Shown piece after piece: positions 1 to 64,000 of a DNA stretch of 64,000 bases. Both the position numbers and the translations under genes were made by a program. Source of the stretch: Tillus elongatus (Eukaryota; Arthropoda; Insecta; Coleoptera; Cleridae); the NCBI GenBank assembly GCA_964006375.1, contig OZ023264.1, positions 170,970,295-171,034,294 of the forward strand, given 5' to 3'. The notes under the pieces were generated by a model. That model saw nothing but the letters and a program-made list of their open reading frames with translations, ran no database searches and was not told where the DNA came from. Every line of letters begins with the position of its first letter. Positions within the stretch are counted from its first letter, which is position 1.

Positions 1-758
<758 letters not shown>

Positions 759-1011
759 GTCTCTATGAGAATTAAGTTTATGACCTCTCTTACTTCTATG
801 GTCACAGGAAGCAACGTGTGTTAGTAACAGCGAACACTCTGGAATTATATTTCTAGAAGGAACCTGAAGTGACAAGTTGGAACAATGCAGAAAGGTATAG
901 AATCTCTAAGGACAATATAAATAGGCGAGCCGCAGATAGAGTGAGTTAGTGTTGGTGCAGAATAAGTGATCATCGAAGGCGAATAGTGAAATATAGTTCT
1001 ATGGACAACGT

Positions 1012-1239
<228 letters not shown>

Positions 1240-1459
1240 TTTGCTACTGGTACGATAATAATTTCGGCGTTTCATTTAGGTCTCTGATTGATTGTCGTAA
1301 GTGAAGAAAAAGGCTGCAAGGTGGAGATTTGGCAGAACGTAGAATCCTGGTAATGCTCTGTCTCTCCGTCTTGTAATTTCAGCTTCATCACTAGGTAGGT
1401 GTATTATGGCGTCTTCTATAACCAAGTGTATATCAGATTAACGACCGCGGAAATCTTTA

Positions 1460-2279
<820 letters not shown>

Positions 2280-2366
<87 letters not shown>
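2280..2366. repeat. (TA)n microsatellite
   Basis: Pure TA tract preceded by a short ATACATAC transition. Confidence 0.97.
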
Positions 2367-2368
<2 letters not shown>

Positions 2369-2621
2369 TAATTTCATGCACTTCCTAGATCAAGACGACA
2401 CCTATTGGCATCGGTGTGGTTTCTACTACACCGTATTACGGCGTACAGTCAATATACGAGACCTTCACAAGCTGGATATGCTTACTGTTCGTTAGAGCCC
2501 AAGAGATGGTCCTGCAAACGTCTCGATATTTTAATTACTAGCTAAAATGATTGCCTTCTCGCTGAACCCGCTGTATTTTCTCTTGATTTACGAATGTTTT
2601 TTGTAAGTTAGTTATTCATAC

Positions 2622-3075
2622 TGGGCGGACTGTCCAGGGCTCAGACATGGAAATCAATAATTGACGGACCCAGTTCAAAGAGAGCTGTGGAGCTGCTAAA
2701 CCTTAGCAGAGGACAGCTCAGAAACACAACAGGTCTCTTGACGGGACACATGGCCGTCAAGAAACACCTGCATAAAATGGGGCGGTTCGAAGGGGACCTC
2801 GCATGCAGACTCTGCGGCGAGGGGGAGGAATCAGCCCAGCAGATCTTGTGCGAGTGTAAAGCTCTGGACCGCAAAAGACAACTGATCTACGGTCACTCTA
2901 GACCGGAGACAGAGCAATATAAAACTTCACGCTACCAATCGCTGTGCAGACTAGTTCAAGGCACAGTGATCTTGGAATGGGTGGAGTAAGACTAAGGGTA
3001 TGCACAATCAACCAAGGGTTGCATTGCTATCGGGGCGGCAAGGCCGCGGACGAGCCCTGAGGGAACAAAAAAAAA
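2622..3075 (+). pseudogene. 5'-truncated LINE, C-terminal end of ORF2 with 3'UTR
   Basis: The open frame runs to the stop at 2987-2989. It encodes the C-terminal tail of an APE-type, RNase H-bearing LINE ORF2 (I/R1/Loa-like). The key signal is an LSRGQLRNTTGLLTGH segment followed by a cysteine/histidine motif of the form CRLCGEGEES..CEC. It is the same domain that ends the LINE at 31.0-32.4 kb. Reverse transcriptase and RNase H are absent, so this is the usual 5' truncation. A GC-richer 3'UTR of about 80 bp follows and ends in an A9 run at about 3067-3075, read as the poly(A) tail. Base composition is clearly less AT-rich than the flanks, as expected for an inserted coding element. No activity is possible from this fragment. 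Confidence 0.8.
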
Positions 3076-4143
3076 GTTATTTATCACCCCTTTCAAGCTG
3101 TGGATGTGTCTCACAATAAGTGTAAGTTTTTATTTACTTTACTCACAGTTTATTATCCTGGTCTGCTTCTGAACTTCCGTGTCGTGACTCCTGCCGATTC
3201 TTTACTTCTTGTTGCCAAACTCTTTTTAAATCCTTCCTTTAATCAATATTTCTCAATATATTTTCTAATAAATTAATCTTTTATCCCCTCTTTCTAATAA
3301 ATTTCCTTTTTTTTAATCCCTTTTATAAAAATTTTCAAACGATATGCTTACTACCAAAAATTCCCATCTAATCCATTTTTAACAATTTTACCATCTGTTT
3401 ATTATTTTTTTCAGGTAACTAGCGTTACTAATTAAAAAACTGCTTTATGTCTGCTACCAAATCAAAAATCATAACAAATTTTTATACAATGCTAATCTTC
3501 TTAATTATTACTAGGGATACATAATCATTGTCGTTGTTGCTTTGACAGATTAGTTAACCTACATTTTATATTTTCTGTCAGTTTGACATGTGCTTCTTAT
3601 TTGTTAACCTATACTATAATTTTGGGTGTCAGTTTGACATTTGTCCTAAATAAAAACAGCTGGTCTTATCTCTAGGTTATGTGACATTTCTTAAAGTTAG
3701 CAAACAATAACACTTTGAACTACCTAAAAACTACTTATACAGTTTGTATTGTCCAATATTTACATTCTATTGATTTATAGTCTTTGTATCTTATTAGAAA
3801 TATGTCATATCATTTATTAGCAGTCTATTTTCTGTCCTTGATACAACTTTGACTTCTTGATATTGTTAAAACTAACAACAAACACCTTAAAACTATTTTG
3901 ACAGTCTCTATAAAATAAATTAGACCTGCCTTACCTTATTTAAGCCCATATATATGTCGTATTTTGGGAATCAATTTTGATTGAAAATTTATATAAGGTC
4001 TTACCTTATGGCTGTAAAAATGGTTATTTTCTCTGGCGAGACATTGCACACACCAAAAGTAAGTTCTTGTTTGTGTTTAGTATGATTTGTTTTAAAGTGT
4101 GTTTATGTGTGGATGTTTACCTTCCCGTTATTGGATACCATAT

Positions 4144-4145
<2 letters not shown>
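3076..4145. other. Unassigned AT-rich DNA with a short duplicated motif
   Basis: Between about 3550 and 3640 a segment containing GTTAACCTA and TCAGTTTGACAT occurs twice, about 51 bp apart. It is a minor tandem duplication, perhaps of MITE origin. Otherwise I recognise nothing. Confidence 0.4.

Positions 4146-4239
<94 letters not shown>
4146..4239. repeat. (TA)n microsatellite
   Basis: Pure TA tract of 94 bp. Confidence 0.97.
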
Positions 4240-4240
<1 letters not shown>

Positions 4241-4309
4241 CTCACACCCTTTTCAATAGATAAATTTAACCTGACGCTAAAGATGCAATTATCAATGCGT
4301 GCTTAGAGC

Positions 4310-4620
4310 ATCATTTAATCAGTGTCCGTCAGTGTTTGAGGCGAGAGAGCAGTGCTCATAGCTCACTGCAGGAAGAGCAGCCTTAGCCAGCGCTTACGTC
4401 ATCGGACAAATTTCATTACGCTAGCCGGCTCTTTATTACGTTAGTATCGTACATTTCAACAGCAAAAACGAGCCACTTCCATTGGTCGACGCAACCTAGA
4501 ATGGCCCCCTGTTATATAATAACGGTCAGTGCAGCTATTCTGCTCAAGCGGAATTCACCGAGAACAGCTTCCTAAAGTAAATATAATAAACTAACTTGTT
4601 TTTATTGCACATATCGATCT
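4310..4620. other. GC-shifted segment, possible promoter or solo-LTR remnant
   Basis: This island is visibly less AT-rich than its surroundings. It contains TATATAA at 4513, a TCAGTG initiator-like string about 13 bp downstream (too close for a standard TATA-Inr pair), and AATAAA-like ATAATAAAC near 4585. That order resembles an LTR, but I find no second copy, no TG..CA ends and no TSD. Origin unknown. Confidence 0.2.
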
Positions 4621-5235
4621 CTCTGACTCTTATAGTGTCCTCCACCTCAAAAATATTGTGCTTTGAAAGGTTTTCCTTTGAATGACAAAGTTGTGAATCA
4701 TATCCTTCAATATAGGTATAGATAGTTTTTGATGGGTATTTATTTTTCCCTCTCGAATATAGATTCCTTCAATAACTTGTTCATCGTTCCTTATATTCGT
4801 CTTTCATATCCCCGATTGTGGAACCTTTTTCGGTTCTCTCTATAAATGGAAATTGGTATTGACAGACGGACTGTTCATACAGTCTGCTCCAAAAAAAAGG
4901 TACATGTAATATATCGGTTAAGATACGGTTAAATGACGTTAAATTCCATCAAATAAGTTAGGAAAAAAAATATTTTTAAACAAGAGTTTATTATTTAGGA
5001 GCACATCATCGAAAAAAAAGCCATAATGATTTTTTTTTAATTGCAACTTAGCCTACTGTATTTCACTCGTGAAGACTTAATTTAATGCCCGTATCAGGTA
5101 GTTAGTTTAGAAAAGAACATTCCGTCATCCTATGTCGGCTGCCATTTTTAGTTTATAAAAGCTCCATTTCACTCAGTGTAGTTTTGAAGCGCATTCTTAT
5201 GATACCCATGTTAAGGGAGTTGTTGTTATTATACA
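4621..5235. other. Unassigned AT-rich DNA
   Basis: No gene or element recognised. Confidence 0.4.
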
Positions 5236-5731
5236 AGAAACGAGAAAAAAATATGCGTTAATTATTAGGGTGTCTTGAGCTGCATCTTATAAAATAACTT
5301 TGACAATTACAGGCTGGCCCATAAATTGTTGGTGATACTTAAAATTTTTTTTCGGACACCCTTATATTATTGCATTTTTAGATTTTTTATCGAAATATGA
5401 TGCATGTTTAAAAAAAAACGGAACGCAGTAAGTGCGTTTTGGTGGCGATTTTCATTAAATGTTTTACATTTCAATAACTCAATTTACTATTAACCTAAGG
5501 TTTGTTGGCAAGGAAACCAGTTTTCTCAAAAACATTTTAAGTATATTTTCGGAAAAATTTTTGTACATTTTCAAACAATAAGTTATTTTGGTAAAATATG
5601 GTTAATTTATTTTACTATATAGGCTATACAGGTAACCAGATTGATGCCTGCTTGCAATAGAGAGACATATTTACTTTAAAAATATTTTTATAAATATTCG
5701 CTTCCATAACGCATTTGCTGCGCCCAGACTT
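5236..5731. repeat. ~500 bp repeat ending in GGACGCAG-type MITE, copy 1
   Basis: This aligns by eye over its whole length with 6584-7090. The right part (about 5413-5731) is a MITE-like unit bounded by inverted termini: GGAACGCAGTAAGTGCG at the left and GCATTTGCTGCGCCCAGAC at the right. The left part contains CTTGAGCTGCATC and GGCCCATAAATTGTTGG, also present at 6584. No coding capacity. Confidence 0.7.
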
Positions 5732-5829
5732 ATTGTGTTGTCACTTGCTAACCTCAATTATCGATTGATTATAAAACTAAGCTCACGGTAATCCTCTGAA
5801 AACTATACGAGGGAAGGTTATACTATTTA

Positions 5830-5950
5830 ATTAGTGAATTTTCTTTTAAAAAATCACTAATGAGGAGATCCCGATTTTTGAATTTTGAAAAAATTTCTTT
5901 GAATGAGCGCTAATTAGGCCCCCTAGAACACATATCCGAGGTCAGTTTCA

Positions 5951-6032
<82 letters not shown>

Positions 6033-6320
6033 GTATGTATCACACCGATAACTCAAAAAATAATGGGCCGCTTTTAATTGAATTTTGTGAATACCTAGGG
6101 CTTAGATAAGTTCGTTAGTAAAGAAAATCGCCCAGGTCTTTATATCTCCGGAAATAACAAAGTAAGAGCAACCAAATTTGGTGCGCGGGTTTATATCAAT
6201 ATAGGTAAATTACCAAAATTTAGCTCTGTAAGTGTTAAAAGATAAAGAAGTTTTGGGCATTTAAAGAAAATAATTGGGGTTTTCGTTAAAACGTCAAAGT
6301 CGCGATTAAAAGTCAAAATT
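5830..6320. mobile_element. (TA)n-bearing non-autonomous element
   Basis: Left module 5830-5953 starts ATTAGTGAATTTTC and contains ACTAATGAGGAGATC. It recurs at 26836. The core is (TA)n. The right module starts CACACCGATAACTC and contains AATAATGGGCCG and TCCGGAAATAACAAAG. It recurs at 27039 and, inverted, at 22690 and 62450. The fixed order module-(TA)n-module at several loci shows that the microsatellite is part of a dispersed element. The right end is not defined. Confidence 0.65.
5954..6040. repeat. (TA)n followed by (GTAT)5
   Basis: The TA tract runs to 6020, followed by five GTAT units. The same TA-GTAT transition occurs at 43578. Confidence 0.97.
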
Positions 6321-6583
6321 GGCAACATTTAGGCAAAGAACCTGAAACTAATATCAGCTATGGAAAGAAAATGTCTCAAGAAGAATGTTTTACAAAGCGT
6401 GAAGTCTTAGATTCAACCGTCATTGTCCTTCATTTTACTAAAATGTTTCCAGAAAATTCATTTCAAATATACCCTTTCTCTGATGCTTTGGCAGTAGCCT
6501 TAGCTATAGATTTTATCGTTTAATGGTATATAATTTTTGTCGAATTTTTTTAAAAATCAATAAAGTTCAATATATCCGTTACA

Positions 6584-7090
6584 AGATACGAAAAAAAATG
6601 TATACATTAATAATAAGGTGTCTTGAGCTACATCTGAAAGAAAAATTCTACAATCAAAGCGTGGCCCATAAGTCGTTGGTGATACAAATTCTCTTTTTTT
6701 TTAATCGAACACGCCTGATTGGATTTTGCATTTTCCATCGAAATAGAATGCATGTTTGTACGAAAAGAAATTCGGGACGCAGCCAGTGCGTTATGGTGGC
6801 GAATTTTCATTAAATGCTTCAAATGTGAATAGCTCAATTTGCTATTAACCTATAAGGTTGACCAAGAACCCAGTTTTTTCGGGAACACTTTAAGTTTACT
6901 TTCGGAAATTTTTGTACATTTTCAAACAATAAAGTTATCTTGATGAAACATAGCACATTGTTTCTACTGTGTAGGCTATACTGGTAGCCAAATTTGATTC
7001 CTGCTTTCTTAAAAAAACACACATGATTGCTATTAAAAACATTTTTATGAAAATTCACTACCATAACGCACTTGCTGCGTCCAGACTCTT
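6584..7090. repeat. ~500 bp repeat ending in GGACGCAG-type MITE, copy 2
   Basis: The best-preserved MITE copy lies at about 6765-7088. It runs from GGGACGCAGCCAGTGCGTTA at the left to TAACGCACTTGCTGCGTCC at the right, giving terminal inverted repeats of roughly 40 bp. The interior is AT-rich and non-coding. The upstream part matches 5236-5412. Confidence 0.75.
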
Positions 7091-7764
7091 TTGGAATATG
7101 TGCAACAGACTTACCTACTCTAAACTAACGACCACGTTCCATTTTAATTTGTGCTATTTAATTTGGGCAATGATTGTTAAGGTGTCACTTAGTCCGCTCA
7201 ATGTAACATTAATAGTTAAGAGGTGAGCCCTTTAAAACTTTCTTTGTTACAAAACGGCTTCAATGTATTTCAGATTTTCATTTCAAGTTGTATCCATTAC
7301 GGATATTACACAAAGCTCTTCTAGAATACTAATGCTTCACAACTTTTCATTTAATACATTTGCTCAGGTTTTATTAGTTTTGTTATTATACAGACAAGGA
7401 CCGTATGAATGTTTTAATATTCTCTGTTTAATAGTAGCTTAGTTTAAAAGGAACTCGCTGCTTCTTTGTGTTTCGCTCAAAATGTATAAAACTTTTATTT
7501 CATTATTTTAGGACAGCTTATCCGCATTTTTGTTTTAAAGTAATTACTAAAGTTGTATATACGAGTAAAGTGCGTTTTAAAATAAGAAATAAAATGGTTG
7601 GCGCTGGCTGTTAATAGAAATAGTATTTTTAAGTAAAAATATTTCAACCTGCTCCTGTGAAGGGTAACTAACTTCACAAAATCTTTAAATGATTAGTGGG
7701 GTCGTGTGACCGCTTTTACTTCCAGAACGTTAATACGTGTGGAAATATGGCATCGCTGACAGAA
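7091..7764. other. Unassigned AT-rich DNA
   Basis: No gene or element recognised. Confidence 0.4.
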
Positions 7765-7940
7765 ATTAAAAAAAAAATTCGTCGTAAAAAGTATCAAAAT
7801 ATATAGAAAACATGATTTGCGAACGAATATTCTTTTGTCTGTCGGTCAGTCGGTCGGTCTGTCGTCTGTGTGTTAGTAGCAATAACTTTAGAACGAATTG
7901 AGATATCGTCTTCAAATTTGAAGACCACACTGAAAAAACG
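7765..7940. repeat. TGTCTGTCGGTC-containing dispersed repeat, copy 1
   Basis: This shares an ordered set of motifs with 55925-56115: GAAAAC..TTG, GAACGAAT, TTTTGTCTGTCGGTC, GCAATAACTTT, GAACGAA and TCTTCAAA. Two copies 48 kb apart in the same orientation indicate a dispersed element of unknown class. Confidence 0.55.
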
Positions 7941-8029
7941 CTGATTGTCAATTTAAACATATTTGCCAGAATATAGATTTTAAAGTTAGAAACCAAAATA
8001 CAAATACATAATAATAGCTTCGGAAAACC

Positions 8030-9260
<1,231 letters not shown>

Positions 9261-9536
9261 TTGATAATAAATTAAAAAAATTAGATATTTTTATCACGTT
9301 CTCAAACAATAATACAGCATTTAAAATTTAATATATATGCCTGATTTTATTTCACCAACTTTTCGCTTTTCCAAAATTTATTATTTTAAAATATAAATCA
9401 CTTTATTATTTCATGCTACATACAGATTAAAGGTTGATATACATCAATGACATAAATTCCCATTCATACATTCATTTGCGAAATTTAAAAGTTCCATATA
9501 GTTCTATTAAACAGAAGGCCTTTGTTATTAATACAG
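9261..9536. other. Unassigned AT-rich DNA
   Basis: Nothing recognised. Confidence 0.4.
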
Positions 9537-9642
9537 AACTAAGTGAGTGGTGGACGTGCCGCCACCTAGTTGCGGAATCAAGTAGTATGTTGTCACGCCA
9601 GCTCCAAATAACACAGTGTAAAAAAAAACAGAGACTGTATAC
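9537..9642 (-). repeat. Partial retrozyme-like monomer, no ribozyme
   Basis: Homologous to the first third of the 320-bp unit at 16927: it shares AAGTGAGTGG, CCACCTAGTTGCGGAA, AAGTAGTATG and CACGCCAGCTCCAAATAAC. It stops before the hammerhead region. Confidence 0.75.
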
Positions 9643-9950
9643 TCTACATTTCAAATTCATTTCAAGAATTGATTGGCAATGCTCTCTAGTATTCAAACAT
9701 AAACCGTTTTGACTGAGATCAGTGTTCTGCACGACACCACCTTCGATATCCACTTAAGTTGCTACCAGGTTTTTCCCCAATATTGATATTTAGTGGCAGT
9801 GTTAGACAATTATCGTTCATAAACCTTTAGTATTTTAATTAGTGATAAGTGATATTTTAGATTACTCATAAGTACTTAGATTTAAGTTTTTAGTTTTAAG
9901 CTTTGCATACAGTAGCTAATAATTTATGTTTGATATTGCTAAATATCAAC

Positions 9951-9953
<3 letters not shown>
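9643..9953. other. Unassigned; shares TTAAGTTGCTACCAGG with 14.1 kb
   Basis: The only signal is TCGATATCCACTTAAGTTGC at about 9742, repeated in diverged form at about 14095. Confidence 0.35.

Positions 9954-10031
<78 letters not shown>
9954..10031. repeat. (TA)n microsatellite
   Basis: Pure TA tract of 78 bp. Confidence 0.97.
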
Positions 10032-10033
<2 letters not shown>

Positions 10034-10105
10034 CCTAACATAATAAACACCGCAACTTGGAATAATAATTGACAAGTCCGAGCATTTTAAAAAGAAGTAG
10101 CTTTG

Positions 10106-10477
10106 TGTGTGTGTGTGTGTGTTTTTTTTTTTTTGTTTCTTCGTCGGCCTATTTTCGCGATTATAGCCAATCACCGACGCCAGGGAGCAGTTCCACCTCA
10201 CTATCCTGGAAGTTTTGCCGAACACCGGCCTTTCTGTAAGAAGCGTGGGGATCTTTAACGTGCTGAACATCACATGGACACGGGACCGACGGCTTTACGT
10301 CCCCTCCGAATGGCGGAACGTACATACATCCAACTTGCTTAGATACAATGCCACAGCCTCGGTTGATGTTAATTGTACGGTATGTAATGAAACAGTGAAA
10401 GGAGTACCCTGGAATCGAACCCAGTACTCTTCGGTTCAGAGGCACACGTTCTTACTACTGAACCACCGAGACTCTAC
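10106..10477 (-). mobile_element. tRNA-derived SINE with 12-bp TSD
   Basis: Read on the minus strand, the head begins near 10474 with a tRNA-like region. Its box A-like part is TGGTTCAGTAGTAAGAACG and its box B is GGGTTCGATTCC, an almost canonical RNA polymerase III internal promoter. A tRNA-unrelated body of about 250 bp follows, then a tail of A-run plus (CA)n. The direct repeat GAAGTAGCTTTG flanks the element at 10094-10105 and 10478-10489, which fixes both ends. A second copy lies at 36130-36421. Transcription, if any, would be by Pol III from box A/B, and movement would depend on a LINE. Confidence 0.88.
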
Positions 10478-10666
10478 GAAGTAGCTTTGTTTGATTAACT
10501 AAATTACAAACTGGCACTGTATATACATTTTTATTTCGAACTGTTTTGTCCACGTATTGAAACGGGAACTGGTTGAAATTCACGAGATTGGACAGGAATT
10601 TAAGGCATGTTTTTATTTTACGTTCCCAATACTGCATTTGAAATTCCGTGGTGTTCATAAATAACG

Positions 10667-10669
<3 letters not shown>

Positions 10670-10720
<51 letters not shown>
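10670..10720. repeat. (TG)n microsatellite
   Basis: TG tract of about 50 bp. Confidence 0.97.
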
Positions 10721-10722
<2 letters not shown>

Positions 10723-10984
10723 GTGTTTGCATGTTTCAGAGAAGCATCACGTTTTAACACCACGTAGCTCGGAGTAAAACACCGGACCCTAATTACGTCT
10801 AACGAGAGAGAATACTCTACATATATATGACAGATTCTGATTGCTTTTAATGAAATCAAAATATACTCCACTTCTAAAAAATGAAAACAAAATCACGACC
10901 CTCTGCTTTAGAACTCAAATCATACCATATATAGTATACGAGATAAATAAAGATAAAATCATGTTCTGTTAACAGTTTTGTAAT

Positions 10985-13852
10985 TTACAAAAGTCTGGAC
11001 GCAGCAAGTGCGTTATGGAAGTGAATTTCTATAAAAATGTTTTTAAAAGCAAATGTGTCTTTTTAATGCAAGCAGTCATCAATTTGGTTACTGGTATAAC
11101 CTATATAGTGGAAACAGTGTGCCATATTTTATCAAAATAAGTTATTGTTTGAAAATGTACAGGGTGATTTTTTTAAGTGTCTCACCCCTGTAATTTTTTT
11201 ATTATTAGAGATATCAAAACAATTCTAACGCCGTCTGAAAAACTATCATGCGATGAGTTAAAATATTGCGACAGAAAAACAATTGCACATCGCCTTCATA
11301 GAAATCCGTGGCCAACGTTGATTTTCTTAAATAGAATGATAGGCCTCAGACACATAAAGTCGATGCAGAATCTAAATCTGCGTACAACGATGCTACGCTC
11401 GCATTTCTGAGTCAAGCCGTTTCGGAGACATGACGTCACAAAATTTCAAAATGTTGCTGATTTTTTTAAGTGTCTCACCCCTGTAATTTCTTTATTGTCA
11501 GAGATATCAAATAAATTCTAACTCCATCTGACAAACTATCATGCGATGAGTTAAAATATTGCGACAGAAAAACAATTGCATATCTCCTTCATAGAAATCC
11601 CTGGCCAACGTTGATTTTCTTAAATGGAACGATAGGCCTCAGACACATACAGTCGATGCAGAATCGAAATCTGCGTACAACGATGCTACGCTCGCATTTC
11701 TGAGTCAAGCCGTTTCGGGGACATGACGTCACAAAATTTCAAAATGTTGCTGATATTTTTAAGTGTCTCACCCCTGTAATTTTTTTATTATCAGAGATAT
11801 CAAAAAAAATTCTAACGCACTCTGACAAACTATCATGCGATGAGTTAAAATATTGTGATAGAAAAACAATTGCACATCGCCTTCATAGAAATCCATGGCC
11901 AACGTTGATTTTCTTAATGGAACGATAGGCCTCGGACACATACAGTCGATGCAGAATCGAAATCTGCGTACAACGATGCCACGCTCGCATTGCTGATTTT
12001 TAAGTGTCTCACCCCTGTATTTTTTTTATTATCAGAGATACCAAAAAAATCCAACGCCATCTGACAAACTATCATGCGATGAGTTAAAATATTGCGACAG
12101 AAAAATAATTGCGCATCGCTTTCATAGAAATCCACGGCCAACGTAGATTTTCTTAAATGGAAAGATAGGCCTCAGACAACTACAGTCGATGCAGAATCGA
12201 AATCTGAGTACAACGATGCTACGCTCGCATTTCTGAGGCAAGCCGTTTCGGAGACATGACGTCACAAAATTCAAAATGTTTGTGATTTTTTAAGTGTCTC
12301 ACTCCTGTAATTTCTTTATTATGAGAGATAACCAATAAATTCCAACGCCATCTGACAAGAAATAGTTTTACGTTATAAAGCAGTTCGCAGTGAATAAATT
12401 ACCCCTAAAGCATTTTGCTCTATGTGCCACATGAACGGCGTTATCTTCCGTTACAGAGCTCTGCCCGACATGTATATTCTTGTTATGTTTTAGTTGTATA
12501 AAACACAAGAAAAGCGAATTTGCCATAATTTCTTTGTATTTTCAAAATATTAAAAAAAATTACACCTCCGCACTATGTAGGTACTACACCTCGTAGTGAA
12601 AATATTAAACGTATTTCATTTGAGACTGGATGATAAGTTATATCTATTCAGTGCTGTATACGTCAGTAAAATCTTTGATAATGGATGTCTGATTTTGACA
12701 TTTGATGTCAACTGACACTTGATTTGAATGAGATTGAAACCATTTTCCGATTTCGTATATGTGTATCGTTCTTTCGTTTTCGTCAATCAAAAAGTTATCA
12801 GCATTCTGTGTAATTTAAGTATTCTTTCGTTTGTTTTTCCTTTATTCAGCAATTATTACAGAAGTGAGACACTTAAAAATTTACAAACATTTTAAAATTT
12901 TGTAACGTCATGTCTCCAAAACGGCTTGACTCAGAAATGCGAGTGTGGCATCGTTGTACGCAGATTTCGATTCTGCATCGACTTTATGTATCTGAGGCCT
13001 ATGGTTCCATTTAAGAAAATCAACGTTGGCCACGGATTTCTATGAAGGCGATGTGCGATTGTTTTTCTGTCGCAATATTTTAACTCATCACATGATAGTT
13101 TGTCAGACGGCGTTAAAATTTTTTTGATATCTCGGACAATAAAAAAATTACAGGGGTGAGACACTTAAAAAAATCAACAACATTTTGAAATTTTGTGACA
13201 TCATGTCTCCGAAACGGCTTGACTCAGAAATGCGAGCGTGGCATCGTTGTACGCAGATTTCGATTCTGCAACGACTGTATGTGTCTGAGGCCTATCATTC
13301 CATTTAAGGAAATCAACGTTGGCCACGGATTTCTATCAAGGCGATGTGCAATTGTTTTTCTGTCACAATATTTTAACTCATCGCATGATAGTTTGTCAGA
13401 CGGCGTTAGAATTGTTTTGATATCTCTGATAATAAAAAAATTACAGGGGTGAGACACTTAAAAAAATCAACATTTTGATATTTTGTGACGTCATGTATCC
13501 GAAACGGCTTGACTCAGAAATGCAAGCGTGGCATCGTTGTACGCAGATTTCGATTCTGCGTCGACTGTATGTGTCTGAGGCCTATCGTTCCATTTAAGAA
13601 AATCAACGTTGGCCAGGGATTTCTATGAAGGAGATATGCAATTGTTTTTCTGTCGCAATAATTTAACTCATCGCATGATAGTTTGTCAGATGGCGTTGGA
13701 ATTTTTTTGATATCTTTTGTAATAAACAAATTACAGGGGTGAGACACTTAAAAAAATCACCCTGTACAAACAATTTCCAAAATAAACTTTAAATGTCGGT
13801 TTCCTAGCCCACAAACCTTAGGTTAATAGCAACTTACTGCGTCTCGATTTTT
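10985..13852 (-). mobile_element. GGACGCAG-type MITE, split by the foldback element
   Basis: The left half (about 10991-11159) begins TCTGGACGCAGCAAGTGCG and is the reverse complement of the right half of the MITE at 6765-7088. The right half (13765-13850) continues it from TGTACA through TTAATAGCAACTTACTGCG. The two halves rejoin at a TA that is duplicated around the inserted foldback element. The right half has an internal deletion of roughly 55 bp. Confidence 0.8.
11160..13764. mobile_element. Foldback transposon with arms of ~290-bp tandem repeats
   Basis: The ends are perfect inverted copies of CAGGGTGATTTTTTTAAGTG, each flanked by TA (11158-11159 and 13765-13766). The left arm holds five direct units, with the shared TCTCACCCCTG block starting near 11181, 11474, 11767, 12009 and 12298. 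Spacing is 293, 293, 242 and 289 bp; the 242 reflects an internal deletion. The right arm holds three to four inverted units, with GAGACACTT near 12866, 13158, 13451 and 13741. A unique spacer of about 500 bp (12362-12858) separates the arms. Each unit carries TTTCGGAGACATGACGTCAC and CATCGCATGATAGTTTGTC-type blocks. There is no transposase. TA target and CAGGGTG ends point to mobilisation by a Tc1/mariner-type enzyme, but the architecture is that of foldback elements. Confidence 0.88.
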
Positions 13853-13900
13853 TTCTTACAAACATACTTCAATTAAAAATGCAATAAAATAAGGGTGTTT

Positions 13901-14295
13901 AAGAGAACAGATGATATCTCATAACGGCCCTAATAGCCTTAAAAACATAATTAGTAAAAACACCAAAATAATTAGTACAAATAGTTCAGTTTAAATTCTG
14001 CAAGGAAGTTATGCAAACATTTCAATGAATTAGAGGTCAACATTGTATGGATTGACATTGAAATTATCACGTTCAGCATATAAACCATTCACTTCGATAT
14101 TCCCTTAAGTTGCTACCAGGTTTTCCACAGTGCTCAAGAGAACAGATGATATCTCATAACGGCCCTAATAGCCTTAAAAACATAATTAGTAAAAACACAA
14201 AAATAATTAGTACAAATAGTTCAGTTTAAATTATGCAAGGAAGTTATGCAAACATGGATTGACATTGAAATTATCACGTTCAGCATATAAACCAT
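13901..14295. repeat. ~235-bp tandem duplication
   Basis: AAGAGAACAGATGATATCTC begins at 13901 and again at 14136. The second unit lacks about 30 bp present in the first (around 14015-14050). Non-coding. Confidence 0.85.
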
Positions 14296-15260
<965 letters not shown>

Positions 15261-15428
15261 GCCATTTGACTACAGCTTACTAAAACTATTTTTATGTCCA
15301 AATCTTAAAAAACGTTTACGGAAAAAAGTAAGTATGCCACTTGATTCGATATTCTTCAAAATTTCATAAAAAATAACTATTATGACGCAACTATGAAGGC
15401 CAACAATAACATCTCAAAAGTTGTTAGG

Positions 15429-15640
15429 TGCCACTGGGTGATTGGAGACCTCAGAATAATCACAAAAGGTTCTATAAACTTAAGTCCAAAATCCTGTTGT
15501 CTTCAGGATACAGTGTGTTTATTATATGATTATAATTCGTAATATCGTGTTTTTTTCAACACACTGTATCCTGAAAGCAACAGGACTTATGTTTATAAAA
15601 CCTTTTGTGATTATTCTGAGGTCCCCAGTCACCTTGCGGC
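15429..15640. repeat. Long hairpin, ~85-bp arms
   Basis: Left arm 15429-15521 (GTGCCACTGGGTGATTGG...GGATACAGTGTGTT) pairs with right arm 15558-15640 (AACACACTGTATCC...CAGTCACCTTGCGGC). Mismatches are few, with one insertion of about 8 bp, and the loop is about 36 bp. The shape suits a MITE or an inverted duplication. No TSD could be fixed. Confidence 0.8.
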
Positions 15641-16213
<573 letters not shown>

Positions 16214-16349
16214 AAAATTAATGGGCAAATTTTGATGAAATTTGTCAATTATCCTTCTGGTGCAAATAGCTTGGATAAGTATCTTAGTCAACAAGTTTTT
16301 CCGGTGAAACTTTTAATTTTTTCTGGAAATTATTTGTTATCTTCGAAAA

Positions 16350-16926
16350 TAACAGACTTACTTTAATAAAGTTTGGAACATGTTGCGCTTATTAAGCTTA
16401 TATCACATACTAAGTTTAAAGTCTCTTGCTTTGGGGAATGTCGACTTCCAAGAATTAAAAATTTCTTCCAGACGATAGTTTGCTTTTATAGAAGCTACAA
16501 TACGTACCAAATTTAAAGTTTATATCTTTTAAGAAAGCTGAATTATTAACATTAAAAAAACATAAGCAATATTGTAATCGTAGTTTACAGTGCGTATGGT
16601 CTGGTAATAGGTACAGTGAAAAGATGCACAAAGATGTCTAAAAACATTAAAATCGTATAGAAAAAAATATGATCTTTTTATTGTTTGTGTTTAGTGGGTA
16701 TTATTACCGATGATCGTAAATATTGCAAAGAACTACGTATCGCAATGGCAAAGCAGAGACTAAGTACTTCTGTAAACGACAAATGCTTTAACTTTGATCT
16801 GACAAGAAGTTTTTTATAACATTTTAAGATGCCCTATCCCATTTATTTTATAAGGTTATTAGTTTACAAAATACTAAAAAAATTGGACTGTCGTGACCAT
16901 AGATAAGAAAAATTATCTAACATTAA
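16350..16926. other. Unassigned AT-rich DNA
   Basis: No gene recognised. Confidence 0.4.
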
Positions 16927-17136
16927 CTGAGTGGTAAGGCACAAAGCAACGTGCCGCCATCTAGTTGCGGAACCAAGTAGTATGTGGTCACGCCAGCTCC
17001 AAATAACACAAAGTGTTAAAAAATAGAGACTGTATACAACCGACTAACAAGTTAGTAAATTGTCAGCCCTGGCCAATTTCTACCCTAATATAGGGGAAAA
17101 GTATGTAAGGCTAGACGCATTTTCGCCACAATTAGT

Positions 17137-17179
17137 ACCGTAGATCGGTTTCGCTCTAATTAGAGCTCGTCAGTACGGC
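17137..17179 (-). ncRNA. Hammerhead ribozyme, unit 1
   Basis: On the minus strand: stem I GCCGTA, core CTGACGA, stem II GCTCT-AATT-AGAGC, core GAAA, then ACCGAT, cleavage triplet ATC, stem I' TACGGT. All core bases are present. Stem III is weakened because the palindrome ACCGGT has become ACCGAT. Confidence 0.75.
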
Positions 17180-17437
17180 ATACTAATTGTGGCGAAAATA
17201 CACCTATAAAGTAATACGGCCATGGTAGCCAACGTTCGAACACTAAGTGAGTGGTAAGACACGAAGTAACGTGTCGTGACCTAGTTGCGAAACCAAGTAG
17301 TATGTTGTCACGCCAGCTCCAAATAATACAAAGTGTTAAAAAATAGAGACTGTATACAACCAACTAACAATTTAGTAAATTGTGAGCTCTGGCTCATTTC
17401 TACCTTAATATAGGGACAAAGTATGTAAGGCCAGATG

Positions 17438-17715
17438 CAGCGCCGGCTTTAGGGTGGGAAGATCGGGGCCGTTTCCCAGGGCGCCAGGGATGAGGGGCAC
17501 CGCGCGCGCCAACGTATGTGTCAACGAGCCCTCACAAGAGTTGCGCATCTAATAAATTTAAAATTATATTAAATTTAAAATAAATGTGCTACCCAACTAA
17601 CTTCTTTTATTATTTTAATATATAATTATACATAAGTATTATATCATTTTCATATAATAAAGGGCGCCAAATGATTGGCTCGCCCAGGGCGCCTGGGTGG
17701 TTAAGGCCTCCACTG
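17438..17715. mobile_element. hAT-type MITE with 8-bp TSD
   Basis: The element is 278 bp, flanked by the direct repeat GCCAGATG at 17430-17437 and 17716-17723. The ends are imperfect inverted repeats, CAGCGCCGGC and CAGTGGAGGC, with CAG termini. The 8-bp TSD and CAG ends are characteristic of the hAT superfamily. The interior is GC-rich at both ends and AT-rich in the middle, with no coding. It interrupts a retrozyme unit, so it is younger than that array. Confidence 0.88.
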
Positions 17716-17742
17716 GCCAGATGCATTCTCGCCACAATTAGA

Positions 17743-17785
17743 ACCATAGACCGGTTTCTCTCTAATTGGAGCTCTTCAGTACGGC
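17743..17785 (-). ncRNA. Hammerhead ribozyme, unit 2 (degenerate)
   Basis: The core CTGAAGA and GAAA persist, stem III ACCGGT and the GTC site are intact, and stem I still pairs apart from a wobble. Stem II has lost its closing G-C pair and one internal pair, so activity is doubtful. Confidence 0.6.
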
Positions 17786-18062
17786 ATACTAATTGTAGCG
17801 AAAATACACCTATAAAGTAATACGGCTATGGTAGTCAGCCTTCCAACACTAAGTGAGTGGTAAGGAACGAAGCGACGTGCCGCCACCTAGTTGCGGAACC
17901 AAGTAGTATGTTATCACGCCAGCTCCAAATAACACCAAGTGTTAAAAAATAGAGACTGTTTACAACCAACTAACAATTTAGTGAACTGTCAGCCCTGGCC
18001 TATTTGTACCCTAATATAGGGACAAAGTATGTAAGGCTAGATGTAATCTAACCTGAATTAGA

Positions 18063-18105
18063 ACTGTAGACCGGTTTCGCTCTAATTAGAGCTCGTCAGT
18101 ACGGC
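18063..18105 (-). ncRNA. Hammerhead ribozyme, unit 3
   Basis: Core CTGACGA, perfect 5-bp stem II with AATT loop, GAAA, palindromic ACCGGT as stem III and the canonical GTC cleavage site. Stem I GCCGTA faces TACAGT with one mismatch. The self-complementary stem III implies that two monomers pair to form the active dimer. Confidence 0.8.
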
Positions 18106-18112
18106 ATACTAA

Positions 18113-19189
18113 AGTTATCTACTTTTGTGACATGTTACACCATATATGATTCGACAGTATTCTGTCAGTGATCCAGATATGAACAATTTACAGAATGAAC
18201 AACCTAAATTTTTACGCATACACAAAGTGTAAATGAAAACAACGTAGCTGTTGACGATCCCATTGCTGCATGTCCAAGAAACATATGATTCTTGACACAA
18301 TATTCAATAGAAAGCAATCAATAATATTCAATGTACATACCTAAAGAATTCAACTTATCATATTGCAGTACAATTGTATGATTCAGTACAAATAAATTTT
18401 TAATCTATCGATTCCTTTGTGTATAGCTTCCTGTAAGGAAATTAGACTGGCATGATTTCCTGCAATATTAACCCGGCAGCACGATCAATGTTAGAAAGGT
18501 AAGAACACAACTTCCTGCTGTATCGAATTGTGCATTATGATGCCGCATTATTGACGTAACACGGCAGGAATCAGAAGACGACCTCGAGACGAGTAACTCC
18601 AGAGATAATTCGGTGGAGCAGAGTAGAACACGGTAGCGGAACACCAGAATAGTTAGTTCTAATTAAGTTTTTCTCACGTCAGTGATACCTAATGGGAGGA
18701 TCTAACGAGCACTCGTTAGCAACAGAACGTGCCTTTGTCACAACACAATAACATTGGTCCTTAACGTTACGATATCCTCGGTGGAAACGTAACAGTATAT
18801 AGAGACACACCTATACGTTGCGGCTTCTACACGGCTTACTTGATTGTAGCAATTTATGGCTGTTTAGGTATTACAGTGCAACAACAATAGTATTTCCTTA
18901 GCTCTTGCTATCATTAAATTAGTTGGAGAAGATCCTGTTCTTAATGCGTTTACAGAAATTGACCGTAGAATTGGCAATAATACATGCATATTATATTAGA
19001 AATGATATTCATATAAGGTAGATGTAGCAAGCTTTATCAGAAGAACTCAAAGAGTGATTTCAATCTTTTAAGAGGTGTTGGTGGTGCATGAAGGGAGTAC
19101 GCTGTAATTACCACTGTCGCCCACTTTACAAAAAAAAAATACGATCCTGCCACTACCATGTCTATACGTCTACAAATTAGTACTATATA
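18113..19189. other. Unassigned DNA, moderately GC-richer at 18.4-18.85 kb
   Basis: No convincing coding frame, element end or repeat partner inside the window. The base composition near 18.4-18.85 kb differs from the flanks, so a decayed element is possible. Confidence 0.4.
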
Positions 19190-21098
19190 TTTTTTTTATT
19201 TCAACAACACACCACGAGGGCTCACAGCCCAAATACTATCGTACCGTGGCTGTCGACAAAGAGGAAAGAGGCAACTTGTTAATTCTGGACTTGAACTTTT
19301 GGCGGTTAGAAGGAGAAGGAAAAACATGTGCCGGCAAGGAATTCCACAACTTGTAAGTCCTCGGGACAAAAGAGCGGGCATAACAAGATGTTATATGTTT
19401 GGTGACCTGGACAGAAAAAGGGTGCATTCGCTCTGTTCCTCTGGTAGATCTGTTGGGGGCAGTAGGTGGAGGAACTATGGAAGAAAGATCCTTTGAGCAC
19501 TGCCCGTGCAGATATCTATAAAAGAGAGAGAGAAAGAGATAGAGAGAGAGGTCGCCAACGGCACGTCGGTGTGCAAGAGGTAACAGCCTTTAGGTGAGGG
19601 TAGGGTCACTGATGAGACGTATAGCACTCGTCCGAATTGAGTACATGATAGCGAGTGTATAAGCGGCAGCGGCACCCCAAATGTGGGAGCAGTATTCGAG
19701 GTTTGGCCTTATTTGTAAAGTTTATAAGATATAGAGATTGGCTGGTGAAAAGTATTTGCGAGATCGAAAGAGGAAACCGGATTTCTTAGCAGCCGCTTCT
19801 GTAATTGATGTGACATGTTGGTGGCAAGTGAGATCAAGATCCACAGAAATGCCTACAAGTGAAAAGCACTTATTACTTTGAATAACTTGGTTGTTCATTG
19901 TGATCGGTCTAGGGCTGGTGTATCTCTTATGATATAGAAAGCAAGATTGAGATTTGGTGGAGTTGAATTGTACGAGATTTCTACTTTCGCAGTCTAATAT
20001 TTTTTGGAGATCCATGGAGACAGAACCATCCATGAGTCTGCGATCCTCATCTAATTGGGCTGAAGAAACAGCCTTAGAAAATTGTATATATGAGTGGAGG
20101 TTGCTGTCATCCGCGTAACTGTGAACTGGGTTGGATGTGCTAGAGAGGAGGTCACTGATGTGGAGGAGAAACAAAGTAGGGGCTAAAGTTAAACCTTGAG
20201 GGACTCCTGCATTAATTGGATACAGCTAAGAGGAATAGCCATCCACGACAACAGGAATGGTCCGGTGGGAGAGGAAATTTGCTGTCCAGGTACAGAGTTT
20301 TGGTGGTAGGCCATAGGCCGGAAGTTTATTAATCAGCGCTGCGTGCCAGACCTGGTCTAGTGCTTCGGATATGACTAGAGCGACAGTCTGGGATTCACCG
20401 TGTAGTTCCATAGACCTGCTCCACGAATGGGTGACACAGGAGAGGAGATCGGCACTTGATCTGCGTTGACGGAATCTATACTGCCTGTCATGGATTAGTG
20501 TTTTTCAATAAATTTTAGTAATTCGGTGTTTATATGCTTTTCCATTACTTTAGAGATGACTGAAAGGAGAAAAATAGGCCTGTAGTTGCTAGGAACCGCT
20601 TTGGATCCTTTTTTGGGGACGGGTTGTACTCGAGCAGTTTTCCAGTTACTAGGAAATTGCTTCTATTGTAAGATGTCTGAAACAGACTAGTCAGGGCAGG
20701 TGCAAGTTCTGGTGCGCATTTCTTGAGAACAATTGCTGAGATCTCGTCGAGGCCAGAGGCTTGCCTGATATTACGAGAAGAGAGCATCTCTCGTATCTTT
20801 TTAGTTTTCAAAATGATATCCGTCATTTAATGCGCGACATTGGTGACTGTTGATGGTTGAATATTTGAAGATGGGATGAGAGTAGAATTGCCGGCGTACA
20901 ACGAGGCAAAAAGTTCAGCCTTGCCCAGGGCGGTAGAAATAATTTCATCCCCTGAAAAAAGAGGTTGGAACGTGCTCTTGCAGAAATTATTCCCAATAGA
21001 TTTAGCAAAAGTCCAGAAGGGTTTGCTGCCGTTGGAGCTTGAGATGACTTTGTTTTTGATGTGGTTATTATACGAGTTTTTTGCCTCAGAAAGAATGC
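19190..21098 (-). pseudogene. LINE family A copy 1, 5'-truncated reverse transcriptase
   Basis: APE-type LINE (Jockey/CR1-like) read from about 21098 down to a poly(A) at 19191-19200 on the minus strand. In order: the start of the RT domain near 20826-20545 (SGLDEISAIVLKKCAPELAP); a palm segment with DQVWHAALINKLPAYGLP at about 20330-20400; the catalytic YADDS at about 20103-20117; and a C-terminal thumb region to about 19250. Frameshifts between 20411 and 20545 and at several later points, plus in-frame stops, make it a pseudogene. Endonuclease and ORF1 are missing. The 3' end GTGTTGTTGAAAT plus A-run is identical in form in copies 3 and 4. The 5' boundary lies against a truncated MITE. Confidence 0.85.
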
Positions 21099-21390
21099 GG
21101 AATTTTGATTAAATGCTTCATAAATCTCAATTTGCTATTAACCTATAAGGTTGACCAAGAAACGGTTTTTTTTCGGGAACACTTTAAGTTTACCTTCGGA
21201 AATTTTTGTACATTTTGAAACAAGAAAGTTCTTTTGATGAAACACGGCACATTGTTTTTGCTATATAGGTTATACTAGTAGCCAAATTTGATGTCTGCTT
21301 TCTTAAAAAAAAGACACATATTTGCTATTAAATTTTTTTATGAAAATTCACTACTATAACGCACTTGCTGCGTCCAGACTTTTGATAATT
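21098..21390 (+). mobile_element. GGACGCAG-type MITE, left end lost
   Basis: This matches 6790-7088 throughout (CAATTTGCTATTAACCTATA, GGTTGACCAAGAA, AACGCACTTGCTGCGTCC). The left terminal ~25 bp is replaced by the LINE A junction. Confidence 0.85.
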
Positions 21391-22183
21391 TGGCAGACAC
21401 ATTCATTTTTAAAAGATTAATTAAGTTTTCTTCTGGAAAGCTTTTGTAACTTTAATGGAATTTGTATTACAAATTTATTTTAAACATATTTAAAGTACCT
21501 AGACACAATAACAATATCTAATTTTGTAACTTTACAGAACATTCAGTTTTGGTGGTTTAAAGTTTTTTTCCCAGAAGGAGATAGAACAAAAGGTTTGAAT
21601 AATTTTTATGATAATACAGAGCTGGTAAAATTTTTGAAACAATTCTTCAAATGAGCGGTTATTAGGACCTCTATCTCCAATGTCTATTTAGATTAAAAGT
21701 ATTAACTTTCATAATAGGCTGTCCTGATAGTGTACAATTCTTATGAAAATTCACTGCCATAACGCACTTGCTGCGTCCCGAACTTTTTCTTTACCAACAA
21801 AAGAAAACATATAAGAGCTTTAAGATATAAAATCTAATAAGGATCACTGGAAAATTCAACTTAATATTTTCTCTAATTGTACTTCTCACTGGAAAGTATA
21901 TTTACTTAGCATCAAGCTTTGAAAGAGAAAACAGTTTCTGCTGTAGTAACAAGTGTCTCGTTTTCCATGCTTGTGGTTTGTGAAATAATATTCTCACTTC
22001 ACCGTGCTCGTGTAGCTGTGACTGACAATTCTCTTAAAGGGCACTTGTAAGAGCAACAGGATTTTGCAAACTTTATAATGAAATGCAGCATCTAAATGCA
22101 AAGTAACGTAAGATTTAGCAATTTCTTGAATGTGTCACCTATTTGAGATATCTTAACACTAACTAATTGAATCCTGAGATTTG
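21391..22183. other. Unassigned DNA with a detached MITE terminus
   Basis: A MITE-type right terminus (TTCACTGCCATAACGCACTT, then GCTGCGTCCCGAAC) lies at 21746-21785. A stretch at 21640-21690 resembles the left module of the (TA)n element (AATGAGCGGTTATTAGGACC). The rest is unassigned. Confidence 0.5.
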
Positions 22184-22232
22184 ATTTTAAGCAGTAGCGG
22201 CTCGTGCCTTAATGCATTGGGGGTGCGCAAGA

Positions 22233-22920
<688 letters not shown>

Positions 22921-23717
22921 AGGGCTCGCCTATTTTTTTCCGAAAATGTATTATTAAAAAAACCACTTACTAAACTAACTAAGCTTAATAATTAGTAACT
23001 ATACTTACTAAGTTTTACTCTAGTAAGTTATAGTAGTTAAAAAGTCCCTTAAAAAGTTAACCTTCAAATTTAAAATATTATCCACTGAATTAATCGCAGT
23101 ATCACAATTATTTTGTCCACTTATTAAGCAACCCGAAGCAGTAGCCATTATAATAATAATTGTCTTGTTAGAACATGTAAACAACAACGAAATGATCTAA
23201 TTAAAATCAATCCGACGCGCAGCACTACACGAAAATTACTAAACACATACTAGACACAGCCACGCTCTGCCAAAATTCCACTGCAAACTGCATGTGTGGA
23301 ATTTGATAGCGCACACCCAATTGCTTATTCGGTCGTTTTCAACGATGATACTCGATCATCAAGAGCACGGAAAAATACACACCGCCGGCGACTGATGGGT
23401 ATTTGGATATAAATGTATATAACGATAACGTCTGCAACCAACCATTAACACTATACTTATTCTGATGCTGTATTAATGGCTGCCGACTCTGCGATCCTCG
23501 ATCCTCGATATATTAATTTTGTTTGTTGAATGCAGAAATGCGGGAGGTAAAAAGCAAATAAAAAATTATCAAAACATAGCATAGCAAAAATATTAATTTT
23601 TTTTCGCGGCAGTGCGAGCGCACGGGCGCACATATTGAGAAGCCACCCCTGATTTTAAGTCTTAAGTCTTGTTGACATATGTTGGCAAAAACATATCTTT
23701 TAATTTTTGTGATCGTA

Positions 23718-24730
23718 TCCGTTGATTTTCTTAAATGGAACAATAGGCATCAGACACATACAGTCGATGCCGAATCGAAAGCTGCGTACAACGACGCCAC
23801 GCCCGCATTTATGTGTCGAGCCGTTTCGGTGACATGACGTCACAAAATTTCAAAATGTTTGTGATTTCTTTAAGTGTCTCACCCCTGTAATTTCTTTTTT
23901 TAAGCAAGATATCAAAAAAATTCCAACGCCGTCTGAACAAACTACCATGCGATGAGTTCAAATATTGCGACAGAAGAACAATTGCGCATCGCCTTTATAG
24001 AAATCCATGGGCAACGTTGATTTTCTTAAATGGAACGATAGGCCTCAGACACATACAGTCGAAAGCTGCGTACAATAATGCCACGCTCGCATTTCTGAGT
24101 CAAGAAGTTTCGGAGACATGACGTCACAAAATTTCAAAATGTTTGTGAGTGTGTTACCCCTGTAATTTCTTTATTAAGAGAGATAACCAAAAAATCCCAG
24201 CGCCACCTGACAAAAAAAATATTTTTACGTTATAAAGCAGTTCGCAGTGCATTAATTACCTCTAAAGCATTTTGCTCTATCTGCCACATCAACGGCGGAA
24301 TCTTCCGTTACAGAGCTCTACCGGATCTGTATATTCTGGTTATATTTTAGTTGTATTAAACAGGAGAAGAGCGAATTTGCCATATCTTCTTTGTATTTTC
24401 AAAATATCAGAAAAATGACACCTCCGCACTATGCAGGTACTACACCTCGCAGTGGATATATTAAACGTATTTCATTTGAGACGGGATGATAAGTTATATC
24501 TATTCAGTGCTGTATACGTCAGTATAATCCGTGGATAATGGATGCCTGATTTTGACATTTGTTGTCAACTGACACTTGTTATGAATGACATTGATACCAT
24601 TTTCAGATATCCTTTCTGAGTAACCTTCTTCCGTTTTCGTCAATCAACAAGTTATCAGCTCATTTTTCTGTGTTATTTAAGTACTTTTTCGTTTTTTTCC
24701 CCTTTATTCAGCAGTTATCGTTTTTCGTTT
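23718..24730. mobile_element. Partial copy of the foldback element
   Basis: Two left-arm units (with GACATGACGTCACAAAATTT at about 23832 and again at about 24117) are followed by the ~500 bp central spacer (24222-24720). The spacer aligns with 12362-12858 through ACGTTATAAAGCAGTTCGCA, CTTCCGTTACAGAGCTC and CCTTTATTCAGCA. The right arm is missing. The preserved spacer shows it is a fixed part of the element and not incidental filler. Confidence 0.8.
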
Positions 24731-24769
24731 GTAATTCATACGTTCAATTAATTGACTGGTGATATGGTA

Positions 24770-26580
24770 TATGGAGCGAAAACCTGGACTATAGCCGAGT
24801 AAGCTACAAACCAAATATAAGACTTAGAAATGAGGCCACGAAGAAAAATGACAACGAGGCGGTACGGCAATAGGAAGGTGAATGAACGTGTGTTATAAGA
24901 GCTGAGAGTAGAACAGTGCTTTCTCAAAGAAATTCAAAGGAGGAAAGCAAAACGTATTGGTTCTATTCTGAGACATGATAACTGCCAACGTTATTCAAAG
25001 GATATGTACCTCGAGAAACGGAAAGTAGAGCAAGGAATCTTCTGAGAAGTCTGGTTACAAAGCAAACAGAAGCCTTAGAAATGAGACCACGAAGAAAAAT
25101 GACAACAAGCCGGTACGGCAATGGGAAGGTGAATGAAAGTGTGCTATAAGAGCTGAGAGTAGAACAGTGCTTTCTCAAAAAAATTAAAAGGAGTAAAGCA
25201 AAACGTATTGGTTCTACTCTGAGACATGATAACTGCCAGCGTTATTCAAAGGATATGTACCTCGAGAAACGGAAAGAAGTAGAGCAAGGAATCTTCTGAG
25301 AAGTCTGGTTACAAAGCAAACAGAAGCCTTAGAAATGAGACCACGAAGAAAAATGACAACAAGCCGGTACGGCAATGGGAAGGTGAATGAAAGTGTGCTA
25401 TAAGAGCTGAGAGTAGAACAGTGCTTTCTCAAAAAAATTAAAAGGAGTAAAGCAAAACGTATTAATTCTATTCTGAGACATGATAACTGCCAACGTTATT
25501 TAAAGGATATGTACGTCGAGAAACGGAAATAAGTAGAGCAAGGAATCTTCTGAGAAGTCTGGTTACAAAGCAAATAGAAGCCTTAGAAATGAGACCACGA
25601 AGAAAAATGACAACGAGGCGGTACGGCAATAGGAAGGTGAATACAAAATGTGCTATAAGAGCTGAGAGTAGAACAGTGCTTTCTCAAAGAAATTGAAAGG
25701 AGGAAAGCAAAACGTACTGATTCTATTCTGAGACATGATAACTGCCAACGTTATTCAAAGGATATGTACCTCGAGAAACGGAAAGAAGTAGAGCAAGGAA
25801 TCTTCTGAGAAGTCTGGTTACAAAGCAAATAGAAGCCCTAGAAATGAGACCACGAAGAAAAATGACAACGAGGCGGTACGGCAATAGGAAGGTGAATGAA
25901 AGTGTGCTATAAGAGCTGAGAGCAAAACAGTGCTTTCTCAAAGAAATTGAAAGGAAGAAAGCAAAACGTATTGGTTCTATTCTGAGACATGATAACTGCC
26001 AACGTTATTCGAAGGATATGTACCTCGAGAAACGGAAAGAAGTAGAGCAAGGAATCTTCAGAGAAGTCTGGTTACAAAGCAAATAGAAGCCTTAGAAATG
26101 AGACCACGAAGAAAAGTGACAACGAGGAGGTACGGCAATAGGAAGGTGAATTAAAGTGTGTTAGAAGAGCTGAGAGTAGAACAGTGCTTTCTCAAAGAAA
26201 TTATAAGGAGGAAAGCAAAACGTATTGGTTCTATTCTGAGACATGATAACTGCTTACGTTATTCAAAGGATATGTACCTCGAGAAACGGAAAGAAGTAGA
26301 GCAAGGAATCTTCTGAGAAGTCTGGTTACAAACTAAATAGAAGCCTTAGAAATGAGACCACGAAGAAAAATGACAACGAGGCGGTACGGCAATAGGAAGG
26401 TGAATGAAAGTGTGCTATAAGAGCTGGGAGTAGAACAGTGCTTTCTCAAAGAAATTGAAAGGAGGAAAGCAAAACGTATTGATTCTATTCTGAGACATGA
26501 TAACTGCCAACATTATTCAAAGGATATGTACCTCGAGAAACGGAAAGAAGTAGAGCAAGGAATCTTCTGAGAAGTCTGGC
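24770..26580 (+). repeat. 254-bp satellite derived from a LINE ORF2 C-terminus, 7 units
   Basis: The CTCGAGAAACGGAAAG block recurs at about 25010, 25261, 25515, 25770, 26024, 26278 and 26532 (spacings 251-255 bp). Just before the first unit, 24773-24815 reads VYGAKTWTIAE. Each unit reads LEMRPRRKMTTRRYGN.. and ..RRKAKRIGSILRHDN. This is the order of the post-RT tail of RTE/related LINEs (YGAETWTL, then RRILKI-type, then KxxxIGHxLRHD). Every unit contains in-frame stops after KVNESVL and QGIF, so none encodes protein now. The conserved stops across units show that the pseudogene was already dead before amplification. Confidence 0.8.
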
Positions 26581-26835
26581 ACAACTGATGAAGTTTGGAA
26601 GTGTGTATGGAAATAATGATATACAGAGACAAGGGATCATAATTGCGACTAAAGAGAAAAACCACAAGGTAATGTAAATTCGGTAGAAAAACACAAAGTT
26701 TTTCGAGTGCTTTCTTCAAAAGCATCAGCCATAAAGAAACTATGTAAATACACGTTTTATTCATCATCCAAGTAGAAAACATGTTTGAATTTTAGCTTAA
26801 AATTCATCATTACACAAAACATATAGAGTAGCATA

Positions 26836-27330
<495 letters not shown>

Positions 27331-27748
27331 ACTAAAAATCAGAGAAGACGCAATACCAAAATATTGTATGTATCAAAATCTATTAAATATTAGAGACAAC
27401 GTTTATCTTTTCATGGCACAAAATATTCAAGAAGTACCAGAAAGGTTACTTTGAAAATTTTATAATTTTTCTCCTATAAATGTCAAACTGGAGATTTGAA
27501 ACGTGACAATTAGTATAAGAATTGTGGTTTATAAATAGTAACTATTGTATAAAATTTATATTAGAATGTTTTAGATTTATGCTGCACTTCTCATTTGTTA
27601 AAATAGTTGTAAAATCTGCCTCGTAAGACCTTACATATTACAAGTAAAGAACTTAAGACCATTATCGGTTGACTACCTTTAATTGCACAGTGTGATACAA
27701 AAATTCCAGTGGTGTAATTGTTAGACGCAGGGCTGATGGGCGAAGGGA

Positions 27749-27984
27749 CCCATAATTCACTATGTGAAAACTGGAACCTGTGATGAGCACTAATCAGTAC
27801 ACTTAGAGAAACCCAAATCACCACAACACATATTTCAGACACCTTACGATCGTTTCGTTGACAATATCAACATCTTCAGAGGAAAAAATTCTCTTCCTAT
27901 GAAGATGTTGACATTGTCAACGAAACGATCGTAAGGTCTCTGAAATATGTGTTGTGGTGATTTGGGTTTCTCCAAGTGTACTTA
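27749..27984. mobile_element. Inverted PLE terminal-repeat hairpin with 8-bp TSD
   Basis: Two arms of about 83 bp (27800-27880 and 27900-27982) are near-perfect inverted copies containing CCCAAATCACCACAACACAT and ACGATCGTTTCG. The same sequence occurs singly at 40026 near the PLE coding remnants. CGAAGGGA flanks the insert at 27741-27748 and 27985-27992. The insertion split a tRNA-like sequence between its A and B boxes. Confidence 0.78.
27842..27882 (-). ncRNA. Hammerhead ribozyme motif in PLE arm
   Basis: Minus strand: stem I CCT, core CTGAAGA, stem II TTGAT-ATT-GTCAA with a wobble pair, GAAA, palindromic ACGATCGT as stem III, GTA cleavage triplet, then AGG completing stem I. All core residues are intact. 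The opposite arm (27896-27936, plus strand) has the same fold, but the first core C is changed to A, predicting an inactive twin. Confidence 0.7.
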
Positions 27985-29207
27985 CGAAGGGACGCCTGTT
28001 CAAATCTCACGCTGACTGAATTTCTCTGTCAACTATTTTTTTCGTCTGATTAGAATGTGTAATCCCAATATTCTTAACGACTCTTTGTTGAAAATTAAAG
28101 ACAAGCACTTTTAAGGCTTTTAATTTAAGTTTAATAGCAGCTGTTGTTGCCCTTAGTTGGTAAAACCGTTCCACAGATAACATAGACGTAGAGATTTGGG
28201 ACATCAGCAGAGATTGTTTTCTTCTCAGCCTCCCCACCCAAAATAATTTTCTCTATGAAGCCACAGAAAAAGCATCTCGTTCTGTATTTGGATCAGATTT
28301 TGAATATTTTTAAATTTAGTTCCTTTATTTGTATTAGCTAATTTTCTTGTACAAAATGCTCTTTTAATAGCGAGTTTTCTTATAAATGAATTTAATGAAT
28401 TTTCTTTGAAGAAACATATGTCGCGAATGTTTGTATGAAAAATTATTAAATTTATAGAACATTTTTTAAACGAAATTCGTCTAAAATAAGGTTTAAATGA
28501 ATTTTCGTGGAAACAAATTATTTTATTTACAATTTTAATTACAGATTATGTATATAATTTGAATTTGCGCAGAAATTTTTTTGTGCTTCGTAGAAATCAT
28601 TTTTGTAAGATGTCTGTTTGAAATTTTGGTAACTAATGATAAATGTTTATTAAGTTATAAAAAAAATGTTTAAGGATTTTCTTGAAAAATTGTTTGCAAA
28701 TTTTCATGAAATTATTGTTGTGTCGTCAAAATAGTTTTTGTGGAAAATTATATTTTGGTAGGTGGGTACACAACTTGAAGCGGTTCTTTGGCCAGTCAAA
28801 TCGAACCTGTTTTTTTTAAATTTATTTAATTTATTTTTATTATCGAATTTTGTTGTACAAAATGTTCTTTTATTAGGCAATTTTCTTATAAATGAATTTA
28901 ATGAATTTTCTTTGAAGAAACATTTGTTGAGAATGTTTGTATGAAAAATTATTGAATTGATAGAACATTTTTTAAACGAAATTCGTCGGAGATAAGGTTT
29001 TATGGATTTTCATGCAAACAAATTATTTTATTTTCAATTTTAATTACAGATTAGGTATATAATTTGAATTTTATGAATTCTTTTAGCATAAATTTGTGTA
29101 AAATATTTAGCCAAATTTGATGCCTGCTTTAATTAAAAACCTATTTGCTATTAAAAATATTTATAAAAAAATTCACTACCATAGCGCAGTTGCTGCGTCC
29201 AGACTTT

Positions 29208-30075
29208 TTTTGTATGAAAATCTCAAGCAATTTGATCCAAGAAGATGGCTAAGTTTGTAGTTGGCTTTTACTATGAAGGGATTCATAACAGAAGAGGTCA
29301 ATTACAAATTTTACGGGGCACACTGTTTGAAAATACATGACAAGTTTATAGCTTTAAGAAGTTACTTGCGTACCTCTTAAGTGTTCACGAACAATATTGT
29401 TGTTGAGGGCCGTAAGCAAGTAAATAGCAATAGGAAATTGAATAAAATAAAAGCCTCGGACTTTTGTTGCAGACGTAAATAGGGATCGCTATCCAACGAA
29501 CGGATAATTAAATGAAGTAATGGTTGTCCAGTGGAATTGTGTAACTGGCTTTTAGAATGAAAGAATGAAGTTGCTTTTAAAGCCCTAACTTGGACTTTTT
29601 ATTTGATTCGGTCCCAAAACTTGGGGCTGTGGGCTGGAAAATGCCTTGTGTATGTCTCTTAAGATATATTAGACGGCCTCATGGAATTAAAAGAATTATT
29701 GGAAACTTTGAGGAATCGATATCAACACAACTGAAACCGTGGTAACTAAAAATTATGTTTTCTTATACTCGAATAGCTTTATAAGCTTTAAAAATTAAAT
29801 TTCAACAAATTAAAAAATATACACTTATATCGAGATCATGACTTTCATGACCGGTTACAGATGCACTGATTATAGTGCGGATCAGTTAATTTTTGTAAGG
29901 GTTAATTAATGATTAGGTATTAGCGGATTCAACAAAACACTTTTAACTTTTGATTAAGTAACCGGCGATTACAGAGATATTAATTTTGAGTCAAATTATA
30001 TTGCGTACACTCAAACCAATTCGTTTGTTCTCGTGATCTATGACAGCGACGACATATGACAGCATATGCATTAAA
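29208..30075. other. Unassigned AT-rich DNA
   Basis: No gene or element recognised. Confidence 0.4.
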
Positions 30076-30690
<615 letters not shown>

Positions 30691-30987
30691 TAGTATGAAT
30701 AGTCTTTAGTTTTAGTACACCTTAATAACACAGGTTTGTTTTTGATAGAATTTTTAACAACCCGTTGCAAGGTTCAGGGAGTTATTAGTACTTAAGAGGG
30801 TAACTAATGTAGACTCGGTGACTTAAGATTACTGTCACAACAAACGCACAATGTGCCAGTTCACTAATCAATGAAATTTTCACAATACTGTAAAACCATA
30901 AGGGTTATCAGTGGTAACCTGCTCCTAAAATAATGCCAGTTATAATATTGACCCATATATTTACATAACCAGTAGAGCAATAGCATA

Positions 30988-32430
30988 GTAGTAGTAGTAG
31001 TAGCAGTGGTGGGGAGGCCAACGCCAAGCAAGTAGGCCACAATGGGCCCTTTTTGCCAACTCCAGCATTCCATGCTCTACTCTTCCTCGGTTCCGTCGCC
31101 AAACCGCCTCGACCTCGAGATAAAGGCCGTGACGGTCTTCAATTGGACAGTACTTACCTGATTCCTCTGCAGAGTCCTTGATCCGAACAATTCTGCTCGA
31201 AGACTCCCAAAAGCCTCGCATTCACACAGGTAGTGGTAGAACGTTTCTTCATCCTCGCCGCATTCCTGGCAAATGGTATCCCTCTCTACGCGTATCAATG
31301 TGAGGTGTCTTCTAAGGGCGCAGTGGCCTGTCAGCACCCCGAGGATGCGGCGAAGCGTAGGTCGACTCCTTTCGAGTAGCCAGACAGCTTTATCTCTGTC
31401 CGGCCCCTCCACGAAGTCCCTCGCCTGCCTGCACCCATCAACCGACCCCCAGACCCCCAGTGCCTCTCCATTGCTTCCTCGGTCCACCTGTCTAAGGCGA
31501 CAGAGACTGTCTTCCTACTTATGCCTATCGCAGGCTCCGGGCCACAGAACGGCCGCCGGGAACCGAGTTTTGCGAGATTATTCGCCACCTCATTCCCCGC
31601 TACACCACAGTGTCCCGGAACCCACACCAGTTGCACCTCCTTCGTCCTGGCTAGCCCTCTGAGGGCGTCAGCGCACTCCTGAACCAGTGGTGACCTGATT
31701 CTGGCCGCGCAGACTGCCCGGAGGACCGCCTGGCTATCCGAGCAAATGCACACACATTTCTCGGGACTCATCTTCACATCCTGTCTATTGGCCACAGACA
31801 GGATAGCATACGCCTCTGTTTCGAATGCCGTGGTGTATGCGCCAAGAGCATAGCTCTCGCGCACTCCCAGGCCCTCGATGTATATTCCTGCCCCGGAGGA
31901 TTGCTGGTCCTCCAGCCGCGATCCGTCGGTGAAACAGACCAGGCTTGCGGGCTGGAATGCAACCTCATTTTCCCTCCACAGATCCCTACTGGGGATCCTG
32001 AGGGTGTATGGCCTAGTCAACCTAATATCGTCCTCGGCATCCCTCACCTTCATGGCGGAAATCGGAATTTCCTTTTCCACCTCCTTGGCGACTCTTGCAT
32101 GCCCTATTACTGCTCCCTCTCCGCACCAGTTACCTGAGTCCCGGATTCTAAGATGCGACGCCATAGCCTCCCTTCTGATACAGATGGCAAGCAGTGGCAG
32201 CATCAACAGGACCTCTAGCGCGGCTGAGGGTGTCGTCCTCATAGCGCCTGTGATACCCAGGATAGCCAGCCTTTGGAGTTTGGCCAGCTTCCTGCTGGTA
32301 GTTTGGTTCACACCACACCACCAGACCAACGCCCCATAGAGGATTCTCGGCCTGACGATCGCAGTGTAGATCCAATGAAGGATCCGAGGATTAATTCCCC
32401 AGGTCCTCTTAATCACACGACGCAGCTGCC
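30988..32430 (-). mobile_element. LINE family B, 5'-truncated insertion with 14-bp TSD
   Basis: The direct repeat AGAGCAATAGCATA at 30974-30987 and 32431-32444 bounds the insert exactly. The 3' end on the minus strand carries a short (CTA)n-like tail (30988-31003 on the plus strand). This is a target-primed insertion of 1,443 bp that kept only the C-terminal half of ORF2. The GC content is far above the surroundings. Confidence 0.92.
31078..32430 (-). pseudogene. LINE B ORF2 C-terminal half: RT thumb, RNase H, Cys-His tail
   Basis: Read on the minus strand. It opens with an RT thumb/connection segment (IYTAIVRPRILYGALVWW). An RNase H domain follows with FTDGS at about 31922-31936, the glutamate in FETEAYAI, SDSQA, and H..VAGNEVANNLAK. 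The last catalytic Asp of the usual NExAD is Asn here. After a frameshift near 31447 in a C-rich run, the frame resumes with LRRILGVLTGHCALRRHL and CQECGEDEETFYHYLCEC, the C-terminal Cys-His motif. RNase H in an APE-type LINE indicates the I/R1/Loa group. The ATG at 32443 lies in the TSD and is not a LINE start. Two defects (frameshift, D-to-N) make it inactive. Confidence 0.88.
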
Positions 32431-32444
32431 AGAGCAATAGCATA

Positions 32445-33004
32445 AGTATTATGCACTAATAAAGCAATACGCTGTATAATGACACTGATACATAAACACA
32501 GTTAGGCCTATTTAATATATGGGCAATCAATGGTGGTTACTAAGATCGCTGTTTAATTACTGGTTCATGAGCTCATCAACCGTGTACATACGGTATAGCA
32601 ATTTAATCAGGTTCTAAAGGACTTGCTTGAAGAGCTTAAACAATGAAGTAATGTTACATACGTAACAAGTAAACTAAACTTCCAGAGATAAATTAGAACA
32701 CCCGTGAGGCGTCCCTTGGAGGTTAAACAATAGCAAACTTTACTGGCTAATCTGGTTTTACTTAACTAGACACTTGAAGGTTAACCCCCTCGTAGATTAT
32801 CTCCTTAAGACCAAAAGAATAACACATAAACGAACCCATAAGTCAGCAATCGTGAAACAAATAGTGTTTATATCTCCAGCAACAAGTGACAGATTAATAC
32901 TTCATTTTAAACTGAACACTATGGAGATGTCAACCAGGTTCACAGATATTACCGGCATGTCATGGCTGACAATGACGTTACCAGCTGCTATACGTCAGCA
33001 AATT
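32445..33004. other. Unassigned DNA
   Basis: No gene or element recognised between the two LINE insertions. Confidence 0.4.
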
Positions 33005-34270
33005 CATCAATCAGCCCTCTGCGTCCATTGCTGGACATATGCCTCCCCTAGTTGAGTCCATTATTTTCTGTCTTGAGCGCTACGAATCCAGTTTTTTGTA
33101 ATTTTTGTAACGTTGTCTGTCCAGCGAGTTGGTGGTCTTCCTCTGTCTTTTTTATCGGATCTGGGTCTCCATTTAAGTAATCCTTTTGTCCACCTGTCAT
33201 CTTGCATGCGAGCCACATGTCCCGTCCACTTCCATTTGAGTTTTGCCACATGTACGACCACATCAGTCACGCCTATTCTTCTGCGTAATTCTTCATTTCT
33301 AATGTGGTCACGTAACGAAACGCCAAGCATCGAGCTCTCCTTTTTGCGCTGTGTTACCTTTAGTTTCTTAGGAGAAGCGTTGGTAAGGGTTAGTGTTACG
33401 GCGCCGTAGGTCATAACCGGTAGAACACATTGGTTGAAAACTTTTCTTTTCAAGCATATTGAAAGGTCGCCTCTGAAAACGTCTCCAAGTTTGCTGTAAA
33501 CCGCCGAGGAGAGTATAACTTGTTACTATGGATGAGGTTTGTCATAAATTTTGTTTTTCCGATGTTTATTTTTAGACCTACAGTTGCACAGGCCTCCTGA
33601 AGTTCCTGCATCATCACTCTAATATCTTCCAAGTTGTCAGCCAGTAAGACAATGTCGTCTGCAAACCGTGAGTTTGACAGACTTTGACTGTCTATTCTTA
33701 GACCTTTTTGGTCCCAATCTATCTTGTTAAACACATATTCCAGGACGGTGATAAACAGTTTTGGAGACCTCGTATCTCCCTGGCGTACTCCACTCACAAT
33801 TTTTATAGGATTCGTGTTTTCATGTAGTCTTACCACAAGAGTAGCATTTTTATACATATTGTAAATCAGTTTGGTATAGCGATAGTCAATACGACATGCT
33901 TCTAGGGACTGCAACACTGCGTCCAGCTCCACAGTGTCGAAAGCCTTATGGAAGTCCACAAAAGCAAGGACAAGAGGTCTACCATATTCGATGGTCTTTT
34001 CAATCACTGTTTTGACGCTTTGGAGATGATCATTGGTTCCAAACCCACTTCGAAAACCAGCTTGTTCCACCGGCTGGACAAAGTCCAACTTCTTTTCAAG
34101 TAGTATGGTAATTATTCTAGTAAATAATTTGTAGAGGTGGCTAAGTAGACTTATCGGCCTGTAATTTTCTAGGTTCGAGATGTCTCCTTTCTTGTGGACC
34201 AATATTACGATGGTGTTGTGCCACTTTTCTGGTATCAGCAAATTACCTGGCTTAAAAATATTACCCACAC
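33005..34270 (-). pseudogene. RTE-type LINE, 5'-truncated reverse transcriptase
   Basis: The minus-strand frame from about 34268 encodes an RT of about 270 aa without internal stop. It contains YRPISLLSHLYKLFTRI, the catalytic FVDFHKAFD, GVRQGDTRSPKLF, and FADDIVLLAD at about 33645-33668. A frame change near 33450 leads into the post-RT tail (TYGAVTLTLT, RRRIGVTDVVVHVAKLKW, GHVARMQDDRW, RGRPPTRWTD). After a stop near 33061, the RTE-typical EAYVQQWTQRAD ending is still readable at about 33010-33050. The tail motifs are hallmarks of RTE elements, which end in short simple repeats; TTGATGA follows here. The endonuclease is lost. It is the best-preserved RT in the window, but it has at least one frameshift. 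Confidence 0.88.
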
Positions 34271-34280
34271 AAAGGCATAT

Positions 34281-35200
34281 GGCAATGGCACAGCACTATA
34301 TAGCACTAATAGCTGAGACGCAAAAACTGAGATGGTTGTTGAATACTCATCTGATCGTCAACGTGGGGAGACAGTTCCACCTTCCACCAGCTTACTCTAG
34401 CCTGTCGTCATGCCCTAGGCCGTGAACAAGCGCACATCTACTACAGTTCCCACATCCAAACAGCAGCGGCTTATACACTGAAACGGCAGCGACCTCAAAA
34501 ATGCTTTACTACAACTGGCTATAGGCACCAGCCTGCCAGGAGGGATGACTTCATCAAATAGAACAGTGTGGCACAAAATGGCGTTTACTGCGCTACATTA
34601 GCATGTTCCAGTAGAACGTCCAGACCTCAAAGAGGGCGCAGCAGCAGCTCGCCTGGCAGACGTTTCTCTACGCACACATGCGCTAGAACTAAGTCATACT
34701 ACCCTAACGACATCGAACGTCTCTTAGCTAACAACCATAGAATGTTAGCCAAATAAAAAGAGACAGCAATGTGATATATTTACCATAGACCTAATAAATT
34801 TATATGAGCAGGAATACTGAAGGTATTACCTGCTTAAGGATCCCGGACGAACACAGACACGGTCTGAGTCGACCTAGTTAACTCACTTGTATGAGATCAC
34901 GTTAAATCAAAGAAAAAACTTTTAAAACGAGGGACATTATTATCAACAAAAGAAGTTACGACATCTGGGTCGTAACAGTGCGTATTAAAAATACTGATGG
35001 GTTTCACCCATCAGCTCCCGGAAAAGAGCATCCATTACAACAGATTTATAAATGTGTAGGTACATATAATTCCCATTCTAGGCCCAGCTGTTGAAGGCTT
35101 TTTTTTAACCTTTTGGGTCTCTTTATTTATTTATATCATTATTATGTTTTTTATTATAAATTAATTATACAACCTATAGTTGCCTACGCCTGTTAGGTGA
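34281..35200. other. Unassigned; 34.3-34.75 kb GC-richer
   Basis: The 34.3-34.75 kb part is less AT-rich and contains GCAGCAGC-type runs, which suggests a decayed element. I find no domain or repeat partner. Confidence 0.35.
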
Positions 35201-36129
35201 CATACTTGTCTCATAAATGTTGTGTACTGGAGTTTACAATTACGTTTGACATTTTGTAAATAATTAAAGCTAAATTTAAACAATAACTTCTCAATAAATA
35301 CGACTTAATCGATGTCAGCAATCTAATGAATTCCAAAAAAATAATGCAGGTTGGCAGTGTGATCAAGTACTTATTTTGCCAGTACGGAAAAGCCTGCAAC
35401 ACAGCTTGATTTCCGTTTTTGCTTTCAGCTTTCCAATTACTGTCGTTGAAAAGTTTAATCAAACGAAACAACACATGGCGGTGCCCTTTTATGATGCCTT
35501 TTTCTCTACCGTTATAATAATCTTTGATGTCAATGGTGTAAGTAGAGGTCCAACGGCACAATAACATATAGCGAACAAAACAGGGTATATCGTTAATATT
35601 TATCACATTCGGTACGGTTCTAAAGCAAAGGGACATGGGATAATTACAGGATTTTATGTAGTCGGAAATATTAAGTAATGAAAATTCAAGTTGAGAAAGC
35701 TACATAAATACGAAAGCGGTATTAAAACTGTATTTTAGAATTTTGTTTACTTCATAAATATTGTAGATACCTCTACCGAGGATCACAAATTTACGTGCAA
35801 AATGTGATCTTAGTTTTATCAAACAACTGAAATTTTACTATTTATTGTTAAATGTTGTGGAAGATCATGCCATATAAAACGTCAGCTATTAGTTGTCAAA
35901 TTTAAGAAAACAGAACAAACGATTCCTAAAATCGTAATCCAACCAGATCTGTTAATTTTTAAGGTTTTTTATATCCTTAAAATTGTTATTATAAAAAGAA
36001 ATCCATTTAGCGTATTTAAATACTTAAGAATATAAACAAAGTAAATTGTGTTTGCGGCTGAATTCCAACTGACGTATTCACCGAAAGTAAATAAATAAGT
36101 AGTTCCTAAATGAGTTTGTTCACTTAATT
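35201..36129. other. Unassigned AT-rich DNA
   Basis: A 141-codon open frame on the minus strand (35211-35636) has no recognisable domain and no support as a gene. Nothing else is identified. Confidence 0.35.
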
Positions 36130-36421
36130 TTTTTTTGTATTTTAACGTCGGTCTATTTCCGCGACTATGGCCAATCACCCCTGACTTTCTGCAAGGAGGG
36201 TTGACGTGTTCAACATCGAATGAACACGGGACTGACGGCTTTACGCCCACTCTGAAGGCCGGAACGTGCAGATATTTAACTTGCTCGGATACAATGCCAC
36301 ACCCTTGGTCCATGTTACTTTTACAGTATCTACTGAGAAATTGAAAGGGGAACCCTGGGAAACGAACACAGTAACCTTGGGTTCAGATGCACACGTTCTT
36401 ACCCCTGGACCACCGAGGCAC
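36130..36421 (-). mobile_element. tRNA-derived SINE, second copy
   Basis: Minus strand from 36421: CTCGGTGGTCCAGGGGTAAG (box A region), then a box B degenerated to TGTTCGTTTCCC. The body matches the 10.1-10.5 kb SINE (ACTGACGGCTTTACGCCC, CTTGCTCGGATACAATGCC), and an A9 tail lies at 36124-36133. ACTTAATT occurs on both sides (36122-36129, 36425-36432) and may be a TSD. Confidence 0.82.
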
Positions 36422-36432
36422 TAAACTTAATT

Positions 36433-37197
36433 ACTGTATAGTATACATCTTTTGTGATCGCAGTTCAAAACATTAATTTTCAAAGGCTAAATAGACAGGT
36501 ATTTACGAAAAATCTTCAAAGATAATTTGCATCTACCCAAAACAACCAACGAACAAATATCTTAAGTAACGGTTCACTAAGCTAACAATTTAAACACAGC
36601 TGTCTAGAAAGCAAACCGTCAAAGGAAATCAGCAGATTTCAGAGATTACTTGATGAGGAACTGACGTAAATCTTCCTATTTAAAAATGCTTGCTAGCGTA
36701 GCTGGAGCTCTTTCAAGATGGCGCTTTAACAGCAAATTTTTCCATAAATGTTTAGAATGCATCCACTTAATAAGGTGAAACTTGTCACGCAAAGTTATCT
36801 TAATATATCTAGTCGTTGACTGTGAATTCTGTAGTTCAAATACTTCCATTGTTCCACATATAAACAATAATTCATTAATAGACTATATACTTCTTCTCTG
36901 TTCGCAATTGAGCATCAATTATTTGTTTTAGAATTCGTAGAATTTCTTGTATCCAGCTGTGGGTATGAAGTGCAATGCTACGATGTTTTGCTGTCACAAG
37001 CTTAAGTTTCAACCAAACTTTAATTCAAGTAAACGTAGAAGTCCATATGCCAGGACATTCCTCCAGTGTGTTTTCCAAAGTTGATCTGCAAACGCCGAAT
37101 CAGCGAATAAAAAACTGTGAGGCATAAATTAAATAAAGAAATATTAATAATAATGTACCAATTGTTTCACAACTAAATATTTACCATTTTTAACATC

Positions 37198-37202
<5 letters not shown>
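36433..37202. other. Unassigned AT-rich DNA
   Basis: No gene or element recognised. Confidence 0.4.

Positions 37203-37287
<85 letters not shown>
37203..37287. repeat. (TA)n microsatellite
   Basis: Pure TA tract of 85 bp, shortly upstream of composite repeat copy 2. Confidence 0.97.
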
Positions 37288-37289
<2 letters not shown>

Positions 37290-37339
37290 TTATATTCTTA
37301 ATAAAATCACCTTTTGTTTAGAAACCACTTAGTAAATGC

Positions 37340-38237
37340 AAAAGCTGCTTCTAAAGACCTTACATATTACAACCAATAACTTAAGACCATTATCGGTCAT
37401 CTACCTTTCTTCATTGCAGTTTGTCAGAAAGTTTACGCGGTGTCATGGTTAGTATTCCAGACTAATGAACTTAGGGAAGTGGGTTCAAAACTTAAACACA
37501 TTATTTTGTTTTCAATTTTAATTACAGATTAGATATATAATTTGAATTCTATGTATTCTTTTTGCAAACATTTATATAAAAAGATATTTAGCCAGTTTTT
37601 ACAGATTTTTTTTTATGCTTCGTAGAAATCATTTTTTGTAAAATGTTTTTGTGAAATTTTGGTAATTAATCATAAATGTTTAATACGTTATTATAAAATA
37701 ATGTTTACGGATTTTCTTGAATAATTGTTTGGAAATTTTCATGAAATTTTTGTTATGTTGTTGAAAAAGTGGTGAAAAATTATATTTTGGTAAGTGGGTA
37801 AATAACTTGAAATGGTTGGTTGTTCAGGAAAATCGGACCAGTTGTTTTATTTCTTTAATTTATTCTTATTAGCGAATTTTCTTGTGCAAAATGTTATTTT
37901 AATAGCGAATTTTCGTATAAATGGTTTTGATGAATTTTTTTTTGAAGAACCGTTTCATAATTTTTGTATGAAAAATTATCCAATTGATAGAACATTTTTT
38001 AAATCCAATTCGTTGAAAATAGGGTTTTAATGGATTTTCGTGCAAACAAATTATTGTATTTTCAATTTTAATTACAGATTAGGTATATAATTTGAATTTT
38101 ATGTATGCTTTTAGTAGAATTTTGTGTAAAAATATTTAGCCAAATTTAATGCCTGCTTTCATCAAAAAAAGACATATGTGCCGTTAAAAACATTTTTTGA
38201 AAACTCACTACCATAACGCATTTTCCGCGTCCAGACT
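37340..38237 (+). mobile_element. Composite repeat with tRNA-like boxes, copy 2
   Basis: The head has ACCTTACATATTACAA and TTAAGACCATTATCGG. An uninterrupted tRNA-like region follows (37436-37497: box A-like GGTGTCATGGTTAG, box B-like GGGTTCAAAAC), then the ~0.5 kb body in one partial and one full unit (TTTTCAATTTTAATTACAG at 37508 and 38059). The tail is CACTACCATAACGCATTTTC and GCGTCCAGAC. Gene order and termini equal copy 1 without the PLE insertion. Confidence 0.68.
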
Positions 38238-38912
38238 TTTTATTTCTGTGTTGACATAAGTTTAAATCAATCGTTATTATTTGATGCCAAGAATGTATTG
38301 CTGCTCTGTGTACTACTATTTGTGGACCACCTGTATATGGATCAATTTACTGCAGTTTATTACATTTTAATATGACCCTTTTTCCATAATTTAATATATG
38401 AAACGTTAGGCATGTTAGAGTCCAGCAGGCCTAATAATTTTCATCAGTGCCATTTTGGCGGTCATAAAAAATTCAGGAATTCATCTTACAATAAAATTAC
38501 TGGAAATATTATCTCCACGCACTCCCAAGTTTTATACGCCACATTTCATAGCGGATGTGACGCGTATGCTTTTAAATAATGCAACCACTGCTTAGCAGTT
38601 TTCACATCCAATGAACGTCATAGGGTTCTTCACCCTCTTGAGATTCCACCAATTCGAATATGTCTACAGTTTCATATCAACTCACGAATAATTTTCTTAT
38701 TTTATTATTCATTTTATAACTCCATTCTATATGTCGCTATAATATGGGTTTTGAAATATGGGTGAGACCTTAGTTTCGCGAGCGTAATGTATGTGATATA
38801 CATACGAACAGCACAAAGATATGTGAATTTCTAAAAAATTTTTATTTTAAAATATCACAAACGTCAAAGTAATCAAAATAGAATTGCCTAATTAATTTAG
38901 AATAATATATCA
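38238..38912. other. Unassigned DNA
   Basis: No gene or element recognised. Confidence 0.4.
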
Positions 38913-39464
38913 GAAAACGATTTAGTTTTTACTAAAGCTGATAAAGGCAATAAAACAGTAGCTATAAATTGGGATGCATATAATCCAACAATCTCCTTTT
39001 AATTTATTTCAGAAAACATTTCAAAAATTTTAAATATCTGTACAAATACAAAGGTAGCTTTTAAATCTTACAACACGTCGCGTGATTTACTATTTAACGC
39101 TAAAGAAAAATCTTGTTTCCTGACAAAAGCTGGAGTTTATAAATTAGATTGTACACATTGTAATGCATTCTACATAGGTCAAACTTCTAGAAATTTTAAC
39201 ACCCGATACAAAGAACATATTTCTGCATTTAGAAATAACCACGCTGACAAATCTACATTTGCAAAACATAATATTGATACCGAACATAGACCTACAGTAA
39301 ATAACCGCATACAACCACAAAATTTTTATAATGACAAACGTAAACTAGACTTTTTTGAAGCTTTTGAAGTCAAAAAGCACACACACGACAATAGCTACCT
39401 TGTTTTAAACGAGCAAACTGATTTAATGAATTCCGTTTTCTTGGATATTCTTCTTTCTAATTAA
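38913..39464 (+). pseudogene. PLE polyprotein remnant: RT start joined to GIY-YIG endonuclease
   Basis: 38913-38994 reads ENDLVFTKADKGNKTVAI, the N-terminal ADKG motif of Penelope-like RTs. After a stop and a deletion that removed the catalytic RT, a frame from 39003 to the stop at 39462-39464 holds the linker and a GIY-YIG endonuclease. The endonuclease shows AGVYKLDCTHCNAFYIGQTS and RYKEHISAF, with the paired GVY and YIG, the Cys pair, and the Arg/His residues expected of the family. It ends LNEQTDLMNSVFLDILLSN. No ATG starts it. The endonuclease segment looks intact, but the element cannot work without RT. A hammerhead motif lies 340 bp downstream. Confidence 0.87.
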
Positions 39465-39800
39465 ATAAGTCAAAGAAAATTTAACTATTCTTTCAAAAAA
39501 GTTGTAATAAGATAATGTGTTGATGTATGTCGATATTTTCGTTGTATAGAGACTGCTTTTATACTGTTATTGTTTAGTTATTTTATTGTTGTATCTGTTA
39601 TCATAGTTATTATAGACTAGTCCTATTTTTATGTTAAATATTGACATACATCACGTAGACATTTTGAAAGCCTCATCTGTCATCTGTGTTTCAATTTTAT
39701 TTTCACTTTGAAATTTTTTTTGATCAAAACATCATATTATAACGTAGCAACAGATCTTTATTTGTAGTTGTCATGATTTCGTACTAATTCAATTTTAATA
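39465..39800 (+). other. PLE 3' untranslated region
   Basis: Homologous to 41338-41650 (GATGTATGTCGATATTTTC, ATTGACATACATCACGTAGA, TCTTTATTTGTAGTTGTC). Two copies with the same coding end followed by the same UTR define the PLE family. Confidence 0.75.
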
Positions 39801-39839
39801 TGTCTGAGAATGCTGTCAAGCAGCGAAACTATAGTCACA
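39801..39839 (+). ncRNA. Hammerhead-like motif downstream of PLE
   Basis: Stem I TGT, core CTGAGAA (consensus CTGANGA, so one core change G to A), stem II GCTG-TCAAG-CAGC, GAAA, palindromic ACTATAGT as stem III, GTC cleavage site, then ACA completing stem I. PLEs are known to carry hammerheads in their terminal repeats. The core change predicts weak or no cleavage in this copy. Confidence 0.62.
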
Positions 39840-40025
39840 GAAACGTTGAAGAACATACTAGAACATCCAGAATTCGTAAGGGCTACTTGCTCCAGTTAGC
39901 TTACGCGCTGGCTACGTCCTTCACCTACAAAAACAAAAACCAACAGTGAAGCCAGAGAAGTAGTCTCCAAGTCTGTATGTAATCTCCTTTTAGACAAAAC
40001 TAACGAATGAACTTGAAAATACATA

Positions 40026-40110
40026 AGTACACTTGGAGAACCCAAATCACCACAACACATTTTAAAAGACCTGACGATCGTTTCACTAACCAACCATCAG
40101 AGGATGAAAA
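40026..40110 (-). mobile_element. PLE terminal-repeat fragment with hammerhead-like motif
   Basis: AGTACACTTGGAGAACCCAA and ATCACCACAACACAT match both arms of the 27.8 kb hairpin. On the minus strand 40070-40103 reads stem I CCT, CTGATGG (one core change), GAAA, ACGATCGT, GTC, AGG. This is the same ribozyme family in decayed form. Confidence 0.6.
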
Positions 40111-40466
40111 ATTCTAACAACTTTAAAAACTTACATCACCTTATATACCGGATCTTAGGTAAAGAAGCGGAACCGAGGGGCGAATAAGTCGCAGGCAAAT
40201 TCTGCAGGGTATTGTATTTTGATCGCGGGACGAGGTCTTTGAACTGTCTTTATTAATTAAAATATGTCCATATCTACTCATTTTGGGAAGGTTCAACGAC
40301 AACTAAATTAACATAGTTTCCTTTGGCGGAAATATCTGTATTATTATGTTATCTCTAGGACGTGTTGAAACGTGGGAATTTATTTATTTATTTATTTTAC
40401 AAAGCAATCGATCAGGTGACTCGTAATCGGCGGCGGTGAAACATTTTTTGTTGTAACTATATTTCG

Positions 40467-40468
<2 letters not shown>

Positions 40469-40539
<71 letters not shown>
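40469..40539. repeat. (TA)n microsatellite
   Basis: Pure TA tract of 71 bp. Confidence 0.97.
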
Positions 40540-40540
<1 letters not shown>

Positions 40541-40651
40541 TCTCGAACGCGTTTAGCTCTCCTGGTTGTTTAACGTTTTTTCTTAATTTAAGATTATCTT
40601 CATTAACATGATGATTATTATCCCAAATATGTCGGGCGACGGAAGATCTAT

Positions 40652-41032
40652 CTATAGTACCGTAACGTAATTGGGCGTAAAGTGTTCTTTGAATCTAATT
40701 CCAATCGATCTTTTTGTTTGTCTGACGTACTTAAGATTACAGTCTTTACAACTTATTTCATAAATTTCCGACATTTTGGCCGTGCTATCCTTGTCCTTTG
40801 GGTTACCTAGCGAGTTTTTAAATGTATTTTTTGTTAAAAATGTTAGCTGCAAGTTGACTTTTTAAAAAATGCTATCTAGACCCCTCGTGATTCGAGGTTC
40901 AAATGGTAAGCAAGCAAAGTTTTTTTTGTATTTCTCTCTTCTAAACCTTGATTCCATCAACATTTTCTTTGTTTTGTGTTTGTTGATTAGTTTTTCCACT
41001 AGGCAAGCAGTGTATCCGTTATATTCGGCCAC

Positions 41033-41036
<4 letters not shown>
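40652..41036 (-). pseudogene. PLE fragment, post-RT linker and start of GIY-YIG domain
   Basis: The minus strand from about 41036 reads EYNGYTACLVEKLINKHKTK, a linker typical between RT and endonuclease. A stop and frame change near 40860 follow. Then at 40652-40852 comes IYEISCKDCNLKYVRQTKRS and GIRFKEH, a GIY-YIG domain in which YIG has become YVR. It lies head-to-head with the plus-strand PLE pieces and is a different PLE lineage (KDC and TKRS instead of THC and TSRN). Non-functional. Confidence 0.78.

Positions 41037-41109
<73 letters not shown>
41035..41109. repeat. (TA)n microsatellite
   Basis: TA tract of 75 bp flanked by GGCCACGTT on the left and, 48 bp beyond it, AACGTGGCC on the right: a short inverted pair around the array. 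Confidence 0.97.
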
Positions 41110-41113
<4 letters not shown>

Positions 41114-41176
41114 AATTCTTTGGTATATCTACTACAAAGAATTTAATTATATTAAGAACGTGGCCTTTTTTACCTA

Positions 41177-41660
41177 CAGTAAAAAAACGCATTAAACGAC
41201 TACATTTTTAATGACAAGTGCAAACTAGACTTTTCGAAGCTTTAGAAGTCAGAAAACACATACACTACAATAAGCACCGTGTTTTAAATGAGCAAGCTAA
41301 TTTAACAAATTTCTTGGATATTATTATTTCTAATTAAATAAATCAAACAAAATAAATCTAAATATTTTTTAAAAAAAGTTGTAATACGAAAATGAATTGA
41401 TGTATGTCGATATTTTCACTGTATCTGAGTCTGCTTTGTTACTGTTTAGTTATTTTGTTGTTGTAAGTGTTATTATAGTTATAGGTTAGTTCTTTCTTTA
41501 TGTTAAATATTGACATACGTCACGTAGACATTTTGAAGACCTAATCCGTCATCTGTGTTTCATTTTAAATTTCAAAGAATGGTTTGATTAAAACATCATA
41601 ACATAGCAACATATCTTTATTTGTAGTTGTCATTATTTCTTATCAAATCAATTTTTATTA
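41177..41660 (+). pseudogene. PLE 3' end, second copy
   Basis: Matches 39296-39790: the end of the endonuclease frame (FEALEVRKHIHYNKHRVLNE, then LDIIISN and stop at about 41335), followed by the shared 3'UTR. Upstream coding sequence is missing. It carries a small in-frame deletion relative to the first copy. Confidence 0.8.
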
Positions 41661-42830
41661 TGATTCTGTATACACGGTATAAATCTACTGCTGCTTGAGT
41701 ATCGTGATTTCCACGAAAATTACAACATACACATTTACGGTAGAAGGATCGACTCGACTCGACTGAGACTGGCTGAAACTGGACGAGAAACCGCAGTTAT
41801 ACACGCCGCACAGACGTTCTAGTTCGAAACAAATCGGAAGTACTCGCAAAGGCGCGAGAATGTTCGCTGTTGCGGACGTAATATGGGGAGGGTGGGGGTG
41901 GTGGTGATTGTGATTGAAAACTAGGTCGCAAATACTAAAATGTTAAGAAATGTTGATTTACGTTATTAAGTCTGTGAGCTCCAAGCTTAATCTACTCTTT
42001 GTCAATTATAGTTTATGAAAATATCGCCATCGATACCCAATCCTGGTGGTGGTGGTGGGGGTTGAGGTATTTATGACCTTGGAACAGTAATTCCATCAGC
42101 CACAGACTTTTACTATTTTATGTACAGAAATATATACCAATATCTTAATAATCTAGAAGACAGAATTATGTTTCCTATATACAAATATACAATATCTAAA
42201 CTTATTTATACATATAATAATTTTTGCTTTCTTTTTTCTATGCCCAATCCTACCCAACGAAATAACATTTACAGGTCACTGCTGTCCAAAGCAAATGCGA
42301 CAGAAACAAATTAAATATAAAATCCAAACGCTTTCTCACAAATATATAGGCATATCTGTTGTGCATTCATCTGCCAATGATGTGTAATATTAAACAAGTA
42401 CAATAATATATTGCCGCTCTTCCATTACCCAAGGCTTTTGAAATAATATACCGGATCTCTCTGCGTCTTCGTAACTGTAGCTGACATCCTCTCTAAGGAC
42501 ACTTAGAAGAGCAACAGGAGTTCCTAAACTTGAGAACAAGATACGACATTTGACTCACAGGAATACCAGATTTCAGGAAATGCCTATATACGAAAACGGA
42601 AACAGTTTCTACACTTTATACGTGTACATGGTAGGTATATGTTACAAAAATGTTTAGAAGCTACGTGAAACAGAAGCAGAGAGAGAAACAAATGCAAAGA
42701 AAATCTTCATGCTGTTTGCTCGGAATGTGTATCATGTGAATTCAGATCCTTGATCCAGTTAAATGTAGAAAGGAGCTGACTATGGCTATATTAGTGAATT
42801 TTCATTAGGAAAAAAAGAACCGATATCCAA

Positions 42831-42834
<4 letters not shown>
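41661..42834. other. Unassigned; GC-richer 41.73-41.90 kb
   Basis: The segment 41735-41890 is distinctly GC-richer (ACTCGACTCGACTGAGACTG, GCGAGAATGTTCGCTG) and is followed by G-rich runs. No domain or repeat partner is visible. Confidence 0.35.

Positions 42835-42911
<77 letters not shown>
42835..42911. repeat. (TA)n microsatellite
   Basis: TA tract preceded at 42789 by ATATTAGTGAATTTTCATTA, the left terminus of the (TA)n-bearing element. Confidence 0.97.
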
Positions 42912-42913
<2 letters not shown>

Positions 42914-42999
42914 GATATTTTAGTTGTTTATTTTTTTATTTGACTTGTTAAGTTATTTAAATATTTTAATATCAATGCCTGTTACTTTCAGGAAACTTA

Positions 43000-43003
<4 letters not shown>

Positions 43004-43053
<50 letters not shown>
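43004..43053. repeat. (TA)n microsatellite
   Basis: Pure TA tract of 50 bp. Confidence 0.95.
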
Positions 43054-43057
<4 letters not shown>

Positions 43058-43289
43058 AAATATTTAGCTTTAGTTATTGATTTATTTCTTATTATCGACT
43101 GCTATTGTAACTCATTCTCTGCAGGTAGATGTTATGTTTTGGGTTCCAATTGAAAATTCTTACCTTATATTCTACCCCAAACCAACGGCTTTCATATAAG
43201 AGTTCTTTATAGAACCTTCTGCACCAAAAACTATGTACCTTGTTAGTCAATATATTTAAATATACGATGTACATGGGATCAAACTCCTC

Positions 43290-43400
43290 CTGTTTTGGAG
43301 CCATTTTCAATAGGTAAAGAGAATATATTACCAAAACAGGAGCCGAAACGTCGAGTTTCAATAAATTCTGGGCGCGGTTCAACCCGAGAACCAAGTATGT
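43290..43400 (+). repeat. PLE-like terminal motif
   Basis: CTCCTGTTTTGGAGCC is followed at a distance of about 45 bp by CCAAAACAGGAGCCGAAACG, then TCGAGTTTCAATAAATTC and GGTTCAACCCGAGAACC. The GCCGAAACGTC string resembles the 3' half of PLE hammerheads, but the 5' core is absent. Confidence 0.35.
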
Positions 43401-43437
43401 CTCACAGTCTCACATCAAAGAATGCGTAAATATGTTC

Positions 43438-43610
<173 letters not shown>

Positions 43611-44584
43611 CACACCGATAACTCAAAAAAACATAGCATTTTTGAATAGAAAATGAAGAAATGTATCAAACCGAGGTATCACAAGCTGCTACTTCCTCTC
43701 TAAAAATTTAAGGGGTGCAACTGTCACTTGAAGGGGGCTGAGTGTACAGCTGAAGTTTTGACGTTTCATTTGTTTTTTAAAAGTGACGTGGATTTTTATA
43801 GATATGAACAACGACTGAAACACCGAATTTGTTCTATTTGGCTATTAGAGACTATATACATCGAACTTTGACTTTGTAGTCCCGCAAGACAAGAAGAACA
43901 TTCAAAAACTCAAAGGGAAGGAAAATTAGATCTATTACTTACTGTTGCTGCTTCAAAGAAGCAATATACTTTACCAATACAGCAGCCTTAACTGACTCCA
44001 TCCAGTATGACTAAATGTATGAGCTCGAACACGAGGAATTCTAAGAACACATCTCTTTAACTTACCTGAAAAAGAAAATAAAAATAACTTCAAAATTCAC
44101 TGTAAACAGAGCAAAATATACACAAGCATTTTTCATTTTATTTGTCGAAGTTTATAAGCACAAAGGTTTTCACTATTAAGTTTAAAAAAACATGGAAATG
44201 TCTTTATCAAACAGAACAATAAAACAAATATCTAACATATGCATTTATTATATTAATTTGTAAACACCATAACAGCAAAAGTGAAAAGTAACTATGTTAC
44301 TTGCTGAGAACCACATAGTACATGCTCTTTTATAGAACTGCCATGTGAAAAATATTGCTATTTAGCGCGTCTAACATTAGCGGAGAAGAAGCAACGTCAT
44401 CTTAAAATTGAAAATTGCGCAAAATCTTATATACAATACATTTCTGTTTATTAGCGAATTTTTATAAAGCAGATTTCACTATTAGGAAGGTAACACCTTT
44501 GGAATTTTCGAAAATTCTCTTTAAATACTTCTTAAAGAAGTCTGCATTTTAGTGAATTTTCGTAGAAAAAATTCACTTTCTTAC
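43611..44584. other. Unassigned; (TA)n-element module pieces
   Basis: 43611-43640 carries the CACACCGATAACTCAAAAAA module. 44450-44584 holds several AGTGAATTTTC/AAAATTCACT-like pieces next to the LINE B fragment. No gene. Confidence 0.4.
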
Positions 44585-45075
44585 TACTCGCTCTATTTGC
44601 GACCCCCTGTGTTAGTTTGGAGTCCAGGACCACCCCCAGATATTTGACCTCCCGCACCAAAGCTAAAGGTTTTCCAAACATCTCGGGCGCCCTCAACCCC
44701 TCCATATTTCTCTTTTTGGTGAATAGGATCATCTCCGTCTTCGCTGGGTTTACGAAGAGTCCCAGCTCACCACACCACCTTTCAATTATGCTACAGGCAG
44801 CTTGCTTGCACTCAAAGGCGACGCCGATAAATTTGCCGGTGACTAAGACCAGCCCATCATCAGCGTACGCCTGGGCGTAGAAGCCATTCTCGGAGAGCCG
44901 CTCCATGAGGCCGTCCATGACCAGACACCCTAGATGAGGCGAAAGGCAGCTGCCACGAGGACAGCCGCCCGTCACCCCAACGTCCAGCAGCGGGCCTCTC
45001 AAGGTCAGCGAGACTTTCTTATCCTCCAGCATGCTCGCCACCCATCGGAGTCTAGGTTCGTTGGCTAGTTCTAAG
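44585..45075 (-). pseudogene. LINE family B reverse transcriptase fragment
   Basis: Minus strand from about 45075: LELANEPRLRWVASMLEDKK, GVTGGCPRGSCLSPHL (the RT motif preceding the active site), AYADDGLVLV at about 44844-44876, NPAKTEMILFTKK, and VKYLGVVLDSKL. This is the middle of an RT palm in one open frame. It is the type that continues into the thumb and RNase H segment found separately at 31-32.4 kb. It ends abruptly at 44585 against AATTTTC/AAAATTC module sequence, so both ends are truncated. Confidence 0.85.
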
Positions 45076-46307
45076 AGTCAGGTTTTTTTCCTGGAAAATT
45101 TCAATGTCCCTCTCGAAAATGCTATAGACTCAAATTCACTCCTACGAGTGTCTACTTATATGTCACCTACAGATACAATTTACCAAAATTCAGTTTCCTT
45201 CTATAATTGTAACCCAAGTTTTTCTGGAATTAATTTTCAGAGAATTTGAAAAATGTGCGAAATTTATTCCTCGATTGAAAAAGATATTGCTATGGGGTAG
45301 TGTGCGCGCGCGCATGCGTTCAAAGAAGGGGGTGGAATTGGAAGGTTAATTATAACCCACACAATTTAACAAATTAGTTTAGTGTTGGTAAACAAAGTAC
45401 CTTGTGTATGTATCTCTTATGAAAATCCGCTATTATAACGTATTTGCATATCCCTTATATCCACAAAACAAATCAAAACGAATCCACATCATATTAGATG
45501 CCATTTTAGGCCTTCAGTCTGGGTTAGCCCCATAAATTGTGAATTGCTGATATCACCAAAAGACAACGCATTCACTTATGCGAAGAGAGAATGTAATTTC
45601 CAGGCTGTAATAATATTAGTATTCGGAGATAGAAAACGATCGAATCGGGGCAAACAAAAGCTTAATGCTCATAAGAGAGAGAGAGAGAAATGAAGAACGC
45701 AACGACACAATATAATAATAGCAGATGGCCCAAGGTTTAAACGTTTTATATGTGCTTATGGGCAGCCGCGGGAAGTTGTAATATGTGTTATCAGTAACCG
45801 TTTTGTCAAGTCGCTTTTGTGCCTTCCAAGTCGGTCTACGGGGATATCCTGCAGGATAATAGAAGATTCCTGAAAGTGAATTGGACCTTCCAAAGGACGA
45901 GCACTCTCGCGCACCCTCACAAACATACACTCACACAAATACACTTAGATATTACATTAGGATATTGCTGGATATTACAAATTATTCAGATCCCAATATG
46001 AGAATGTGACACCTTTTGTGCATAGTAGCTAATCCTTGTTGATAAACCACCTGGCTTGTGTAGTAAGACTGGACAACGGTAGAATCTAAAACTAAAAGAA
46101 TAATATTACTTTACATAGCAAGAAAGTGAAGTAAGCAACGCAGAAATTACAAGGGTCTATCAATATACCTACGTGCTTGGTGTTTCTCGATAAAAGGGTA
46201 AAAATAGATTTTAAAATTTGAGCTCAAATTCACTTTAAAAGTACCACTCAAGTACTGAGATGTTTAAAAATTAACAGAGGATTCTTTTTAACACTGATAT
46301 TTAGCTA
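45076..46307. other. Unassigned; Z-DNA-like run and decayed MITE end
   Basis: An alternating GTGCGCGCGCGCATGCG run lies at 45302-45318. A decayed MITE terminus (AAAATCCGCTATTATAACG) is near 45422. A short (GA)n is near 45676. No gene. Confidence 0.4.
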
Positions 46308-47990
46308 CAGGCTTAGAATATTGTATATTTGAGTGGAGGGTGCTGTCGTCCGGTAACTGTGAACTGGGTTGAATGTGCTAGAGAGGAGGTCATTGATGTG
46401 GAGAAGAAACAAAGTAGGGGCTAAATCTGAACCTTGATGGACTCCTGCATTAATAGGATACAGTTTAGAACAATGGCCATCCACGACAACAGAAATGCTC
46501 CGGTTGGAAAGAAAATCTGTTGTCCAGGTACAGAGTTTTGGTGGTAGGCCAAAGGCCGGAAGTTTATTGAGCAGCGCTGCATGCCAGACCTGGTCGAATG
46601 ATTTGGCTATGTCTGGAGCGACAATCTGGGATTCACCGTGTAGTTCCATAGACTTGTTCCAAGAATGGGTGACAAAGGAAAGGAGGTCGGCAGTTGATCT
46701 GCGCTGACGGAATCCATACTGCATGTCGTGGATTAGACTGTGTTTTTCTAGAAATTTTAGTAATTGGATGTTTATATGCTTTACGGTTTTCTTGGGATTG
46801 TGTAGAAGCGTTTTGTGAGCTTTGAACTTTTCAAGTTTGGCCTTGTCACAGGATTTAGAGAACCAGGGCTTTTGAGTGGCTGAAGAGGTTTTCTGTGTAC
46901 GTGGAATAAATAATTCCATGCCAACTTGGATAATTTCGACGACGTTTTGTGAGATATCAGAGAGGTCAGGATGAGAGAAGCAGACAGACGCCCATGGAAA
47001 TGAGGAAAAGTAATTCCGCATTTCCTCCCAGTTCGCGGAGTTGTAGTGCCAAACGATACGTGGGTGTGACGACTGTGTGACCTCGGGTTGCATTGCGCAG
47101 TAAGCAGTGAACATACCGTGGCCTGAGCGACCAACGGGTGCGGTGACTGATGTCTTATAGCATTTAGGTTCTGTAGTAAGAAGGAGATCCAAGGGATTAG
47201 AAGTGTGTGTGGATGCCAGGAAAGTAAGTAGGTTGCTGAACCATATTGGCTAAAGAATTGCTGACTGCAAATGCCTCCGCCGCTCTCCCTTGTGAAGTGG
47301 TTTTTGAAGATCTTAGCCATTCCTTATTATGGACATTGAAGTCACCAAGAATAGTGACCTCGGAGGAAGGATATTCAGAAATTAGATGATTGGTTTTTTC
47401 AGAAAAGTCGAAGAGCTGGACAAAGTTGTTGTCAGAAGGTGACCGGTAAATGCAACAGATAAATTTAGTTGTAGCCCTGAGAGAGAGAGAGAGAGTTTCA
47501 TCCAACGTGTGTATTTCCTTCCAGCTACTAAATTGGGGAGTCTGGTGCAGGGTAGATTGCTACGGACGTATGCGCACACGCCTCCATGCAATCTAAAGGA
47601 AGTGAGGAGCTACCCCGGGAAATTAAGGTGATTAGTGGCTGTTTTAGCACTGATTTGGGTTTGCGGTGAGAAAGAGGAGTCGGGGCCTATTATCCTGAAG
47701 AAAATGGTGGACGGAAGTCAAGTTAGAATTTAGGCCACATGTATTCAAGAAGGATATGTTAAATCTTGATGCCAGCGCCCCTGCACATCCCTCTCCCGGA
47801 GATCCGAATGGAGGGGTATTTTATCTCCAAAATCTTTTGTACAAGGAGCAGCCATCCTAATTTTTGTTTATAAGGGAAACCGACTCATACACTAGAACCG
47901 GAAACTTCCGTTGGGACTTCACTGGCTCCTTGATGTAAGGGGTGGTACCTCCTCGGGCGTGAAAAAATCCTTTACTATCACGTAAAGAAA
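46308..47990 (-). pseudogene. LINE family A copy 2: APE endonuclease fused to partial RT by deletion
   Basis: The only family A copy that retains the endonuclease. Minus strand in order: the start of the APE domain near 47760 (NISFLNTCGLNSNLTS); CIYRSPSDNN and ILGDFNVHNKEWL at about 47330-47440; the end of the domain with PVGRSGHGMF at about 47100-47130; a linker ending LLHNPKKTVKHINIQLL. This joins directly to mid-RT (KHSLIHDMQYGFRQRRSTAD), so the RT N-terminus is deleted. DQVWHAALLNKLPAFGLPP follows. At the active site a 2-bp loss turns YADDS into an out-of-frame YRTTA. The copy stops at 46308 without the RT C-terminus or poly(A). The frame changes near 47200 and 47500. Confidence 0.83.
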
Positions 47991-49089
47991 AAGTCCGCTA
48001 CCACCTGCCTCTTTCTTTGTAAAAGGGTTGTTGAATTTCTTTGGGATCAAATTAGTTCTTTTTTGGTGTAGAATAATTAATCATTATTATTTTTTGCCAG
48101 TAAGTGATAATACAAAAAGTAAACCCCCATATTTAAATTTTTTATTAACAATGTAAGAAATAGCACGTGATAAATTGCGATATATAATTACTTGGTTCTT
48201 TTGGCTTGTTAAAAGGTGTAGGATGTATTTCACATTATTTGTATAGATGATACCTGCTGGTTCTCTATTAAATTTTAAACCACTGAATACATAAAAATCC
48301 AAGCAGCACATTTTAAAGAGTTCTTTATAATGTACCCCTATACACGTGTAGATGAATAAAAAAACCAGAGTCCAAACAATGCGAACACCTTGGCATTTGC
48401 GCGAGCACACGGATTTGAATAGTATTCAAGCTTTTGATGCAGACTCAAGCATTTAACACTCTGGTCTTTTTGTATTGTTTTAAAATATGGTTGAGCTGCC
48501 AAAGTACGTAGTTGTGCTTTTGTTTGATTGTATTCTATGCTGTATTTGTCCTTTCATACGTCTCACAGTACGAGCACTGAGCAACAATGTGAGATTATTG
48601 GCTTTTGTTGAAACCACCAATCGAGCTTCTGAATTAGGAATGGAAAGTGGGTCGGTCTCTTCAATCGAATATTTACGTAATTCTATAAAGGAAAATTTAT
48701 AGCATTTAAATGTTTGAAGCAGGGTTTCCTTTTTTAAGATTCCATAAAGCGACACAAATGGGACAATAGAATTGCGTATTTTGAGCAGCTTTTCCGGATG
48801 TAACGTAGAAAAAAATCAACTAAAAATTAATTTAATTTTCTTTCTTTGTATAAATCAGCAGATGTTACAATATACAGCCACTAATACCGTAGTTGAATTT
48901 TAAAATCGTAAAAAGGGATTTCACGATAACAGAGATCGCTTTAATGAAGAACAAATTCTCCTCAAATCCGAAATTCATGCATCTGCTAAATGTTTTTTAA
49001 ATGATGCTCACTGGATCCGTCTGTATTTATAGATGATGACACGATATAACAAAAAATATATTATTTTATGCTTCCAACGAACAAGAGCA
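47991..49089. other. Unassigned AT-rich DNA
   Basis: Two modest open frames on the minus strand (48087-48410; 48480-48755) have no recognisable domain. I do not support them as genes. Confidence 0.35.
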
Positions 49090-50210
49090 AACCTATCATA
49101 TGCTGCTGCTTAATAATATTCCGGCCTATGGCCTTCCACCAGAACTCTGTACCTGGACATCAAATTTCCTCTCCAACCGGAGCATTTCTGTTGTCGTAAA
49201 TGGCCATTCCTCTAAACTGTATCCAATTAATACAGCAGCAGTTCCTCAAGGTTCAGCGCTTAGCCCTTACTTTCTTTCTTCTCCACATTAATGACCCTCT
49301 CTCTAGCACATCCAACCCAGTTCACAGTTACGCGGACGACAGCACCATCCACTCAAATATACAATATTTTAAGCCTGTCTCTTTAGCCCAATTAGATGCA
49401 GACTGATGAAGGGTTCGGTCTCTGTGGATCTGCAAAAAATATTAGACTGGAGAAGTAGAAATCTTGTACAATTCAACTCCACCAAATCTCAGTCTTGCTT
49501 TCTATCTCATAAGAGATACACCAGCCCTAGACCCATAACAACGAACAACCAAGTTATTCAAAGTAATGAGTCCTTTTGACTTGTTGGCATTTCTGTGGTT
49601 CGAAATCTTAATTGGCACCAACATGTCACATCAATTGCAGAAGCGGCTGCTAAGAAATTAGGTTTCCTTTTCACCAGCTAATCTCTATACCTTATATACT
49701 TCACAAATAAGGCCAAACCTCGAATACTGCTCCCACATCTGGGGTGCCGCTTCCGCTTCTATACTCGCTATCCTGGACTCCATTCAGAAGAGAGCTATAC
49801 GTCTCATCGGTGACCCTACCCTTACCCAAAGGCTGCCATCCCTTGCCCACCGGCGTGCCGTTGGTGACATATCTCTTTTTTATAGATATCTGCACGGGCA
49901 CTGCTCAGAGGAGCTTCCTTCCATAGTTCCTCCACCTGCTGCCCCCAACAGAGCTACCAGCGGAACAGAGCGAATGCACCTTTCTACTGTCAAGGTCACC
50001 AAACATAGAATATCTTGTTATGCCCGCCCTTTTCTCGCGAGTTTTCCAAGTTGTGGAATTCCTTGCCGGCGCATGTTTTTCCTTCTCCGAACCTGCAAAG
50101 ATTCAAGTCCAGAATTAACAAGTTGCCTCTTTTCTCCTTGTCGACACCTACGGTACGATAGTATTTAGGCTGTAAGCTCTCGTGGTGTGTTGTTGAAATT
50201 AAAAAAAAAG
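49090..50210 (+). pseudogene. LINE family A copy 3, 5'-truncated
   Basis: Plus strand: PAYGLPPELCTWTSNFLSNR at about 49122; the GVPQGS-type motif decayed; the catalytic YADDS intact at 49329-49343, followed by TIHSNIQY. The C-terminal region with VTKHRISCYARPF and ELTSCLFSPCRHLRYDSI ends near 50165. The 3'UTR ends GTGTGTTGTTGAAATT plus A9 at 50210. Several frameshifts, and a deletion of a few codons near 49400, break the frame. Confidence 0.85.
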
Positions 50211-50256
50211 TTAAAATAGAACCTGCAGAAATTAGTACACTACTGCAAATTTTTCA

Positions 50257-50299
50257 GATCTGACGATCGTTTCGCTAACGAATTCAGCGCCTTTAGAGG
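50257..50299 (-). repeat. PLE hammerhead-like remnant
   Basis: On the minus strand: CCT, decayed core CTAAAGG, stem II CGCT...AGCG, GAAA, palindromic ACGATCGT, GTC, AGA. It is the same family as 27.84 and 40.07 kb, with two or more core changes. Confidence 0.5.
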
Positions 50300-50459
50300 G
50301 ATGAATAAACTGAGCAAATAAAAACTGAAAATAGTATTTGTATATCAGTCGGCAATCTAACGCGAACAGCGTCTTCTACAAATTGAATTTTATGTACAGA
50401 GATTCTTTAATAAATAATGCGGTTTGTCTGCATATCTTCGTTGAGTATAATGTCTGCAG

Positions 50460-51919
<1,460 letters not shown>

Positions 51920-53572
51920 CAGGGTGGCGCATTGAAAACGTAACAGACCGATTTGCGCCCAGAGAATTTTTTTTAAGAAACGCTGAAACACGTCAATTTT
52001 AATATTGAGGGAGACATGTTTTGACATCAAATTCAACTTTGTCACATCAACCCCTTAAGGGTGGCGATAACCCTTATATTTAAAATGTGGAACATGGGTC
52101 GAGTATTACATCATTTGAAAGCTATTTCTTTTCTTAATTCAGCACAATAATTTTTTTCCAAGTTTTATCAACTCGTTTAAAAATTATTCACAGTTGGAGT
52201 TGCAAGAACGTATTTCATTCATTGTGATAAGAAATGCACTAATTAGTCATTTAAAAAAAAAATAAAAAACAAAACCAAACGATCAAAAATGTTTATTAAG
52301 TTAAGTAAGTGTTCAAATTGTTGACCACCAGCTTCCATACAAAAATACAAATTTCGTTCAAAACGAGCTCTGACATTCTGGAACACTTGTGGAGTTATTA
52401 GACGGCATTCTTCAACAATGCGTTGTCGTAATTCTTCCAGAGACTCCGGTTCTGATGCGTAAATTCTACTCTTTAAATGGCCCCATAGAAAGAAGTCTAA
52501 AGGAGTTAAATCCGGTGATCTAGGGGGCCACTCAATAGCACCTCTACTCCCAATCCATTGTTCTGGAAATTCTCTGTTCAAAAACTCACTAACACGTTGT
52601 AAAAAATGCGGAAGAGCCCCATCTTGTTGAAACACTTATTGATTTTCTTGATAGCGATCATCATTTTCAACAATGTCAATTAGTAGAGGGTAAACGATAT
52701 CTTCTAGTAACTCCAAATACGTTTCGCCACGCAAATTGCCACAAGAAAAATTGGTCCGATTAAACGGTCTCCAAAAATGCCGGTCCACACATTCAACTTC
52801 TGTGGAGTTTGAGTGTGGACTTCATGAAAATTTCTTGGATTATTTTCTGCCCAATAACGACAATTATGACGATTGACTGTAGAAATTAATAACAACGTAC
52901 ACTCGTCTGAAAAAAGATATTGAACAGAAAGTTCCAGTTATCAGCTATTCGTGCAGTCATAACTTCACGAAACTCCAGCCGCCGATCAAAATCATCCTCA
53001 TTCAGTTGTACAAGATGAATTTTATACGGGTGAAATTTATGATGCTTCAATATTCGCTGAATAGTTCTTCTTTTAATGTTTGAAACAGTGGCCAATTTTC
53101 TCGTGCTCAAAGTTGGGTCTGCAGCAATTTGTCCTAAAACTTCAATCTGTAGTCTCATTTCTAACCGGAAATTTACGTTCAGGATCCCGTTTTGTTGGTT
53201 ACTGAACCACTTTGTCGAAACTTTACAACTAACTCCAAAATGTATTTTCTGTAAACATGTTCGGATGTCGTTCATTAAACAATGGTACGGTTGGCAGAGT
53301 CATCGTTTTTTTAAAAAAGAGTAATTATTTCAATTTTTAAACGAGCTGATAAAACTTCCAAAAAATATAGTGTGCTGAATTCAGAAAAAAAAAAGGGCAA
53401 ATGATGTAATACTCGACCCATGTTTCCTATTTAAAATATAAGGGTTGTTATTATCACCCTTCAGGGGTTGAACTGGCAATGTTGAGTTTTATGTCAAAAC
53501 ATGTCCCCCTCAATATTAAAATTGGCGTGTTTCAGCGTTTGTTAAAAAAAAATTCTCTGGACGCAAATCGCA
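51920..53572 (-). mobile_element. DD41D Tc1/mariner-type transposon with ~230-bp TIRs
   Basis: The left end CAGGGTGGCGCATTGAAAAC follows TA at 51918-51919. Inverted repeats of about 230 bp pair 51947-52185 with 53340-53570 (GATTTGCGCCCAGAG, GGGGGACATGTTTTGACAT, GGGTCGAGTATTACATCATT). The outermost ~27 bp at the right end is missing. The element is therefore end-damaged as well as coding-defective. A closely related copy starts at 62666. Confidence 0.88.
52243..53280 (-). pseudogene. DD41D transposase, frameshifted
   Basis: Minus strand, N to C: a first helix-turn-helix region, its extreme N-terminus disrupted; a second at IKRRTIQRILKHHKFHPYKI; the first catalytic Asp in the SDEC region at about 52895-52905 across a frame change; NRHNCRYWAENNPRNFHE; then NVWTGIFGDRLIGP. 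Another frame change leads to FQQDGALPHFLQRV (second Asp) and PPRSPDLTPLDFFLWGHLKS (third Asp). There are 41 residues between the second and third Asp. That spacing is known from rosa-type Tc1/mariner elements. The frame ends MEAGGQQFEHLL and a short tail. It needs at least three frame corrections, so it is dead. Confidence 0.85.
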
Positions 53573-55924
53573 TATAAAAATCAAAGTGACCCTCGATATG
53601 AGTTTTAGGGGGTTCGCCCTCATTATGGAATTTGTTTTTTAAAAGTCGAGATCTCCCCATTTGTGAATTTTTTAACGAAAGTTCATAAAAAAGACCATGA
53701 TTGAGAATGAAAGCAGCTTCAAAATTATGTGTCAGTCAAGTCGTCTTTCCATTAATTTTTTTTTGAAGAGGTCTGAAAACTGAACCCGGGAGGATTCTAG
53801 GGCCTCTAATTCGTGCCCACTTTTTCGGAAATACGAAAGTCGTTACCTACGTAAAAAAACGTCTTCATGAAAATTCGCTAACAATGTAAAAGTAAATTTT
53901 TGTCTCAATCTTCGGTATCTAGAAGGCAAAGTATTGACGCAAATTCTTATATTGCTATACAATTTTGCGTCATACTCTGTCGTATATTTGAACTGTGTAC
54001 GTAGCCGTTTATGCCGCAATTTGGTTAGTTGTTCCTCTGGTATTGTTATAAAGGCCTTTAATACACAATTGTTTGGGAACTGTTTGAATGATACTGCGTG
54101 GAAATTCAGTAATTATTGTTTCCTAGATTTCTGAACACAACAGCGTAGTGCTTAAGGTTATCGCAAAATCGATGTTAATGAAGTTTGATAAAGTAGACAT
54201 TGTTCTGTTGCGTAGAGTTTGTATCAAATGAGATATTGCGGAATAACAACATTTCTACCTACAAACTAATTAGGAGGTAGCTAAGTCTATTTTAGTAGTT
54301 AATCTAGAAGTCATTAATGCTTCAATCTGTATCTAATGAAATAATACAATATACCTACCTAGTACAATCGACTCTAATTTACATTAATTAAATCAATCTT
54401 CTCTCTTGTTTGGAGCGTGCCTATTTGTAATTATTATCGTCTATCAACGTGACGTGTTTCAAAATCACATTGAAAAAAATATATAGTCATCAGAGTCTAA
54501 GAGCGACGTCACCTTGACTTCGCAGCTGTGACTCTTTCTCGTCAAATATCTTTTTATTTCGTTGTAGCGTTCGCATTCCATTACCCATTCCCAACTAACA
54601 AAAATGTTCTATAATTTTTAAATAATAGTGCAAATTTGTTGTGTTACTGTTATATTACTGCTCTTCGAAAGCAGTTGTGTTCCATTAAGACTGCCAAGGT
54701 GAGTATTTAGCTTCTCGCAGCAAAATGCTTCTTTAAATTTATTGTTAGAATGTTCTTAGAGAATTATAAAATATTTTAAAGATTTCGTTTTACATTGTTT
54801 TGTAAACGTCTATACAACAATGGTTATAGAATATATTAGCTTACAGAACAAAATTGTTCTGTAATGGCTTTATAACAACGATCTTCCAAACAGATGTGTC
54901 AACTTGCAAACACTTATAAAGCTTTTCTTTAAGTGATTATGTGAGCAATTATAAAACAGTTTTGTTAACATTTTCTACGATACAATATAGATGCAAATAG
55001 CATAGTCTACTTGAACGCAGGTGTTAAAAAACTATTTTATTGTTTGATGGAACGCCACTGTAATAGAACACTTAGAAAACAATTATAGTACAAAATTATT
55101 CCTTTGCATAAAAGTGCGTTCGCTGGGATCTTTATAAAACATATTATAGCTTTTGTAAGAAACACCGTTTTATATACTTTTTATTTCGTGGCAAGTTGTG
55201 TATTCTGTAGCGTGTAATTTCTAAACATGTCCAATTTGCAATCAATCAATAAATAGAAACAGGTAAAAAGAAGCGGTGCTTTTCGAAGGAAAGTCAATAA
55301 ATATAACAATATTTTAGAAAGTAGCAAATTTGTTAGTAAACATGTTAGTAGTGTTTTACATAGTAAGCAGCACAACAAACAACAATTTGGGTTTGAGGTT
55401 GAGTCACATTGCTACTACATTTATGTTGCATAAATATCGCAGCTAACGCGAGTTTAGCACTAAACTGATATGTAAGTGTTGCCGAAAATGCTTTTATAGA
55501 ACTATTAAATACATCATATGTGTTATAGAGCTACGCGTAGGTATTTCTCAGTGCAGCAATTGGAAATATATTATTTAAAGCTCTATAAGCGCTGTTTGTG
55601 TAACAATCTGCTTACTGCGCCATTTGAAGCCACACTGACAATATGATTATCAGTTTGCCCAAATATTAGAACACAGGACCGTACTTAGCCATAAATAGTT
55701 GTTAATGGTTAGTTACCCATGATCATGATACAACAAGTAGAGATATTATACCTATGAATTATATGGTTTTCGTGCATGATGTCATGTGGAGTTTTTAATG
55801 GGGACAGTTGAACGTATCGTCTCTTGTCTTCCTCTAAACATGCGACTAACGTGTTAACGAGATTCGGAAACCGTCGTTTATTAGATTTAGAAATTTATTT
55901 CAATAATTTTTGTGTGTACACACG
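53573..55924. other. Unassigned AT-rich DNA; TTATAAAAC motif field from 54.6 kb
   Basis: No gene. 53610-53890 holds diverged GAATTTTC/TTCATAAA module pieces. From about 54.6 kb, short TTATAAAAC / GTTTTATAA-like strings recur (for example 54948, 55131, 55491 and 55580). Confidence 0.4.
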
Positions 55925-56115
55925 CAAAGTATTATTATTTTTTGGTAACGGCGTAAAAGGTCTCAAAACATATGGAAAACTTGATTCTGGAACGAATTTT
56001 TTTTGTCTGTCGGTCTCTCGTTCGGTCGGTCTCTCTGTTAATAGGTGCAATAACTTTCGAACGAAGTGATGGATCATCTTCAAAATTGGCACCCGACAAA
56101 GAACGCTTCGAATTG
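55925..56115. repeat. TGTCTGTCGGTC-containing dispersed repeat, copy 2
   Basis: Partner of 7765-7940: CATATGGAAAACTTGATTC, GGAACGAATTTTTTTTGTCT, GTCGGTC repeats, GCAATAACTTTCGAACGAA, then ATCTTCAAAATTGG. Confidence 0.55.
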
Positions 56116-57744
56116 TTTTTAGGCAAGATCACTTCAGGGGTAGGGGATAAATAAGTGGTGAATTGGTGGAAATTGTCATTTTTTCAATAAAACTCTGGCA
56201 ATACAACGTTTCAAAAGTTTATGGGTACAGAAATACAAATATTTTCTTTGTGGTTAACTCATGGGCCCTAAATTCATTCAATGAGTATGTCTTTTTAAAG
56301 AGAATAAATTATCACTGCTATGTGGAAGTCATGATTCAATTTGTAGCACTATGTAACTTATACCAAAAAATAAACTTATTAGCTCAAATCTTTCGAAGGT
56401 TATTGTGTTTCCAAAATCATTCTGCGCACATACATATCCTCACACACGCACGTGCACGCATTAAGATCCGAAATTATTTTCTGACTTAAAATTAATTAAA
56501 GTGAAGAAACTGGCTTTGTTATTATTGACTGCAGGGGATTATACTAAAATGAAAATATCAAAATATAGTAATAATGTAAAGCTTACATAGTAAGTTGACA
56601 AATATCGGTGGCGCTAGTTTACTTGTACTGTAAAAGCCAAACTTTAAAATTGACAATAAAAGTCAATGCCAAGCCTACTTTATTTTTGTTTAAATACGTC
56701 TCTGTTCATATTACAGGTTTTAATATATCGTCTGTTTTGTAGCAATGTCTTAAGAGATAAAATAGTTCTGTAATGGTTGCAATCGTGATAAAAGTGATTT
56801 ATAAAGCAGACGCCATGTTTTTACGCAATTCCTGTATTTGTTTAGTAGCCATCTTGAACGAAAAAAAAAATCAATTAATAAATATAGAAATATTTGTGAT
56901 CTGACAATTTTTACAATATATTATGAATATAAAACATGCGAAATGTGTAACAGAATGGGTTTAGGTCAATAAAATGAAAAAAAAGAACGAAAAATTCAAT
57001 TTCGAGTTGATTTTTACAAATTAAAGAAATATTCGTTATTACGAGGTCCCTTTAAAATTTATCGTATATGTAGCATATTTTACACAGAAAATTTTTCTTC
57101 GCAGGTGAAATCCATCTTACTGGTAGCCAAAAGGAGACTTTTTGAGTTTAATTTTCACACCGTACTAACATTATTTCTTACGCCATCATATTTTAGTACT
57201 TATATTACTTTCATAATATTAGAGAACAATTTTACGATAAAATAGTTGCAACAAAAACATTTAAAATACATATCACTCTTATAGGTATTGCAGTATGCAA
57301 CAAAAAGTTGAAAAGGTGACTATAAAGAAATTCTAATAAAACATATTTTATAGCAACTCTATTAAGACTCTATAACTGGCACCATGGTGAATGATTTTTA
57401 GTTTTATTATTGTTCCTTATAAAACTGTTTTATAAGTATCGTATATCATATTCTTTTACAGCTCAGTAAACATTTCTAAAACTATTCTATAACACCATAC
57501 ACATCCCTTATAAAATAAACTAAAGAACTAAAGTGTTGTATAAACTTGCGCCCATTTTGTGTTTATAAGCGTTGTTTAAACGTTACCAAAAAGTTTATAG
57601 GAACAGTCATGTTTTATAAATACTGTTTTATAAACGTTCTTATGACTACAATATAACATCAAGCTGCTGGTTGGGATTGATCAGTCGTGTGGGATCTATA
57701 TTTATCTATTAATTTATTAATTTGTTTCTTATAATTATACAAAA
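56116..57744. other. Unassigned AT-rich DNA; TTATAAAAC motif field
   Basis: No gene. 57.34-57.66 kb has the densest cluster of TTATAAAAC half-sites, including the near-perfect palindrome CTTATAAAACTGTTTTATAAG (20 of its 21 bases pair) at about 57418. Confidence 0.4.
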
Positions 57745-58130
57745 AGGTCGCCGCCTAGTTGCGGAACCAAGTAGTATGTTGTCACGCCAGCTCCAAATAA
57801 TACAAAGTGTTAAAAAATAGAGACTGTATACAACCAACTAGCAATTTAATAAATTGTCAGCCCTGGCCCATTTCTACCCTAATATAGGGACAAAGTATGT
57901 AAGGCTAGATGTATTCTCACAACAATTAGAACCGTGGACCGGTTTCGCTCTCATTAGAGATCGTCAGTACGGCATACTAACTGCTGCGAAAATACACTTA
58001 TAAAGTAATACGGCTAAAGTAGCCAGCCTTTCAACACTAAGTGAGTGGTGAGCGGGTCGCCACCTAGTTGCGGAACCAAGTAGTATGTTGTCGGGCCAGC
58101 TCCAAATAACACAAAGTGTTAAAAAATAGG
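57745..58130 (-). mobile_element. Retrozyme-like locus 2
   Basis: One full unit and the start of a second, spaced 309 bp (AAGTAG block ends at 57774 and 58083). They are homologous to the array at 16.9-18.1 kb across the unit (CCTAGTTGCGGAACCAAGTA, TAATATAGGGACAAAGTATG, CACTAAGTGAGTGG). A second locus 40 kb away shows that this is a dispersed mobile unit, not a local satellite. Confidence 0.8.
57931..57973 (-). ncRNA. Hammerhead ribozyme, locus 2
   Basis: Core CTGACGA and GAAA intact, stem III ACCGGT and GTC intact. Stem II has lost its closing G-C pair (G to T) but keeps CTCT/AGAG. Stem I GCCGTA faces CACGGT with one mismatch. Confidence 0.68.
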
Positions 58131-58394
58131 AAATCATTCAACACAAGAAGGAAATAGGTCTTAAAACATCCAAGCTACTAAGTGTATGTCTTATAAACAA
58201 GATTGTTCTACAAGTACATTTTTAATATTGTTATTTTTTTTTCATTGTCAAAAATCATTGAATATGTTTACATTTATAAATCTTGGACGTGTGATGTATA
58301 ATAACATAATTTAAAAGAGTTGATCCAGAAGAGTTTGACAATGCTAAGCCACATTCAGTAAAATTTTGACCCGACAAAAGTAAATTTGTATATA

Positions 58395-58398
<4 letters not shown>

Positions 58399-58480
<82 letters not shown>
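58399..58480. repeat. (TA)n microsatellite
   Basis: Pure TA tract of 82 bp. Confidence 0.97.
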
Positions 58481-58481
<1 letters not shown>

Positions 58482-58695
58482 CAAAACTCTCTAGTATATT
58501 GCACTTACTGCTACCCGACTTTTGTTTATAACCACAGTCCAGCAGCTTCTATTCTCTTCATGTCCTGCTTAGTCAAAGTCTAACTTCTTGCTCATAGACT
58601 AGATAGATAAAGGTCTATAGGGCAATAGATTAGATACCTTGACTCAGCGGGATCTAAGAAATTATGAGCTTCTGAAATCCGGATATGGAAAAAAG

Positions 58696-58745
58696 CAAGG
58701 ACGCAGTAAGTGCGTTATAGTAGCGAATTTTGTTTTGAAATACTG
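58696..58745 (+). repeat. Detached GGACGCAG-type terminus
   Basis: AAGGACGCAGTAAGTGCGTT, then ATAGTAGCGAATTTTG: the left terminus of the MITE/(TA)n family without its interior. Confidence 0.7.
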
Positions 58746-58866
58746 GACGCAAATTACCTTGATACTTATTTATGTTAAATTTAGTTTATGCATAATGAAT
58801 GGATAACCTCAAACGTCATCCATTTCTCTGCACACACATTTGAGTAGTTTATATACACACACCAAC

Positions 58867-58998
<132 letters not shown>

Positions 58999-59315
58999 AT
59001 ACACGCTGGCCCATTGAAAACGAGCCGGCAGCCATAACTGCTAGGAAAATATTTTGTTGAAAAAAAAAACCTGAAACAGCTCAAGTTTGCTTTTGAGGGG
59101 GACAACTTTAGACGCGAAAAGTATAACACAAACTTTACCCTCCTAAGCAGGGGTGTCATCCCTCAAACTTTTTCTGATAGCACGTTGAAAAGAGCCTTTG
59201 ATTTCCTATATGTTGCTTTGTTATTTTTGAAATTCAGTCTACTCGTTTAGAAGATATGGATTTTGAAATATCACTAATGCATTTCCCTGGAAATTCTTAA
59301 TGCAGGAGAACAGTA

Positions 59316-60473
59316 TTTTTTATATTTCAACAACACACCATGAGGGCTTACAGCCTAAATACTATCGTACCGTGGGTGTCGACAAGGAGGAAAGAGGCAA
59401 CTTGCTAATTCTGGACTTAAAGTATTGAGGTTCGTAGGAGAATGAATAACATGTGCCGGCAAGGAATTCCACAACTTGGAAGTCTTCGGAACACAAGAGC
59501 GGGCATAACAAGATGCTCTATGCCTGGTGACCTGTACAGTAAAAGGGTGCATTCGCTCTGTTCCCCTGGTAGATCTGTTGGGGGCAGCAGGTGAAGGAAC
59601 CATGGAAGAAAGCTCATCTGAGCAGTGCTCGTGCAGATATCTATAAAAGAGAGAGAGAGGTCACCAACAGCACGTCGGTCGGCAAGGGAGGGCAGCCTTT
59701 GGGTGAAGGTAGGGTCACCGCTGAATGGAGTCCAGGCTAGAGGGTGTAGAAGCGGCAGCTCCCAGATGTGGGAGCAGTATTCGAGGTTTGGTCTTATTTG
59801 TGAAGTATATAAGGTATAGAGATTAGCTGGTGAAAAGTATTTGCGAGCCCAGAGGAGAAAAGCTAATTTCTTAGCAGCCGTTTCTGCAATTCATGTGACA
59901 TGTTGGTACCAATTGAGATTTCGATCCACAGAAGTGCCAACAAGTGAAAAGGACTCATTACTTTGAATAACTTGGTTGTTCATTGCGATGGGTCTAGGGC
60001 TGGTGTATCTCTTATGAGAAAGAAAGCGAGATTTGGTGGTGTTGAATTGTACAAGATTTGTACTTCCCCAGTCTTAAATTTTTTGGAGATACACAGAGAC
60101 AGAACCCTTCATGAGTCTGCGATCCTCATCTAATTGAGCTAAAGATACAGGCTTAGAATATTGTATATTTGAGTGGAGGGTGCTGTCATCCGCGTAACTG
60201 TCAACTGGGTTGTATGTGCTAGAGAGGAGGTCATTGATGTGGAGAAGAAACAAAGTATGGGCTGAAGCTGAACCTTGAGGAACTCCTGCATTGATTGGAT
60301 ACAGTTTAGAGGAATGGCCATCCACAACAGAATTGCTCCGGTTGGAGCGGAAATTTGCTGTCCACGTACAGAGTTTTGATGGTAGTCCATAGGCCGGAAG
60401 TTTATTAAGCAGCGCTGCGTGCCAGACCTGGTCGATTGGATATGTCTAGAGCGACAATCTGGGATTTGGAATT
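59316..60473 (-). pseudogene. LINE family A copy 4, nested in DD41D element
   Basis: Minus strand from 60473 to a poly(A) at about 59316-59326. It contains the DQVWHAALLNKLPAYG region at about 60400-60430, VPQGSASAHTLFLLHINDLL, the intact YADDS at about 60184-60199, and the C-terminal RHRASCYARSCVPKTSKLWN region. The 3' end GTGTTGTTGAAATATAAAAA matches copies 1 and 3. 5'-truncated; multiple frameshifts. At 60473 the sequence switches within a few bases to transposase. Confidence 0.85.
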
Positions 60474-60868
60474 ATTGCAAGACTTGGTTTACCCTATGCT
60501 AACTGACGTTGTTGAGAACGAGGAGAGATATTCGGAACAATATATATTTTATCAACAAGATGGCACTCCACCGGATTATGCCGTTACTGTTAGGGAGTTC
60601 TTCGATAGTCAGTTTTCCTGTCAATAGACAGGTCAAAGAGGTGCTGTAGAGTGGCCAGCCCGGTCTCCAGACCTGTCCCCTGTAGACTTTTTGTGGAGGC
60701 ATTTAAAGGCAAACTCTTATGCTACCGAGTGCGATTAATTGGAAGAGATACGACAGCTAATTATTGATAAATTCCGAAGAATTACTCCTGGAATGCTTCC
60801 AAAAATTTATACAATTGTATGGAAGTTGGTGGTGCTCAATTTTAACATTTATTGGATTAAATTTTAAT
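60474..60868 (+). pseudogene. DD41D transposase, C-terminal half
   Basis: Reads LELLQDLVYPMLTDVVENEE, then FYQQDGTPPDYAVTVREFFD (second catalytic Asp), a stop at 60625, then RGAVEWPARSPDLSPVDF (third Asp, again 41 residues on). It continues through EEIRQLIIDKFRRITPGMLP and ends near CMEVGGAQF with a stop where the family usually has EHLL. The sequence differs at many positions from the 52 and 63 kb copies, so this is a separate lineage. The N-terminal half and first Asp are missing. Confidence 0.83.
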
Positions 60869-61110
60869 TCGTTGATATGTTGGTTTGTTGGCTTAATAGT
60901 ATGATAGGTCATCATTATTTTCAACATTTACTTCAATACTTTTTGCTGAGTTTTTAAGTGAAATTATTTATTTTTTTAATTTCTCTGGAAATTCATTAGT
61001 GGTATTTAAAAACCCCATACCTTCTGAACGAATAGACCGAATTTCAAAAATAAAAAAGCAATGTACAGGGAATCAAAAGCTCGCTTCAACAAGCTGTCAC
61101 ATGACACTTT

Positions 61111-61965
61111 AGAGAAAATTTACTTAAAAGAGGTCATAATTTAGAGATGTTAGTCGCCCTGGCGACAAAATAAAAAATCAATAGTGAGAAAGCCACATTT
61201 AAGTACATATTTCCTAGGCTTACAATCACAGACGCTTTAATCATCACATTAGTTGACAATCTTAACAAGGTGTGTCTTATCTGTTGAGACACTGAAACCT
61301 TCAATTTACTTTCTTGATCTGATTTGCGTCAACAGTGAATTCTCAAGTTCACATCAAAGCAGGCAATTACCTCTTTGTCTAAAGCGTTGCTGGAGTGTGA
61401 AATGTAACTCCCTAGGTACAAAGCAGCTCGACAACTAAATTACAACTGTTTAATGACATTCCATCTACCTACCTACCTACTATATTACAATTGCCCTGCG
61501 ACCGGCCTTTAACACTTTTAACTATTTTCTAATTTAATTCCTATCTCGTGTGTGCCGGAAGTGGGTACCATTTCTCGTCTGGATCGAATCAAAGAGAAGG
61601 ATTAATTGACTTTAAAAAGGATTAAAAGAAACAGGATTCAATTTATTGAATACTGGGCCTGGGCCCCTTGAATTAGTGCGATATTGCCACTTTTAGCATT
61701 CATTAACTGCGCTAAATTTGTTCTGTGTTGGAGACATGCGATATCCAATAATACAATTACGACGAAACTAATTAGAAGGGATTCTTTGTGCTGTCTTTTT
61801 TCCTAAAAATTGCATAATTTTAGTGCAACGATAGATAAGGTCTATGGTTGTAATATGAGAGAGGAATAAACTGCTAATTGAGTTTCTAACTGATATTGTT
61901 TGGAATCGAAACTGAAGACTAAAAGCTCCAACGTGTAGATATACTTTTATTCGTGTTGTAGATAA
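61111..61965. other. Unassigned AT-rich DNA
   Basis: No gene or element recognised. Confidence 0.4.

Positions 61966-64000
<2,035 letters not shown>

Follow-up and report, generated by a model that had tools for sequence, protein, structure and literature searches.

Tandem and Dispersed Repeats with Decayed Type I Hammerhead Motifs in the Beetle Tillus elongatus Represent a Probable Family of Non-LTR Retrozymes

We analyzed a 64-kb stretch of the Tillus elongatus genome (64,000 nucleotides of contig OZ023264.1; referred to here as the window). A tandem repeat on the minus strand (array A; positions 16919 to 18114) consists of three units, all of which contain a hammerhead ribozyme motif. The unit boundaries were set by aligning the units with one another, and the resulting span differs by a few bases at each end from that of an initial annotation (16927 to 18112). 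A direct-repeat search revealed a start-to-start spacing of 320 bp for the first units and a further spacing of 606 bases. Unit 1 (16919 to 17238, minus strand) is 320 bp long, unit 2 (17239 to 17844, minus strand) is 606 bp long and interrupted by an insertion, and unit 3 (17845 to 18114, minus strand) is shortened to 270 bp and ends within the outer stem of the ribozyme. The initial annotation had proposed three 320-bp units; the tandem homology and the first spacing agree with this description, while the split unit 2 and the 270-bp unit 3 depart from it.

Unit 2 owes its 606 bp to a 275-bp sequence (17440 to 17714; strand not applicable) that jumped in and duplicated 11 bp; the duplication, GGCCAGATGCA, flanks the insert at 17429 to 17439 and 17715 to 17725. 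This insert may be another short retroelement. We also observed a CCCAGGGCGCC-type repeat near both ends of the insert.

The array is richer in G+C (42.3%) than the whole window (34.6%), and its units adjoin one another directly, with no coding sequence between them. A protein-coding repeat was ruled out for array A, in which the longest stop-free stretch is 71 codons. A search for tRNA genes detected none. Neither a search of viral contigs with the ribozyme pattern (0 matches) nor a distant search of plasmids returned anything, as expected for an animal repeat.

A sensitive search with the unit detected two more copies of the family in the window, both absent from the initial annotation. Array B (57746 to 58134, minus strand) is a dispersed second copy of ~1.2 units that carries a fourth hammerhead (B1), and copy C (9536 to 9642, minus strand) is a partial unit of ~107 bp without the ribozyme region. 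The family thus occupies three separate loci within 64 kb, with end points that differ along the unit. Pairwise differences among the copies were 10.8 to 17.7% (gaps excluded) with no clear grouping by array, and the units of array A differed as much among themselves as from B1 (10.8 to 12.9%). Such a pattern would be expected for old insertions derived from similar sources. A stretch of 11 nt near the unit start is common to the three units of array A and absent from B2 and copy C; the units of array A therefore have common ancestry.

Other repeats are present in the window. Two arrays of a 293-bp tandem repeat (11165 to 12236 and 12855 to 13760) have consensus units that look like reverse complements of each other, and the Rfam search of these arrays listed no ribozyme families at E values up to 1. 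A 254-bp tandem repeat (24805 to 26579) has seven copies with 94% matches. A hairpin at 27843 to 27935, which is probably a palindromic transposon, gave matches to the MIR5649 microRNA model on both strands and to mir-977 on the plus strand, all below the cutoffs. Long (AT)n microsatellites account for 24 of the 33 tandem-repeat rows in the window, the longest being 222 bp.

On the minus strand, each hammerhead motif reads in the order stem I, CTGACGA, stem II (GCTCTAATTAGAGC), GAAA, helix III, C, and stem I'. The type I order that the initial annotation assigned to every unit was recovered in all three units of array A, with scores below the Rfam gathering threshold. In a search of 2.2 kb with thresholds relaxed, the array A region gave its three highest-scoring matches to the Hammerhead_HH9 model, one for each unit on the minus strand (27.1, 23.0, and 20.8 bits; E values, 0.00053, 0.011, and 0.055, respectively). 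The gathering score of this model is 52, and the Rfam check suggested in the initial annotation was in this respect negative. In the Rfam search of the whole 64-kb window, two of the three units were listed at E values up to 1 (0.016 and 0.32), and no match reached a gathering score.

A script looking for the core together with ≥4 bp of stem II found the motif in units 1 and 3, two of the three units of array A. The initial annotation had considered the core intact in these same two units; this is correct for the core with stem II, while stem I of unit 3 contains a C.A mismatch. A strict descriptor (requiring the core, ≥4 bp in both stem II and stem I, and a UH cleavage triplet) matched one site in the window, in unit 1, versus none in 150 random 64-kb sequences built from the dinucleotide steps of the window. 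The hammerhead motif is not a product of chance, though it scores low on the Rfam models. Furthermore, the hammerhead lies at the same unit position in all four units that hold this region (three in array A, and B1). Both strands were scanned with Rfam and with the descriptors, and a plus-strand ribozyme was rejected because no hammerhead was listed on that strand.

The four hammerheads, all on the minus strand, differ in their state of preservation. That of unit 1 (17121 to 17191; predicted cut, 17143/17142) has an intact core, stem I, and stem II, and its helix III, ACCGAT, is nonpalindromic. In unit 2 (17721 to 17789; predicted cut, 17749/17748), helix III is the palindrome ACCGGT, and CTGANGA and GAAA are kept, with stem II broken by two mismatches (G.A at its base and C.A at its loop end). 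The hammerhead of unit 3 (18047 to 18113; predicted cut, 18069/18068) has an intact core and stem II, one C.A in the inner stem I, and a shortened outer stem. In B1 (57912 to 57994 with the outer stem; predicted cut, 57937/57936), which has the palindromic ACCGGT, the base of stem II is a U.C mismatch and the first pair of stem I is an A.C mismatch beside the cleavage site. Thus, CTGANGA and GAAA are kept in all four hammerheads, and stem I or stem II is damaged in three of them.

Taken by majority, the four copies give a full canonical core and undamaged stems (i.e., CUGACGA, GAAA, a GUC triplet, inner stem I and stem II of 5 bp each, and a helix III of A-CCGG-U), with every copy damaged at places of its own. 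The source element was therefore probably active, and the simplest reading of the four sequences is that of an active source with decayed copies. No copy combines an intact stem I, an intact stem II, and a palindromic helix III, so that cleavage by the loci in the window is doubtful; these copies are probably weak or dead as ribozymes. Minimum-energy folds form the hammerhead stems for unit 1 and not for unit 3, and in those of unit 2 and B1, core bases are drawn into competing pairs.

We compared the conservation of the ribozyme with that of the rest of the unit by counting differing alignment cells, excluding columns with fewer than three letters. The ribozyme core and inner stems differed in 10 of 188 cells (5.3%) versus 66 of 1,009 (6.5%) for the left part of the unit and 9 of 132 for the part to the right of the ribozyme; the outer arms had higher values (6 of 48 and 7 of 44). 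These counts revealed no excess conservation of the ribozyme over the rest of the unit, a level that fits neutral decay after insertion. The circular fold of one unit (17749 to 18068, minus strand) was 64% paired (z = −2.4 versus 200 shuffles), which is below the value of >70% stated in the literature (PMC4918200).

The initial annotation proposed dimeric cleavage through a palindromic ACCGGT, taken to be present in every unit. The palindrome occurs in units 2 and 3 and in B1, and unit 1 has ACCGAT instead. Helix III accordingly self-pairs completely (6 of 6 pairs) in three of the four copies, while unit 1 forms only 4 of 6 pairs when matched with itself and 5 of 6 when matched with any other copy. 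The layout of ACCGGU, a single A-U pair closed by a palindromic tetraloop, makes the dimer idea plausible; HHR_Amex1, the satellite hammerhead of axolotl, has this layout, and its dimeric constructs were reported to cut far better than monomers (PMC7229834). The hammerhead described here resembles that of newt and axolotl in having a helix III of a single pair with a palindromic tetraloop, and its dimers would likewise be expected to perform better (PMC7229834); it differs in its host and in the lack of a palindrome in unit 1. Dimeric action is likely for the source element. The idea fits unit 1, as sequenced, badly, since the palindrome is lost. When two ribozymes were cofolded, bigger, misfolded duplexes resulted, which spoke neither for nor against a dimer. 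Dimeric cleavage via a palindromic helix III is not new, having been published for newt and axolotl and proposed for Aedes.

Stem I extends past an internal loop as a 17-bp outer stem. In the three copies with both arms (units 1 and 2 of array A, and B1), all 51 cells of this stem are paired, although five pairs vary. One of these pairs forms the series C-G, U-G, and A-U, and the other four change on one side only, always giving G.U on the minus strand and A.C on the plus strand. Such one-sided changes, which preserve pairing on the minus strand alone, point to selection on RNA. When the seven changed bases were placed randomly in a neutral simulation, which was devised post hoc with the pattern already seen, all cells stayed paired with P values between 0.00003 and 0.004, according to the proportion of transitions. 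A shuffle control for pairing was not beaten (266 of 500 shuffles reached the observed percentage), a comparison with little power at four rows. In unit 3, where the 5' arm is cut, one of the five outer-stem cells with letters is unpaired. In our view, these sequence comparisons provide moderate evidence of selection for folding of the minus-strand RNA. Among the base differences in the outer stem (17112 to 17206), three are of the A/G type on the RNA strand, and editing of a double-stranded transcript could be an alternative source of these.

The 7-bp sequence TTATCTA is present at both alignment boundaries of array A, at 16913 to 16919, where its last base is shared with the array, and at 18115 to 18121, at the array end (strand not applicable). 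Random pairs of positions gave an equally good match in 0.65% of cases under a strict null and in ~5% under a looser one. This repeat is probably a target-site duplication. Array B and copy C gave no convincing duplication, so that one was seen at one of the three loci.

Non-LTR retrozymes have been described in many animals, with insects named among them; they are reported to have RNAs of ~170 to 400 nt, a GC content of <50%, and target-site duplications of >4 bp (PMC7229834). Putative animal retrozyme RNAs include that of a tick (PMC4918200). The spacing of 320 bp found here falls within the range used for retrozymes (~150 to 450 bp, dimers to multimers). Like the retrozymes of coral, mussel, and axolotl, the present family consists of tandem noncoding units of a few hundred base pairs, each with a type I hammerhead, and has a GC content of <50%; RNA circles and cleavage were shown for those systems, whereas the copies described here are degenerate and were read from sequence (PMC7229834). 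Retrozyme sequences are said to be species specific (PMC7229834). Among insects, the pDo500 repeat of Dolichopoda is also a tandem repeat with one hammerhead per unit, for which a double-hammerhead mode was proposed; its unit is ~500 bp long and makes up ~5% of the genome of one species, and the likeness is one of description (PMC2837043). For the Aedes aegypti hammerheads, which lie in interspersed repeats and are again likened by description, dimer formation via a palindromic loop III has been proposed, with a dimer stem of 10 bp versus 6 bp here (PMC3088659).

Taken together, the repeats are dispersed, noncoding, head-to-tail units of ~320 bp with ~42% GC and a type I hammerhead on the minus strand. 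We consider it highly probable that they form a family of animal non-LTR retrozymes represented by old, decayed copies. The retrozyme reading of the initial annotation is supported by the noncoding ~320-bp repeat, the hammerhead in all four units, the dispersed arrays, and the probable duplication. The element would have spread as follows. The minus strand would be transcribed as a multimer, which the hammerheads would cut into RNAs of ~320 nt. A hammerhead alone would cut poorly, since its helix III consists of a single A-U pair under the palindromic cap CCGG; two hammerheads joined in a common 6-bp helix III would cut better. The unit RNA would then be closed into a circle by a host ligase, and a reverse transcriptase acting in trans (from a Penelope-like element or a LINE) would copy the circle past its start into tandem cDNA. 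The cDNA would be inserted into the genome, and the copies in the window would have decayed since.

The ends of the loci bear on how the RNA was copied. The RNA 3' ends of array A and copy C lie within ~3 nt of each other (unit position, ~1 to 4), while that of array B differs. The cut site is at unit position 225, far from these 3' ends, and the end shared by array A and copy C lies between two cut sites, ~224 nt past the first and ~96 nt short of the second. A variant of the mechanism is that reverse transcription started from a fixed internal point and not at the ribozyme cut, in which case outer stem I might be a second selected part (e.g., the binding site of a helper enzyme). Given the position of the 3' end, such a fixed-start reading would call for a template that was either a multimer left uncut or a circle that had been resealed. 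Pairing in the outer stem was maintained through G.U and double changes as single copies accumulated damage in their catalytic stems. With three loci, the shared end could be due to chance (~7% by our own estimate), and we regard the fixed-start variant as unlikely.

Alternatively, the repeats could be a satellite DNA that spread by DNA-level duplication (i.e., unequal exchange or DNA circles), with the ribozyme only trimming transcripts. The tandem arrangement would suit such an origin, as would the distances within array A, which equal those to B1, and the cave cricket satellite pDo500 offers a precedent with a hammerhead in every repeat (PMC2837043). A satellite accounts poorly for three separated loci within 64 kb, one of them a lone fragment, for the probable duplication at the ends of array A, and for outer-stem changes that are tolerated as G.U pairs on one strand only. 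The flanks argue in the same direction. A comparison of ~3 kb of flanking sequence to the left and right of all three loci detected nothing shared directly beside the arrays; therefore, no segmental duplication carried the copies. The only long match in the flanks (1,208 bp) was a reverse transcriptase fragment, with unlike sequence between it and the arrays, and segmental duplication was accordingly rejected as the cause of dispersal. Shorter shared repeats were also found farther out than this match. We thus judge a satellite origin improbable.

The stretch to the right of arrays A and B gives matches to reverse transcriptases, and the two similar fragments (19188 to 20395 and 59314 to 60466; 1,208 bp, 84.5% identity) begin to the right of the arrays at distances of ~1.1 kb (array A) and ~1.2 kb (array B). 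Reverse transcriptase and RNase H domains were detected by Pfam in three of the five open reading frames (ORFs) first examined, and a protein search with one reverse transcriptase ORF returned, among the best 120 of 308 relatives, named ones from moths, butterflies, and nematodes. We consider two further ORFs (39003 to 39464 and 40392 to 40694) similar to the GIY-YIG end of Penelope-like elements. Of these, the first is GIY-YIG-like in Pfam with an E value of 0.004, below the cutoff, and the second had no Pfam GIY-YIG match. A PDB search with the GIY-YIG-like ORF returned nothing useful, and as a candidate helper this ORF is only a lead.

Another alternative is that the arrays are remnants of the pseudo-LTRs of a Penelope-like element, which lie in tandem and carry minimal hammerheads. 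Penelope-like elements are known to carry hammerheads and to lie in tandem (PMC11167929, PMC7761336), and both the GIY-YIG-like ORF at 39003 to 39464 and the reverse transcriptase fragments 1.1 to 1.2 kb from arrays A and B could belong to such an element. The published motifs also share with ours the type I order, a weak helix III, a tandem layout, and a suggested use of dimers (PMC6155905, PMC7761336, PMC11167929). However, Penelope hammerheads sit in the pseudo-LTRs of a coding element, whereas the units here abut without coding sequence (PMC6155905, PMC7761336, PMC11167929). Moreover, stem I of the present motif includes an internal loop followed by an outer helix of 17 bp, in contrast to the minimal Penelope motifs, which are described as being without helix III and tertiary contacts (PMC6155905). 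Eight ORFs neighboring the arrays gave no GIY-YIG match, and no hammerhead descriptor match was found near the GIY-YIG-like ORF. A Penelope origin of the repeats is therefore very improbable. A chance likeness to a hammerhead within an unrelated repeat would agree with the Rfam scores below gathering, and it deserves practically no credence given the absence of descriptor matches in the 150 random windows, the full core in the majority of the four copies, and the outer-stem pairing kept through base changes.

An apparently new retrozyme family, likened to the published families by description and not by sequence comparison, is the best explanation for these repeats. The element type itself has already been published and is not new. 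Dimeric cleavage, as proposed in the initial annotation, is plausible for a fully self-pairing stem III, as in three copies, and fits unit 1 badly, where only four of six pairs form. The present repeats add a further family to the animal retrozymes. If intact copies exist, they would provide a system with newt-type, probably dimeric hammerheads for studying both the making of RNA circles and the reverse transcriptase that copies them. In addition, strand-specific G.U pairs in an outer stem offer a cheap test that may be applied to other families, to distinguish an RNA from a DNA repeat as the entity under selection.
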